A stretch of DNA of 64,000 bases from Sphingobium sp. (GTDB lineage: Bacteria; Pseudomonadota; Alphaproteobacteria; Sphingomonadales; Sphingomonadaceae). Of this stretch, positions 1 to 64,000 are shown in pieces. The stretch spans positions 277,001-341,000 of the forward strand of contig CP136575.1 in NCBI GenBank assembly GCA_035196065.1, given 5' to 3'. The translations under genes and the position numbers were made by a program. Position 1 is the first letter of the stretch, and every line of letters starts with the position of its first letter. Under the pieces are notes generated by a model. It had not been told where the DNA came from. It did not search any database and was given only the letters and a program-made list of their open reading frames with translations.

Positions 1-2
1 GC

Positions 3-1004
3 GTGAAGCTGCTGGTCGCTTTGCTCTCGCTATGCGGCCTGCTCGGGCTGGCAGCGACGGCGCGCAACGCACCGCCACAGGATCCTGTTGTCGTCGCCTA
101 TCAGGAACTGATCGCAACCGACTTGCGTCTTGCAACTGTCGGCTATCATCTGGCGAAAGGCAGTGCGGACTATTGCCGCAATAAATGGCGCAATCCCGGC
201 TGGGTGCTGCATGACGAACGCCAATATCCAGACCTCGCGCTAGCCCGCCGCGCCTTTACCTTTCGCCGACCGGTCAGCATTGCGGCGTTGGTACCCGATG
301 GTCCGGCAGAAAAGGCCGGCATGCAGGTCGGCGACGGTTTGGTCGGAACCGATAATGGCTTGATCTGGTATGGTGGGGATCCAATTCGTCACCAGCCTTC
401 GGTCGATCGGCTTGATTCGGTGAAGGACGGATTGCGCAAGATTTTGGCGCAGAGCGGTCCCATCGCCTATCGCATGGAAACCGCAAGCAGCATGTCCCAA
501 CGCAATGAATTTTCGCGCTTCACGCTTGATCCGCCCGAAATCTGTGCATCCGATGTCTGGGTCGATGTCAGCGGCAAACGCGATGCTGGCGCCGATGGTG
601 AACGGGTGCGGGTCACGAGCGGCCTGATCGCCTATGTACGCGACGATGACGAGCTGGCCGCTGTCGTGGCGCATGAAATGGCGCACAACCTGCTTGACCA
701 CCGCGCACGCATCAACGCGGCTAAGAGCGGGAAGACGCGCATCACCCGTGAAACCGAGGAGGAAGCCGACCGGCTGTCAGTCTGGCTGATGGCCAATGCA
801 GGCTATGATCCCGAAGCGGCGGTCACATTCTGGGAACGTTATGGCGCGGAAACAGGGCTCGGCATATTTACCGAACCCACCCATAATCGCTGGCAGACCC
901 GCGTCGCGATGTTGCAGGAGGAAATTGCCCGGATCAATGCAACCGCCGCAGTCGCAGGCCGGCGCGATCCGCCCTTGCTGGCCCGGCACCGGAGCGTGCA
1001 ATAA
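3..1004 (+). CDS. Periplasmic M48-family metalloprotease with PDZ-like segment
   Basis: Predicted zinc metallopeptidase of the M48 family, exported and probably acting in envelope protein quality control. The N-terminus is a signal peptide (basic start, leucine-rich core, cleavage near residue 20). A PDZ-like stretch (residues about 94-113, DGPAEKAGMQVGD) precedes the catalytic HEMAH zinc motif at about residues 224-228. A downstream EEEAD supplies the likely third zinc ligand. The start is GTG two bases from the window edge. It fits the signal peptide, but an upstream start outside the window cannot be excluded. Length (333 aa) is normal for exported M48/PDZ proteins. The substrate is unknown. 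Confidence 0.85.
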   Translation: MKLLVALLSLCGLLGLAATARNAPPQDPVVVAYQELIATDLRLATVGYHLAKGSADYCRNKWRNPGWVLHDERQYPDLALARRAFTFRRPVSIAALVPDGPAEKAGMQVGDGLVGTDNGLIWYGGDPIRHQPSVDRLDSVKDGLRKILAQSGPIAYRMETASSMSQRNEFSRFTLDPPEICASDVWVDVSGKRDAGADGERVRVTSGLIAYVRDDDELAAVVAHEMAHNLLDHRARINAAKSGKTRITRETEEEADRLSVWLMANAGYDPEAAVTFWERYGAETGLGIFTEPTHNRWQTRVAMLQEEIARINATAAVAGRRDPPLLARHRSVQ

Positions 1005-1024
1005 ATTGCATTTCAAAATGCAAT
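1005..1024. promoter_or_regulatory. 20-bp perfect palindrome, candidate operator of the RND efflux operon
   Basis: ATTGCATTT-CA-AAATGCAAT is a 9-bp inverted repeat with a 2-bp centre, lying directly after the M48 stop codon and 51 bases before the efflux adaptor start. Size and symmetry suit a TetR-like dimeric repressor. No regulator gene lies beside it in the window. It could instead be a weak hairpin, but it has no T-run. Confidence 0.5.
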
Positions 1025-1075
1025 CGACTGTTTCCTTATGTCCGCAAATCTCTTAACTGTTGGCGATAGAGAGAA

Positions 1076-2146
1076 ATGGGAGGGAAAGTGCCAGTTCGAG
1101 CACATCGCCTTACAATTGCCGGATTATTGCTAAGCCTGTCGCTTGCCGGCTGTGCTGATGAACCGGCGACTGTGAACAGTTCAGAGGAAGTCTTTCCCGT
1201 CCAGACAATGACGGTGCAGCCCGGCAATATGGTGCAGACGTTGAGCGCCATAGGCACTGTGCGCTATCGCCGCGAAACGCCGCTTGGCTTTACCTCGGCA
1301 GGCAAGGTTGCCCGGGTAAGATTCGAAGAAGGCGATACCGTGCGCCAGGGCGCATTGCTCGCCGCGCTCGATACCACCAGTGTTGGCGCCGACCTGAGCA
1401 TCGCCGAAGCGGAACGCAGCCGCGCCCAAGCCGATTTCGAACGCATCAAGCAGCTCTATGCAGAAGGCTGGATAACCAAGGCACGCTATGAAGCCGCCGA
1501 AGCCGCCGCCAAAGGCGCAACCGCGCGCGTTGCACAGGCAGGTTTTGCGAGCGGAACGGCACAGCTTTACGCGCCGTCCAACGGCGTCGTGCTGACCCGC
1601 AATGTCCAGCCTGGCCAGGTCATTGCCGCAGGCACGCCTGCGCTGATCCTGGGCGAGGCGGATGACGGCTTTGTCTTTCGCGCACCCGTGATTGATCGCA
1701 ACGCTAGCCGGCTGCGCATCGGCATGCCGGCGCAAATTTCCTTGCCGGCACTTGGCAACGCCCCGGTGACCGCAACAATCAGCGAAATTGACGGCCGGGC
1801 CAATCAGGCGACCGGCGCCTTCACCGTCCAGTTCAAACTGCCGTCTGCCGCCGGACTGAAATCGGGCCAGATCGGCACTGCGAGCATCGCCCTTCCTGCC
1901 GCCGAGGACGGGTCGTTGCAGATCCCGGCAAGCGCCATTTTTGGCCTGCGCACCGGGGAGGCTCTTGTCTATATCGTCGATCCCAAGACCAGCCGCGTCG
2001 AAACCCGCAATGTCGCTGTTGAGCGGCTGACCGACGGTTTCGTGATCGTCACCGGCGGCTTGAAGCAGGGCGACATGCTGGTGGTCAAAGGTGCGGAAAA
2101 ACTGCGGACCGGCGCCAAGGTACGCACGACACGGGCAGCCAATTGA
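1076..2146 (+). CDS. RND efflux periplasmic adaptor (membrane fusion) lipoprotein
   Basis: HlyD/AcrA-type adaptor that would link the inner-membrane RND pump encoded next to an outer-membrane channel. A lipoprotein signal ends in the lipobox LAGC (Cys about residue 26), followed by a biotinyl-lipoyl-like domain, an alanine/glutamate-rich alpha-hairpin (about residues 95-155) and beta-barrel domains. The start is uncertain: ATG 1076 has a poor ribosome-binding site, whereas GTG 1088 is preceded by GGGAGGGA and gives a compact lipoprotein signal. It forms an operon with the permease 33 bp downstream. The substrate cannot be told. No TolC-like gene is in the window. Confidence 0.9.
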   Translation: MGGKVPVRAHRLTIAGLLLSLSLAGCADEPATVNSSEEVFPVQTMTVQPGNMVQTLSAIGTVRYRRETPLGFTSAGKVARVRFEEGDTVRQGALLAALDTTSVGADLSIAEAERSRAQADFERIKQLYAEGWITKARYEAAEAAAKGATARVAQAGFASGTAQLYAPSNGVVLTRNVQPGQVIAAGTPALILGEADDGFVFRAPVIDRNASRLRIGMPAQISLPALGNAPVTATISEIDGRANQATGAFTVQFKLPSAAGLKSGQIGTASIALPAAEDGSLQIPASAIFGLRTGEALVYIVDPKTSRVETRNVAVERLTDGFVIVTGGLKQGDMLVVKGAEKLRTGAKVRTTRAAN

Positions 2147-2179
2147 TATGCCGCCGCGCATAGCCGGAACAGCAAGGCC

Positions 2180-5100
2180 ATGAACTTTACCGAAATTGCC
2201 ATCCGCCGCTGGCAGTTGACGCTTGTCCTCTTCGCGCTGCTCTCGGCGCTTGGCTATTCTGCCTTTTCGACCATACCCCGCGCGGTTGACCCGCATTTCC
2301 CGCTTCCGGTCGTGGTGATCACCGCGATCCAGCCCGGCGCCGATGCGGCCGAGATGGAGCAGACGGTCGCCAAGCCGATCGAAGAACTGATGCAGGGTCT
2401 GGAGGACGTCAAGGAGATCGTATCCGCCAGCAATGACAGCAGCGCCGTCATTCGCGCCGAGTTCGACTGGTCGGGCGATCCGGACCGTTATTTCAACGAC
2501 ACTGTCCGTGAAGTCACTGCGATCCGGAGCAGGCTGCCCGCTGATCTTGCCCGTCTCGATTTCAAAAAGATGCGCACCACCAACGCGTCGGTGTTGCAAA
2601 TTGCGCTGGTCAGCGAGACCGCAAGCTGGCGGCGGATGGAAAAATATGGCCGCGACATAAGCGAGGCTTTTTCACGCTACACATCGGTGCGTGAGGCCGA
2701 AGTGCATGGCTTGTCACAACCGGAAGTGACCGTTGCTGTCGATCCGGCCCGGCTGGCGGAGCTGCAATTGCCTGCCAGCCTTGTCGCCGATGCGCTGCGC
2801 CTGGGCGGCGCCGATGTGGCGAGCGGCGCAGTGGTCAGCGGCACGCGGCGGTTCAATGTCGAGGCAGGCGGCGCGTTCAAGAACCTTGACGCCATCCGCA
2901 ACCTGCCCTTGCGCGCAAACAATGGTTCGATCCTGCGCGTCGGCGATGTCGCAAAGGTCTATTGGGGCGCAGAAGAAGCCCGTACCCGGCTGTTCCACAA
3001 TGGCAAACGCGCCATCTGGATTACCGCCAACCAAAAGGCGGGTACAGACGCCACCAAGCTGCGCGACGCACTGCTGGAAGAGCTTGAGCTGCAGAAAAAG
3101 ACCTTGCCGCCCGATATCGATGTCGTGATGCAGTTCGACCAGAGCCGGGATATCGCAACCCGGCTGCGCGAACTGGCGCGCGATTTCGCGATCGCACTGT
3201 TCCTTGTGATGTTCACGCTGCTGCCATTGGGGTGGCGCGCAGCGGCGATTGTGATGGTCTCGATTCCGCTCTCGCTCGCATCCGGCTTGCTCGCGGTCTA
3301 TGCTGCAGGCTTCAATCTCAGCCAGCTGGTTGTGGCCGGCTTCATCCTGTCTCTGGGCTTGCTGGTCGACGATTCGATTGTCGTCATAGAGAATATCTCG
3401 CGCCATCTGCGCATGGGCAAGGAACGCATCCAGGCGGCCATCGAAGGCACAAAGGAAATCCAGCTTGCGGTGCTGGGATCAACCGGCGTTCTCATCTTCG
3501 CCTTTTTCCCGATGCTGTTCCTGCCTGAAGGCGCAGGGCAATATACCCGCAGCTTCATCGCCACGATCATCTTCACCGTCACCGCGTCGCTGGTCATATC
3601 GCTTACCATCATCCCCTTCCTCGCAAGCCGGATGTTGAAGCGTGATGAAGACGAGCATGGCAACCGGCTGCTGCAATGGCTGATGCGCAACATCGACCAT
3701 TTCTATCGCCCCCTGCTGCACAAGGCATTGGAGGCACCGCGCAAGACGGTGTGGGGCGCATTGGCCGTGACCATCGCGGCCTTTGGGTTGGTACCCGTGC
3801 TGGGCTTCAGCCTTTTCCCGGACGCCGATGCCAGCTATTTCCGCGTCAAGATCGATGCGGAACAGGGCACCAGCCTCGATGAGACCCAGCGCATTGTCCG
3901 CAAGGTTTCCGACATTCTTGCCAAGGAACCAACGATTGAAGTGCGCGCCGAAAATGTCGGCCGGTTCAATCCCTCGGTTTTCTATAATAGTTTCGAAACG
4001 GTCGAGACGACGACCGAGGGCGAAGTGCTTGCCGTCATGGACAAATGGCATGGCCGCGAAAGCCGCGAGATGGTGGATCGGCTGCGCAAGCAGTTTGAAG
4101 AGATTAGCGGTGCGCGCGTCAAGCTGGTGCTTTTCCAGAATGGGGCGCCGATCAATGCGCCGGTCGAATTCCGCGTCGTGGGCCCTGACCTTGACATGTT
4201 GAAGTCGCTCGCCGCAAAAGTGCAGGCAGTGCTGCATGAAACGCCCGGCACGCGCGACATTGTGAACCCGGTTGCCAACGACCGGATCGACCTCGACATG
4301 CAGATTGACGATGCCAAGGCCGCGTTGCTCGACATTCCGGCAGGTTCGCCGCGCCGCACGATCCGGCTTGCGCTATCAGGTGAACGGGCCGGCACTTTCC
4401 GCGACAGTGAAGGCGACAGCTATCCGGTAACCGTGCGGCTTCCGCTTGATGGTACGCAGCCGGTTTCGGCGCTCGATTCAATCTATCTCGCCAGCCGCAG
4501 CGGTGCGCCGGTTGCACTTGGCGAAATCACCGATCCTGAACTGGTCGCCGTGCCCCCATTGATCAAACGCCGCAATCTCGAACGCACGGTCGAAATCACC
4601 GCGCAAACACAGGAAGGCGCACTTCCGTCGAAGGTCACGGTCGATGCAAAGGCGCGGATGGAAAAGATCGATCTGCCACCCGGCTATTCGATCCGGGTCG
4701 GCGGCGAAGCGGAAAAGATCAACGATACCTTTTCGGGGTTCGGTCCGGTCATCCTGATCGCGCTGTTCATCATATTCGGCATTCTCGTTGCCGAATTCGG
4801 TGAGTTCCGTGAAGCGCTGGTGGTGGCAGGGGTGATCCCGCTCGGCACCTTTGGCGGCTTCCTCGCACTGCTAGTGACCGGCAATAATCTGTCTTTCCTT
4901 GCCGTAATCGGTTTTGTCGCGCTGATCGGGATCGAGATCAAAAATTCGATCCTGCTCGTCGATTTCACCACCCAATTGCGTGCGCGCGGACTGGCGCTGC
5001 GCGAGGCGATCGAACAGGCCGGTGAAGTGCGCTTCCTGCCGGTGCTGCTGACATCGGTGACGGCCATTGGCGGGCTGCTGCCGCTCGCCATTTTCGGCGG

Positions 5101-5239
5101 CAACCTATACGGGCCGCTGGCAATCGTGCTGATCGGCGGACTTATTTCGTCGACCCTCTTGTCGCGCATCGTCACGCCCGCCATGTATCTGCTGGTGGTA
5201 AGAGGACGCGAAGAAAAGAAGGAAGCGGCAATTGGCTGA
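2180..5239 (+). CDS. RND efflux transporter permease (AcrB/MdtB-like)
   Basis: Proton-driven inner-membrane pump of the RND superfamily, 1019 aa, the usual size. A first membrane helix at residues 13-31 is followed by a large periplasmic loop, six clustered helices, a second loop and five more helices. The paired acidic residues of the proton relay are present as LLVDDS (Asp397-Asp398). The C-terminal half carries the matching GIEIKNSILLVDF segment. Relatedness to heavy-metal versus drug pumps is not decided by visible motifs. The last 8 bases overlap the msrA gene. Confidence 0.93.
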   Translation: MNFTEIAIRRWQLTLVLFALLSALGYSAFSTIPRAVDPHFPLPVVVITAIQPGADAAEMEQTVAKPIEELMQGLEDVKEIVSASNDSSAVIRAEFDWSGDPDRYFNDTVREVTAIRSRLPADLARLDFKKMRTTNASVLQIALVSETASWRRMEKYGRDISEAFSRYTSVREAEVHGLSQPEVTVAVDPARLAELQLPASLVADALRLGGADVASGAVVSGTRRFNVEAGGAFKNLDAIRNLPLRANNGSILRVGDVAKVYWGAEEARTRLFHNGKRAIWITANQKAGTDATKLRDALLEELELQKKTLPPDIDVVMQFDQSRDIATRLRELARDFAIALFLVMFTLLPLGWRAAAIVMVSIPLSLASGLLAVYAAGFNLSQLVVAGFILSLGLLVDDSIVVIENISRHLRMGKERIQAAIEGTKEIQLAVLGSTGVLIFAFFPMLFLPEGAGQYTRSFIATIIFTVTASLVISLTIIPFLASRMLKRDEDEHGNRLLQWLMRNIDHFYRPLLHKALEAPRKTVWGALAVTIAAFGLVPVLGFSLFPDADASYFRVKIDAEQGTSLDETQRIVRKVSDILAKEPTIEVRAENVGRFNPSVFYNSFETVETTTEGEVLAVMDKWHGRESREMVDRLRKQFEEISGARVKLVLFQNGAPINAPVEFRVVGPDLDMLKSLAAKVQAVLHETPGTRDIVNPVANDRIDLDMQIDDAKAALLDIPAGSPRRTIRLALSGERAGTFRDSEGDSYPVTVRLPLDGTQPVSALDSIYLASRSGAPVALGEITDPELVAVPPLIKRRNLERTVEITAQTQEGALPSKVTVDAKARMEKIDLPPGYSIRVGGEAEKINDTFSGFGPVILIALFIIFGILVAEFGEFREALVVAGVIPLGTFGGFLALLVTGNNLSFLAVIGFVALIGIEIKNSILLVDFTTQLRARGLALREAIEQAGEVRFLPVLLTSVTAIGGLLPLAIFGGNLYGPLAIVLIGGLISSTLLSRIVTPAMYLLVVRGREEKKEAAIG

Positions 5240-5756
5240 GGCAATTTTTGCGGGTGGATGTTTCTGGTGCACCGAAGCGGTGTTCAAACAGCTGGCCGGG
5301 GTAAATAGCGTTGAAAGCGGATATATTGGCGGCAGCGTCGCCAATCCCGATTACAAACTGGTCTGCACGGGCACAACCGGCCATGCAGAGGCGATCCGCA
5401 TCGGTTTTGACGAGAGCGTCATTTCCCTCGCAGATCTGCTCGACATCTACTTTGCGACCCACGATCCGACCCAGCTGAACCGGCAGGGCAATGATATCGG
5501 GACACAATATCGCTCTGCCATCTTCCCGCTCGATGATGCCCAGCGCGCCGAAGCCGAAGCCGCGATCATACGCGCGCAGCCCGATTGGCCCGCCCCGATC
5601 GTCACCACGATTGAAGCCGCAACAACATGGTATCCGGCCGAAGATTATCATCAGGATTATTGGGTCGGCGAAGGTCAGCGCAACTCCTATTGTCTGGCGG
5701 TGATACCGCCCAAGCTGGCAAAGCTGAAAAAGGGGTTTGCCGAGCGACTGGCTTAG
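5232..5756 (+). CDS. msrA: Peptide-methionine (S)-S-oxide reductase
   Basis: Reduces methionine-S-sulfoxide in oxidised proteins. The hallmark GCFWC lies at residues 9-13, with Cys10 as the catalytic cysteine; the later GTQYRSAIF and YHQDY segments are family signatures. The start is TTG, inside the RND permease gene (8-bp overlap), and only this start retains the N-terminal strand before GCFWC, so translation is probably coupled to the pump. The protein lacks a signal peptide and should be cytoplasmic. Length 174 aa is typical. Confidence 0.95.
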   Translation: MAEAIFAGGCFWCTEAVFKQLAGVNSVESGYIGGSVANPDYKLVCTGTTGHAEAIRIGFDESVISLADLLDIYFATHDPTQLNRQGNDIGTQYRSAIFPLDDAQRAEAEAAIIRAQPDWPAPIVTTIEAATTWYPAEDYHQDYWVGEGQRNSYCLAVIPPKLAKLKKGFAERLA

Positions 5757-5816
5757 CCGCCGCCACAGCCATAGCCGTCATGGACAATTAACAATGTTCG
5801 ATTATGGCTTAACATC

Positions 5817-6686
5817 ATGACGCACAAACCGATCCGCAAGGCCGTGTTTCCCGTTGCCGGCCTTGGCACCCGCTTTCTGCCTGCGACCAAGGCGATCCCG
5901 AAGGAGATGCTGCCTGTCGTGGACCGGCCGCTGATCCAATATGCGGTCGACGAAGCGCGCGAGGCGGGGATTGAGCAGATGATCTTCGTCACCGGTCGCG
6001 GCAAGAGCGCGATCGAGGATCATTTCGACATCGCCTTCGAACTCGAACGCACGATGACCGATCGCGGCAAAGATATTTCGGTGCTGGAACCGACGCGCCT
6101 TGGCCCCGGCAATTGCGCCTATGTGCGCCAGCAGGAACCGATGGGCCTTGGCCATGCCATTTGGTGCGCGCGCGACATTGTCGGCGATGAACCCTTTGCG
6201 ATCTTCCTGCCCGATGAATTCATGCACGGGTCACCCGGCTGCATGGCGCAGATGGTAGCAGAATATGAGAAAGTAGGCGGCAACCTGCTTTCTGTGCTCG
6301 AAGTGCCGCGCGAGCAAGTCTCCAGCTATGGCGTGATCGACCCCGGCCAGGCCGAAGGCAAGCTGACCGAAGTCAAAGGCCTTGTCGAAAAGCCCAAGGT
6401 CGATGCAGCGCCTTCGAACCTCATCATCTCGGGCCGCTATATCCTGCAGCCCGAAGTGATGCGCGTGTTGGAACATCAAGGCAAAGGCGCAGGCGGCGAG
6501 ATCCAGTTGACCGACGCTATGGCGCAGATGATCGGCGAGCAGCCCTTCCATGCGGTCACCTTTAACGGTGCGCGATATGATTGCGGATCGAAGGTCGGCT
6601 ATATCGAGGCCAATCTCGCCGTTGCGCTCTCACGCCCCGACATGGCTGACGAGGTGCGGGCAGTGGCACGCCGATTGGCGGGCTGA
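5817..6686 (+). CDS. galU: UTP-glucose-1-phosphate uridylyltransferase
   Basis: Makes UDP-glucose from UTP and glucose-1-phosphate for glycolipids, exopolysaccharide and the Leloir cycle. The nucleotidyltransferase signature FPVAGLGTRFLPATKAIPKE sits near residue 11, followed by VDRPLIQYAVDEA. The 289-aa length is usual. It is monocistronic here, with a weak hairpin after the stop. It complements galT and galK at the other end of the window, although it is not linked to them. Confidence 0.96.
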   Translation: MTHKPIRKAVFPVAGLGTRFLPATKAIPKEMLPVVDRPLIQYAVDEAREAGIEQMIFVTGRGKSAIEDHFDIAFELERTMTDRGKDISVLEPTRLGPGNCAYVRQQEPMGLGHAIWCARDIVGDEPFAIFLPDEFMHGSPGCMAQMVAEYEKVGGNLLSVLEVPREQVSSYGVIDPGQAEGKLTEVKGLVEKPKVDAAPSNLIISGRYILQPEVMRVLEHQGKGAGGEIQLTDAMAQMIGEQPFHAVTFNGARYDCGSKVGYIEANLAVALSRPDMADEVRAVARRLAG

Positions 6687-6689
6687 CAG

Positions 6690-6708
6690 ACCGAAGCGTT
6701 CGGTTTAT
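6690..6708 (+). terminator. Weak hairpin terminator after galU
   Basis: ACCGAA-GCG-TTCGGT (6690-6704) followed by TTATG, 3 bases after the galU stop. The stem is short and the T-run poor, so termination may be partial. Confidence 0.4.
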
Positions 6709-6758
6709 GTGCACTCTGCGTCGGCATAGAAGTGCCGGCAAAATGGAGTTCCAATCTC

Positions 6759-7067
6759 ATGCGCCTGCTTTTTCCCCTATTGTGCCTGCCATTGCTGGGC
6801 GGCTGCGTCGCATCGGTTGTCGGCGATGTCGTCACGGCACCGGTCAAGGTCGCTTCAAAGACCGCCGATGTCTTGACCACCAGCCAATCGGAAGCGGACG
6901 AGAATCGCGGGCGGGCGATGCGCGAGCATGAGGAACGGTTGGGCAAATTGTCGCGGAAGGCGAAAAAGGCGCAGAACAAATGCGAAGACGGCGATCGCGA
7001 TGCGTGCGAGAGGCTGGAGGATATCGAGCAAGAGATCGCCAAGGAGCGCAAGCGCGCCTATCGGTGA
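6759..7067 (+). CDS. Small lipoprotein, DUF6726-like
   Basis: Unknown function. The start at ATG 6759 is preferred over GTG 6732: it has GGAG about 10 bases upstream and begins directly with a lipoprotein signal, MRLLFPLLCLPLLGGC, whose lipobox Cys is residue 16. The mature part starts ASVVGDVVTAPVKVASKT, a conserved opening I associate with the DUF6726 family. The rest is a charged, probably helical segment rich in Lys, Glu and Arg with two Cys (CEDGDRDAC). It may associate with the outer membrane or periplasmic face. The family name is from memory and less certain than the lipoprotein call. Confidence 0.7.
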   Translation: MRLLFPLLCLPLLGGCVASVVGDVVTAPVKVASKTADVLTTSQSEADENRGRAMREHEERLGKLSRKAKKAQNKCEDGDRDACERLEDIEQEIAKERKRAYR

Positions 7068-7109
7068 ACATGGCTTGATCGCCCTGCCAGCGCAGCGCGG
7101 CCAGAAATG

Positions 7110-7147
7110 AAAAGCCCGCCGGAATTGCTTCCAGCGGGCTTTTTCTT
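7110..7147. terminator. Bidirectional intrinsic terminator between the lipoprotein gene and rpoC
   Basis: AAAAGCCCGC (7110-7119) pairs with GCGGGCTTTT (7134-7143). There is a T-run on the plus strand and a complementary one on the minus strand, so it can end both the plus-strand lipoprotein transcript and the minus-strand rpoBC transcript. Confidence 0.85.
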
Positions 7148-7164
7148 TGTCCTTTAAACGAGGC

Positions 7165-11427
<4,263 letters not shown>

Positions 11428-11510
11428 CTTTGTGTCCTCATGGAGCCATGCGGCTCCGGTAAATCATCCAAGGGGCGGGAAAGGGGCGGCACAATGGCCG
11501 CCCGGCTTCC

Positions 11511-15683
<4,173 letters not shown>

Positions 15684-15710
15684 GTGGTTTGCTCAGCCTT
15701 GTCTAGATCA

Positions 15711-15737
15711 AATATATGAGCGCGAAGGGCCCGACAA
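15711..15737 (-). promoter_or_regulatory. Possible rpoB promoter
   Basis: On the minus strand TTGTCG (15732-15737) and TATATT (15711-15716) are separated by 15 bases, shortly upstream of rpoB. The spacing is short; a register with TATTTG at 17 bases is also possible. Suggested because rpoB no longer follows rplL and needs a promoter. Confidence 0.3.
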
Positions 15738-15922
15738 CGAAAAGGCCGCATGGTACCACCCCGATGATTCCCGAGATAACCAGCAGCCTTAGCGCGTCAG
15801 AAAACCAGATCTTTCAATTCGTTAGAGGCAATGCGCGTTTTGCCCCGATCCCGAAAGTTCTGGTGGATGTGCAACGGTATACGGAAAGGGCAGCTTCCGG
15901 TCAAGCATGGCGCCGGTGCAGG

Positions 15923-16627
15923 TCAGCCGAAGGGAAGTTTTGCTACCAACCGCTCCATGGCCTCCGCCGCCTTTTGGGCGGCCCGCAGCAAATTGGTGTG
16001 GAAATCATCGCTGCTTGCGCCGTCCGCATCATCGGTCACGGCCTTGATTGCCGCCCAGCGCAGCCCCAGCGCCTCTGCCGCCTGTGCGACAGCTGCGACT
16101 TCCATATCGACAAGTTGGACCCCTAGCCGCGCAGCCAACGCCTCGGCGGTTTCGGGACATTCCAGAAAGACGTCGCCGCTGGCGATCGAAGCATGCGGCA
16201 GGCCAAGACCGGGATCAGCTATTGCGGCAAAGGCCTGGTCACGGGCATCGCCCATGGGCCAATCGCCTGCGCGATAATGGACGAAGCCGGCCGATTGGCG
16301 CGCGCCATAATCATGCTGGATCGCGCGGTGGATCCAGAAAAAATCCCCCGCAATCGGCGCAATCCGCCCGCAAGTGCCGGTCATCGCGACAAGCGCGGTA
16401 TCGGCCTTAGCGTAGCGGCCGACGGCAAGTGCCGCATTCACCTTGCCTAGCCCGCAGGTGATGATCTTCACATGCACCCCGCCCTGATCGACGATCCGGG
16501 CAGGCATAGCTTCACCCTCAACAATCCTTCCCTCACCAGGCCGGAAAGCATCGGCTTCTTCGGGAAGTGCGGCAAGGAGGAGGATGTGCTTGCACCCGTT
16601 CTGCAAGCGAGGGGAGATAACGGTCAA
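15923..16627 (-). CDS. mtnN: 5'-methylthioadenosine/S-adenosylhomocysteine nucleosidase-like phosphorylase
   Basis: Member of the purine nucleoside phosphorylase superfamily, best matched to MTA/SAH nucleosidase, which releases adenine from methylthioadenosine or S-adenosylhomocysteine. Visible motifs are AALPEEADAF near the N-terminus, GTCGRI, ASGDVFLE, the ribose-binding VDMEVAAVAQ, and KAVTDDADG where the catalytic Asp is expected. The start is TTG, overlapping the apt stop (TTGA), so the genes are translationally coupled. The partner apt would reuse the adenine released, which supports the call. The N-terminus diverges from E. coli MtnN, so nucleoside specificity is less certain. Confidence 0.8.
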   Translation of the reverse strand: MTVISPRLQNGCKHILLLAALPEEADAFRPGEGRIVEGEAMPARIVDQGGVHVKIITCGLGKVNAALAVGRYAKADTALVAMTGTCGRIAPIAGDFFWIHRAIQHDYGARQSAGFVHYRAGDWPMGDARDQAFAAIADPGLGLPHASIASGDVFLECPETAEALAARLGVQLVDMEVAAVAQAAEALGLRWAAIKAVTDDADGASSDDFHTNLLRAAQKAAEAMERLVAKLPFG

Positions 16628-17160
16628 TGCCCGTCAAACCCGATAAGCGCAGTCGGTTCGACCCCCGCAGCGCGCAGTTTTTCTGCGCCGCCCAATTCGG
16701 GCAGATCGACGATGAAGAGCGCCTGATCAACCACGCCGCCGGCGCGGCGGATCAGTTCGATACCGGCCAGCGCGGTGCCGCCTGTCGCGATCAGATCATC
16801 AACCAGCAATATCTTTTGCCCCGGCAACACCTGACCGGTGTGGAGTTCGATGCGGTCGCTGCCATATTCAAGCTGATAGTCGATCCCGATTTTCTCACCG
16901 GGCAGCTTGCCGGGTTTGCGCAGCATCAATTTGCCAAGGCCGAGCGCATAGGAAAGCCCCGCCGCGACGATGAATCCCCGCGCCTCAATGCCCGCAATCA
17001 GCCGTGTATCAGGCGCGACCAAGGCGGCGAGCCGGTCGATCGTCATCTGGAAGCCCTTGCCGTCGAGCAACAATGTCGAGACATCGCGAAACAATATGCC
17101 CGGCTTTGGATAATCGGGAATGGTGCGGATAAGCACAGCAAGATCGGCATTTTCGGTCAT
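16624..17160 (-). CDS. apt: Adenine phosphoribosyltransferase
   Basis: Salvages adenine to AMP with PRPP. The PRPP-binding signature ILLVDDLIATGGTA is at residues 117-130, and FRDVSTLL near the N-terminus is typical of Apt. Length 178 aa is normal. Its stop overlaps the mtnN start, forming an adenine-recycling pair. The pair sits between the rplL terminator and rpoB, an unusual place. Confidence 0.95.
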   Translation of the reverse strand: MTENADLAVLIRTIPDYPKPGILFRDVSTLLLDGKGFQMTIDRLAALVAPDTRLIAGIEARGFIVAAGLSYALGLGKLMLRKPGKLPGEKIGIDYQLEYGSDRIELHTGQVLPGQKILLVDDLIATGGTALAGIELIRRAGGVVDQALFIVDLPELGGAEKLRAAGVEPTALIGFDGH

Positions 17161-17195
17161 GGTTGCTCAATGCCGCGACCATAAGGAAAGCGCAA

Positions 17196-17230
17196 AGAAA
17201 AAGGGCGGCCCCAAAGGACCGCCCTTCCCT
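17196..17230 (-). terminator. Intrinsic terminator of the rplJL transcript
   Basis: On the minus strand AAGGGCGG (17219-17226) and CCGCCCTT (17201-17208) form a strong stem closed by a TCCTTTGGGG loop and followed by TTTTTCTTTG. It lies between the rplL stop and the apt start, and should separate ribosomal-protein expression from apt-mtnN-rpoBC. Confidence 0.85.
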
Positions 17231-17254
17231 TCTCCCCCGTCGGGGAAAAGTCGA

Positions 17255-17626
17255 TTACTTAAGTTCGACAGTACCGCCGGCAGCGACGATCTTGCCCTTG
17301 ATGTCTTCAGCTTCAGCCTTCGAAACGCCTTCCTTGATCGCCTTCGGAGCCGACTCAACAAGAGCCTTGGCTTCGGTCAGGCCGAGGCTGGTGATCGCAC
17401 GGACTTCCTTGATGACAGCAATCTTGTTGCCGCCGTCGCCGGTCAGGATCACGTCAAATTCGGTCTGCTCTTCAGCAGCCGGAGCAGCAGCGGCAGCAGG
17501 AGCTGCAACAGCAACAGCAGCGGCAGCCGAAACGCCCCATGCTTCTTCGAGGGCCTTGGCAAGGTCAGCAGCTTCCAGAACGGTCAGCTTGCTCAGTTCT
17601 TCAACCAGCTTTGCGATATCAGCCAT
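17255..17626 (-). CDS. rplL: 50S ribosomal protein L7/L12
   Basis: Stalk protein that recruits translational GTPases. The start at ATG 17626 gives [15 protein letters not shown], the canonical N-terminus, with GGAG about 11 bases upstream; a 9-codon upstream extension is possible but unlikely. The Ala-rich hinge (residues about 35-55) separates the dimerisation helices from the C-terminal domain, which carries [24 protein letters not shown] and GGTVELK. The protein is 123 aa. Confidence 0.98.
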
Positions 17627-17700
17627 TTCAATAACACTCCAATTTCTATGCAATACTAGCCACGCGATCGCTCGCCGCGCGGTGATGTTGATTCAAAAAA

Positions 17701-18216
17701 TTATGCGGCTTCCTTGGCAGCGTAAGCGCCAAAAACGCGAGCCAGCTTGCCAGCGGGCGCAACAACAACCTGGGCGATCTTGGTAGCCGGGGCCTGTACA
17801 AGGCCGATCAGCGTAGCGCGCAGTTCGTCGAGCGACGGCATAGAAGCCAGCGACTTGACACCTTCGACGTCCAGAACGGTTTCGCCCATCGCACCGCCGA
17901 CAATTTCAAGTTTGTCGTTGGTCTTGGCAAATTCGACGGCAACCTTGGCGGCTGCTACCGGATCGGCCGATGTGGCGATCGCAGTCGGGCCGGTCAGCAA
18001 ATCGCTGAGCGACTCATACTGCGTGTCTGAAAGTGCGATCTTGGCAAGGCGGTTCTTGGCGACCTTGTAGCTGGCACCAGCTTCACGCATTTTCAAACGA
18101 AGGTCGGTCGACTGTGCGACGGTCAGACCCAGATTACGGGTGACCACGACAACCGCGGCTTCGTTAAAAGTTGCATTCAGCGCAGCAACCGCATCGGTCT
18201 TTTCAGAACGGTTCAT
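17701..18216 (-). CDS. rplJ: 50S ribosomal protein L10
   Basis: Base of the ribosomal stalk; with L12 it also represses its own mRNA through the leader upstream. 171 aa. The N-terminal [14 protein letters not shown] and the segment [17 protein letters not shown] are characteristic. A putative ribosome-binding site, TTGGAGTAATGC, precedes the ATG. Cotranscribed with rplL 74 bases downstream. Confidence 0.98.
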
Positions 18217-18321
18217 GCATTACTCCAATCACAGGGTCTTCCCGAAAGAAAACCCGACACGAATAGCGAAGCGCCGCTGTTGACGGCGATCCGCAAGCTT
18301 GGTCCGTGGGGAAGGTCATGC

Positions 18322-18354
18322 CCGCGAAAACGCGGCAAAAGGCACCAGAGTGCC
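18322..18354 (-). promoter_or_regulatory. Two small hairpins between the L10 leader and rplJ, possible attenuator
   Basis: Minus-strand GGCAC-TCTG-GTGCC (18341-18354) followed by TTTTG, then CCGCG-TTTT-CGCGG (18322-18335). The first resembles a short terminator and could act as an attenuator below the L10-binding leader. This is inferred from folding by eye only. Confidence 0.35.
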
Positions 18355-18360
18355 ATGAAT

Positions 18361-18452
18361 GAGTCTATCCCCGTCTAGGCTGGAAATTAAGAAGGGCATA
18401 TTCCCTTCACCAACTGTCTCGGACGGTGACGTGGAGGGCGAACCCTCCGGTC
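18361..18452 (-). promoter_or_regulatory. Ribosomal protein L10 leader
   Basis: The minus-strand transcript upstream of rplJ has the conserved L10(L12)4-binding leader: CCGTC (outer stem) with GAGACAGTTGG on the 5' side, a GAAGGG-AATAT-GCCCTTC hairpin, then TTAATTTCCAGCCTAGACGG closing the stem. GACAG...GG and CC...CTAGAC form the internal kink-turn-like element typical of this leader. The core is 18369-18426. A GGAGGG-TTCG-CCCTCC hairpin (18433-18448) precedes it. Known role: autogenous repression of rplJL when L10-L12 is in excess. Confidence 0.8.
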
Positions 18453-18460
18453 GGCGCTGG

Positions 18461-18488
18461 CCATTAGCAGCTATCGACCGAGAGTCAA
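18461..18488 (-). promoter_or_regulatory. Possible rplJ promoter overlapping the chrA stop codon
   Basis: TTGACT (minus strand, 18483-18488) overlaps the chrA stop. It is followed after 16 bases by TAATGG (18461-18466) with a TG upstream, as in extended -10 elements. The -35 is good and the -10 weak. The position just ahead of the L10 leader makes sense. Confidence 0.45.
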
Positions 18489-19831
18489 GGCGCGAGCAGC
18501 GCCAAACCCAGCCCGAGAGCTGCGCAGGCGAGCAGCGTGACGATGATTCCGCGCTTCATCCAGAACAGCAGCGCAGCGGCAAGCAGCCCGATTCCGAGCG
18601 CTGAAACATTGATCGTTTCCCATATCGGCCACCAGATCCAGCCCTGGATCGCTCCAACGCCCCCTTCAAGCCGGCCGACCGTTCCAAAGAGCACATGTAG
18701 CGCAAACCATAGGGACAGGTTGGCAATCACACCCACAACCGCTGCGGTGATCGCGGCAAGGCTGCCTTGCAGCCAGGCAATGTTACGCAGCCGCTCCATC
18801 AATGGAGCAAGTGCAAAAATCCAGAGGAAGCAGGGGGCAAAGGTGACCCAGGTGGTCAGCCCCGCAGCCAGCAGCCCTGCAGTCCATGGACCGAGAGGTT
18901 CCGGCGCGCGGAAACCGGCGAGGAAGCCGACAAATTGCGTGACAAGGATCAGCGGCCCCGGCGTAGTTTCAGCAAGGCCAAGGCCATCAGCCATCTCGCC
19001 CGCGCTCAGCCAGCCAAAACCCGTCACCGCTTCCTGCGCCATATAGGCAAGCACGGCATAGGCTCCGCCAAAGGTGACAATCGCAAGCTGGGAGAAAAAG
19101 GCGCCGATCTTCCAAAGAATGTGATCTTGCCCCAGCGTCAGCGCGATGACGATCATCGGCGCGGCCCAGATGGCGCCCCAGACGAAAAGGGTTTTGAGCA
19201 AAGGGCCAAGCCAGCCCGCACCGGTTTTACCTGCAACAGTTTGGGCGCAAAGTGATGCGCCGGTGACATTCAAGCCGACCCATGCCGGCGCTTTCCAAGC
19301 CATGATCGCGCCGACAATCGCAGCGCCTGCAATCAGCAAAGGAAAGGGGATATGCAGCACGAACAGCGCGACAAATGCAATGACGGCCAGCCCGCGTTTG
19401 GCCGGCGTGGTGAGGGCCTTGCCTGCAATCCGAATCAATGCCTGCACGACAATCGCGAGCACCGCGGCCTTGATCCCGAAAAACAGACCCTGCAGCCAGT
19501 CAACGCTCATAGCCATAACGTAAAGCGCGGACAGCCCCAGCATCACAAACGCACCGGGAACGAGGAAAAGCAGCCCCGCGAGCAAACCACCGGCAACGCC
19601 GTGCAGCCGCCAGCCTATCCAGGCTGCCAATTGCTGCGCCTCTGGCCCTGGCAACAAATGGCAGAGATTGAGTGCTTGCAGATATTCGTCTTCGTCCACC
19701 CACTGGCGGCGTTCGACGACTTCCTCATGCATCAGCGCGATCTGGCCGGCGGGCCCGCCAAAGCTGATGAAGCCAATCTTGCCGAAAAGGCGGGCGAGAT
19801 CACCCAGCGAAATGTTATGCTGTGCCGTCAC
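18485..19831 (-). CDS. chrA: Chromate efflux transporter, CHR family
   Basis: Inner-membrane transporter of the CHR superfamily; characterised members export chromate. The 448-aa protein has the two-domain form: each half begins with a related motif, FGGPAGQIALMHEEVVERRQ (about residues 20-39) in the first and FGGAYAVLAYMAQEAV in the second. About ten hydrophobic helices are visible. No chrB regulator is adjacent. The gene lies in the accessory block inside the ribosomal-protein cluster and 1.6 kb from a YezD/OscA-like gene, which is notable because OscA has been linked to chromate resistance. Confidence 0.9.
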   Translation of the reverse strand: MTAQHNISLGDLARLFGKIGFISFGGPAGQIALMHEEVVERRQWVDEDEYLQALNLCHLLPGPEAQQLAAWIGWRLHGVAGGLLAGLLFLVPGAFVMLGLSALYVMAMSVDWLQGLFFGIKAAVLAIVVQALIRIAGKALTTPAKRGLAVIAFVALFVLHIPFPLLIAGAAIVGAIMAWKAPAWVGLNVTGASLCAQTVAGKTGAGWLGPLLKTLFVWGAIWAAPMIVIALTLGQDHILWKIGAFFSQLAIVTFGGAYAVLAYMAQEAVTGFGWLSAGEMADGLGLAETTPGPLILVTQFVGFLAGFRAPEPLGPWTAGLLAAGLTTWVTFAPCFLWIFALAPLMERLRNIAWLQGSLAAITAAVVGVIANLSLWFALHVLFGTVGRLEGGVGAIQGWIWWPIWETINVSALGIGLLAAALLFWMKRGIIVTLLACAALGLGLALLAP

Positions 19832-19928
19832 AAGCCAAGCTCCTATATTCCGCCGCGGCGGGTAAGGTCTTGCAACGCTTGAGCCTTGTGGCTTGACCGG
19901 GGGGTCGCGTCGCCCCGATCCGTTTCTT

Positions 19929-20150
19929 TTATCGCGGCGTTATTGCCGTGGCAAGATTGAGCGCGGCATTGGCCAGTTGTTCGGCCTCGCGCTTTTCCCG
20001 GGCCTGGACCACGCCATCGGCCTTTACAGCCATTTCGGTCCAGCTGTCCCGGGCGACGATATGGCGCATCCTGACATTTTCGAGGATGGCTCCATCGGCA
20101 GCGAGCTGTGCCTCCCGGGCCCGTTCGCGGTAGAATTCGGCGGTCGGCAT
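19929..20150 (-). CDS. Small charged protein of unknown function
   Basis: 73 aa, not recognised. The start is at ATG 20150, preceded by AGGAAAGGA; the frame is open further upstream, but that part would overlap infA and lacks a good ribosome-binding site. The protein opens MPTAEFYRERAREAQLAADG and looks all-helical, rich in Ala, Arg and Glu, without membrane segments. It sits 13 bases after infA and is probably cotranscribed with csp and infA. Confidence 0.6.
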   Translation of the reverse strand: MPTAEFYRERAREAQLAADGAILENVRMRHIVARDSWTEMAVKADGVVQAREKREAEQLANAALNLATAITPR

Positions 20151-20163
20151 GCTCGTTCCTTTC

Positions 20164-20424
20164 CTAGCGCCTGCGCGCGTTGCGGGGCCCGGGTCCAACC
20201 CCGGGCGTGCGTTCACGGAAAATGATCCGGCCCTTGCTCAGGTCATAGGGCGTCATTTCCACATGCACGCGGTCGCCCACGACGGAGCGGATGCGGAATT
20301 TCCGCATCTTCCCCGCCGTGTAAGCGATGATCCGGTGATCATTTTCCAGCATCACGCCAAAGCGTCCGTCTGGATAAATTTCGTCGATCACCCCTTCGAG
20401 CGTCAGCAGCTCTTCTTTGGCCAA
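20164..20424 (-). CDS. infA: Translation initiation factor IF-1, divergent
   Basis: S1/OB-fold protein that binds the ribosomal A site during initiation. [20 protein letters not shown] and [18 protein letters not shown] match the IF-1 core. It differs from typical alphaproteobacterial IF-1 in the first strand ([17 protein letters not shown]) and by a basic C-terminal extension of about 13 residues rich in Arg, Gly and Pro, giving 86 aa instead of about 72. It starts 2 bases after the cold-shock gene, so it may be a cold-responsive second copy; a canonical copy elsewhere cannot be checked here. Confidence 0.9.
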
Positions 20425-20426
20425 GA

Positions 20427-20636
20427 TCAGTCGGCCGCCGAAATGTTGACAGCTGATTTCTTGCCGTCACGTCCGGCTTCGACTTCATAGTTCAGGCGCT
20501 GTTCTTTGTTCAGCGTCGACATGCCAGCCGCCATCACTGCAGTGATGTGGACGAAGCTGTCATCGCCGCCGCCATCAGGAGCGATAAAGCCATAGCCTTT
20601 TTCGGTATTGAAGAATTTTACGGTGCCTACGGGCAT
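20427..20636 (-). CDS. Cold-shock protein, CspA family
   Basis: Single cold-shock domain RNA chaperone, 69 aa. The RNA-binding motifs are KGYGFI (RNP1) and FVHI (RNP2), after the typical opening GTVKFFN. It is the first gene of a probable three-gene operon with infA and a small unknown gene. The roughly 230-base region upstream, shared with the divergent Rrf2 gene, probably contains its long 5' leader, but I cannot define the promoter. Confidence 0.95.
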
Positions 20637-20844
20637 GGGGTCGTTCCTTTCACGAAACTATTGTCCGCGCGGCAACAGCGCCGCACGGGTGAGCCAGGGT
20701 CGTGTGAGAAAAGACGTTGCGCGTGCCAGACCTGTCCATTGGACCGGGCCCGAATTACACCACAAATTTCCGTCGCGTTCGACGATAGCATTTATGCTGT
20801 AGCAGATAAGCGCCCGATTGGCAAACAGCCTTGCAGCGCTGGCC

Positions 20845-20865
20845 TCTCTACTCCATAAGTAGAGA
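20845..20865. promoter_or_regulatory. Palindrome abutting the start codon of the Rrf2 regulator gene
   Basis: TCTCTACT-CCATA-AGTAGAGA is an 8-bp perfect inverted repeat with a 5-base centre. It ends at the base before the ATG at 20866. It is suitable as an autoregulatory Rrf2 operator. It also occupies the ribosome-binding position: AGAGA is the only purine stretch there. Confidence 0.55.
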
Positions 20866-21297
20866 ATGCTATCGCAGAAAACCCGTTACACCATCCGCGC
20901 GCTGATGCACCTTGCGGACCGTTATCAGCAGGGGCTGGTTCCGCTGACGGAAATTGCGGAGGCGCAGAATATTCCCGCCAAATTCCTGACTGTGATCTTA
21001 TCGGAAATGAGCCGCGCAGGGATCGTCGTTTCACAACGTGGGCGCGATGGTGGCTATGAACTGGCGTTGCCGCCGGTCGATATCAGCTATGGGGACATCA
21101 TCCGCCTCAGCCGCGGTTCGCTCGCGCTTGTACCCTGCGCCAGCCGCTTCGCGCACGAAAAATGCAAGAACTGCCTCGAAGAAAATGAGTGCCGACTGCG
21201 CGCGCTGATGTTGCAAGTGCGCGACGAAACCGCCGCGGTGCTCGACCGGATCACGCTTGCCGACAAGGTCAGCGTCGATGCCCTCGCTGACGCCTGA
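20866..21297 (+). CDS. Rrf2-family transcriptional regulator with four-cysteine cluster
   Basis: 143-aa winged-helix regulator of the Rrf2 family (IscR/CymR/NsrR relatives). Residues 1-70 form the DNA-binding domain, with LTEIAEAQNIPAKFL as recognition-helix region and RGRDGGYELA as the wing. Cys91, Cys100, Cys103 and Cys109 resemble the Fe-S ligating cysteines of this family, with one extra Cys. The gene precedes yezD, a TonB receptor and a TauE permease. A role in sulfur or iron-sulfur sensing is likely but inferred. Confidence 0.88.
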   Translation: MLSQKTRYTIRALMHLADRYQQGLVPLTEIAEAQNIPAKFLTVILSEMSRAGIVVSQRGRDGGYELALPPVDISYGDIIRLSRGSLALVPCASRFAHEKCKNCLEENECRLRALMLQVRDETAAVLDRITLADKVSVDALADA

Positions 21298-21354
21298 TTT
21301 CCAGCCCAACATTCTGCCTGACAAAAGTTTCGCTTGGTCGACGCAAAGACAAAA

Positions 21355-21383
21355 TTGAATTGTCAACCTTTGCGGTTGACTAT
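21355..21383 (+). promoter_or_regulatory. Promoter with embedded palindromic operator ahead of the YezD-like gene
   Basis: GTCAACC-TTTGC-GGTTGAC (21362-21380) is a perfect 7-bp inverted repeat. It fills the spacer between TTGAAT (21355-21360) and GACTAT (21378-21383), 17 bases apart. A bound protein would block the promoter. The sequence differs from the palindrome at 20845, so it may answer to another regulator. Confidence 0.5.
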
Positions 21384-21416
21384 AGCCATCGACTCGTCCT
21401 TGAACAGGAGAGCGAC

Positions 21417-21614
21417 ATGCCAAAAGCCGCCACCGACCGTGACCCCGGCCCGCCGGGGAAAAACACGTCAGCCGCCATGCAGGCAGTGACCGACGCGTTG
21501 GAGCGGCTGAAATATGGCGCGATCAACCTCACCGTCCATGAAGGCCGGCTGGTGCAGATCGACGTCACGGAGCGGCAACGCTTTTCAAACCAAGGCACTT
21601 TCAAAGACCGATAA
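21417..21614 (+). CDS. YezD/OscA-like small protein (DUF2292)
   Basis: 65 aa. The core LKYGAINLTVHEGRLVQIDV (about residues 33-52) is the DUF2292 signature. The start is at ATG 21417, behind AACAGGAG; longer upstream frames lack a ribosome-binding site. Family members often neighbour sulfur-assimilation genes, and OscA of Pseudomonas corrugata has been tied to sulfur starvation and chromate resistance. Here it sits between an Rrf2 regulator and a TonB receptor, with chrA nearby. The biochemical role is unknown. Confidence 0.8.
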   Translation: MPKAATDRDPGPPGKNTSAAMQAVTDALERLKYGAINLTVHEGRLVQIDVTERQRFSNQGTFKDR

Positions 21615-21691
21615 ACCTGAACTTCACCCGGCTTCGGCCGGATGCAGACCGGACGACCGGATGCATTTCTTTTCCCGCCAAAGGATAAGCC

Positions 21692-24178
21692 ATGCACCGA
21701 CCTACAAAGACATCAACTGCCCTCATCGCCCTAATCTGGGCTTCCTTATATTCCTACACTGCCTCGGCCGAAAATTTGGCAACGACCGGCAGTTCAGAAC
21801 CAGTCGGCGAAATAATGGGCGGCACGGCTGGCTCAAATGCGCAAGACGGCGAGGAAGCGAGCCGAGGCGACGTCATCATCGTTACTGCCCGCCGTCGTCA
21901 GGAAACTGCACAGGAAGTCCCGCTCGCTATCTCGGTCATTCGGGGTGACAGCATTGAATCGACGGGCAACTTCAACGTTGTCAAGCTGCAGCAGCTTGCC
22001 CCGACGCTTCAAGTCTATACCTCCAATCCGCGGAACACGGCAGTGAACATTCGCGGCCTCGGCGTGCCTTATGGGCTCACCAGTGACGGCTTCGAACAGG
22101 GCGTCGGCATCTATGTCGACGATGTTTACAATGCCCGCGTCGCCGCCGCGACTTTCGATTTCCTCGATGTCGAACAGGTCGAAGTGCTCCGGGGACCACA
22201 AGGCACCCTCTATGGCAAAAATACGACCGCTGGCGCGATCAACATCACAACCAACCAGCCCACGTTCGATTTCGAAGGCCGGGCAGAGGTGACCTTAGGC
22301 AACCTGAATTTCAGACAGGCCAAGGCAGCGATCTCTGGGCCGTTATCGGACAAGGTTGCCGCCCGCATCGCAGTGGCCACGACCAGCCGCCGTGGCACGA
22401 TCTTCAATGTCCGCAGCGATCGTTATATCAACGAGCAGGACAATCTCGGTCTTCGTGGAACGTTATTGTTCCAGCCGAACGACGATGTCAGCATCACTTT
22501 GTCGGGCGATTATAGCAAGCAGAACCCGGAATGCTGCGGCACCGTATTCGTCCGTGTGGGGCGCACGCAACGCGCCCTTGCGCGGCAATATGAAGCGCTG
22601 GCAGCAGCGCAAGGATATAATGTCGTCAGCCGCAATCCCTTCGACCGGCTCACCGACATTGATGCCAGCCTGAATGCAGGCAACAAGATCGGCGGTGCGT
22701 CGGCAAAGGTCAAATGGGATGTCGGCCCCGGCACATTCACCTCGATCAGCGCTTGGCGTTTCTGGGACTGGAAACCAGAGAATGACCGCGATTTCACTGC
22801 GCTGTCGATCGTTGCAAAGTCGCAGAACCCCTCGCAACAGGACCAGTATAGCCAAGAATTCCGCTACAACTATTCGGGCGACGCAATCGACTTTGTGATT
22901 GGCGCATTTGGCTTCAAGCAGCGGATCGACACACAAGGCATCGAACAGCAAGGCGTCAACGCCAGCCGCTGGAACCTGACTGGCGCTCTGGCAAGCAACC
23001 CGGCTGTCCTGAACGGACTGACCGCATCGAACACCCAATATCTAAAGAGCACAAGCGCTGCGCTGTTCGGGCAGTTAAGCTGGAAACTCACGGACTCATT
23101 TACGATCCAGCCCGGCGTTCGCGTCAACTATGACAAGAAGGAAGGTTTTTATCAGCGACGGGTTGTCGACGGGGTGGGCGTCGAAATTTCCTGTTTCAAC
23201 CCGGCACCGCCAGCAGGATCGATCAGGGCGGCGCAATGCGGGGTTTACCAGCCCCAATTGAGCGCTCCCTCGGTGAAGGACTGGAACTTCAGTTATGACC
23301 TGAATCTCAATTACAAGCTCGCCGAAGATGTGCTCGCTTACGCGACCTATGCCAAGAGTTTCAAAACGGTCGGCATCAATCAGAACGGCCTTCCAACCGA
23401 TGCCGCAGGCAATCCCATTCTGGCAGCAGGCGTGATCAAGCCCGAATCGGTCAACCATTTCGAGGCCGGCATCAAAACCCAGTTTTGGGACCGGAAAGCG
23501 ACTTTCAACCTCGCGGCGTTCCGCACTGACATAAAAAACTATCAGGCGACGGTGACCAATGGTCAGTTGGGCGTGTTGCGTGGCTATCTCGCCAATGCAG
23601 GCAAAGTCCGTTCGCAAGGCCTTGAGGTTGACCTTAAAATCCGGCCGAGCGACCGTTTCAGCGCCTATGCCAATGCTGCTTACACAGATGCGAAATATGC
23701 CCGCTTTGTTGATGCTCCATGCCCACCGGAACTTGCAGGCGGCACTATCGCAACGGCAGCAAACCCGCCGAGCCCTCCGGGAACAGCAGGCGGATTCAGC
23801 CCAGCTAACTGTGACATTTCCGGCCAGCGGCTTCCTGGCGTATCGAAACTGGCCATATCCTATGGCGCCGAAGTCAACACATCTGTGACCGCACTCGCCA
23901 CAGAAGGTCAGCTCTATGTAGGCTTCGACGGCAATTACCGTTCCGGCTTCTCATCCAACCCGTCGCCATCAATCTACACCAATATCAAAGGCTATGCGCT
24001 GTCCAACTATCGCGTCGGCTTCCGTTCCGACAAATTCGAGCTTTATGGCTGGGTCAGGAATGTGTTCGACGTCAACTATTTCGAACTGCTTCAGGTCGCG
24101 CCGAGCAATGTCGGGCTTGTTGCGGGCCAACTTGGCGATCCGCGAACCTTCGGCGGCACGGTGAAATTAAGTTTCTGA
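21692..24178 (+). CDS. TonB-dependent outer-membrane receptor
   Basis: 828-aa active transporter of the outer membrane. The signal peptide ends around residue 26 (SYTASA). A TonB-box-like VIIVTARRR leads into the plug domain (about residues 60-175; VNIRGLG, VLRGPQGTLYGKNTTAG). A long beta-barrel follows, ending FGGTVKLSF with the terminal Phe expected for BAM recognition. The ligand cannot be read from sequence. The neighbouring YezD-like protein and TauE permease suggest a sulfur compound; many sphingomonad receptors of this class remain unassigned. Confidence 0.93.
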   Translation: MHRPTKTSTALIALIWASLYSYTASAENLATTGSSEPVGEIMGGTAGSNAQDGEEASRGDVIIVTARRRQETAQEVPLAISVIRGDSIESTGNFNVVKLQQLAPTLQVYTSNPRNTAVNIRGLGVPYGLTSDGFEQGVGIYVDDVYNARVAAATFDFLDVEQVEVLRGPQGTLYGKNTTAGAINITTNQPTFDFEGRAEVTLGNLNFRQAKAAISGPLSDKVAARIAVATTSRRGTIFNVRSDRYINEQDNLGLRGTLLFQPNDDVSITLSGDYSKQNPECCGTVFVRVGRTQRALARQYEALAAAQGYNVVSRNPFDRLTDIDASLNAGNKIGGASAKVKWDVGPGTFTSISAWRFWDWKPENDRDFTALSIVAKSQNPSQQDQYSQEFRYNYSGDAIDFVIGAFGFKQRIDTQGIEQQGVNASRWNLTGALASNPAVLNGLTASNTQYLKSTSAALFGQLSWKLTDSFTIQPGVRVNYDKKEGFYQRRVVDGVGVEISCFNPAPPAGSIRAAQCGVYQPQLSAPSVKDWNFSYDLNLNYKLAEDVLAYATYAKSFKTVGINQNGLPTDAAGNPILAAGVIKPESVNHFEAGIKTQFWDRKATFNLAAFRTDIKNYQATVTNGQLGVLRGYLANAGKVRSQGLEVDLKIRPSDRFSAYANAAYTDAKYARFVDAPCPPELAGGTIATAANPPSPPGTAGGFSPANCDISGQRLPGVSKLAISYGAEVNTSVTALATEGQLYVGFDGNYRSGFSSNPSPSIYTNIKGYALSNYRVGFRSDKFELYGWVRNVFDVNYFELLQVAPSNVGLVAGQLGDPRTFGGTVKLSF

Positions 24179-24323
24179 CGATGTGTCGGCGAAACTGTTT
24201 CTATGGTCCCGGCGGTAAAGCAAAGCTTGCTTGGCCAAAACAATTTACAAAGGCGATAGCTATGGTCGATCGCTCCGAGTCCGTTTATTACGCTACGACA
24301 AAAGCCGGCAGGGTGAAAATCAG

Positions 24324-25100
24324 ATGATTGAGTTCATAACCAACCTCGACTGGTCGGCAATCGCACCTTTCATCGCGATCGGCTTTGCCGCGCAGCTGAT
24401 TGATGGCGCGCTCGGCATGGCCTTTGGCGTGATCTGTTCAACCCTGCTGGTCAGCGTGATGGGGGTACCGCCGGCACGGGCCTCTGCGGGCGTCCATTTC
24501 GTCGAAATGTTCACCACTGGCGCATCGGGGATCAGCCATGTGCTGCACAAGAATGTCGACTGGAAACTATTTGCGCGCATCGCCATCCCCGGCGTGATTG
24601 GCGGCGGGCTTGGTGCGGTGGCGATATCCTATATCCATGCCGAAGCGGCCCGACCGGCGGTCATGCTCTATCTGACCTGCATCGGTTTCTACCTTCTCTA
24701 CAAGGCGCTGACCTTTGGTCAGGAACATCGCCCCCGCGATCCGAAAATCACGGCGCCCTTAGGTCTGGTTGGTGGCTTCCTTGATGCGTCAGGCGGCGGC
24801 GGATGGGGCCCTGTGGTAACATCAAACCTGCTCATCCAGGGCAGCGATCCGCGCAAGACAATCGGCACGGTAAACACCGCCGAATTTTTCCTGACCGTCG
24901 CGATCTCGGTGATCTTTACCGCTACACTCGGTTTTGAAGCTTTCACCATGGTGACCGGCGGGTTGCTGCTGGGCGGATTGATGGCAGCACCGCTTGGCGC
25001 CTGGGTTGCAAAGCGGATCCAGCCCCGCAAGCTGCTCTTTGCAGTCAGCGTCGTGTTGATCGCCACCAGCCTGTTCAGCCTTTACAAGGCACTGAGCTAA
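24324..25100 (+). CDS. TauE/SafE-family sulfite/organosulfonate permease
   Basis: 258-aa inner-membrane protein with about eight helices in two repeats. The repeat cores are FAAQLIDGALGMAFGVICS and LVGGFLDASGGGGWGPVVTS, the TauE/SafE signature. The start at ATG 24324 places the first helix directly after MIEFITNLDW; an upstream in-frame start at 24231 would add a charged, non-conserved stretch. It follows the TonB receptor by 145 bases, probably in the same functional module. Export of sulfite or related anions is the family role. Confidence 0.88.
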   Translation: MIEFITNLDWSAIAPFIAIGFAAQLIDGALGMAFGVICSTLLVSVMGVPPARASAGVHFVEMFTTGASGISHVLHKNVDWKLFARIAIPGVIGGGLGAVAISYIHAEAARPAVMLYLTCIGFYLLYKALTFGQEHRPRDPKITAPLGLVGGFLDASGGGGWGPVVTSNLLIQGSDPRKTIGTVNTAEFFLTVAISVIFTATLGFEAFTMVTGGLLLGGLMAAPLGAWVAKRIQPRKLLFAVSVVLIATSLFSLYKALS

Positions 25101-25110
25101 TCATGCCAGC

Positions 25111-25132
25111 GCGCGCTTGCAATTGAGCGCGC
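25111..25132 (+). terminator. Hairpin after the TauE/SafE gene
   Basis: GCGCGCT (25111-25117) pairs with AGCGCGC (25126-25132) around TGCAATTG, 10 bases after the stop. There is no strong T-run, so termination is only suggested. Confidence 0.4.
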
Positions 25133-25164
25133 GATAGGCTTTCTCCCGGCGCGGGGGAAAGATC

Positions 25165-26703
25165 ATGCCATTGGCCTATACCGGATATGACTGGGCGGTG
25201 CTCGCGCTCTATGTCGGCTTGCTCGCCCTCGCCGCCTGGTGGTCGACGCGCAACCCGGCAAAAGCCGACGATTATTTCCTTGCCGGCCACCATGCCCCGG
25301 CCTGGCTGGTCGCTGTTTCAGCGCTATCTACAATGCAATCGGCGGCGACCTTTCTGGGCGCGCCAGACAACAGCTTTCGCGGCAATTGGAGCTATTTGGC
25401 GAGCAATTTTGCCGCCATCATTGCCGCCGTCTTTGTCGCGCGGCTGCTAATCCCGCGCTATTATGCCCTAGGCGTCACCACCGTCTACGAATTGCTGGAG
25501 ACCCGCTTTGACGCGACTGCAAGGCGCGCAGCGGCCGGCATGTATCTGGTCGGCCGCATCCTTGCCAGCGGGGCACGGCTTTATCTGGCGGCCATTGCCG
25601 TATCGATGATCATCTTTCTGGATGTAGAGCCGCAGCACATCATGATTGCCGCAACGCTGCTCGTCCTGTTCGGGATCGTTTTCACCCTGTTCGGCGGTCT
25701 GAATGCGGTAATCTGGAGCGATCTGGTGCAGGTCGTGCTTTATGTCGGCGGCGCGCTGATCGTGCTGGTGCTGCTTTGGAACAGCATCCCTGCCCCTGCT
25801 GCCGAAATCTGGAGCGCGCTGAGCGACCCGCCCGGCGGCGGTGACAAGTTGCAGATGTTCGATTGGTCGTTGGACTTTTCCAAACCCTTTACCGTCTGGG
25901 CAATCCTGACCGGGCTTGTTCTGCTCAACATCGGCAATGCCGGGCTGGATCAGGATACCAGCCAGCGATTCCTGGCCTGTGCCGACGCGCAGCAGGGCAA
26001 GCGCGCGCTCTATTGGTCGATGTGGATGACCATTCCTGTCGTCGCATTGTTCATGAGCATCGGTTCACTGCTCTACATCTTCTACGAACGGCCCGATCTG
26101 ATGGGCAATGGCGCGACGGCAATGCAGGGCTTTTCGGGTGAGAAGATCACCATCTTCATGTCCTATATCCTGTCTGAAATCCCGCCCGGGGTGCGCGGCC
26201 TGATCACCGTCGGCGTGATCGCGGCAGCGGCCATCAATTCAGGGCTGATATCGATGTCAGCGGTGCTGGTGAGCGATTTCTATCGTCCATGGAAGGAAGC
26301 GCGGGGCGCGCAGGTCCCGGAGCATCATTATGTCAATGCCGGGCGCATCGGCATCGTGCTGCTCGCCTTCGCGCTGCTCGCCATGTCGGTGCTCTGCTTT
26401 TACTGGCAACGCTATACCGACATGCCGCTGCTCGAATTTGTTCTGGGCGTGATGACCTTTGCCTATTCGGGCCTGTTGGGCGTCTACGCGACCGTGCTGT
26501 TTACCCGGCGGGGATCAACGCAATCAGTCATCGCAGCGCTGGCAACCGGCTTTGTCGCCATCCTGCTGCAACAACATTATGTGGTCGACAGCCTTGGCCT
26601 GCCGGCGGCGATGAAGACCCTCGCCTTTCCATGGCAGTTGTGCATCGGGGCGGGGCTGGCCTTTTTGGTGTGCATCGCGGGGCGCCCCCACCCTCAGCGG
26701 TAA
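25165..26703 (+). CDS. Sodium:solute symporter (SSS family)
   Basis: 512-aa secondary transporter with about 13-14 helices. It shows SSS hallmarks DYFLAGHHAPAWLVAVSALS near residues 38-57 and GLDQDTSQRFLACAD near the middle. The substrate is unknown. The gene converges on the NamZ gene with a 10-bp overlap. Since the MurNAc transporter of Tannerella forsythia is also SSS-like, uptake of a muramic sugar is a possible, unproven role. It is distinct from the SGLT-type symporter at 58.9 kb. Confidence 0.88.
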   Translation: MPLAYTGYDWAVLALYVGLLALAAWWSTRNPAKADDYFLAGHHAPAWLVAVSALSTMQSAATFLGAPDNSFRGNWSYLASNFAAIIAAVFVARLLIPRYYALGVTTVYELLETRFDATARRAAAGMYLVGRILASGARLYLAAIAVSMIIFLDVEPQHIMIAATLLVLFGIVFTLFGGLNAVIWSDLVQVVLYVGGALIVLVLLWNSIPAPAAEIWSALSDPPGGGDKLQMFDWSLDFSKPFTVWAILTGLVLLNIGNAGLDQDTSQRFLACADAQQGKRALYWSMWMTIPVVALFMSIGSLLYIFYERPDLMGNGATAMQGFSGEKITIFMSYILSEIPPGVRGLITVGVIAAAAINSGLISMSAVLVSDFYRPWKEARGAQVPEHHYVNAGRIGIVLLAFALLAMSVLCFYWQRYTDMPLLEFVLGVMTFAYSGLLGVYATVLFTRRGSTQSVIAALATGFVAILLQQHYVVDSLGLPAAMKTLAFPWQLCIGAGLAFLVCIAGRPHPQR

Positions 26704-27944
26704 ATCAGATAGCGCGCGCGCATTTCGCCAAAGCCGGCCAATCTGGCCTGCCATTGCTGCTGGATACTCTCAACATCCTGACCGGCCAAAATGCCTTTGC
26801 GAACGGCATCGGTGCCGGCAAGCAGGTCGAAAAAGGCAGGTTCACCTGCGCCGAACTGAAACTGGCCGGGATATAGATCATGCACCGCCTTCACCAGCGC
26901 AACCCCGGTGCGGAACGGCATGAATGTGCGCCGATCGGTCGGGATCACCCAGACACCATGGCAGGCCTGCCCGGCAAATTTGGAGAAGGTCGGGGTGAAG
27001 GACACCGGCTTGAACGCGACCCCCGGCAGGCCCGCCGCATTCATCCTTTCGGCCAGCGCCGCGCCGTCGATAAAGGGGGCGCCAATATATTCGAATGGCT
27101 TGGCACTGCCGCGCCCCTCGGAAATATTGGTGCCTTCGAACAAGGCAGCACCCGGATAGACCGAAGCGGTTTTGGGCGAGGGCATATTGGGCGAAGGCGG
27201 CACCCAAGGCAGGTCCCACGCAAAATAGGGATGCATCGCCCGCGTCCAGCCGCGCATAGCGATCACGCGCAGCCGGGTGCGCAGCTTTTCTTCCCCCACA
27301 AACATCCGTGCCAGCTCGCCCAGCGTCATGCCGTGGCGGACAGGCATCGCAAAGCTGCCGACGAAAGAGGTGAAGGTCGGTTCAAGAACTGGCCCTTCGA
27401 TCATCACCCCGCCCTGCGGATTGGGCCGATCCAGCACGATCACCTCTACACCCTCCCTTTCCGCCGCACGCAGCATGTATAAAAGGGTGGAAGAATAAGT
27501 GTAAAAGCGGGTCCCGACATCCTGAAGATCGACCAGCATCACATCGATCCCAGCCATCATTTCAGGCGTCGCTATTTTGGTTTCGCCATAGAGGCTGTGG
27601 ATCGGCAATCCGGTTCCGGCATCAACCCCCGATGCCACCTTCTCCCCCGCCTGCGCCTCGCCGCGCACGCCATGTTCGGGGCTGAACAATGCGACCAGCG
27701 CGAATCCGCTTTGGGCACGCAGCAGATCGACGCTGCTAATGCCCTTGCGATCGACACCGGTCTGATTGGTCAGCAGCGCAACCCGTTTCCCCTGCAGCAA
27801 ATCCAGCCGCTCGGTCAGCAGCACTTCAATGCCGGGGGTGATATGCTGGATGGGGACTTTTGCTACAAAAGCGGGATCAGCGGCATAAGCGTTCAAAGGC
27901 AATGCAATGGCAAGCAGTGCTGCGAAGGCGTGCCGATAATGCAT
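26694..27944 (-). CDS. namZ: Exo-beta-N-acetylmuramidase NamZ-like (DUF1343)
   Basis: 416-aa exported protein of the DUF1343/NamZ (GH171) family; characterised members release terminal MurNAc from peptidoglycan fragments. The start at ATG 27944 gives a clear signal peptide ending AYA. Conserved blocks seen are GKRVALLTNQTGVDR, LFSPEHGVRGEAQAG, DLQDVGTRFYTY, VIVLDRPNPQGG and EGTNISEGRGSAKPFE. The usual companions for MurNAc use (amidase, NagZ, MurQ) are not adjacent. Two bases separate it from the DUF3237 gene upstream, so they form an operon. Confidence 0.87.
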   Translation of the reverse strand: MHYRHAFAALLAIALPLNAYAADPAFVAKVPIQHITPGIEVLLTERLDLLQGKRVALLTNQTGVDRKGISSVDLLRAQSGFALVALFSPEHGVRGEAQAGEKVASGVDAGTGLPIHSLYGETKIATPEMMAGIDVMLVDLQDVGTRFYTYSSTLLYMLRAAEREGVEVIVLDRPNPQGGVMIEGPVLEPTFTSFVGSFAMPVRHGMTLGELARMFVGEEKLRTRLRVIAMRGWTRAMHPYFAWDLPWVPPSPNMPSPKTASVYPGAALFEGTNISEGRGSAKPFEYIGAPFIDGAALAERMNAAGLPGVAFKPVSFTPTFSKFAGQACHGVWVIPTDRRTFMPFRTGVALVKAVHDLYPGQFQFGAGEPAFFDLLAGTDAVRKGILAGQDVESIQQQWQARLAGFGEMRARYLIYR

Positions 27945-27946
27945 CC

Positions 27947-28411
27947 TCACCCGATAGCGAAAATCGAATAGACCGGGCCTGTTCGTGTCTGTTCCCCGGT
28001 GCCAACGGCAATGACATTGTTCAGCCATTGGTAACGGGGATCCCCGCATTCCAATCGCGCCACTATGGCAAGCGAATATTCGGACGGGTCCAGCAGTTCG
28101 CCTTTGCCAAAGCGCGCCATTGCCTCAGGCTCGGCCAGAAAACGCCCCTGATAGGTGAGATATATCAGCGCACCGTCGTCGCTTTGCAGCGTCAGGCGTA
28201 CGTCAATCACCATCACGCCATCGGCGCGGTTGATCACCCAGTCATTGCCGCCGGGCAACACAGTTCCATTCAGCCGGTCGCCAGAAAAAGTTCCGCCCGT
28301 GACCGGCGCAATCCGGCGTAATCCGGACGGCGTCTTCCCGATGCTGACCATCGCGGCAAAATCCACTGTCAGACTTAGGGTAACAAGCGGGCTATGTTTC
28401 AATATTGTCAT
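27947..28411 (-). CDS. DUF3237 domain protein
   Basis: 154 aa with the start at ATG 28411; longer upstream frames would run into the divergent oxygenase gene. The protein is a predicted all-beta barrel with the DUF3237 pattern: IAPVTGGTFSGDRLNGTVLP, then GGNDWVINRADGVMVIDVRL and a final VYSIFAIG. No signal peptide, so cytoplasmic. Function of the family is unknown. It is followed 2 bases later by namZ, and 48 bases separate it from the divergently transcribed Rieske gene, suggesting shared regulation. Confidence 0.78.
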   Translation of the reverse strand: MTILKHSPLVTLSLTVDFAAMVSIGKTPSGLRRIAPVTGGTFSGDRLNGTVLPGGNDWVINRADGVMVIDVRLTLQSDDGALIYLTYQGRFLAEPEAMARFGKGELLDPSEYSLAIVARLECGDPRYQWLNNVIAVGTGEQTRTGPVYSIFAIG

Positions 28412-28459
28412 TGCGGCATCGCTATCATGGCGGCACATGGGGTGCAAAGGGAGAGTATA

Positions 28460-29821
28460 ATGGATGATCTGATCGCACGCCGGCCCGGCCCTTCGGTACA
28501 GCAAGTGTTCGAAACGGACCAGAACCCGGCACCTGCCATCATGTGTGAGGAATCCCCTGCCGTCGGGCAAAGCACAGCCGACATTTCCATCGAGCGCTAT
28601 TTTTCAAAGGAATGGCATGATCGGGAAGTGGAGAAGGTGTGGCGCAAGACATGGCAGCTTGCCTGCCGGGTTGAACATATTCCCAATGTTGGCGACCATA
28701 TCGTCTATGATATCGTCCATGACTCGCTGATTGTCGTGCGCACCGGACCGCAGGAAATTCGCGCCTATGTCAATTCATGCCTCCACCGCGGCACATTGCT
28801 GCGCACAGAGGGCGGTTGCGTCAAACAGTTCCGCTGCCCGTTCCATGGGTGGACGTGGAAGCTTGATGGGTCGCTGTCGGTCATTCCCGGCCAATGGGAT
28901 TTTCCGCATGTCGACAAGGCTGCGATGAACCTGCCCGAAGCAAAGGTCGGTACTTGGGGCGGCTTTGTCTTCGTCAATTTCGATCCGGATTGCGAGCCGC
29001 TCGACAGCTATCTGGAAAATCTGCCGGAGCATTTCGCGGCATTCAATCTGGAAGACCGCTATGTCGCAGCCCATGTGGCCAAGATCATGCCGTGCAACTG
29101 GAAACTGGCGATGGAAGCCTTTGTCGAGGCCTATCATGTGCCCTTCGCACATGGACAAGTGCTCAGCTATTATGGCGACAGCAACACCCAATATGATGTC
29201 TGGCCGGGCGTTCGCCATGTCAGCCGGATGATCAGCGTGCAGGGCGTCGCCAGCCCATCCAAGCCGGCAACCACTGCCGCGCAGACCATCGAAGAGATGC
29301 GCCGCGACGTGCCATTTTTTGCCGGCAAACCCATTGAAGTGGCAGAGGGCGAAACCGCGCGGGCGAAACTGGCTGAACGCGCCAGAGAGCGAATTTCCCG
29401 CTCGATCGGGCGGGATATGTCCCAACTTTCCGATACCGAATCGCTCGACCTGATCGAATATATGCTGTTCCCCAATATGGTGCCCTGGGGCGGGCAGGCA
29501 TTGCCCATCACTTATCGTTTCCGTCCCAATGGCGACGATCCCGAAAGCTCGGTCATGGAAATCATGTTTCTGTTTTCAAAGGCACCCGATGGCAGCCATC
29601 CCGAACCGGCTAAAATGACGATGCTCGGCCTCGACCAAAAATGGGCGGACGCCCCTGAACTGGGCTCGGCCGCCATGGTTGCAGATCAGGATACCGACAA
29701 TCTGATGCGCATCCAGCGCGGCCTTCGCGCATCCAAAAAACCTGGCGTTACGTTGGCGCGCTATCAGGAAAGCCGCATCCGCCATTATCACGAAACGCTC
29801 GACGCCTATATGGCGCGATAA
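28460..29821 (+). CDS. Rieske-type aromatic ring-hydroxylating oxygenase, alpha subunit
   Basis: 453-aa oxygenase. The Rieske [2Fe-2S] ligands are CLH and CPFH (Cys107, His109, Cys126, His129). The mononuclear iron site is visible as EAYHVPFAH (His about 227 and 232) with a C-terminal acidic ligand expected. The start at ATG 28460 is behind AAAGGGAGAG. No small (beta) subunit, ferredoxin or reductase lies nearby, as with alpha-only oxygenases acting with shared electron donors. The substrate is unknown; a phenylpropionate/salicylate-type or amine substrate is possible. Confidence 0.9.
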   Translation: MDDLIARRPGPSVQQVFETDQNPAPAIMCEESPAVGQSTADISIERYFSKEWHDREVEKVWRKTWQLACRVEHIPNVGDHIVYDIVHDSLIVVRTGPQEIRAYVNSCLHRGTLLRTEGGCVKQFRCPFHGWTWKLDGSLSVIPGQWDFPHVDKAAMNLPEAKVGTWGGFVFVNFDPDCEPLDSYLENLPEHFAAFNLEDRYVAAHVAKIMPCNWKLAMEAFVEAYHVPFAHGQVLSYYGDSNTQYDVWPGVRHVSRMISVQGVASPSKPATTAAQTIEEMRRDVPFFAGKPIEVAEGETARAKLAERARERISRSIGRDMSQLSDTESLDLIEYMLFPNMVPWGGQALPITYRFRPNGDDPESSVMEIMFLFSKAPDGSHPEPAKMTMLGLDQKWADAPELGSAAMVADQDTDNLMRIQRGLRASKKPGVTLARYQESRIRHYHETLDAYMAR

Positions 29822-29832
29822 GCGGGCAAAGA

Positions 29833-29863
29833 AAAAGGGCCGGGGTTTCCCCCAGCCCTTTTG
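29833..29863. terminator. Bidirectional terminator between the Rieske gene and rplA
   Basis: AAAAGGGC (29833-29840) pairs with GCCCTTTT (29855-29862), with inner GGGG/CCCC pairing. T-runs are present on both strands. Confidence 0.85.
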
Positions 29864-29884
29864 CATTCTCGAAAATCGAGGCGA

Positions 29885-30580
29885 TTATGCGCCAGCGACG
29901 TCGGCGATGTCGACCTTCAGGCCGGGGCCCATGGTCGAGCTGACGGCGATCTTGCGGACATATTTGCCCTTCGACCCCGACGGCTTCGCTTTGATCACAG
30001 CATCAACCAGTGCGTCGAAATTCTTGCGCAGGTCGGCGTCAGAGAAGCTCTTCTTGCCAATGCCGCTGTGGATGATGCCCTGCTTTTCAACGCGGAATTC
30101 AACCTGACCAGCCTTGGCCGCTGTCACAGCAGCAGCAACATCCATGGTCACAGTGCCCAGCTTCGGGTTCGGCATCAGGCCCTTCGGACCCAGCGTCTTA
30201 CCCAAGCGGCCAACGATGCCCATCATGTCGGGCGTCGCGATCACGCGGTCATAAGCAAGATTGCCGGCCAGCATGTCTTCCATCAGGTCTTCGGCACCCA
30301 CCTTGTCGGCGCCAGCCGCGGTTGCAGCCTCGGCCTTGTCGCCACGGGCGAACACGGCAACGCGCATGTCCTTGCCGGTACCGGCGGGAAGCGAAACCAT
30401 GCCACGAACCATCTGGTCTGCGTGACGCGGATCAACGCCAAGGTTCAGCGCGACTTCGATCGTCTCGTCAAACTTGGCAGTCGCCAGTTCCTTGATGGTC
30501 TTCAGCGCTTCGTCAACGCCGTACAGCTTTTCAGCGTCAAGGGCTGCAAGCGTCTTTGCCTTTTTGGTCAGCTTTGCCAT
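29885..30580 (-). CDS. rplA: 50S ribosomal protein L1
   Basis: 231 aa, canonical length. The conserved block [17 protein letters not shown] is seen mid-protein, with [19 protein letters not shown] after it. L1 forms the mobile E-site arm and usually represses its own operon. It is 4 bases behind rplK. Unlike in most bacteria it is not followed by rplJ: it ends at a terminator facing an oxygenase gene. Confidence 0.99.
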
Positions 30581-30584
30581 GATC

Positions 30585-31016
30585 TTAGCCCTCCACCACT
30601 TCGAGGCCCATGGCCGTAGCCGAACCTGCGATGATCTTGACCGCGGCGTCCATGTCGTTCGCGTTCAGATCCTTCATCTTCAGCGTAGCAACTTCTTCCA
30701 GCTGCGCGCGCGTGATCTTGCCGGCAGAAACCTTGCCGGGCTCTTTCGAACCCGATTTCAGGCCGAGCACCTTCTTGATCAGATAGGTCGCCGGGGGCGA
30801 CTTCATGATGAAGGTGAAGCTCTTGTCGGAGAATACGGTGATCTTGGTCGGAATCGGCGTGCCCTTTTCCATGTCGCCGGTGGCGGCATTGAACTGCTTG
30901 CAGAATTCCATGATGTTCACGCCGCGCTGACCCAGAGCAGGGCCGATCGGCGGTGAGGGAGTGGCTGAGCCGGCAGGAACCTGCAAGCCGATATAGCCGT
31001 CAATTTTCTTGGCCAT
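30585..31016 (-). CDS. rplK: 50S ribosomal protein L11
   Basis: 143 aa. The opening [20 protein letters not shown] and [18 protein letters not shown] are the L11 hallmark that binds the GTPase centre of 23S rRNA. The ribosome-binding site GAAAGGAGG is excellent. A 197-base gap separates it from nusG, long enough for an extra promoter, although none is obvious. Confidence 0.99.
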
Positions 31017-31190
31017 GATGGCCTCCTTTCATTCTTTCCCCGCCTTGGCCCGAACGGGCGAAGGAAGGTCAAATTAAGCGGTCAAACAGGCAACCGAAGC
31101 CACCCTCCCGCACGGGAATCCCGAATCCTGAAGACTTGGGAAGGCGCGCCGATAGGCGAAAAGCCACCGGAACGCAAGCTGCACGTCACA

Positions 31191-31206
31191 CCCGGCATTC
31201 GCCGGG
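31191..31206 (-). repeat. GC-rich hairpin just after nusG
   Basis: CCCGGC-GAAT-GCCGGG on the minus strand, 8 bases past the nusG stop. It lacks a T-run. The surrounding CACCCCGGCGAATGCCGGGTG resembles the short palindromes scattered between genes in related genomes. It could slow or stabilise the nusG-rplK transcript. Confidence 0.4.
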
Positions 31207-31213
31207 GTGAAGG

Positions 31214-31750
31214 TTATTTCATCAATTCGACTTCTTCGAAATCGAGTTCGACGGGCGTTGCACGGCCAAAGATCGAGACCGAAACCTTGACGCGGTTCTT
31301 GTCGAAATCCAGTTCCTCGACCACGCCGTTGAAGCTGGCGAACGGGCCGCTCATCACCTTTACCTGATCGCCGATTTCGTAATCGACTGCGACGCGCTTC
31401 TTCGGCGCGGCGGCCAGCTCGTCCTTGGTGTTCAGGATGCGGGCGGCTTCGGCTTCGGTAATCGGCTGCGGCTTGTTGTTCGCGCCGAGGAATCCGGTCA
31501 CCTTGGGGGTGTTTTTGACGAGGTGATAGACATCGTCGTTCATGTTCAGCTTTGCCAGAACATAGCCGGGGAAGAATTTGCGCTCGGCCTTTACCTTTTT
31601 GCCGCGGCGCACTTCGGTGACCTGTTCGGTCGGCACTTCAACCGATTCGACAAGCGCGGCGAGGCCCTTGCGCTCTGCCTCTGCGACAATCTGGTCGCGG
31701 ACCTTGTTTTCGAAACCCGAATAAGCGTGGATGATGTACCAGCGTGCCAT
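31214..31750 (-). CDS. nusG: Transcription termination/antitermination factor NusG
   Basis: 178 aa. The NGN domain begins [18 protein letters not shown] and the C-terminal KOW motif reads [20 protein letters not shown] (about residues 125-144). It couples RNA polymerase to Rho or the ribosome. It lies 40 bases after secE in the conserved secE-nusG order. Confidence 0.98.
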
Positions 31751-31790
31751 GTCGTTTTAGTCTTTCGGCCTGATTGAGGGCGGGGTGCGC

Positions 31791-31988
31791 TTATTGCGCG
31801 AAGCTCAAAAGCCCCTTTACCACCATGTTGAAAAAGGCATCGACGCCCAGGAAGAAGATGGCAAGAATGATCGTCATGATCAAAACCATGATCGCGGTCT
31901 GCGTGGTTTCCTGACGGGTCGGCCATACGACCTTGCCGATCTCGGCACGCACCTGACGAATGAATTCACCCGGGCTATTCTTTGCCAT
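31791..31988 (-). CDS. secE: Preprotein translocase subunit SecE
   Basis: 65-aa, single-membrane-helix form of SecE. The start at ATG 31988 gives MAKNSPGEFIRQVRAEIGKV; the amphipathic helix with the conserved VVWPTRQET precedes the membrane helix (about residues 31-55). It stabilises SecY. Usually tRNA-Trp stands just upstream; here an MFS transporter gene lies between them. Confidence 0.95.
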   Translation of the reverse strand: MAKNSPGEFIRQVRAEIGKVVWPTRQETTQTAIMVLIMTIILAIFFLGVDAFFNMVVKGLLSFAQ

Positions 31989-32127
31989 GTCCAGTTCCTG
32001 TAATCGCGCCCACCGGATAGCCGCCATCGCTCTCGGTATCAGGCCGGGAGCGATATAGGTTCCGATTTCGGAAAGACCAGCCCTTTAGCGGGGTTTATAC
32101 AGAGTCGCAAGCCGCTTCAGATCGGGC

Positions 32128-33471
32128 TTAGCTGATTGGTTTTGCAGGGCGCAGATTGCCCAGCCGCTGATTGACCATCCCCTCGTTCCGCAACAGCAGC
32201 GCGACGATTCCCATCAATCCCCATCCGATTGGCGGCAGTGTCAGGAACAGCCAGCGGATCACGTCGTCGCTCGCCTCTGGGCGGGCCGCGTCGAAACCGT
32301 AAAGCCCGAGCAGCGCATAAGTGATGCCCACTGCGATGGCATTGCCGAATTTCTGCAACAAGTTGGTCAGCGCATAAAGGAATGCGGTGCGATCCCGACC
32401 GCAGCGGGCGCGATCATGCGGCGCGATGTCGGCAATCATGCCATGGATGAAAATCAGCCCCATAAAACCCGACCCGAGCCCCATTGAAAAAAGCAGCGCG
32501 GCCAAAAATACGCCGGGCGGCAAAGCCCAAGCGATAAGCAGCAGCGTAATTAGCCACAGGCAATTGCACGCCATGGCAACAGGCTTGCCCAGCCTCCGGG
32601 CAATCTGGATCCACGCCGGTGTGGCAATCGCCCCGCCGATGAAAGTTCCGAACAACAGCAGCGCGCCCTGCGCATCGAGCCGCAAATAGCCGTCGGCAAA
32701 GAAGATGAAGGTCGCCGTAAGGCTGCCGAAGGAAAAAGCCCCCAATATCTGGGCGAGCCAGACCAGCAGCAGCGGGCGCATTTTAAGGCTTACCTTGATC
32801 TCCGCGCGCCAGCCGATCCCGGGTTCCGGCACAATCGCGCGCGGCGGCAGGCGGTGTATCGCCCATAAAGCAAGCGGCAGCGCAAACAGCAGCAGCCCGA
32901 CATAGGCCAGGATACGCCCTTGCAGGTCGAGCCCGGGGATCAGCGCCTGCGCCAATGCCGGGGAGGCAAAGGCGAGGATCAGCACCAGCTTTGCCCCAAA
33001 TTCCCGATTGCCGAAAATGCGCGCACTATCATCCGCATTACGCGCCAGTGCCGCGCCCCAGGCGCAATGGGCGACATCGTAAAGGCTGAAGCAGGAATAG
33101 AAGAGCAGCAGCAGGGGCAGCAACATCCAGAAAGGCATGCTGTCCCCCATAGTCACCAGGATCGCCAGCAGCAGCGCCAGCGGGACCGATGCCCGCAACA
33201 TCCAATCGCGATAGGGCGATGCGCCTTTGGACTTGCGGTCAATCAGCGTGCCGATCAACGGATCGACAAGGCCATCCCACAAGGTGCTGAGCGAAAAGAG
33301 CAGCCCGACCAGCGCCACCGGAATGGTGCCGCCTGATGCAATGAAGGGCGGCAGATAAACCGAAAAGGGAAGCCCTAATATCGCAACCGGCCCAATCGCG
33401 GCGGCATAGGTCGCAACGGTGCGGCGGCCAAGCGGCTGTTCAGCCACGACCGCAGCCTTGAAGCCAGCCAT
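32128..33471 (-). CDS. MFS transporter, glycoside-pentoside-hexuronide (GPH) type
   Basis: 447-aa, 12-helix permease with features of the GPH/MFS_2 family: GTLIDRKSKGASPYRDW near residues 75-91 (loop 2-3 motif) and SCFSLYDVAHCAWGAAL. The family imports sugars or glycosides with cations; the substrate here is unknown. It lies on the same strand between tRNA-Trp and secE, interrupting that conserved neighbourhood. A C-terminal NQRLGNLRPAKPIS tail is cytosolic. It could be cotranscribed with the tRNA, 120 bases upstream. Confidence 0.85.
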   Translation of the reverse strand: MAGFKAAVVAEQPLGRRTVATYAAAIGPVAILGLPFSVYLPPFIASGGTIPVALVGLLFSLSTLWDGLVDPLIGTLIDRKSKGASPYRDWMLRASVPLALLLAILVTMGDSMPFWMLLPLLLLFYSCFSLYDVAHCAWGAALARNADDSARIFGNREFGAKLVLILAFASPALAQALIPGLDLQGRILAYVGLLLFALPLALWAIHRLPPRAIVPEPGIGWRAEIKVSLKMRPLLLVWLAQILGAFSFGSLTATFIFFADGYLRLDAQGALLLFGTFIGGAIATPAWIQIARRLGKPVAMACNCLWLITLLLIAWALPPGVFLAALLFSMGLGSGFMGLIFIHGMIADIAPHDRARCGRDRTAFLYALTNLLQKFGNAIAVGITYALLGLYGFDAARPEASDDVIRWLFLTLPPIGWGLMGIVALLLRNEGMVNQRLGNLRPAKPIS

Positions 33472-33591
33472 TGAGAATGACGATTGGAAATGCCTTGCCG
33501 GTCAACCGGCTGCCTTTGTCGATACTGTAACCTTCGGCATCTGTGTCCGCCGGATTACGCCATATTTCAAGACAGGATTTCCCAAAGGAAA

Positions 33592-33667
33592 TGGCAGGGG
33601 TGACAGGATTCGAACCCGTGGCCCTCGGTTTTGGAGACCGATGCTCTACCAGCTGAGCTACACCCCT
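33592..33667 (-). tRNA. trpT: tRNA-Trp (CCA anticodon)
   Basis: Minus-strand cloverleaf: acceptor AGGGGTG pairs with CACCCCT; D-arm GCTCAGCTGGTAGAGC; anticodon stem TCGGT/ACCGA around CTCCAAA, giving CCA; T-arm with GTTCGAATC; discriminator G and an encoded CCA end. The total is 76 bases. Confidence 0.97.
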
Positions 33668-33732
33668 GCAGATTCGCATCTGCGAAGACCCGCGCCCTTA
33701 GCGGGTGAATGAGAAAGGGGCAAGCGCTTCAA

Positions 33733-35106
33733 TCAGAAACTCATCTCGTCATAGATGCGCGACAGGTCTCCGCCCCATTCGCCATGATATTTTTCGAGCA
33801 GAAGTTCGGCCGGCGTCTTGCCGCTGGCGACAACTTCGCGCAGCGGATCAAGGAAGCCGCTTTCATTGTCGCCGCTGCTGTTCTGCCGGTCACGCGCGGT
33901 GAGGCCGGCTGAAGCGATCTCCACAATCCGCCCCGCTATATCGCGCAGCTTGCCACCGCCGCCAATAGGCGCATCAAGGCCAAGTTTGGGCACAGAGGCA
34001 CGCAGCAGTTCGCGCTCCTCCATCGTCCAGTGCTTGACCTCATCCCATGCGGCATCAAGCGCCGATTGATCATAGAGAAGCCCCACCCAGAAGGCGGGCA
34101 AGGCACAAATGCGGTTCCACGGTCCGCCATCTGCACCGCGCATTTCAAGGAAGCTTTTCATCCGCACTTCGGGGAAGGCAGTCGACATATGATCTTCCCA
34201 GTCAGACACGGTCGGCTTTTCACCGGGCAGCACCGAAAGTTCGCCTTTCAGGAAATCGCGGAAACTATGGCCGGCTGCATCGATATATTTGCCGTCGCGA
34301 TAGACAAAATACATCGGCACATCGAGCATATAGTCGGCATAACGTTCATAGCCGAAGCCGTCTTCGAACACGAAGGGAAGCATGCCGGTGCGCGCCGGAT
34401 CAGTATCAGACCAGATATGGCTGCGGTAAGAAAGAAACCCGTTGGGCTTGCCTTCAAGGAATGGTGAATTGGCAAACAACGCCGTCGCCAGCGGTTGCAG
34501 CGCAAGGCTGGTGCGGAATTTGTGCGCCATGTCGGCCTCGCTCGAATAATCGAGATTGACCTGGATCGTGCAGGTGCGCAGCATCATGTCGAGGCCCATG
34601 CTGCCAACGCGCGGCATGTGGCGCAGCATGATATCATAGCGCCCCTTGGGCATGATCGGCAGTTCGGCGCGGGTCTTGTCGGGCCAGAGGCCGAGGCCCA
34701 GAAAGGCGGTGCCAGTTTTTTCGCCGATCGCCTTCACCTGCTTCAGATGGCGCCCGGTTTCGGCACAGGTCTGGTGCAGATTTTCAAGTGGCGCGCCCGA
34801 CAGTTCAAGCTGCCCAGCAGGCTCAAGGCTGACAGTGCCGTCATCGCCGCCCATGGCAATGACATTGTCGCCTTCGTAAATCGGTTCCCAGCCAAATTCG
34901 GTGAGCGCCATCAATAGATCACGAATGCCACCAGGTTCGTCATAGGACGGCGCATGGTGATCCTTGCGGCAATAGACGAATTTTTCATGCTCGGTGCCGA
35001 TCCGCCAGCGATCCTCGGGCTTTTCACCCTTCGCCATTGCCGCGATCAATTGGTCGCGGCTGTCAATGACAGGATCGTTGCGATTCGAAACTGTTTTCGT
35101 GCTCAT
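33733..35106 (-). CDS. gshA: Glutamate-cysteine ligase, plant/alphaproteobacterial type
   Basis: 457 aa. First step of glutathione synthesis: ATP-dependent joining of Glu and Cys. It belongs to the GCS2/plant-like class typical of alphaproteobacteria and unlike E. coli GshA. Signatures are WRIGTEHEKF (about residues 35-44), FGWEPIYEGDNVIA, SLEPAGQLELSGAPL and MLRTCTIQVNLDY. Two Cys in the ligase body may provide redox control as in plants, but this is not shown. It appears monocistronic. Confidence 0.95.
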   Translation of the reverse strand: MSTKTVSNRNDPVIDSRDQLIAAMAKGEKPEDRWRIGTEHEKFVYCRKDHHAPSYDEPGGIRDLLMALTEFGWEPIYEGDNVIAMGGDDGTVSLEPAGQLELSGAPLENLHQTCAETGRHLKQVKAIGEKTGTAFLGLGLWPDKTRAELPIMPKGRYDIMLRHMPRVGSMGLDMMLRTCTIQVNLDYSSEADMAHKFRTSLALQPLATALFANSPFLEGKPNGFLSYRSHIWSDTDPARTGMLPFVFEDGFGYERYADYMLDVPMYFVYRDGKYIDAAGHSFRDFLKGELSVLPGEKPTVSDWEDHMSTAFPEVRMKSFLEMRGADGGPWNRICALPAFWVGLLYDQSALDAAWDEVKHWTMEERELLRASVPKLGLDAPIGGGGKLRDIAGRIVEIASAGLTARDRQNSSGDNESGFLDPLREVVASGKTPAELLLEKYHGEWGGDLSRIYDEMSF

Positions 35107-35171
35107 GCCGCGCCTTTACGGGCCACACCCCCGCTTTGCCAGCATTTTTGCTACGGGAATGGCTCTGTGGA

Positions 35172-36425
35172 TCAGTTGATCATCGTGCGGAAACGCAAGG
35201 TAAAGGATGAATTGGCCGCCATCGTTCCGGTCGGGCTAAAGCGCAGCGCATCGACAAGGGGGTCAAGCCCGCTCGTCGGGGCATAGGCATAGGTTGACCC
35301 GCCATTGTTGCTATAGGTCACATTGCCGGCCGCCATGGACAGCCCGCTGGTACCGGGCGTGAAGACAAAGGTCTGCACCCCCGCAGCAACAGGATCGATG
35401 TCGCCATGGAAATAGGTAACATCAGGCGGCAAGATATCCCCAATCACCGCCGAATTCAGGTCAAGCGTGCTGCCGCCACTATTGGTTACGGTGATGGTAT
35501 AATCGACAAAAGCCCCCGGCACGCTGAATTTTTCAACCCCGGTGGTGGCCACGGTGGCCGACGTCTTGCTGACGGTCAAATTCGGCATCGGACAGAAACG
35601 GATCCACTGGATACCATAAGCCTGCTGCCCGACAGCGGTGCCGCCCGGCGACTGGTTGCTGTTGCCATAGCTGATCACCACCGTGCGCACCGGCTGGGCA
35701 AAGGTCGCGGTCATGGTACCGGTAGTAGCATTATTCCCTGATGCCGCATTACCGATGCCTTCTGCTGCCGCGACGACAAGCGGAGTCGTGACGGCACCCA
35801 GTTGCACCGACGAACTGGCATTGGACGTCGCACCGCCCACATTGTTGGTTCCAAAGGGCGTTGTGATCGTCGGATTATAGACATTCGCCCCGTTGATGCC
35901 GCGAATGTTGATCCAGTCGCGAAACTGGTTGGAGGTAAAGTCGACGTCATTCACCTGCATGGTGAACTCTCGAATATCGACGGGAAAGGTAAAGGTCGCC
36001 CGCATCACCGAAACATTGCTGGTGATGTTCGTAGTGCGGGCCGTCAGCACGCCGCCGATCACCAGATTGTTTGCCGTTGCTGGTATGCCATCATTCACCA
36101 GCGGATCGATCCGCGGCATGGACAGGCCGGCGACCATATTCGAACTCAGACCGTTGGTGAAAAAGCTCAGCGTGAAAGGTTGCGTGCCACCAAGGCCGTT
36201 GGTAGCCGTCCAGTTATAGGTCGTTGTGTAGCTGAGCGCTGCCGCCGGCTGTGCTGCAAAGCTATATTGGAACTGGTTGGTCGCCGAACAGGCAACCTGT
36301 GCATGGGCAGGAAATGCAAAGCCGAACAGAAACAGCGCAGCCCAGCCGCGCGCACTTCGCAGCATGTGCAACGCAAGGCGCAGCGCTGGCAGGCGGGAAA
36401 TCCCGTGCTCTGATGTCTGGTCCAT
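35172..36425 (-). CDS. Secreted beta-rich protein with DUF11-like C-terminal domain
   Basis: 417 aa, or about 397 aa if it starts at the internal Met before the signal peptide (MLRSARGWAALFLFGFAFPA, cleaved after AHA). The N-terminal two thirds are Asn/Thr/Ser-rich and likely form a beta-sandwich. From about residue 290, NLTVSKTSATVATTGVEKF, VDYTITVTNSGGSTLD and DILPPDVTYFHGD follow the DUF11 pattern of surface and fibre proteins. No PEP-CTERM, LPXTG or membrane anchor is seen at the C-terminus. Function unknown; adhesion or extracellular matrix is a guess from fold. Confidence 0.7.
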   Translation of the reverse strand: MDQTSEHGISRLPALRLALHMLRSARGWAALFLFGFAFPAHAQVACSATNQFQYSFAAQPAAALSYTTTYNWTATNGLGGTQPFTLSFFTNGLSSNMVAGLSMPRIDPLVNDGIPATANNLVIGGVLTARTTNITSNVSVMRATFTFPVDIREFTMQVNDVDFTSNQFRDWINIRGINGANVYNPTITTPFGTNNVGGATSNASSSVQLGAVTTPLVVAAAEGIGNAASGNNATTGTMTATFAQPVRTVVISYGNSNQSPGGTAVGQQAYGIQWIRFCPMPNLTVSKTSATVATTGVEKFSVPGAFVDYTITVTNSGGSTLDLNSAVIGDILPPDVTYFHGDIDPVAAGVQTFVFTPGTSGLSMAAGNVTYSNNGGSTYAYAPTSGLDPLVDALRFSPTGTMAANSSFTLRFRTMIN

Positions 36426-36506
36426 GGACGGCAGGATAACCGAAGTGCGATGACAATTGGTTAACCGCCATCGCCGCTTAATTGTAAAAACTGCGTATTG
36501 CAGCGC

Positions 36507-37256
36507 TCAACCGGCAGGGCGCAGTGCCGCCATCCAGACCGAAACCGCCGCAACTGCAGCGGTATCGGCGCGCAGGATGTTGGGACCGAGCGAAACCGGA
36601 ACCGCTGCCGGATGCGCCCGGATCGCCGCATTTTCGGCATCGGTAAAGCCGCCTTCGGGACCGATCAGGATCGCTGCCTTGCCATGCCCGCCCGATTGCA
36701 AAAGCGGCAGAATATCGTCGCCGCCCCGTTCATCGCAGAATAGCAGGCTGCGGTCTGCCGGCCATGCCCGCAACAAAGCATCCAATTTCGCAAGGTCGCC
36801 AATTTCAGGCAAGGCCGTACGCTCGCATTGCTCCGCTGCCTCAATCATCTGCGACCGCAGGCGATCTTCCTTGACCTTGTCGACGACGCAGCGCGCGGTG
36901 AGCACAGGCTGAAACCGGGCAATGCCCAGTTCGCACGCCTTTTCCGCAATCCAGTCGAGCCGGTCCTTTTTCACCAGTGCCTGGCAAAGCCAGAGATCGG
37001 GCGCCGCTTCGCGACCGCGCAATTTCGCCTCGACGGTCATAGCCAGATCGCGCTTTCCGACACCGCTGATGGTGGCCAGATATTCGCCTGTCCGGTCGTC
37101 GAACAGCTTGACCGGATCGCCGGCCTTAAGCCGCATCACATTGATCAAATAATGCGCCTGCCCGCCGTCAATGCGCAATTCGCGGCCCTCGGCCAGCGCC
37201 TCGTCAACAAACAGACGCGGGGTCGAATGCGGCGGAAAAGCCGGGGTTTGCACCAT
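36507..37256 (-). CDS. rsmE: 16S rRNA (uracil-1498-N3)-methyltransferase
   Basis: 249-aa SPOUT methyltransferase. An N-terminal PUA-like region (RLFVDEAL, HYLINVMRLKAGDPVKLFDD) is followed by the knotted SAM-binding domain with AILIGPEGGFTDAE and SLGPNILRADTA. It modifies U1498 of 16S rRNA. It is monocistronic; the 81 bases between it and the secreted-protein gene show nothing special. Confidence 0.93.
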   Translation of the reverse strand: MVQTPAFPPHSTPRLFVDEALAEGRELRIDGGQAHYLINVMRLKAGDPVKLFDDRTGEYLATISGVGKRDLAMTVEAKLRGREAAPDLWLCQALVKKDRLDWIAEKACELGIARFQPVLTARCVVDKVKEDRLRSQMIEAAEQCERTALPEIGDLAKLDALLRAWPADRSLLFCDERGGDDILPLLQSGGHGKAAILIGPEGGFTDAENAAIRAHPAAVPVSLGPNILRADTAAVAAVSVWMAALRPAG

Positions 37257-37278
37257 GATGTTAAAACGCCATTCCTAT

Positions 37279-37366
37279 GTCATCCCGACGTGATCGGGGA
37301 TCCATGGTCTGAATTGCCGGTTTAAACCAAGCTACCGACCGTCGCCCCCGCTTTCGCGGGGATGAC
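37279..37366. repeat. REP-like paired palindromes between rsmE and ubiA
   Basis: Two hairpins, CCCGA-CGTGA-TCGGG (37284-37298) and CCCCGC-TTTC-GCGGGG (37346-37361), lie within outer inverted ends GTCATCCC (37279-37286) and GGGATGAC (37359-37366). This is the form of short dispersed intergenic palindromes common in alphaproteobacteria, often seen as inverted pairs. It carries no gene. It may stabilise transcript ends or be a relic of a REP-transposase-mobilised element. Confidence 0.65.
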
Positions 37367-37408
37367 AAAAGGCTGTTGTTGTGTCGAGCAAGAATTTCGC
37401 CTTAAAGG

Positions 37409-38323
37409 ATGGCCGTGACCGTCACAACCACCCCTCCCGATACGGAAATTCAAGGCCTTGTCCGCCTGCTTCCGGCAAGCCTGCGGCCCTTTGCGCTTTT
37501 GGCCCGGTTCGACCGGCCGATTGGCTGGTGGCTGCTTTTCTGGCCCTGTATTTTCGGGCTGACCTTGGCGGGCGGCGCGTTCAGCCACTGGCATTTGGCG
37601 CTCTGGATGCTGATCGGCGCGATCGCGATGCGCGGGGCCGGATGCGTGTATAATGATATTGTCGACCGTGATCTTGACGCCAAAGTCGCCCGTACGGCCA
37701 GCCGTCCGCTGGCCAGCAGGGTGGTCAGCCTGAAAGCCGCGTGGGCATGGCTGTTGCTGCTCTGTGGCATCGGCTTGCTGGTGCTCGTGCAATTGCGGAT
37801 CGAGGCAATCTTTGTTGCCCTTTGCAGCCTCGCATTGGTCGCCGCATACCCTTTTATGAAGCGCATCACCTGGTGGCCGCAGCTTTGGCTGGGGCTGGTG
37901 TTCAGTTGGGGCGCGCTGGTCGGCTGGGTCGCAGTCACGGGGCGCGCCGATAGCGCGATGCTCTGGCTTTATGCCGGCACGATCTTCTGGGTCGTCGGCT
38001 ATGATACAATTTATGCGATGCAAGACCGCGAAGATGATGCGCTGGTCGGCATCCGTTCCAGCGCGCTGCGCATGGGGGCACAGATCAGAGGCGGGGTTGC
38101 CCTTTGCTATCTGCTCGCAATTACCGGCTGGGGCATGGCAATCTGGGAGGTGCGTCCGCAAGGTCAGGCATTGATTGCATTGCTGCCCGCATTTTTACAC
38201 CTTGCGCTGCAGGTGGTTACCCTCAAAAAGGATGGCAGCAATGCCCTCGCGCATTTCCGCGCGAACAAGGTCACCGGGCTGCTGGTCGCGCTCGCCTGCC
38301 TCGTTGTCGGCGTTACAAGTTAA
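37409..38323 (+). CDS. ubiA: 4-hydroxybenzoate polyprenyltransferase
   Basis: 304-aa membrane prenyltransferase of ubiquinone synthesis. The two Asp-rich prenyl-diphosphate motifs are NDIVDRDLDAK (about residues 82-92) and YDTIYAMQDREDDA (about 198-211), with nine hydrophobic helices. The start ATG 37409 follows AAGG. It stands 12 bases before the aldo/keto reductase gene and probably shares its transcript. Confidence 0.94.
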   Translation: MAVTVTTTPPDTEIQGLVRLLPASLRPFALLARFDRPIGWWLLFWPCIFGLTLAGGAFSHWHLALWMLIGAIAMRGAGCVYNDIVDRDLDAKVARTASRPLASRVVSLKAAWAWLLLLCGIGLLVLVQLRIEAIFVALCSLALVAAYPFMKRITWWPQLWLGLVFSWGALVGWVAVTGRADSAMLWLYAGTIFWVVGYDTIYAMQDREDDALVGIRSSALRMGAQIRGGVALCYLLAITGWGMAIWEVRPQGQALIALLPAFLHLALQVVTLKKDGSNALAHFRANKVTGLLVALACLVVGVTS

Positions 38324-38335
38324 GGGAGAGAATTT

Positions 38336-39355
38336 ATGGGACATCGCCGGCTGGGCAAAAGCGCGATCGTCGTTTCCGACATCTGCATGGGCACAATGAC
38401 CTTCGGGTCGCAGGCAGACGAGGCGACCGCGCACCGCGTGCTCGACATGAGCCTTGATGCAGGGATCAATTTTTTCGACACCGCCGAAGGCTACCCCGTG
38501 CCCCCCGATGTCAAATGGGTAGGCCGCACCGAAGATATTGTCGGCCGTTGGCTGAAGGGCAAGAATCGCGACTCGATCATCCTTGCGACCAAAGTTTCAG
38601 GGCCGAGCCATGTCTGGTTCAAATCGCCGAAGCGTGGCGGGATGACCGCGCTTGACCGGCACAATATCATTGTCGCCGTAGAAGAAAGCCTGCGCCGCCT
38701 GCAAACCGACTATATCGACCTCTACCAGACGCATTGGCCCGACCATGGCACCGCTTATGAAGAAACGATGGAGGTGCTCGACGAGCTGGTCCGTGCCGGC
38801 AAGGTGCGTATTCTTGGCTGTTCGAACGAGACAAGTTGGGGGCTGATGAAATCGATCGCGGCGTCCGAACGGCTTGGCGCAGCCCGTTACCAGACGATCC
38901 AGAATAACTTCTCGATCAACAACCGCCGTTTTGAGGATGAACTGGCGCAGGTATGCCGCGAGGAAGGCGTCAGCCTGATCCCCTATTCGCCGCTCGCAGG
39001 CGGGGTGCTTTCGGGCAAATATCAGGATGGCGCACGCCCCGATGGTGCCCGCTTCACCCGCTATATGGATATGGCCGATGCACGGCAGGCGGCGATGGCC
39101 AAACGCTTTGCCGGGCCGCGTGCGCTCGAATCCACCGCGCGTATTCTCGACATCGCAAAACAGGCCGGAATGTCGCCGGTAACGCTGGCGACCGCTTGGT
39201 CAAAACAGCATGATTTCGTCGCCTCAACAATCGTCGGCGTCAGCAGCGTGGAACAATGCGCAGAAATCTTCGCCGCGACCGACCTTGTTCTGCCCGACGA
39301 TGTGATGAAGGCGATCCACAAGGTGACGCGGGAAATACTCTACCCGATGGGGTGA
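38336..39355 (+). CDS. Aldo/keto reductase (Tas-like)
   Basis: 339-aa NADPH-dependent oxidoreductase with a TIM barrel. The catalytic tetrad is visible: Asp and Tyr in FFDTAEGYP, Lys in LATKVSG, and His in YQTHWPDHG. NNFSINNRRFEDELAQVCRE and IPYSPLAGGVLSG are typical of the Tas/YhdN branch. The substrate is unknown. A strong AAGGGAGAG ribosome-binding site precedes the start. It converges with smc with only 3 bases between the stop codons. Confidence 0.9.
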   Translation: MGHRRLGKSAIVVSDICMGTMTFGSQADEATAHRVLDMSLDAGINFFDTAEGYPVPPDVKWVGRTEDIVGRWLKGKNRDSIILATKVSGPSHVWFKSPKRGGMTALDRHNIIVAVEESLRRLQTDYIDLYQTHWPDHGTAYEETMEVLDELVRAGKVRILGCSNETSWGLMKSIAASERLGAARYQTIQNNFSINNRRFEDELAQVCREEGVSLIPYSPLAGGVLSGKYQDGARPDGARFTRYMDMADARQAAMAKRFAGPRALESTARILDIAKQAGMSPVTLATAWSKQHDFVASTIVGVSSVEQCAEIFAATDLVLPDDVMKAIHKVTREILYPMG

Positions 39356-39358
39356 GGC

Positions 39359-42300
39359 CTATTCCGCCGCGAGGAGCTGTTCCGCGCCGCCCAGATCGAC
39401 GCTGACCAGGCGCGACACCCCCTGTTCGACCATCGTCACGCCGAACAGGCGGTGCATGCGGCTCATCGTCACCGCATTGTGGGTGACAATCAGATAGCGG
39501 GTATCGGTCTCGCGCGTCATCGCGTCGAGCAGGTCGCAGAAGCGCTCGATATTGGCATCGTCCAGCGGGGCATCGACTTCGTCGAGAACGCAGATCGGCG
39601 CAGGGTTCGTCAGGAAGAGCGCAAAGATCAACGCCACCGCGGTCAGCGCCTGTTCGCCGCCCGACAGCAAGGTCAGCGATTGCAGCCTTTTCCCCGGCGG
39701 CTGCGCAAAGATTTCAAGGCCGGCCTCAAGCGGATCGTCGCTGTCGATCAACGCCAGATGCGCCTGACCGCCATTGAACAGCGTGGAGAAAAGGCGGCGG
39801 AAATGCTGGTCAACAGCTTCAAATGCCGTCAGCAAGCGGGAGCGCCCTTCACGATTGAGGCTGCCGATCGATCCGCGCAAGCGGTTAATCGCCTGCGTCA
39901 GTTCCTCACTTTCGGCTTGGCCCTTCGCAACCTCAGTCTCCAATTCTGTCAGTTCGTCTGCCGCGATCAAATTGACAGGGCCTATCCGTTCGCGATCCAG
40001 CTGCAACCGTTCCAGCCGCGCCGATTCTTCGCCGGCTGCACCTAATGCCTCTTCGTCAAAGCCATGTTTTTCGGGAAGAAGTGGCGGTGGGCATTCAAAA
40101 CGTTCGCCCGAAATCCCTGCCATCTCGCGGCGACGGGCATCCTGATTTTCTGCCCGGGCTTCGGCACCGGCGCGCTGCTCACGCGCTGTCGATACCGCTT
40201 CGGCAGCGGCGGCCAGATCGCCCTCAAGCGATTTGAGTACTGCATCACTCGCCTGTTCGGCCGCCTGCAACGCCGCCAGTTTTGCGCCCAGTTCCGCCTT
40301 GTCGCGTTCCAGTTCAACCAGCTGCGCCGCAATCGCTTCCGGCCGGCCTGTAATCGCATCGCGTTCTGCCGCAATCTCCGCGCTGCGCTTGTTCATCTCG
40401 GCGATCCGCCGCTCGGCTTCGCCCGCCCGTTCCTGCCAGCTGCGGATTTCTGCCTGCGCGACGGCGCGCCGTTCGCGATCTTGCCCGATTTTCTGGTCGA
40501 GCGACGATAGATCGGCCTGGGCGCGAATGAACAATTGGCGCAAGGTTTCGCTCTCGCCAGTCAATGCCGCGACAAGCGACCGTTGCTGCTCCCCGTCGGG
40601 TAGATCGGCACGCGATTTTTGCGCCGACTCAAATTCGAGTCGCGCCTGTTCGGCCTCTTGCGCCACGGCTTGGCCGCGCTCGGCAAGCGCCGCAGCCGCC
40701 TGTTGGGCGCGGACAAGCGCATCTTCCGCCCGGTCTGCATCGCGCAGCGCCTGGCGCAGCGCCGCCTCGCTGCCCGCCTGTTCTGCGGCCAGCCGACGGG
40801 CCTCATCCTGCGCCGCGCCGATCTGCGCGGTCAGGCTTTCAAGCTCTGCCGCCTCGTCCGCAACCTTGGCCTCTGCAATCGGCAGCGCCTCGCCCAGTGC
40901 CGCAATCCGGTTTGCACGTTCCAGCTGTTCGGCGGCCGCCGCGCCATCATCCTCGGCGACAAAGCCATCCCAACGACGCAGCTTACCATCGCGGGTCACC
41001 AGCCGCTCACCAATAGCGAGAAGGGCACCATCGTCAGTATCAACGACCCGCACCATCGCAAGGCGCAGCGCCAGTTCGGCAGGCGCCTCCACCACATCGG
41101 CCAGACGCTCGCCCGACAGCTGCGGCGGGGCTGCGGTAAAGCCCTTCCACCGCCGCCCTACATCGCCGCCTATCGCTGCATTCAGATCATCGCCCAGTGC
41201 CGCGGCCAGCGCACGTTCATAGCCGGGCTTAACCTTGATCCGGTCGATCGCACGGCTCGCACCGCTTTTCTGAATGGCGCGTTCCAGCGCATTGCGTTCG
41301 CTGATCAGTGCGGCCAATTCGGCCTTGGCACTGGCAAGTGCACTTTGCGCCGCATCGCGCTGTGCAACCAATGTCGCCCTTTGGGCTTCGGCCGCTTCGA
41401 TGGCGCCAGCCTGTATAGCAATAGCCGACTGTAACCGCTCCGCCTCGGCACGGGCGGCCTCGCGGGCGGAAGCCAGCTCTGCCTCATCGCCCAGCGCTTC
41501 ACGCTCGGCATTGATCCGGGCGTTTTCCCGCTCCGCACGATCGACCCGCGCCCGGGCGCTGGCAAGTGCGGCCTCGGCCACGCGCAATTCGGCCTCGGCG
41601 CGTGCCTGTTCAGCGCCTGCCTTGGCAAGCTTCACCTCAGCCTCGCGGACGGCGCGCTCGCCATCGTCCAGTGCGCGTGAAAGCCGAGGGCGCTGCTCTT
41701 CGGTCGCCTTGATCGCCTCGCCAAGGATGACAGCCTCGGCTTGCAAGCGGGCCAGCGCCTCTGCCGCATCATGCGTCAACTTGCCTTCGCGCGCGCCGTC
41801 TTCCTCAATGCGCTGCGCCTGTGTCGAAAGATCGGCCTGCCGCTGCGTCAGCCGGTCGCGCTCGCCCGACAGCTGCACCAGCCGGTTGGACAGGTCGCTG
41901 GCCGCATCGCGGGCCGCCATGGCTGCGGCGCGATCATCTGCGAGCTTGCGGACTGCCTGCTGCTGGCGTTCGGAAAATTCGCGCTGGCGGGCCGATGCCG
42001 CTTCGACGGCCTTGCCAGCCACATCCGCCTCGGCGCGCGCCGCCTCTGCTGCGGCCTTTGCCTCTTGCCAGCGCGCGAAGATGAGGCGCGCCTCTGCTTG
42101 CTGGATCTCGCCCGACAGTTTGCGATAACGTTCGGCCTGCCGCGCCTGCCGCTTCAGCGCCTGCCCCCGCGCGTCCATATCCCCCAATATGGTCGCAAGA
42201 CGGTTGAGGTTGGATTCGGCCGCGCGCAATTTCTGCTCGGCATCCTTGCGGCGGACATGCAGGCCCGAAATCCCTGCTGCCTCTTCGAGCATCATGCGCC

Positions 42301-42787
42301 GTTCCTGCGGCTTGGCAGCGATGATCGCACCAATCCGGCCCTGGCTGACAAGCGCCGGGCTATGCGCACCAGTTGCCGCATCGGCAAAGATCAGCGCGAT
42401 ATCCTTTGCGCGCACATCGCGGCCATTGGCACGATAGGCACTGCCGGCGCCGCGCTCGATCCGGCGGACAACCTCAAGCTCGCCATCCTCGTCATTGGCG
42501 ATAACGCCGGGAATATCTTCCTGCGCATCATGTTCCGCGAGCAGGGTGACCTCGGCAAAATCACGCGCGGGGCGTTGCGCGGTGCCGGCGAAGATCACGT
42601 CTTCCATGCCGCCGCCGCGCATCGATTTGGGCGAATTTTCGCCCATCACCCAGCGCAAAGCCTCAAGCAGGTTCGATTTGCCGCAGCCATTGGGGCCGAC
42701 CACGCCGGTCAGCCCAGCCTCGATATGCAGCTCCGTCGGCTCGACAAAGCTTTTAAAACCTGTGAGTTTGAGCCTCTTGATCCGCAT
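39359..42787 (-). CDS. smc: Chromosome segregation/condensin ATPase Smc
   Basis: 1142-aa SMC protein. The Walker A motif GPNGCGKSN is at residues 31-39. Long Ala/Glu/Arg-rich coiled coils flank a hinge around residues 500-640. The C-terminal half carries the ABC signature LLSGGEQALTAVAL and the Walker B CVLDEVDAPLDDAN. It would form the core of the bacterial condensin with ScpA and ScpB, which are not in this window. Confidence 0.97.
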   Translation of the reverse strand: MRIKRLKLTGFKSFVEPTELHIEAGLTGVVGPNGCGKSNLLEALRWVMGENSPKSMRGGGMEDVIFAGTAQRPARDFAEVTLLAEHDAQEDIPGVIANDEDGELEVVRRIERGAGSAYRANGRDVRAKDIALIFADAATGAHSPALVSQGRIGAIIAAKPQERRMMLEEAAGISGLHVRRKDAEQKLRAAESNLNRLATILGDMDARGQALKRQARQAERYRKLSGEIQQAEARLIFARWQEAKAAAEAARAEADVAGKAVEAASARQREFSERQQQAVRKLADDRAAAMAARDAASDLSNRLVQLSGERDRLTQRQADLSTQAQRIEEDGAREGKLTHDAAEALARLQAEAVILGEAIKATEEQRPRLSRALDDGERAVREAEVKLAKAGAEQARAEAELRVAEAALASARARVDRAERENARINAEREALGDEAELASAREAARAEAERLQSAIAIQAGAIEAAEAQRATLVAQRDAAQSALASAKAELAALISERNALERAIQKSGASRAIDRIKVKPGYERALAAALGDDLNAAIGGDVGRRWKGFTAAPPQLSGERLADVVEAPAELALRLAMVRVVDTDDGALLAIGERLVTRDGKLRRWDGFVAEDDGAAAAEQLERANRIAALGEALPIAEAKVADEAAELESLTAQIGAAQDEARRLAAEQAGSEAALRQALRDADRAEDALVRAQQAAAALAERGQAVAQEAEQARLEFESAQKSRADLPDGEQQRSLVAALTGESETLRQLFIRAQADLSSLDQKIGQDRERRAVAQAEIRSWQERAGEAERRIAEMNKRSAEIAAERDAITGRPEAIAAQLVELERDKAELGAKLAALQAAEQASDAVLKSLEGDLAAAAEAVSTAREQRAGAEARAENQDARRREMAGISGERFECPPPLLPEKHGFDEEALGAAGEESARLERLQLDRERIGPVNLIAADELTELETEVAKGQAESEELTQAINRLRGSIGSLNREGRSRLLTAFEAVDQHFRRLFSTLFNGGQAHLALIDSDDPLEAGLEIFAQPPGKRLQSLTLLSGGEQALTAVALIFALFLTNPAPICVLDEVDAPLDDANIERFCDLLDAMTRETDTRYLIVTHNAVTMSRMHRLFGVTMVEQGVSRLVSVDLGGAEQLLAAE

Positions 42788-42817
42788 TCCGTCCCCCGAC
42801 GCGGCCAGCCATATGGC

Positions 42818-43561
42818 CTAGCGTGCGCCCGCTTCCTGCAGCTTGCCCTTCACCTGTGCCCAAGCGGTGACATCAAGCTTCACGCCATTGAGATAGAAGG
42901 TCGGGGTGCCCTGCACCGAATATTTCGTGCCATATTCGGCAGTCTGGTCCGCCAGTTTCTGCATGGCGGGCGTGTCCGAAAGGCAGGCGCGCGACTGATC
43001 CCGCGATACACCGCGCTGGGCGAAAAATTCGACGATCCCTGACGCATCGGCAATTGCAAAGAAACGGTCGCCATTTTTCAGGCCTGCCAGTTGGGCCTCA
43101 AGCGCCTTGTTCGCGCTCATTTTCTCGGCGTTCTGGAACAAGGTTTCCTGGAAAGCCATAAACTGTTCGGTCAGCGGCAACATCGCTTCATTGGCACCGC
43201 ATTGGGTGATGCGCGCCGCCATCAGGTCAAGTTCGTCACGCACGAAATTGCGGAATTCGTAAGACACCTTGCCATTGTTGATGAAATTGTCGTGAAAGTC
43301 GCTGCCCGAATCCTTCGAAAACTGCGCACAGACGTGGCAGGTGAGCGAGGCGAATTCCATCAGCTTGACCGGCGCGTCTGGGTTGCCGATCAGATAGCCG
43401 CCCTCGGCCGTCTTGCTAACAACATCGATCCACTGCTTGCCCGCCGGCGGCGCGACTGCCGCCACGGCTTCTCCCTTCGGGGCTTCACCGGTGGTGCCGC
43501 CGCCGCAAGATGCAAGCGCAAGTGCGGCGAAAGAAGCGGTCAGGATTTTCAAACTGCGCAT
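42818..43561 (-). CDS. DsbA-family thiol-disulfide protein, lipoprotein-like
   Basis: 247 aa with a lipoprotein signal (ALASC, Cys19) and a thioredoxin-fold domain bearing a CHVC active site (Cys75, Cys78) and the cis-Pro loop GTPTFYLNGVK. The inserted helical domain contains two further Cys (TQCGAN, ACLSD). It is a close paralogue of the next gene upstream, 12 bases away. Probably an envelope disulfide oxidoreductase of the BdbD/DsbA-like class; partners are unknown. Confidence 0.88.
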   Translation of the reverse strand: MRSLKILTASFAALALASCGGGTTGEAPKGEAVAAVAPPAGKQWIDVVSKTAEGGYLIGNPDAPVKLMEFASLTCHVCAQFSKDSGSDFHDNFINNGKVSYEFRNFVRDELDLMAARITQCGANEAMLPLTEQFMAFQETLFQNAEKMSANKALEAQLAGLKNGDRFFAIADASGIVEFFAQRGVSRDQSRACLSDTPAMQKLADQTAEYGTKYSVQGTPTFYLNGVKLDVTAWAQVKGKLQEAGAR

Positions 43562-43573
43562 GAGATGGATCCT

Positions 43574-44272
43574 TTAATTCTTGATAAGCTGTCTGAGAGT
43601 GGAAAATTCATGGCCGTCAATCTTCTTGCCATTGACGAACAAGGTTGGCGTGGCGTTGATCTTCAGAACATCAATCGCCTCATCTGTCATCGCTATAATC
43701 GCATTGAAAGACGGGCGGTTGGAAAGACAGGCCTTTGCCTGAACCGGGGTAATACCCCTTTGGGCCATGATCTTGTCGAGGCCCAGTTCGCCATAGGCGG
43801 CCTGCATGAAGGCGATGGTGTTCTGTGCATCAAGCAGGGCAATGGTCGGCTTGGAAAGCTTGCGCCCGTCTGCCCATTGCGCCTGCGTTGCCATCAGCAA
43901 TTTGTGATTGCCGAAAAAGCGGCCCTTGCCCCCGCAACGCGCCAGCATGGCTGCCGTCAGGTCCAGCGGGTCGCGCACCAGATTGCGTATCTCGAAACTG
44001 GAATTGCCAGTCGCAACCAGTTGCGCCTTTACCAGTGGCGCATCCTTTTCCTCAAATTCTGCGCAATGGCCGCAGGTATAGCTTGCATATTCGACAATCT
44101 TGTTCGCTGCCGCCGGGTTGCCGACAATATGCCCGCCCTTTGAAGACAGTGAAAATGTGAGTTGCCAGTTGGGCTTGGCCTGCGCAGCGATCTGCGCCGC
44201 CCCTGCAAGGGTAGCGATGGCACCTGCGAGCAAAAGGATCTTGCGGGAAAGAAAGGAGGGTTTGCGGCTCAT
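43574..44272 (-). CDS. DsbA-family thiol-disulfide protein
   Basis: 232 aa with the start at ATG 44272 (AGGCAG upstream); an alternative start at 44305 would add 11 residues. It has a non-lipidated signal peptide (LLLAGAIATLAGAAQIAAQA), the active site CGHC (Cys67, Cys70), cis-Pro loop NATPTLFVNGKK, and the same helical insertion as its neighbour, including TAAMLARCGG. The two genes look like a tandem duplication. Exported oxidoreductase; which of the pair is the main DsbA cannot be told. Confidence 0.88.
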   Translation of the reverse strand: MSRKPSFLSRKILLLAGAIATLAGAAQIAAQAKPNWQLTFSLSSKGGHIVGNPAAANKIVEYASYTCGHCAEFEEKDAPLVKAQLVATGNSSFEIRNLVRDPLDLTAAMLARCGGKGRFFGNHKLLMATQAQWADGRKLSKPTIALLDAQNTIAFMQAAYGELGLDKIMAQRGITPVQAKACLSNRPSFNAIIAMTDEAIDVLKINATPTLFVNGKKIDGHEFSTLRQLIKN

Positions 44273-44305
44273 ATCTGCCTCTGAATTAGACCGCTGCATC
44301 TGCAT

Positions 44306-44842
44306 TCACTCATCACTTTTGGCAAGGCTTTTCGCCAGATTCTGCAGCACGGCTTGCAATTCGGGGTCGGCAATTTCACGCAAGGAATCCCCCAGTTCCG
44401 CCGCCGGAGCGCGCAGCACCGGCGCGGCAGTAACGCGCGGCTTGGCATCATCCTTTTGCACCAACCCCTGACGCATCTTTACCTTTACCACCGCCTCATA
44501 TCCGAAAAAGCGGTTCACCCGTTCGATGATTTCGGGAATGACATGCTGCAACATCGGCGCATGGCCGCTTTCGACCACCAGTTCCAAGGTGCCACCGGCC
44601 TTTTGGCCGACAGGAAAACGGATCATCTCGGGCGCTGAAACCGATGCATAGCGCGGCCCCACAATTTCGTCCCAACGGCTGACGATCGAGCTTTGCACAA
44701 AACCGAAGCGGCGAAAGGCCGCCCGGCCGATATCGGGAACCAAGTCCGATATGCTGCGCGCCTCCCCGCCGCGCGGCCGCTCGAACGGCGCCGGCTTCGC
44801 TTTCGCCTTTTTGGGAGGCGCGGATGGCTTGCCTTCCTGCAT
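44306..44842 (-). CDS. DciA-like protein (DUF721)
   Basis: 178 aa with the start at ATG 44842; longer frames overlap the divergent mutY gene. The DUF721 domain spans about residues 35-110: VQSSIVSRWDEIVGPRYASV and LELVVESGHAPMLQHVIPEI. Basic N-terminus and disordered C-terminus are as in DciA, the ancestral loader/operator of the replicative helicase DnaB. It is the first gene of a probable DciA-DsbA-DsbA-smc series on this strand. Confidence 0.82.
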   Translation of the reverse strand: MQEGKPSAPPKKAKAKPAPFERPRGGEARSISDLVPDIGRAAFRRFGFVQSSIVSRWDEIVGPRYASVSAPEMIRFPVGQKAGGTLELVVESGHAPMLQHVIPEIIERVNRFFGYEAVVKVKMRQGLVQKDDAKPRVTAAPVLRAPAAELGDSLREIADPELQAVLQNLAKSLAKSDE

Positions 44843-44863
44843 CAGGAGCCTATCGCATTTTGC

Positions 44864-45961
44864 ATGGTCGCCGTCCAACCCTCGCAACAATATTCTGGGG
44901 ATATCGCCGCCGCGCTGCTCGCGCATTATGACGTGCACGCCCGGACTTTGCCCTGGCGCGCCATGCCGGGTGCACCCGCCCCCGATCCCTACAGGGTCTG
45001 GCTTTCCGAAGTGATGCTGCAACAGACGACAGTCGCGGCCGTTATCCCCTATTTCCAGGCCTTCACATCACGCTGGCCGGGTTTTGCCGCCTTGGCGTCA
45101 GCCGAAGATGCCGACGTCATGGCGGCCTGGGCTGGGCTGGGCTATTACAGCCGTGCGCGCAACCTGCTGAAATGCGCACGAACGGTTGCTGCAGATCATG
45201 GCGGGCAATTACCGCCATCTGCCGCTGCGCTGGCCCTGCTACCCGGCATCGGCCCCTATACCGCCGCCGCGATCGCCGCGATCGCATTTGGCGAGCGGGC
45301 CATTGTCGTTGACGCCAATGTCGAGCGGGTAGCGTCACGGCTGTTCGCGATCACAACACCCCTGCCTGCTGCAAAGCCTGCCATACGCGATGCAGTCGAT
45401 GGGATTACCCCTGCCGACCGGCCGGGCGATTTCGCGCAGGCGATGATGGATTTGGGCGCGGGCATCTGTTCACCGCGCGCGCCGCAATGCCTGATCTGCC
45501 CGCTATCGGCACATTGCATGGCGCGCGCGCAGGGCATTGCAGAGGAACTGCCACGCAAGGCCCCGAAAAAGGCCAAGCCCGAACGGCGTGGGACGGCTTA
45601 TTGGATTGAGCGACAGGGTATCGAAGGTCGCGAAATATGGCTGGTGCGAAGGCCACCCCACGGCATGCTGGGCGGGATGCGCGCGCTGCCTGATGATCGG
45701 TGGAGTGCGCGCGCCGATGGCGACTCGCAGCCGCCTTTTACCGCACGTTGGTCATTAGCGCCCGGCAGCGTCGTCCATGTCTTTACCCATTTCCGGCTGA
45801 CCCTATCCATTGCCGTTACGGCATCGCCTGTTGCACCCGACATAGTGGACGACGGCGAATGGTGGCCTGTAAATTCATTGGACAGCGCCGGTTTGCCCAC
45901 CTTATTCAGCAAGGCAAGCAGCCTTGCCGCAAGAGCAACGCAGACGATTATTGAGGAGTGA
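44864..45961 (+). CDS. mutY: A/G-specific adenine DNA glycosylase
   Basis: Removes adenine mispaired with 8-oxoguanine. 365 aa from ATG 44864, 21 bases from the divergent DciA-like gene. SEVMLQQTTV contains the catalytic Glu; LPGIGPYTAAAIAAIAF is the helix-hairpin-helix with the conserved Asp further on (VVDANVERV). The iron-sulfur loop is CSPRAPQCLICPLSAHC with C-X6-C-X2-C-X5-C spacing. The C-terminal MutT-like domain recognises 8-oxoG. First gene of an apparent four-gene operon. Confidence 0.96.
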   Translation: MVAVQPSQQYSGDIAAALLAHYDVHARTLPWRAMPGAPAPDPYRVWLSEVMLQQTTVAAVIPYFQAFTSRWPGFAALASAEDADVMAAWAGLGYYSRARNLLKCARTVAADHGGQLPPSAAALALLPGIGPYTAAAIAAIAFGERAIVVDANVERVASRLFAITTPLPAAKPAIRDAVDGITPADRPGDFAQAMMDLGAGICSPRAPQCLICPLSAHCMARAQGIAEELPRKAPKKAKPERRGTAYWIERQGIEGREIWLVRRPPHGMLGGMRALPDDRWSARADGDSQPPFTARWSLAPGSVVHVFTHFRLTLSIAVTASPVAPDIVDDGEWWPVNSLDSAGLPTLFSKASSLAARATQTIIEE

Positions 45962-45963
45962 TC

Positions 45964-47247
45964 ATGCCGCAGACCCCGAACGATCTATTGATTCCCAGCC
46001 GCCGTGCCTTCCTGTCGATGGCCGGAATGGGCGCGGCTGCCGCTATGCTGCCAACGCCGGCATGGAGCTTTGCCGCGCAGCAATTTCCGACCTTGCGCAG
46101 CCAGATCGATGCCTATGTCGCCAGCAAGAAGGCCGCAGGGGTTGTCGCAGCCATTGGTCGCGGCTTGGCCGCACCCGAGGTCATCAAGGCAGGAACCCTC
46201 GCCATTGGTGATACGACACCGGTTGATCTGGACACGCTGTTCCGTGTCTATTCGATGACAAAGCCCGTCACCGGCATGGCCGCGATGCTGCTGATCGGTG
46301 AGGGCAAGATGGCTCTGGATCAGCCGATTTCGGATTTCCTGCCGGAATATAAGGAAATGCGCGTTCTTATCGATCCTGCCAAAAGTCTGGATTCGGTACC
46401 GGCCAAAACACAGATCACAGTGCGCCATCTGCTGACGCATACCGCGGGCCTTGGCTATTCGATCATCACCAAGGGTCCGCTGCTCAAGGCCTATATGGCC
46501 AACGGCATCACACCGGGCCAGGTCAGCCGGATACCGATCCCCGGTTTCGAACCCGGCGCGCCGACGCCCGACCTCAAAACCTTTGCCGAGCGGCTGGCCA
46601 CATTGCCGCTGATCGCAGAGCCGGGAACGAAATGGAGCTATTCGATCAGCCTCGATCTGCTTGGCCGGGTGATCGAAGTGGCCAGCGGAATGGAATTTGA
46701 CGCCTTCCTGAAGGCCCGCCTGTTCGATCCGCTGAAGATGACCAGCAGCTATTTCCAGGTACCGCAAAGCGAGGTGAAGCGGTTGACCACCAATTATGCG
46801 GTGTTCGGCGGCGCGCTAATCCCGATCGATCCGGCCGCGTCCAGCATCTATCTCGACAAGCCCGCCTTTGCCTTTGGCGGTGCAGGCCTTGTCTGCTCTA
46901 CCCGCGATTATGACCGCTTCCTCGCCATGCTTCTTGGCGGCGGCGAACTGGACGGCGTGCGCGTGATTGCGCCCGAAGCGGTCGCGCTGGGCATGACCGA
47001 TCTTCTGCCTGCAGGCGTCAGCACCGATGGCACCTTTGCCGCCGGTGCAGGCTTTGGCGCGGGCGGCCGTGTCGGCAAGGGCGAGACCGAGGGTGTGTTC
47101 GGTTGGGGCGGAGCAGCGGGCACGATTGCCTTTGTCGATAACCGCCGCAAGGTGCGCGCAACCGGCATGGTGCAATATATGCCGAGCAACGCCTATGGCT
47201 TCCACGAAGATTTCGGCAAATGGGTCGTTGCGGATCTGCAGGGCTAA
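45964..47247 (+). CDS. Serine hydrolase of the beta-lactamase/esterase superfamily (class C-like)
   Basis: 427 aa. The signal contains SRRAFLSMAGMGAAAAML, a twin-arginine-like leader, so the enzyme is likely exported folded. The nucleophile motif is SMTK (Ser97, Lys100), the Tyr motif is WSYSISLDLLG, and the third box is probably near FGWGGAAGT. Such proteins are usually esterases or D-amino-acid peptidases rather than true beta-lactamases. ATG 45964 is chosen (GAGGAG upstream); GTG 45958 also overlaps the mutY stop. It is cotranscribed with mutY and nudC. Confidence 0.85.
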   Translation: MPQTPNDLLIPSRRAFLSMAGMGAAAAMLPTPAWSFAAQQFPTLRSQIDAYVASKKAAGVVAAIGRGLAAPEVIKAGTLAIGDTTPVDLDTLFRVYSMTKPVTGMAAMLLIGEGKMALDQPISDFLPEYKEMRVLIDPAKSLDSVPAKTQITVRHLLTHTAGLGYSIITKGPLLKAYMANGITPGQVSRIPIPGFEPGAPTPDLKTFAERLATLPLIAEPGTKWSYSISLDLLGRVIEVASGMEFDAFLKARLFDPLKMTSSYFQVPQSEVKRLTTNYAVFGGALIPIDPAASSIYLDKPAFAFGGAGLVCSTRDYDRFLAMLLGGGELDGVRVIAPEAVALGMTDLLPAGVSTDGTFAAGAGFGAGGRVGKGETEGVFGWGGAAGTIAFVDNRRKVRATGMVQYMPSNAYGFHEDFGKWVVADLQG

Positions 47248-47256
47248 GGACGGCAA

Positions 47257-48135
47257 ATGAACCCAGGCTTCACAGGCTCACCCCTCGACCGCGCCGACCG
47301 GCTGCGCAACGATCTGGAAGGCTATAACGCCGCGCTGAATGATTGGCGCGCGCGGGTGCTCGGGCTCGACGGGCTTGATCCGGTGGTGGCAAGCGAGGGC
47401 GGCCTGAAATGGCATTCGATCGCCGAGGTCGATGTCTCGGTCGAACTGATCCTTCTGGGCCTTGCCGATGGCAAGCCGCATTTCGTGCCTTTGGTCGAAG
47501 GGGCGGGCGGCCCAGGCACAGGCGGGCCGCGTTCGCCTGCGGTCTGGCGCGCGCTGTCGATATTGCCGGCAGAGGACGCGGCGATCTATGGCACCGCGCG
47601 CAGCCTGATCGACTGGCACAACAGCCACCGTTATTGCGGCCGTTGCGGCGGAACGACCAAGGTGTTTCGTGCCGGCTGGGGGCGGCAATGCACGGCGTGC
47701 GAGGCGCAGCATTTCCCCCGCACCGACCCTGTGGTGATCATGATCGCCGAACATGAAGGCAAGGCATTGCTCGGGCGGCAGGCGGCCTGGCCACAAGGCA
47801 ATTATTCGGCGCTGGCAGGCTTTCTGGAACCGGGCGAAAGCATCGAGGAAGCGGTTCGGCGCGAGATATTGGAAGAAGCGGGCGTTGCCTGCGGTGCCGT
47901 GCGCTATGTCACCAGCCAGCCTTGGCCGTTCGGCGGATCGCAACTGATGATGGCCTGCACCGCAGACGCGCTTGGCACCGATCTGGTCATCGACCATACC
48001 GAATTGGAAGACGCGCTCTGGGCGAGCAAGGAAGAGGTTCGCGCGGCGCTGAATGGCGATGATGGCCGCCGTTTCAACGCACCGCCGCCCTTTGCCATCG
48101 CCCATACGCTGATGCGCCACTGGGCCGAGGATTGA
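47257..48135 (+). CDS. nudC: NAD+ diphosphatase / NAD-cap hydrolase
   Basis: 292-aa Nudix enzyme cleaving NAD(H), and in E. coli removing NAD caps from RNA. The zinc ribbon is CGRCGGTTK ... CTACEAQHFPRTDP. The Nudix box is GFLEPGESIEEAVRREILEE followed by AG. The SQPWPFGGSQLMM motif downstream is the NudC-specific SQPWPFPxS signature with Gly replacing Pro. It begins 9 bases after the serine hydrolase gene and is 1 base from the next gene. Confidence 0.94.
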   Translation: MNPGFTGSPLDRADRLRNDLEGYNAALNDWRARVLGLDGLDPVVASEGGLKWHSIAEVDVSVELILLGLADGKPHFVPLVEGAGGPGTGGPRSPAVWRALSILPAEDAAIYGTARSLIDWHNSHRYCGRCGGTTKVFRAGWGRQCTACEAQHFPRTDPVVIMIAEHEGKALLGRQAAWPQGNYSALAGFLEPGESIEEAVRREILEEAGVACGAVRYVTSQPWPFGGSQLMMACTADALGTDLVIDHTELEDALWASKEEVRAALNGDDGRRFNAPPPFAIAHTLMRHWAED

Positions 48136-48136
48136 G

Positions 48137-48805
48137 ATGAGCACCCAACCGCTCCGCATCGACATTGTCTCGGACGTTGTCTGCCCATGGTGCATCATCG
48201 GCTACAAGCAGGTTGAAAGGGCGCTGACCCTGTTGCCCGAACCGGTCGAGGCCGAGTTTCACTGGCATCCGTTCGAACTCAACCCCGACATGCCGGCAGA
48301 GGGGGAGGATGCCGCAGCCCATATTGCGCGCAAATATGGCCGCAGCCCCGAAGAGGGCAAAGCGGTACGCGACCGGATCCGCACCACCGCCGCCGAGCTT
48401 GGTTTCAGCTTTGGTGAAAATGGCGCGCGGCGGCTCTGCAATACATTTGACGCGCATAAATTGCTGACGCGGGCGGGCACCGAAAAGGGGTGGCATGCGC
48501 AGACGCAGCTCAAACTCGCCCTGTTTTCCGCTTATTTCCAGCAGGGCAAGGATGTCAGCGACCGGGCAGTGCTGCTCGACATTGCCGAGGCGACCGGGCT
48601 TGACCGCGCAGAGTGCGCGCAATGGCTGGACGATGACGCGCTGGCAAAGGAAGTGCGCGGCGAGCAAAGCTATTGGATCGGCGAAAATGTCAGCGGCGTG
48701 CCCGCCATCATCTTTGACGGCAAATATATGGTCCCCGGCGCGCAGAGCGCAGAAACCTTTGCGCAGGTGATCGGCAAGGTGCTGGCAAAACGGGAAGCCG
48801 CCTAA
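48137..48805 (+). CDS. DsbA-family oxidoreductase, FrnE-like
   Basis: 222-aa cytoplasmic thioredoxin-fold protein of the FrnE/2-hydroxychromene isomerase-like group. The active site CPWC is at residues 16-19 (SDVVCPWCIIGYKQVE), with the cis-Pro loop SGVPAIIFDGKY. No signal peptide. It ends the mutY operon, which joins DNA oxidation repair with redox enzymes. Its stop shares four bases with the convergent small regulator gene. Confidence 0.9.
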   Translation: MSTQPLRIDIVSDVVCPWCIIGYKQVERALTLLPEPVEAEFHWHPFELNPDMPAEGEDAAAHIARKYGRSPEEGKAVRDRIRTTAAELGFSFGENGARRLCNTFDAHKLLTRAGTEKGWHAQTQLKLALFSAYFQQGKDVSDRAVLLDIAEATGLDRAECAQWLDDDALAKEVRGEQSYWIGENVSGVPAIIFDGKYMVPGAQSAETFAQVIGKVLAKREAA

Positions 48806-49090
48806 GCCGCAACCTGCACGCCATATTTGCGCATCTTCTCAATCAAGGTAGTGCGCTTCAGCGTCAACAGCCGCGCCGCATCAGAAACAATGCCATCGGC
48901 CAGTTCGAGCGCCATGGTGATGCGATCACATTCGATCGCCTCTATTTCCTGACGCAGGTCGATCGGCCGGTCTTTACTGGGTGCAGGCGACGCAGGAACA
49001 AGGGACAAGGGACAAGGGCTGCACGGCAGGGCGCGCATCTGCCAGATCAAGAAAGCTGCGCTGGGAAAATTGCGATTCCGCCTCGAACAA
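48802..49090 (-). pseudogene. Small Fis-type helix-turn-helix regulator, apparently frameshifted by a 7-bp tandem repeat
   Basis: The C-terminal 50 residues (IDLRQEIEAIECDRITMALE, then SDAARLLTLKRTTLIEKMRKYG) are a Fis/NtrC-type DNA-binding helix-turn-helix. Upstream, three tandem copies of TTGTCCC (minus strand; 48998-49018, last copy imperfect at the far side) break the frame. With one copy fewer, the frame joins to a TTG at 49088-49090 with GAGG ten bases upstream and gives a 93-residue protein opening FEAESQFSQRSFLDLADARP. As sequenced, only a frame starting near 49036 or 49134 reaches the domain, through a low-quality N-terminus. So it is either broken, phase-variable, or a short form. 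Confidence 0.6.
48998..49018. repeat. Three tandem 7-bp repeats (ACAAGGG)
   Basis: ACAAGGG occurs three times without gaps at 48998-49004, 49005-49011 and 49012-49018. Since 7 is not a multiple of 3, gain or loss of a copy shifts the reading frame of the Fis-type gene that contains it. Confidence 0.9.
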
Positions 49091-49191
49091 GCACTGTAAC
49101 CCTCAGTCAGCGCCGATAACGGCATGTTAACCATCTGCAGGCATAGTCGAATCTGACTGCAACAGGTGCGCTCCTAGAACGGGACCGGGTT

Positions 49192-50547
49192 ATGGATAAT
49201 TTACGCGGATTTGGACCATCAGGCGAAAATCAGCATGATGGCGGGCTATATGATGCGCCTGCCTATGCCAGCTTCGAGGAGCAGGAAGATGCTGCGATCG
49301 AGGCCCCGCCGGTCGTTTCTGGCGACGAGCGACGGATGCAGGTGCGCGCCTATAATTTCTGGACGGCCCAGCTGGGCGAAGGCAATTACCCCAATATAGA
49401 AGAACTCGACCCCGGGAGTGTCGACGATTTCCGGGACTTTTCGGTCCTTCTCGATTTCACATCGGGCATCGAAAACCCGTCAATCCAGTTTCTAGGCGCG
49501 GCACTGCGCCGCGAATGCGGACTGGCCGACGATATTGGCTATCTCGATCAGGTACCGTCCCGTTCGCTGCTATCCCGGATCACAGACCATTATCTGCAGA
49601 TCATCGCCAATCGCGCACCCATCGGGTTCGAGGCCGAATTCGTCAACGATCGCGGCGTCAACATCATGTATCGCGGTATCTTGCTGCCTTATTCGTCCGA
49701 CGATGACACGATCGATTTCATCTATGGCGTGATCAATTGGAAAGAGGGCGCGCCCGCAGAAATCGTCAAACCGCTGCAAGCAGAGGTTGAAGCAGCGCTT
49801 GCCGCCATGCCGGTGCGCACGACCAATGTGCCGATATGGGCAGATGGCCCCGCTGCTTCGGATTTCGAGGCGGAAGATCAGGCCGGCGAACTTATGCTCA
49901 ATTCCCATTTTGCGGCCGCCGTAATCGCGACCGATGAAAAAGAGCCGGACGAGGATTCGGGCCTTGCCGATTGGCTACAAATAGCCCGCAAAAGTGCAGT
50001 AGTCGCGCGCGAACAAGATCTGCGCAGCCGGGATACACTGTATCGCGCCATCGGCCGGGCCTATGATTTCTCGCTCGCCGTCGAACGCTTCCCCGAGGAA
50101 TATGCCGCTTTGCTGGCCGACAACCACATAAGCGTGCAGGAACGCGCGCCGATGACACCGATTGTGAAGCTGATATTCGGCAGCGGCTATGACAAGACCC
50201 GCTTGACCGAATTTGCCGCGGCGCTCGATTATGCTCATCGCAACATTGTACCCTGCGGCGGCCTTGCCGATCTGCTCACCCTGCATGACGGCGGCCTCAA
50301 GGGCATTGTCCAAGCCGAGCGACGTGCCCGCAAGGTCGCTAGGGGAGAGCATGTGGCCCCCGCCACGCTTGACCCACGCCCGCGCCTGCGCGCTGCACGC
50401 GCCCGCAGCCTCTCCGAATTCGCACATGGCAATGACGAATTCGTCGTTCTGGTTGCCCGCCGCGATGGCGATGGCGAAGTTGTGATTGTTGGCGCGGTTG
50501 AGGATAGCGGGCTGACCGACAAGGTGCTCGCCAAGACTGTCGTCTAA
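49192..50547 (+). CDS. PAS-domain protein (PAS_5/DUF1457-like)
   Basis: 451 aa, cytoplasmic. Residues about 50-185 (RMQVRAYNFWTAQLGEGNYP, VLLDFTSGIENPSIQFLGAA, EAEFVNDRGVNIMYRGILLP) follow the PAS_5 pattern found alone in alphaproteobacteria. The C-terminal half is helical and Ala/Arg-rich, with no kinase, GGDEF or other output domain that I recognise. It could be a sensor or adaptor. It diverges from the small Fis-type gene, and their closeness suggests a functional pair, which is inference. Confidence 0.75.
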   Translation: MDNLRGFGPSGENQHDGGLYDAPAYASFEEQEDAAIEAPPVVSGDERRMQVRAYNFWTAQLGEGNYPNIEELDPGSVDDFRDFSVLLDFTSGIENPSIQFLGAALRRECGLADDIGYLDQVPSRSLLSRITDHYLQIIANRAPIGFEAEFVNDRGVNIMYRGILLPYSSDDDTIDFIYGVINWKEGAPAEIVKPLQAEVEAALAAMPVRTTNVPIWADGPAASDFEAEDQAGELMLNSHFAAAVIATDEKEPDEDSGLADWLQIARKSAVVAREQDLRSRDTLYRAIGRAYDFSLAVERFPEEYAALLADNHISVQERAPMTPIVKLIFGSGYDKTRLTEFAAALDYAHRNIVPCGGLADLLTLHDGGLKGIVQAERRARKVARGEHVAPATLDPRPRLRAARARSLSEFAHGNDEFVVLVARRDGDGEVVIVGAVEDSGLTDKVLAKTVV

Positions 50548-51281
50548 AGCGACAAACCCCCATCGACCACCAGCGTGTGGCCGGTGACATAACTTGCAAG
50601 TGGGGATGCCAGAAACAGCGCGGCCCCGGCCATGTCTTCGGGCGTTCCCATGCGCGCTTGCGGAATGTTGGCCAGCGCGGCCGCGCGCCGTTCAGGATGG
50701 TCGGTCGTCACCTTGGTCAATTTGGTTTCAACCAATCCAGGCGCCAGGCCATTGACCCGTATGCCGTCACGCGCCCAGGCCTGACCCAATGTTTTTGTGA
50801 GGCTGATCGCGCCCGCCTTTGACGCGGCATAGGCCGGGTTGCCGACATTCGCTTTCAAGCCGGAAATCGAACTGACGATGATCAGGCTGCCACGCGATGC
50901 CGCAAGTTGCGCATAAAATTTGCGCGCACAGTGCATCAGACTGTCCAGATTAACCGCCATCACCTTGTCCCATCCAGGACGTTCAAACTCGCCGCGACGA
51001 TAAACAACCGTCCCCTGACACAGCACAAGCACATCCAATTCGCCAAACGGCAGCGCCGCCTGTTCGATCGCGTCAGGTTCACCCACATCAACGCAGCTAT
51101 AGCCCAGGCCCGAAAGATCCGATCCCTCCGCAGCATCATAATCCGATGCCGAGGGACGAGTTCCCCAGACATGTACGTTGCCGCCACGCGCGCGAAATCC
51201 ATGCGCGATACCGTTACCGATACCGCTGGATCCGCCCACCACCAGAATATGCTTGCCCGAAAAATCGGTATCACCTTGCAT
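50544..51281 (-). CDS. SDR-family oxidoreductase
   Basis: 245-aa NAD(P)-dependent short-chain dehydrogenase. The cofactor motif is GGSSGIGNG (residues about 14-22), catalytic Ser in IIVSSISGL, and the YAASK Tyr-Lys pair; it ends with the usual GHTLVVDGGLSL. The start at ATG 51281 has GAGGGAGG upstream. It lies 26 bases behind the exosortase-associated hydrolase 1 on the same strand and is likely the last gene of that operon, though it is not a standard member of the set. Confidence 0.88.
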   Translation of the reverse strand: MQGDTDFSGKHILVVGGSSGIGNGIAHGFRARGGNVHVWGTRPSASDYDAAEGSDLSGLGYSCVDVGEPDAIEQAALPFGELDVLVLCQGTVVYRRGEFERPGWDKVMAVNLDSLMHCARKFYAQLAASRGSLIIVSSISGLKANVGNPAYAASKAGAISLTKTLGQAWARDGIRVNGLAPGLVETKLTKVTTDHPERRAAALANIPQARMGTPEDMAGAALFLASPLASYVTGHTLVVDGGLSL

Positions 51282-51307
51282 GCTGCTCCCTCCCTCTTGC
51301 GGGCGCA

Positions 51308-52123
51308 TCATGCCGGATCGGCGAGCACCTCCAGCAACTGGTCGCGCAACCATCCGGCCTCGTCAATGCCTGCAAAGCTGTGTGACGCCGAATCGATCCG
51401 GCGCAACACGACATTGCGGCGATAACGCACATCAGCAAAAGCATGGCCGAACCATGCCTCGGCAAAGGTGCAGGCGGTCATATCCTTGCTGGCTAGCAAG
51501 ATCTTTACAGGCACATCGCTGGCGCACAGGCTGTCGGCAATCCGCCCGGCCAATGCGGTTTGGTTGGCCGGTTGCACCGCCCGACGCAATCCGCGCCATA
51601 GTTTGGCAAGATTTATCCGCCCTGCGAACAGATCGATCAGGCTGCGCGGATCCCTTAATCGCGCCATATAACGCACGCGGATCGCGGTTGCAGGCGGAAC
51701 GCTCGCGCCATCAGAGGAATCATTTTCGATTACCCAAGGGTTTGCCAGCACCAGTAGATCAATTTCCCGACCATGGTGGTGCAGCGCCAATAGGCTGGCA
51801 GCGTCGCAATTGCCAAAGGCGACAACGCGCTTCAGATGCGGTTGCTGGATACGGAAGGCCAACAGCGCTGCTGCAAGGTCGGCAGCACCCCTTTCAAAGC
51901 CGCCATTTTCGCCTTCGCTCTCACCTATTCCGCGGCGATCATAACGAAAAACGGGATAGCCAGCTTTGGCGATCGCGTCTGAAAGACGTGCCTGCCCTGC
52001 ATGCGCTCCACTGCGGATTTCATTGCCGCCGCTCACGATCAAAAGACCGGTGTTACGCTCACCTGCATCAAGCGTTGCGGCACACCAATGGCCTTCGCAG
52101 TCAAAGCCGCTCAGCCGCCGCAT
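51308..52123 (-). CDS. Exosortase A system-associated hydrolase 1
   Basis: 271-aa alpha/beta hydrolase of the TIGR03100 type (hydr1_PEP). The opening GHWCAATLDAG and LLIVSGGNEIRSGAHAGQ, followed by FRYDRRGIGESEG, fit. The nucleophile-elbow position reads AFGNCDAAS, with Cys where Ser is usual, so thioester or acyl chemistry is possible. Asp and His (SASHSF) follow. It overlaps hydrolase 2 by 13 bases, so translation is coupled. The reaction is unknown. Confidence 0.82.
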   Translation of the reverse strand: MRRLSGFDCEGHWCAATLDAGERNTGLLIVSGGNEIRSGAHAGQARLSDAIAKAGYPVFRYDRRGIGESEGENGGFERGAADLAAALLAFRIQQPHLKRVVAFGNCDAASLLALHHHGREIDLLVLANPWVIENDSSDGASVPPATAIRVRYMARLRDPRSLIDLFAGRINLAKLWRGLRRAVQPANQTALAGRIADSLCASDVPVKILLASKDMTACTFAEAWFGHAFADVRYRRNVVLRRIDSASHSFAGIDEAGWLRDQLLEVLADPA

Positions 52124-52806
52124 CGGGCGCTCCAGCCTTCAAGATCGTCAGCTATTGCAACTGACATCGCAGTATCATCCTGCGGTTCGACGCGCAGCCA
52201 TAGCGGTGAACCGGCAATATCCGACCCGAGAGTTCGCACCATGCAATCCGGCAGGCTAACTGCTTCGGCATCGCCCAATTGGGTGACCATCTCCGAACCC
52301 AGCCAATTACCCGCCAGTTCAATCGGCGCTGTCTGTGCCGCCGCCATAAGATCTGCCTCGCTGATGGTCTTGCCTGCTTCGCGGTCTCCTGCGATCCGTG
52401 TGCGGATCATCGTCTTGAGCAGACCTCCGCCTTTGACCGGCGCAAGCCGCCAGTGCGGCAAATCTGGAATACCATCATCCACCAACGCCCCACCGCGCAA
52501 TGCGGCGACATGGGTGACACCAAAGGCTGCCGCGGCCGCGGCAACTGCGTTCCGCCAAGTGGAAAGACTTTGCACCTGCAATGGCGCGACACTTTCATTG
52601 CAACCGGGCAGGTCGATCAGAATCGTTCCAACGCCCCGTTCCCCAACATGGCGCATCGACTGAACGAGCATGCGGCGAACGCGGTTCATCTCGTCAAAAA
52701 GGGGCGGAACAATCAATATGCGCCGTGCTGCAGTCGCAGCGAAGCAGAGGGCATATTCATCCTGCCCATCATGTCGATAAGTAAGATATTCGGGGCGCAG
52801 CGTCAC
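52111..52806 (-). CDS. Exosortase A system-associated hydrolase 2
   Basis: 231-aa alpha/beta hydrolase-like protein of the TIGR03101 type (hydr2_PEP). ILIVPPLFDEMNRVRRMLVQ near residue 30 and GTILIDLPGCNES are characteristic. The nucleophile elbow is replaced by ALRGGA, lacking Ser or Cys, so it may be catalytically altered or a partner of hydrolase 1. Its GTG start overlaps the ACP stop (GTGA). Confidence 0.8.
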   Translation of the reverse strand: MTLRPEYLTYRHDGQDEYALCFAATAARRILIVPPLFDEMNRVRRMLVQSMRHVGERGVGTILIDLPGCNESVAPLQVQSLSTWRNAVAAAAAAFGVTHVAALRGGALVDDGIPDLPHWRLAPVKGGGLLKTMIRTRIAGDREAGKTISEADLMAAAQTAPIELAGNWLGSEMVTQLGDAEAVSLPDCMVRTLGSDIAGSPLWLRVEPQDDTAMSVAIADDLEGWSARCGG

Positions 52807-53072
52807 GCCCCTACCTTGGCCTTTGCAAAAGCGACAAGGGTTCCGAAACTTTCGAACAGCTCGCCATCAATCTCGTCATCGTCGATCATGATGTCGAGCC
52901 GATCCTCCATCTCGGTAAGCAAGGATGCAACCGCCATCGAATCAAGTTCGGGCAGCGCACCGAACAAAGGCGTATCATCGGTCATCGCGGCAACGGTAGA
53001 GGGAGCAACGCCGAGCGCATCGATCAAAAGATCGCGGATCGCAGTTTCGGTGACGTCGGGAACGAACGGCAT
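52803..53072 (-). CDS. Acyl carrier protein of the exosortase-associated cluster
   Basis: 89-aa four-helix carrier protein. The phosphopantetheine attachment Ser is in ELDSMAVASLL (about residue 44), and acidic helix 2 is typical. The start at ATG 53072 gives MPFVPDVTETAIRDLLIDAL. It is a dedicated carrier, distinct from the fatty-acid AcpP (which carries DSLDTVE). Its position between the acetyltransferase and the hydrolases suggests that it carries the activated group made by the ligase on the opposite strand. Confidence 0.88.
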   Translation of the reverse strand: MPFVPDVTETAIRDLLIDALGVAPSTVAAMTDDTPLFGALPELDSMAVASLLTEMEDRLDIMIDDDEIDGELFESFGTLVAFAKAKVGA

Positions 53073-53085
53073 TATTTTCTCTTTC

Positions 53086-54111
53086 TCAATCTTGCGAGCG
53101 ATAGGCGCGCCATTTGCGGATGGCAATGTAAGGCCAGTTGGCGGGATGGTTCGGCCAGAATATTTCCAACTGGAAACGGTCGCGCACATGGTCCATCCAT
53201 TCCGCCTTATAGGCATCATCGCCGGTTCCAAAATCGACAAGGTCGACCCGGTCGATATCAAGCACATGCTGAAAAAGTGCAGCTGACAACAATGTGCCGG
53301 GCGACGCCTGCATGTGCCGTTCATCATGCGCCAGCTTGTGGATCATCGCGGTACCGTTCTCGACCGTCCAGAATTGCGCCGCCACCGGCTGCCCATCAAT
53401 ATAGGCAAGACCCAGTCGCAACGTGCCCGCCGCAGCCTCGCGCTCTGCAAGCTGGCGCAAAAATTCCGGACTGCCCTCGCTTGGTTTCCAACTGCGGGCG
53501 TAAACACGCTCATAATCACGCCAGCTTTCGCTGCCATATTCGTGCTCGATACGGATTGTTACAGTGCCGGCCTTACCCTTGCGCTTGACCGTGTTTTTCA
53601 GTCGCGAAGGGCGGCCTTCCCAATAGGTGTCAAAGCTGCGCCCGGCCACCTGCAAGACATGATTTCGGTCACATTCTGAGCGAAAGACAATCCATCCCTC
53701 TGCCTCGAACGCAGACTGCAACCTAGTTGCACTATGGTCCTCGTCAGGCAGAGGCCCCAAGGTTAGGCGGCGGCACCGTTGCTGCAATGACCGCGCGCTG
53801 CTGCGAAGCAATGCCAGCTTCGCCACTTCGTCGTCGGCACCTGCAAACAAGGGCCGCCAGCTGAAATTATACCAGTTTGCAAGCGATGCCAGATAACCAT
53901 AGCCCAATTCCATCAGTGGCAGCCATGCTTGTGCATCGTCATAACGCGCTTGAAGCAGATGCGGCTTGCGCTGGCGCAAGGCGATGCGATGCAGACTTTC
54001 CAGCCAATCAAGCCGATCGAAAAGACACGGCTGAACGTCGCGTTCAAGCGCGCCCGACGCCGCGGCTTGTGCGACAGCAAAATTATCGTGATATTCACAC
54101 TTTACCGGCAA
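53086..54111 (-). CDS. GNAT/FemAB-like acyltransferase of the exosortase-associated cluster
   Basis: 341 aa of the GNAT type-6/BioF2-like fold, related to FemAB-type proteins that transfer amino-acyl or acyl groups. DTYWEGRPSRLKNTVKRKGK and LGLAYIDGQPVAAQFWTVEN are the recognisable core strands; a FGTGDDAYKAEWM block near the C-terminus matches this family. No signal peptide. It begins 46 bases from the divergent acyl-CoA ligase and heads the minus-strand operon. Confidence 0.78.
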   Translation of the reverse strand: MPVKCEYHDNFAVAQAAASGALERDVQPCLFDRLDWLESLHRIALRQRKPHLLQARYDDAQAWLPLMELGYGYLASLANWYNFSWRPLFAGADDEVAKLALLRSSARSLQQRCRRLTLGPLPDEDHSATRLQSAFEAEGWIVFRSECDRNHVLQVAGRSFDTYWEGRPSRLKNTVKRKGKAGTVTIRIEHEYGSESWRDYERVYARSWKPSEGSPEFLRQLAEREAAAGTLRLGLAYIDGQPVAAQFWTVENGTAMIHKLAHDERHMQASPGTLLSAALFQHVLDIDRVDLVDFGTGDDAYKAEWMDHVRDRFQLEIFWPNHPANWPYIAIRKWRAYRSQD

Positions 54112-54157
54112 GGATTACCCCCGAAACCTGTTCAGCCAAAGCCAACCACCCATCGCC

Positions 54158-55681
54158 ATGACCGACAATCAAGCTGCCTTTCCCATCGATCATTTGCCAC
54201 TCTGCGGAGTAGCCGATGCTGTTGCTTTGCGCATCAAGGAGCGGAGCTATAATTATCAGGAGTTAAATCATCGTATCGGCAGGCTTGCCGCAACCCTTGC
54301 TGCGCATGATTTTACAATAGGTGATCGGGTGGCCACCTGGCTTCCCAAAACCGAACTGGCCTGCCTGATGCCGCTAGCTGCAGTGCGCGCAGGTTTAGTG
54401 CATGTGCCGATCAACCCGCTTTTGAAGGCAGCGCAGGTTCAGCATATACTAGCAGACAGCGGCGCAAAGGCACTGGTGACCAGTGCGACGCGAAAGGCAC
54501 AGATTGACGCCATCGCCAGCGCCGCAGACGTGATCCTGCTTGACGAGGCCCAACTGCTCGGTGCCGTCGATCTGACGGGTGAGGTTTTGCCGCCACTGCC
54601 GGATGACTTTGATACAGATACGCTCGCGGCGATCCTCTACACCAGCGGCTCGACCGGACGGCCGAAGGGCGTCATGCTCAGCCACGCTAATCTAAGCCTG
54701 GGGGCTGTCAGTGTGGCGCAATATCTGCACCTCGACGCCAGCGACATTGCACTAGCAGTACTCCCGCTCAGCTTCGATTATGGTCAGAACCAGCTTTTGT
54801 CGACATGGCGGGCGGGCGGCTGCGTTGTGCCGCTCGACTATCTTGCCCCCCGCGATGTGATAAAGGCTTGCCTCCGCCACGGCGTCACGACGCTGGCCGC
54901 CGTGCCCCCGCTCTGGGTACAATTGGCCGAGCAGCCATGGCCCGACGAAGCGACTGCGACGATGCGCCGCCTGACCAACAGCGGCGGCGCCTTGACGCCC
55001 ACGCTCGTCAAAACGTTGCGGCGGATTTTTGGTACCGGCACCGATATCTACGCGATGTATGGGTTAACCGAAGCCTTTCGTTCAACCTTTCTCGACCCCG
55101 CATTGATCGATGGCAATCCGACCAGCATGGGCAAGGGGATACCCTTTGCCGAGATCATGGTTGTTGCCAATAATGGCAGCGAGGCACAGCCCGGCGAGCA
55201 TGGCGAGCTGGTCCATGCAGGGCCATTGGTTGCGCAAGGCTATTGGCGCGACGCTGAGCGTACGGCAGAGCGTTTCAAGCCTGCGCCCGATTTTTCGTTT
55301 CATGGCGGCATGGCGGTCTGGTCGGGAGACACCGTCTGGCGGGACAAGGATGGCCTGCTCTATTTTGTCGGCCGCGATGACGCGATGATCAAAACCAGCG
55401 GCAACCGCATTTCACCGACCGAGGTAGAAGAAGCCGCCATCGAAAGCGGACTTGTGGCAGAGGCTTGCGCACTTGGCCGCAAGGACGAACGACTGGGTGA
55501 GGCGATCATACTTTTCGTGCGCGCCATTGGCAAAGACGACGAGGCAGGCCTCGTTGCGCATATGAAGACTGCCCTACCCAATTTCATGCAGCCCGCCGCC
55601 TATGTCTGGCTGGAGGCGTTTCCCAAAAACGCCAATGGCAAGCTGGACAGGGACGGCCTGAAGGATATGGTGCCGCAATGA
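54158..55681 (+). CDS. Acyl-CoA ligase (AMP-forming), exosortase A system-associated
   Basis: 507-aa ANL-superfamily adenylating enzyme of the TIGR03098 type. ILYTSGSTGRPKGVMLSH is the P-loop-like A3 motif, MYGLTEAFRSTFLDP the A5 motif, FVGRDDAMIKTSGNRISPTE the A8 hinge, and NANGKLDRDG carries the catalytic Lys. It would activate a carboxylic acid, probably loading the nearby ACP. It is coupled to the decarboxylase gene through an ATGA overlap. Confidence 0.9.
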   Translation: MTDNQAAFPIDHLPLCGVADAVALRIKERSYNYQELNHRIGRLAATLAAHDFTIGDRVATWLPKTELACLMPLAAVRAGLVHVPINPLLKAAQVQHILADSGAKALVTSATRKAQIDAIASAADVILLDEAQLLGAVDLTGEVLPPLPDDFDTDTLAAILYTSGSTGRPKGVMLSHANLSLGAVSVAQYLHLDASDIALAVLPLSFDYGQNQLLSTWRAGGCVVPLDYLAPRDVIKACLRHGVTTLAAVPPLWVQLAEQPWPDEATATMRRLTNSGGALTPTLVKTLRRIFGTGTDIYAMYGLTEAFRSTFLDPALIDGNPTSMGKGIPFAEIMVVANNGSEAQPGEHGELVHAGPLVAQGYWRDAERTAERFKPAPDFSFHGGMAVWSGDTVWRDKDGLLYFVGRDDAMIKTSGNRISPTEVEEAAIESGLVAEACALGRKDERLGEAIILFVRAIGKDDEAGLVAHMKTALPNFMQPAAYVWLEAFPKNANGKLDRDGLKDMVPQ

Positions 55682-56919
55682 GCGAAGCCAAGGCCAAGCC
55701 AACCGGGCCGATCCCCCCCTATTTCGAAACCATTGCGGGCGAACTTGCCGTCGGCGGCAAGACGGCATCCGCACTTGTCGACGAAGCCGGCGACACGCCC
55801 TTATTTGTATATTCAACCGATGCGCTGGGCGCACGGCTGGCCGAGTTACGCACCGCGATGCCCGAACGGCTGGCGATCCATTATGCGATGAAGGCGAACC
55901 CCTTTGCGCCGCTATTGGCATGGATGAACCGCCGTGTTGACGGTTTTGACGTTGCCTCTGGCGGCGAATTGCAGATCGCCCTTGACGCGGGTGTGGAGGC
56001 AGAGCGGATCAGCTTTGCGGGCCCCGGTAAACGGGATCGCGAACTTGAATTGGCAATTGCAAAAGGCGTCACCCTCAATTGCGAGTCCGAAGGCGAAGCG
56101 GAGCGAGCCTTTAGAATCGCGGAGGAACTGGGGATGAAGCCAAAACTCGCCATCCGCGTCAATCCCAGCTTTGATCTCAAGGGATCGGGCATGAAGATGG
56201 GTGGCGGGGCGAAACCCTTTGGCGTCGATGCCGAACGGGTTCCCGCGCTGGTTAAGCAGATTGTCGCTGCGGGGGCGGAGTGGCGCGGTTTCCATATCTA
56301 TGCAGGATCGCAGGCGCTCGACGCGGATGCGATCATCGCCATGCAGGCACAGACGCTTGCGCTGGCAGGGCAACTGGCCGACGGAGCCGGCTATGCACCG
56401 CCACACGTCAATCTGGGGGGCGGTTTCGGCATTCCCTATTTTCCGGGCGACACACCCGTTGATCTGGGTGCTGTCGGCGGCGCGTTCGGGCAAGCATTAT
56501 CGAAGCTGCCAGATTCCCTGAAGGATACCCATTTCTGCATCGAGCTTGGCCGCTATCTGGTTGGCGAGGCGGGCATCTATCTGTGCCGGGTGATCGACAA
56601 AAAGTTCAGCCATGGCGAGACTTTTCTCGTCACCGATGGCGGGTTGCACCACCAGTTGGCGGCATCGGGCAATTTCGGAACCGTCATCCGTCGCAATTAT
56701 CCGGTCGCCATCGCAAAACGTTTCGATGCCCCTGCAAAAGAGGTGCAAACAGTGGTCGGCTGCCTTTGCACCCCGCTCGACCGGCTATCGGATAGCGCAA
56801 TGCTGCCCCATGCCGAGGTCGGCGATCTGATCGCGATCTTCTGCGCCGGCGCCTATGGTGCCAGCGCCAGCCCGGCCAATTTTCTGGGGCAAGGCCCGGC
56901 GCTGGAAATGCTTGTCTAA
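55678..56919 (+). CDS. PLP-dependent decarboxylase, exosortase A system-associated
   Basis: 413 aa, fold-type III decarboxylase related to diaminopimelate and ornithine decarboxylases (TIGR03099 type). PLP Lys is Lys72 in HYAMKAN; glycine-rich phosphate binding is NLGGGFGIPYF, and GCLCTPLDRL provides the catalytic Cys and substrate-binding Asp. The substrate may be an amino acid held as adenylate or on the ACP; this is not established. The gene ends in a four-base shared stop with the convergent GH42 gene. Confidence 0.9.
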   Translation: MSEAKAKPTGPIPPYFETIAGELAVGGKTASALVDEAGDTPLFVYSTDALGARLAELRTAMPERLAIHYAMKANPFAPLLAWMNRRVDGFDVASGGELQIALDAGVEAERISFAGPGKRDRELELAIAKGVTLNCESEGEAERAFRIAEELGMKPKLAIRVNPSFDLKGSGMKMGGGAKPFGVDAERVPALVKQIVAAGAEWRGFHIYAGSQALDADAIIAMQAQTLALAGQLADGAGYAPPHVNLGGGFGIPYFPGDTPVDLGAVGGAFGQALSKLPDSLKDTHFCIELGRYLVGEAGIYLCRVIDKKFSHGETFLVTDGGLHHQLAASGNFGTVIRRNYPVAIAKRFDAPAKEVQTVVGCLCTPLDRLSDSAMLPHAEVGDLIAIFCAGAYGASASPANFLGQGPALEMLV

Positions 56920-58847
56920 TCCTCGCGCCAGACGGCGACACCTGCGGGTAGCAGCAAAGCATCACCCAGCACGAAATTCCTGCCGGGCGCATGGCCCAAC
57001 TGCACAGTTTCACTTGCATAGTTGAAGGCAAACCGCATCTTTCCCGCACGGCGCAGTCGCACGCCTTCGGGTGAATGTTGAACCTCCACACTGGCTTCAT
57101 CTGCCATTTCGGTGAGAATCTGTTTGAGCAATGCTGCATCCGGCCACGCTGCAAGATAACGCAGCGCGCCTTGGCGAAACAGGATACCGCGGCCGTCTTC
57201 CAGCTTGATCTCAGGCTCAACCTCGCCCTCAACCGTTTCCATCCAGCGGTGTACGGCAAAACCATCTCCGTCCAGCACAACGCCATCACGCAGCGATTCG
57301 ACCCGCACCACCTTGATCGGCAGCAACGCCTGCAATCCTCCCGGCGGCAAATCTGCTGGAATGGTAAAGTCGGCGGTCTTGCTGCCACTGCGTGGGCCGA
57401 TAAGCACCGGTCCGGCAAAACCCTGCAGGCGCTCGACCAGGCCATCGGGCAGGATCGGCAGGCAGGGGATGAGGACCATGGCATAGCCCGACAGATCCGC
57501 ATCGGGTGCGACAATATCCACATCCAGCCCCAATTGCCGCAGCGCCGAATAATATTCGAATAGAGCACGTAGCGCGCTGAACCCCCGACCCTGCGGCTGG
57601 ATATCGGTGACCCAGTCGCTCTGATAATCGAAAAGCAGCGCCACTGATCGCGGCGGCGGGCCAACCGCGCCGATGACTTTGATATCGGCCGCTGCCTGCC
57701 GCGCTTCATGCGCGCCCCTATCGTCGACCCTATCGGGGCGCAGCAAGCCGGCGTGCATCTGTTCCTGCGCAAAGGGTGCCTGTCGCCAGCGAAAATAGCT
57801 GACCAATTCGGCCCCATGCGCCATCGCTTCCAACGTCCAGAGCCGCACCATTCCCGGCAGGGGCGCGGGATTGAAACGCGCCCAATTCACAGGGCCCGGC
57901 TGCTGTTCCATCACCCACCAGCGACCCTCTCGCTGGCAACCGCGATACAGATCATGATGGAAAGCGGCGATATCGGGATGGCCTTGGTGCAGATATGCCT
58001 GCTTTTCTCCCTCCGAAAACCAGAACTGCTCAAGGAAGCCGAGGGGATAACTGTCCCAACTGGCAACATCAAGATCGCGGCCGACGGCATGATGATCGAA
58101 CTGAGTAAAGAAACCCATGAAGTTATGGACTATGTCGCGCCCCGGCGACGCGTCGCGCAGGATTTCGACCTGCATCCGGTTGAAGCTGGCAACCTGATCC
58201 GAGGAAAAACGCCGGAAATCGAGCCAGTGCGACGGGTTGGCTTCGGTCACGGTCAGGTTTGGAAGATCAATTTCCGCAAAGCTGCGATATTCCATCGACC
58301 AGAAGACATTGCCCCAAGCATGGTTCAGCACGGCAATTTCGCCATATTTCGCGGCCAGCCAATAGCGAAAGGCATCGCGCGCGGCGGGAGAATAGCTGAC
58401 CGCGCTGTCGTGGCAGCCATATTCATTATCAGTCTGCCAAGCGATAACCGCCGAATGGTCGCCATAACGGTCAGCCATGGCCGCAACGATGCGCGCGGCT
58501 TCGTCCCGATAGCCTTGGTGCGAAAAGCAATAATGCCGCCGCGATCCGAAGCCACGGGGTCGCCCGTCTGCATCGTACGCAATCATATCGGGCATCCGGT
58601 CGACCAACCATTTGGGCGGTGTAGCCGTCGGCGTTCCCATGATGATGCCCAGACCTGCAGCATGCAGAACCTCCACCGCACGGTCGAGCCAGGCCCAGTC
58701 GTAACGCCCGAGGCTAGGTTCAATCCGGCTCCAGGCGAATTCGCCGATCCGTACCCGAGTTAGCCCGATATCAGCCATGCGCCGCGCATCATCGGCCCAC
58801 CAGTCTTCGGGCCAATGTTCGGGATAATAGCAAACCCCCAGCCGCAT
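56916..58847 (-). CDS. GH42 beta-galactosidase
   Basis: 643-aa glycoside hydrolase of family 42. The opening MRLGVCYYPEHWPEDWWADD is diagnostic. The acid/base Glu142 is in TDNEYG and the nucleophile Glu314 in WVMEQQPGPVNW. A trimerisation domain and a small beta C-domain follow. The start at ATG 58847 has AGAGGAG upstream. No signal peptide: it should act on galactosides imported by the symporter encoded divergently. Galactan- or milk-oligosaccharide-type substrates are as likely as lactose. Confidence 0.93.
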   Translation of the reverse strand: MRLGVCYYPEHWPEDWWADDARRMADIGLTRVRIGEFAWSRIEPSLGRYDWAWLDRAVEVLHAAGLGIIMGTPTATPPKWLVDRMPDMIAYDADGRPRGFGSRRHYCFSHQGYRDEAARIVAAMADRYGDHSAVIAWQTDNEYGCHDSAVSYSPAARDAFRYWLAAKYGEIAVLNHAWGNVFWSMEYRSFAEIDLPNLTVTEANPSHWLDFRRFSSDQVASFNRMQVEILRDASPGRDIVHNFMGFFTQFDHHAVGRDLDVASWDSYPLGFLEQFWFSEGEKQAYLHQGHPDIAAFHHDLYRGCQREGRWWVMEQQPGPVNWARFNPAPLPGMVRLWTLEAMAHGAELVSYFRWRQAPFAQEQMHAGLLRPDRVDDRGAHEARQAAADIKVIGAVGPPPRSVALLFDYQSDWVTDIQPQGRGFSALRALFEYYSALRQLGLDVDIVAPDADLSGYAMVLIPCLPILPDGLVERLQGFAGPVLIGPRSGSKTADFTIPADLPPGGLQALLPIKVVRVESLRDGVVLDGDGFAVHRWMETVEGEVEPEIKLEDGRGILFRQGALRYLAAWPDAALLKQILTEMADEASVEVQHSPEGVRLRRAGKMRFAFNYASETVQLGHAPGRNFVLGDALLLPAGVAVWRED

Positions 58848-58934
58848 TGATGCGCTCCTCTTGTCCTGCCGATAATCTCCGGCTTGTACCATTCGGGGCA
58901 ATGCGCCAAACCAAGCTTAAAGGGGAGAGGAAAA

Positions 58935-60437
58935 ATGGAAACAGGCCTGCCGACCGGCAGCATGCTGCAGATCCTGATATTTGTAACGCTGACTGTGCTG
59001 GTCGGCGTTGCGACATGGTGGAAAGTCAAATCGACCAAAAAGGTGCACGACGGTAGCGGGAAGGATGTATTCCTTGCAGGCGGCGGGCTGAGCTGGCTTT
59101 TCGTTGCCGGATCGATCACGCTGACCAACCTTTCGACGGACCAGTTGGTCGGTATGAACGGCAACCAGATGCTGCTCCTCGCCTGGTGGGAACTGGCAGG
59201 CTTTGTTGGGCTGATGATCCTCGCCTTCGTTTTCGTCCCCGTTTATTATCGCAACAACTGCACCACGGTGACAGAACTGCTCGAGCGGCGCTATAACGGC
59301 CGCAGTATCCGAACATTGATTTCGGCGATCTTCCTGACGGGCAATGTGCTGATCTATCTGCCCGCTGCGCTTTATTCGGGCAGCCTGTTCATGCAATCGC
59401 TGTTCGGAACAAACATTCCGCTAATCGCCTTTGCCGCCGGGCTTGCGATCATAAGCGCCGCCTATACGATCTTTGGCGGGCTGAAGGCAGTAGCTGTAAT
59501 GGACACTTATTCAGGCTTTGGCGTCTTGGGCCTTGCGCTGCTGATCGTGTTCCTTGCGCTGGCAGCGGTTGATTTCGATATTGTCAGCGGCGTTCCGATG
59601 GAACGGCTGACAATGATTGGCGGGCCGGACAGCCCGATCCCCTGGACCACGTTGTTTACCGGCATGTTGTTCATCCAGATATTCTACTGGTCAACAAACC
59701 AGAATATCACCCAGAAAGCCATGGCAGCGCCTTCGGTACGCGAGGCTCAAAAAGGCGTGCTTGTGGCGGCTGCCATCCGCGTTCTGATCATCCCGCCCAT
59801 TGTCGTGATCCCCGGCGTCGTTGCCTATAAACTGTTCGGCGATATTGGCGACGCCGCTTATGGCAGGCTGGTTGGGGAAGTGCTGCCGGGATGGCTCGCA
59901 GGGGCCTTTGCCGCCATGGTGGCCGCTGCGGTGATCACCACGTTCAGCGCCGTGCTAAATTCCACCGTCGCGCTCTATTCGGTCGATTTCCACGACCAGT
60001 TCATTGGCAAGGTCAAGGATCACTGGAAACTGGGCGCAGGCGTTTCGACCGTGGTGACGATCGCTGCAGTGGCGCTGGTCCCTGTCTACGAGAACCCGCA
60101 AATGATCGTCGATCTTCCCGGAGAGCAAAGCATCATCAATCTGTTGCAGCAATTGAACGGGCTGGCGTCGATGCCAATCCTTTCCGCTTTCATCGCCGGA
60201 TTGCTGTATCGCAATGTCGGCGCCAGTGCTGCAATCGTAGGCGTGCTTTGGGGCGTCTTATTCTACGGCCTATATACCTTCTGGTGGAACCCTGAAGGGA
60301 TCATCACGCTGCACTATATCCATTTCATGGTGATCGTGCTGCTGACATCGGTGCTCGTCGCGCTGGGCTATAACCGGCTGGTGCTCGGCAACCGCGCCCA
60401 ATGGATCGGCCTTGCTGAAATTCGCGGCCGGGCATAG
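58935..60437 (+). CDS. SGLT-type sodium/sugar symporter
   Basis: 500-aa SSS-family transporter, about 14 helices, of the Na+/galactose-glucose branch (vSGLT-like). Seen: FLAGGGLSWLFVAGSITLTN near residues 40-60, VYYRNNCTTVTELLERRYNG, and YWSTNQNITQKAMAA, the typical N-Q-region. The ATG 58935 start has AGGGGAGAGG upstream. It is divergent from GH42 (87 bases) and followed by galT after 10 bases, so it leads a transport-Leloir operon. Confidence 0.92.
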   Translation: METGLPTGSMLQILIFVTLTVLVGVATWWKVKSTKKVHDGSGKDVFLAGGGLSWLFVAGSITLTNLSTDQLVGMNGNQMLLLAWWELAGFVGLMILAFVFVPVYYRNNCTTVTELLERRYNGRSIRTLISAIFLTGNVLIYLPAALYSGSLFMQSLFGTNIPLIAFAAGLAIISAAYTIFGGLKAVAVMDTYSGFGVLGLALLIVFLALAAVDFDIVSGVPMERLTMIGGPDSPIPWTTLFTGMLFIQIFYWSTNQNITQKAMAAPSVREAQKGVLVAAAIRVLIIPPIVVIPGVVAYKLFGDIGDAAYGRLVGEVLPGWLAGAFAAMVAAAVITTFSAVLNSTVALYSVDFHDQFIGKVKDHWKLGAGVSTVVTIAAVALVPVYENPQMIVDLPGEQSIINLLQQLNGLASMPILSAFIAGLLYRNVGASAAIVGVLWGVLFYGLYTFWWNPEGIITLHYIHFMVIVLLTSVLVALGYNRLVLGNRAQWIGLAEIRGRA

Positions 60438-60447
60438 TCGGTAGCGG

Positions 60448-61476
60448 ATGACAGACAGCCCGCAGACCGGATCGCACCGCCGTTTCAATCCGCTGACCGG
60501 GCGATGGGTGCTGGTATCGCCGCAGCGCAGCCTGCGCCCATGGCTTGGACAGGTCGATGAACCCGATAACCGGGAAAGCCTGTCGCACGATCCGTCCTGC
60601 TATCTTTGCCCGGGGAATGCCCGCGCCAACGGCACGGTCAATCCCGACTATGATGGCGTGTGGCTGTTCGACAATGATTTCCCGGCATTGATGGCCGATG
60701 GCGGCGAAGCCGGCGGCAGCGACCCACTCTTCCGCAGCGAAGCCGTTTCGGGCACTTGCCACGTCCTGTGCTTCTCACCCGATCATTCCAAAACGCTACC
60801 CGAATTGCCGCCGGCGCAATTGCGCGCGGTGATCGATTGCTGGGCAGAGCAGAGCGCCGAACTGGGCACGCGATATCGCTGGGTGCAATTGTTCGAAAAC
60901 AAGGGTGCGATGATGGGCTGTTCCAACCCGCATCCACATGGACAGATCTGGGCAAGCAGCCATATACCCGACGAACCCGCTCAGGAAGACGCCACGCAGC
61001 GCGCCTATCTTGACGAACAGGGACGACCGATGCTGCTCGACCTTGCCGAACGTGAAGCCGGCGGACCAAGGGTTGTGGTGCAGAACGAAGCTTGGTTGGC
61101 CATCGTCCCCTGGTGGGCGACCTGGCCGTTCGAGACATTACTGATGCCGCGATTTGCCGTGCAGCGGATCGAGCAACTCGATAATAGTGCACGTGACTTA
61201 TTGGCTGCGCTCCTTTCCGAGCTTACCGCGCGTTACGACAATCTGTTCCGCTGTTCCTTCCCATATTCGATGGGCTGGCATGGCGCGCCTTATGGCAACT
61301 GCGATATCGCGCACTGGCAACTGCACGCGCATTTCTATCCACCGCTGCTGCGCTCTGCAAATGTGCGCAAATTCATGGTCGGTTATGAAATGCTGGCAGA
61401 GGCGCAGCGCGATCTGACCGCGGAACAGGCGGCCGAACGGTTGCGCGAACTATCGCCCAAGCACTACCGCTCATGA
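60448..61476 (+). CDS. galT: Galactose-1-phosphate uridylyltransferase
   Basis: 342 aa. Exchanges galactose-1-phosphate with UDP-glucose. Zinc ligands Cys51 and Cys54 (CYLC), His113 and His162 match the E. coli pattern, and His164 in NPHPHGQ is the nucleophile. [19 protein letters not shown] is the second histidine-rich site. It overlaps galK by 4 bases (ATGA). Confidence 0.97.
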
Positions 61477-62636
61477 GCATCGATCCAATCCTTGTCGAAC
61501 GCGTCCGTCAGGGCTTTGGAGCGCAATTCGGCCGTGAGCCCGATATCATTGTCCATGCACCCGGACGGGTCAATCTGATCGGGGAACATACCGACTATAA
61601 TGACGGATTCGTGCTTCCTTGCGCGATTCCGTGCGGCACCACGGTCGCGCTCGGCGGCCGAACCGACAGCAAAGTCGAGGCCGTTGCGCTCGATCTGGAC
61701 GCCGCGACCGACCGTTTCGATCTGGCGATAGCGCCCGGCCGGCTGGCTGAAGGTCATTGGGCCAACCATCTGCGCGGGGTTACCACTGCGCTACCGCATT
61801 TCGGGTTTGCGACAACGGGGGCCGATATCGCGATTGCGGGCAATGTCCCGCAGGGTGCGGGGCTATCCTCCTCGGCGTCGCTCTGCGTCGCCCTCGGGTT
61901 GGGCTTGTCGACGCTGGCAGGTACCTATGAAGCCGATCGCGTGGCGCTTGCTCGCGCGGCCCAATGGTCCGAACATCATTATGTCGGCTGTGCTTGCGGG
62001 ATTATGGACCAGCTTGCCTCAGCCTGTTCAAGCGATGGCAAGGCGCTGCTAATCGATTGCCGGAGCAATGCTGGCGAAGACGTTGCCGTCCCTGCAAATG
62101 CCGCTATCGTGATTGTCCATTCAGGCGTCACGCGCGGCCTTGTCGATAGCGCCTATAATGAACGGCGTGCGCAATGCGAGGCGGCAGCGCGCCATTATGG
62201 CGTTGGCGCTCTTCGCGATCTCGATACCATCGCGCTCGAAACGGGGCGCACCGGCCTAGATGACACCAGCTTTCGGCGAGCGCGTCATGTGGTTAGCGAA
62301 AATGCCCGCGCCATCGCCGCAGCGGATGCCCTTCGCACAGGCAATCTTTGCCAGTTGGGTGATCTGATGCGTGCCTCGCATGCTTCGTTGCGCGATGATT
62401 TCGAAGTCACCGTGCCACAGGTCGATGCCTTAGCCGATACAATGAATGCAGCAATCGGTTCTGAGGGCGGCGCGCGGATGACGGGCGGCGGCTTTGGTGG
62501 ATGTCTGGTTGCAGTGCTGCCCGCAGAAGGCGTCAATGCGTTATGCGCGGCGATCCGCGAACATTGGGACACTGCCGGGATCGAGCACCAGTTGCTGCTC
62601 GCCGTCCGACCGTCGGCCGGAGCTGCCTTGCTTTAA
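61473..62636 (+). CDS. galK: Galactokinase
   Basis: 387-aa GHMP kinase making galactose-1-phosphate. The galactokinase signature [19 protein letters not shown] is at residues about 32-50. The ATP motif [15 protein letters not shown] and the C-terminal [12 protein letters not shown] follow. Translationally coupled to galT. The mutarotase, epimerase (galE) and a regulator are not in the window. The stop is TTAA shared with convergent aroC. Confidence 0.97.
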
Positions 62637-63700
62637 CCGCATTGCGCGCGGTGCAGCAGTTTCTGATCCGCCAGCACCAGCGCCATCATCGCCTCCACCA
62701 CCGGTGTTCCGCGAATGCCCACACAGGGATCGTGCCGGCCCTTGGTGACAATTTCTGCCGCTTCGCCTGCGCGCGTGATCGTTTCGACTGGCGTCAGGAT
62801 CGAACTGGTCGGCTTGAACGCCACACGGCAAACGACCGGCTGGCCAGTAGAAATCCCGCCGGATATCCCGCCGGCATTGTTGGCAAGAAATTCGGGAGCA
62901 TTGGTTCCAGGCCGCATTGGATCGGCATTTTCTTCACCGCGCAACCGCGCTGCCTCAAAACCGGCACCGATTTCGACCGCTTTCACAGCGTTGATGCTCA
63001 TCATTGCAGCGGCCAGTTCACTGTCGAGCTTGGCATATAGCGGCGCGCCCCAGCCTGCGGGAACACCGTTCGCCACACATTCGACCACCGCGCCGAGTGA
63101 AGAGCCGGCGAGCCGCGCTTCGTCGACCATTTTTGCCCAACGCCCTGCAGCCGCTTCATCCGGGCACCAGAAAGGGTTTTGGCCGATCTGCGCCTTTTCA
63201 AAATTCGCCCGGTCGATCGCGTCGCCGCCAATTTCGACCACATAGGCTAGAATCTCAACCTCTGGGATTGCAGAACGAGCAACTGCACCAGCGGCAACGC
63301 GTGCGGCAGTCTCGCGCGCCGAACTGCGCCCGCCGCCGCGATAGTCGCGAAAGCCATATTTGGCATCATAGCTATAATCGGCATGGCCAGGGCGATAGGC
63401 CTTGGCGACTTCCGAATAATCCTTCGATCGCTGGTCTACATTTTCTATCATCAGCGAAATCGGTGTGCCGGTGGTGCGTCCTTCAAACACACCCGAAAGG
63501 ATGCGCACGGCATCGGGTTCCTGCCGCTGCGTTGTAAACTTGCTCGTCCCCGGGCGGCGTGCATCAAGGAATGGTTGGATGTCAGCCTCTGACAGCGCGA
63601 TGCCCGGAGGGCAACCATCGACCACAGCGCCCAGCGCAGGCCCATGGCTTTCGCCCCAAGTGGTAAAACGGAAAACGCGGCCGAATGTGTTAAAGCTCAT
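62633..63700 (-). CDS. aroC: Chorismate synthase
   Basis: 355 aa, last step of the shikimate pathway, requiring reduced [23 protein letters not shown] is the typical N-terminus, so ATG 63700 is chosen over an upstream frame. [38 protein letters not shown] and [18 protein letters not shown] are family signatures. It is 31 bases from the partial gene upstream. Confidence 0.97.
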
Positions 63701-63731
63701 GGCAATGCCTTTCCCGAAAAGCCGGCGATGG

Positions 63732-64000
63732 TCAATCGCCGCCGTCAGTGGGCGAGGTGACGCGGACCTTGCGATACCGCACTTGTTCCTTGCCAATCCA
63801 GGTGCGGATCGCGCGATAAGCGATCACGGCAGCAGAGACTGCGAGCACACGTGCCGCATGGGGATGGCCATATTCACTGCCGATCCGGCCCGCCCAGACA
63901 AAGGCAGCGATGATCCCGCCAAAGCCCGCCATCGACACAAAGGCGTCGAGAATCGGCGGTAGCCCCTCCCAATAATGGCGCGCGTGCCAATAAGCATGGA
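63732..64000 (-). CDS. C-terminal part of a membrane protein, cut by the window edge
   Basis: The frame is open from the stop at 63732 to the end of the window, so the true start lies outside; a GTG at 63936-63938 is internal. The visible 89 residues contain two hydrophobic helices ([17 protein letters not shown] and [17 protein letters not shown]) and a basic tail ending [10 protein letters not shown]. The N-terminal part is aromatic-rich ([12 protein letters not shown]). I do not recognise a family. It is transcribed ahead of aroC, possibly in the same operon. Confidence 0.55.

Follow-up and report, generated by a model that had tools for sequence, protein, structure and literature searches.

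A variable heptanucleotide repeat at a probable flagellar deletion scar in Sphingobium sp.

Introduction

Does a short tandem repeat beside a Fis-type helix-turn-helix (HTH) frame switch a regulator, or does it mark the place where a larger set of genes has been lost? The question is raised by a locus of Sphingobium sp. lying in a stretch of 64 kb, which was analysed as a whole and is called here the window. An earlier note on this DNA had proposed that adjacent seven-base units interrupt a regulatory gene and that the gain or loss of one unit turns it on or off. Comparison with related genomes leads with high confidence to another answer. The locus would be a deletion scar, namely a relic of flagellar loss with a polymorphic microsatellite at its junction, rather than a phase-variable regulator, and the seven-base repeat at the seam probably switches nothing. 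The features on which this reading relies are collected in Table 1.

Table 1. Features at and around the seam (window coordinates).
Feature	Position	Strand	Remark
DsbA-family oxidoreductase gene	48137..48805	+	Left flank of the ancestral flagellar cluster
Chimeric 110-codon frame	48802..49134	-	fliA-downstream DNA and antisense fliA, repeat, HTH stump
C-terminal stump of a sigma-54-dependent flagellar activator	48802..49018	-	About 71 codons: linker end and HTH_8
ACAAGGG x3 repeat (minus strand CCCTTGT)	48998..49018	.	Seam between both gene stumps
fliA 3' stump (RARICQIKKAALGKLRFRLEQAL*)	49028..49099	+	Antisense is the previously proposed N-terminus FEAESQFSQRSF
Gene of a conserved 451-residue protein	49192..50547	+	Right flank; follows fliA directly in G032, G025 and G001

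An activator reduced to its C-terminal end

The HTH frame, which the earlier note took to be interrupted and frameshifted by the repeat, is open throughout the window from an ATG at 49134 to the stop at 48802. Its C-terminal part carries an HTH of the Fis type (HTH_8, PF02954, E 3.5e-11; HTH_50 was matched weakly), as is characteristic of sigma-54-dependent activators of the NtrC/FlbD type. The sigma-54 interaction AAA+ domain of such activators is absent from this frame in the domain search, which returned the two HTH families only. What is kept of the activator is about its 70 last codons, whose stop and that of the convergent DsbA-family gene overlap by 4 bp.

When the conserved C-terminal 62 residues were used as query against 61 genomes, matches of up to 92% identity were found, and all strong ones (E below 1e-10) came from the same genus and fell within frames of about 340-410 codons. 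These intact homologues are sigma-54-dependent activators of 344-358 residues with an AAA+ domain and a Fis-type HTH, and it is they that were found in place of the joined protein expected among homologues. For instance, the activator of G025 has 344 residues with PF00158, an AAA lid and HTH_8. The intact gene comes last in a flagellar operon, flgI-(gap)-flgK-flgL-motA-motB-activator, that is convergent with the same DsbA-family gene that borders the window frame. The two genes adjoin in G032 (L035) and G025 (L036), and the DsbA-family gene also adjoins the activator in G029 and G001.

The 110-codon frame was considered as the native form with its own N-terminus and was rejected, no intact homologue carrying that N-terminus. 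The only matches of its first 37 residues are to fliA and spacer DNA upstream of the 49192 gene; in relatives this part is found elsewhere, beside the 49192 gene, where the plus strand encodes FliA.

The end of fliA and the missing interval

On the plus strand of the window, GRARICQIKKAALGKLRFRLEQAL*, ending at 49099, is 75-86% identical to the tails of FliA proteins. The match reaches 13 identities out of 18, versus at most 7 anywhere else in the window. In the flagellated G032 and G025, fliA sits between flhA and the 49192 gene. The 451-residue product of the latter has no Pfam match and occurs in most genomes of the genus.

In two relatives that keep the flagellar cluster on one contig, the 3' ends of fliA and of the activator are 16.0 kb (G036) and 16.2 kb (G011) apart, with flhA, flgI, flgK, flgL, motA and motB between them. 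In the window fewer than 20 bp separate these two ends, with the repeat located at the seam. The repeat unit nearest the HTH aligns with the activator linker (CCTTGTTCCTGC vs TCGTTCGTTCCTGC in G029), and the similarity to FliA starts a few bases past the opposite end of the tract. Neither FlhA nor FlgI was found in the complete 3.02 Mb genome to which the window belongs, and FliA/WhiG gave no match over the cut-off there. The locus thus has what is expected of a deletion relic: the flanks are conserved, the two gene ends keep their ancestral orientation, the interior is missing and, of the flagellar export and basal-body genes, those of FlhA and FlgI were not found in the genome. Some of the relatives are draft metagenome assemblies in which the exact junctions are less certain.

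From this gene order we infer the following history. In the ancestor, the DsbA-family gene and the 49192 gene would have been separated by about 16 kb of flagellar genes, with the activator, motB, motA, flgL, flgK, flgI and others at one end and flhA and fliA at the other, so that the 3' ends of the activator and of fliA were outermost in the cluster. A deletion in one or several steps would have spared only about the last 70 activator codons on the minus strand and the last 24 fliA codons on the plus strand. One repeat unit would descend from the activator linker that it matches, the extra units having arisen at or after the junction, and since the junction formed the repeat would have gained or lost one unit.

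In addition, a flagellin fragment is present outside the window at genome position 350480-350665 (L055:1504-2073), about 24 kb from the scar. It is cut at its 5' end, where the first ~77 model positions are missing, and extends past the normal end. This fragment is a second flagellar relic near the scar.

Other reduced flagellar loci in the genus

Partial deletions of the same cluster were also observed in G029 and G001, and a complete FlhA is absent from both. In G029 (L033:3030-4076), an open frame fuses 60 antisense fliA codons to an activator devoid of its first ~54 residues; the antisense fliA frame is the same as in the joined frame of L063, a close relative described below. In G001 (L034:5207-6337), an open frame joins about 220 residues of FlgL to the sigma-54 activator's C-terminal half, and next to this fusion lie the end of flhA and an entire fliA. 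More widely, FlhA had no match in 13 of the 23 genus genomes searched in a first batch, and one more has a fragment only. It was not found either in G004, where a near-complete sigma-54 activator and fliA lie side by side about 0.8 kb apart (L044:10001-12502), which suggests that regulators can persist after the flagellar structural genes have gone. The same interval has apparently been reduced differently in other members of the genus. Nothing directly relevant was found in the literature on flagellar loss in Sphingorhabdus or Sphingomonadales.

Is the HTH stump retained?

Two observations speak against a plain relic. The HTH stump is not visibly rotting: between the window and L063, its last 53 codons differ by three synonymous and no nonsynonymous changes, and its dN/dS versus relatives is 0.05-0.08, compared with 0.01-0.05 among the relatives themselves. 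Moreover, in each of the fusions of G029, G001 and L063 the frame of the activator stump has remained open, an outcome with a chance of about 1/27. Together with the activator and fliA that G004 keeps without FlhA, these data could be taken to mean that the stump still works as a short DNA-binding protein, starting near or within the repeat and unswitched. We consider this unlikely, although it is the alternative that fares best. The promoter, the AAA+ domain and the target regulon are all gone, and the internal starts have no obvious ribosome-binding site. Besides, three changes are too few to show selection, and nonsynonymous change towards the relatives is somewhat above that of other pairs. 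As judged from these substitution counts, the dN/dS of the stump would fit a fairly recent truncation as well as a weak retention, and the HTH stub may still have some residual expression.

The repeat and its variation

As described in the earlier note, three adjacent and perfect ACAAGGG units are present, at 48998-49004, 49005-49011 and 49012-49018. In microsatellite statistics computed on the 64-kb window, this tract is the sole perfect seven-base unit with at least three copies, and no such array occurred in 30 Markov shuffles of the window. The two-unit string has no second site in the 3.02 Mb genome, a single complete contig. The count expected to vary in sibling strains does so, since a near-identical metagenome-assembled relative, L063 (JAJTFR010000014.1, Sphingomonadales bacterium isolate 49614_E53), has two units where the window has three. 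The two sequences are 98.4% identical across 10.8 kb around the locus, and the repeat unit is the sole gap in this alignment, which supports a slippage-like change. The slipped-strand proposal is therefore upheld for the one-unit variation, which would have arisen by slippage, and not for the switching of a regulator by the tract.

An error in the assembled repeat count, with no biological variation behind it, might be suspected because L063 is a metagenome assembly. It is improbable, given that the tract of 14-21 bp is well inside one read, that the genome of the window is complete in one contig and that no other gap exists in the 10.8 kb.

A phase-variable small Fis-type regulator, in which gain or loss of the 7-bp unit swaps the N-termini of the HTH or turns it on and off, would account for the truly different unit number in near-identical genomes and for the conserved HTH sequence. 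Removing one unit does, as had been predicted, bring FEAESQFSQRSFLDLADARPAVQPLSLVP into the HTH frame, and two units thus join this frame to another upstream one. The TTG start (49090-49088, minus strand) and the GAGG site (49104-49101, 10 nt upstream of the TTG) had also been read correctly. The N-terminus that they introduce, FEAESQFSQRSF, is however antisense to the 24 final codons of fliA, a different gene on the opposite strand, FEAESQFSQRSFLDLADARPAV being the antisense of the FliA tail GRARICQIKKAALGKLRFRLEQAL. The two-unit L063, which has the repeat number of the supposed 'on' state, reads LFEAESQFS*RSSLDLADARPAVQPLSLVLASP... in its joined frame, a TAG stop falling inside the proposed N-terminus. 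The only possible starts of the L063 HTH are GTG or TTG codons beside or within the repeat (71 codons). The TTG within the tract, present in the window too, stays in frame with the HTH at any unit number, so that unit number gives no clear on/off state of the HTH. No sigma-70-like promoter was found near the locus by a scan for sigma-70-type sites. Classical switching tracts are longer than three units, and the present tract is short beside them. While the repeat number does differ between close genomes, as in a contingency gene, neither repeat state yields a complete product, the AAA+ domain being deleted in both genomes. Switching of this kind is accordingly very doubtful. The least probable proposal is that the stump is kept as a small Fis-like protein with an antisense-fliA N-terminus toggled by the repeat; if this were true, a deletion scar would here have given rise to a new switchable gene.

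Comparison with known systems

Reading the locus as a flagellar deletion scar replaces a false call of a phase switch by a well-supported history in which about 16 kb of flagellar genes were lost. It also illustrates that a start codon preceded by a Shine-Dalgarno-like site can introduce an attractive N-terminus which is really antisense to the end of an unrelated gene, and that deletion junctions can hold variable repeats that regulate nothing.

The intact relatives resemble FlbD of Caulobacter and FlgR of Campylobacter, which likewise combine a sigma-54 AAA+ domain with a Fis-type HTH in a flagellar cluster, and they match the NCBIfam FlbD and FlgR models, below cut-off, across the AAA+/HTH part. 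They differ from both in having no N-terminal receiver domain, and in the window copy the AAA+ domain and most of the linker are missing as well. Of FliA (sigma-28), the plus strand still shows the last 24 codons, the other ~220 having been deleted.

Slipped-strand phase variation of flagellar regulators is known for flgR and flgS in C. jejuni and for fliP in H. pylori (PMC3930126), and switching by a heptanucleotide repeat for pglE in N. meningitidis (PMC7157529). The ACAAGGG tract shares with these a short tandem repeat in a reading frame whose unit number varies between genomes. However, they are complete genes with demonstrated switching, whereas the present gene is a truncated one with its repeat placed at a deletion seam, and switching of the flgR (PMC3930126) or heptanucleotide-tract (PMC7157529) kind is not supported at this locus. 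The closer likeness, with no essential difference, is with flagellar-cluster losses that leave pseudogene remnants, in which the flanks are conserved, the cluster is gone and gene ends remain, the addition here being a polymorphic microsatellite at the junction.
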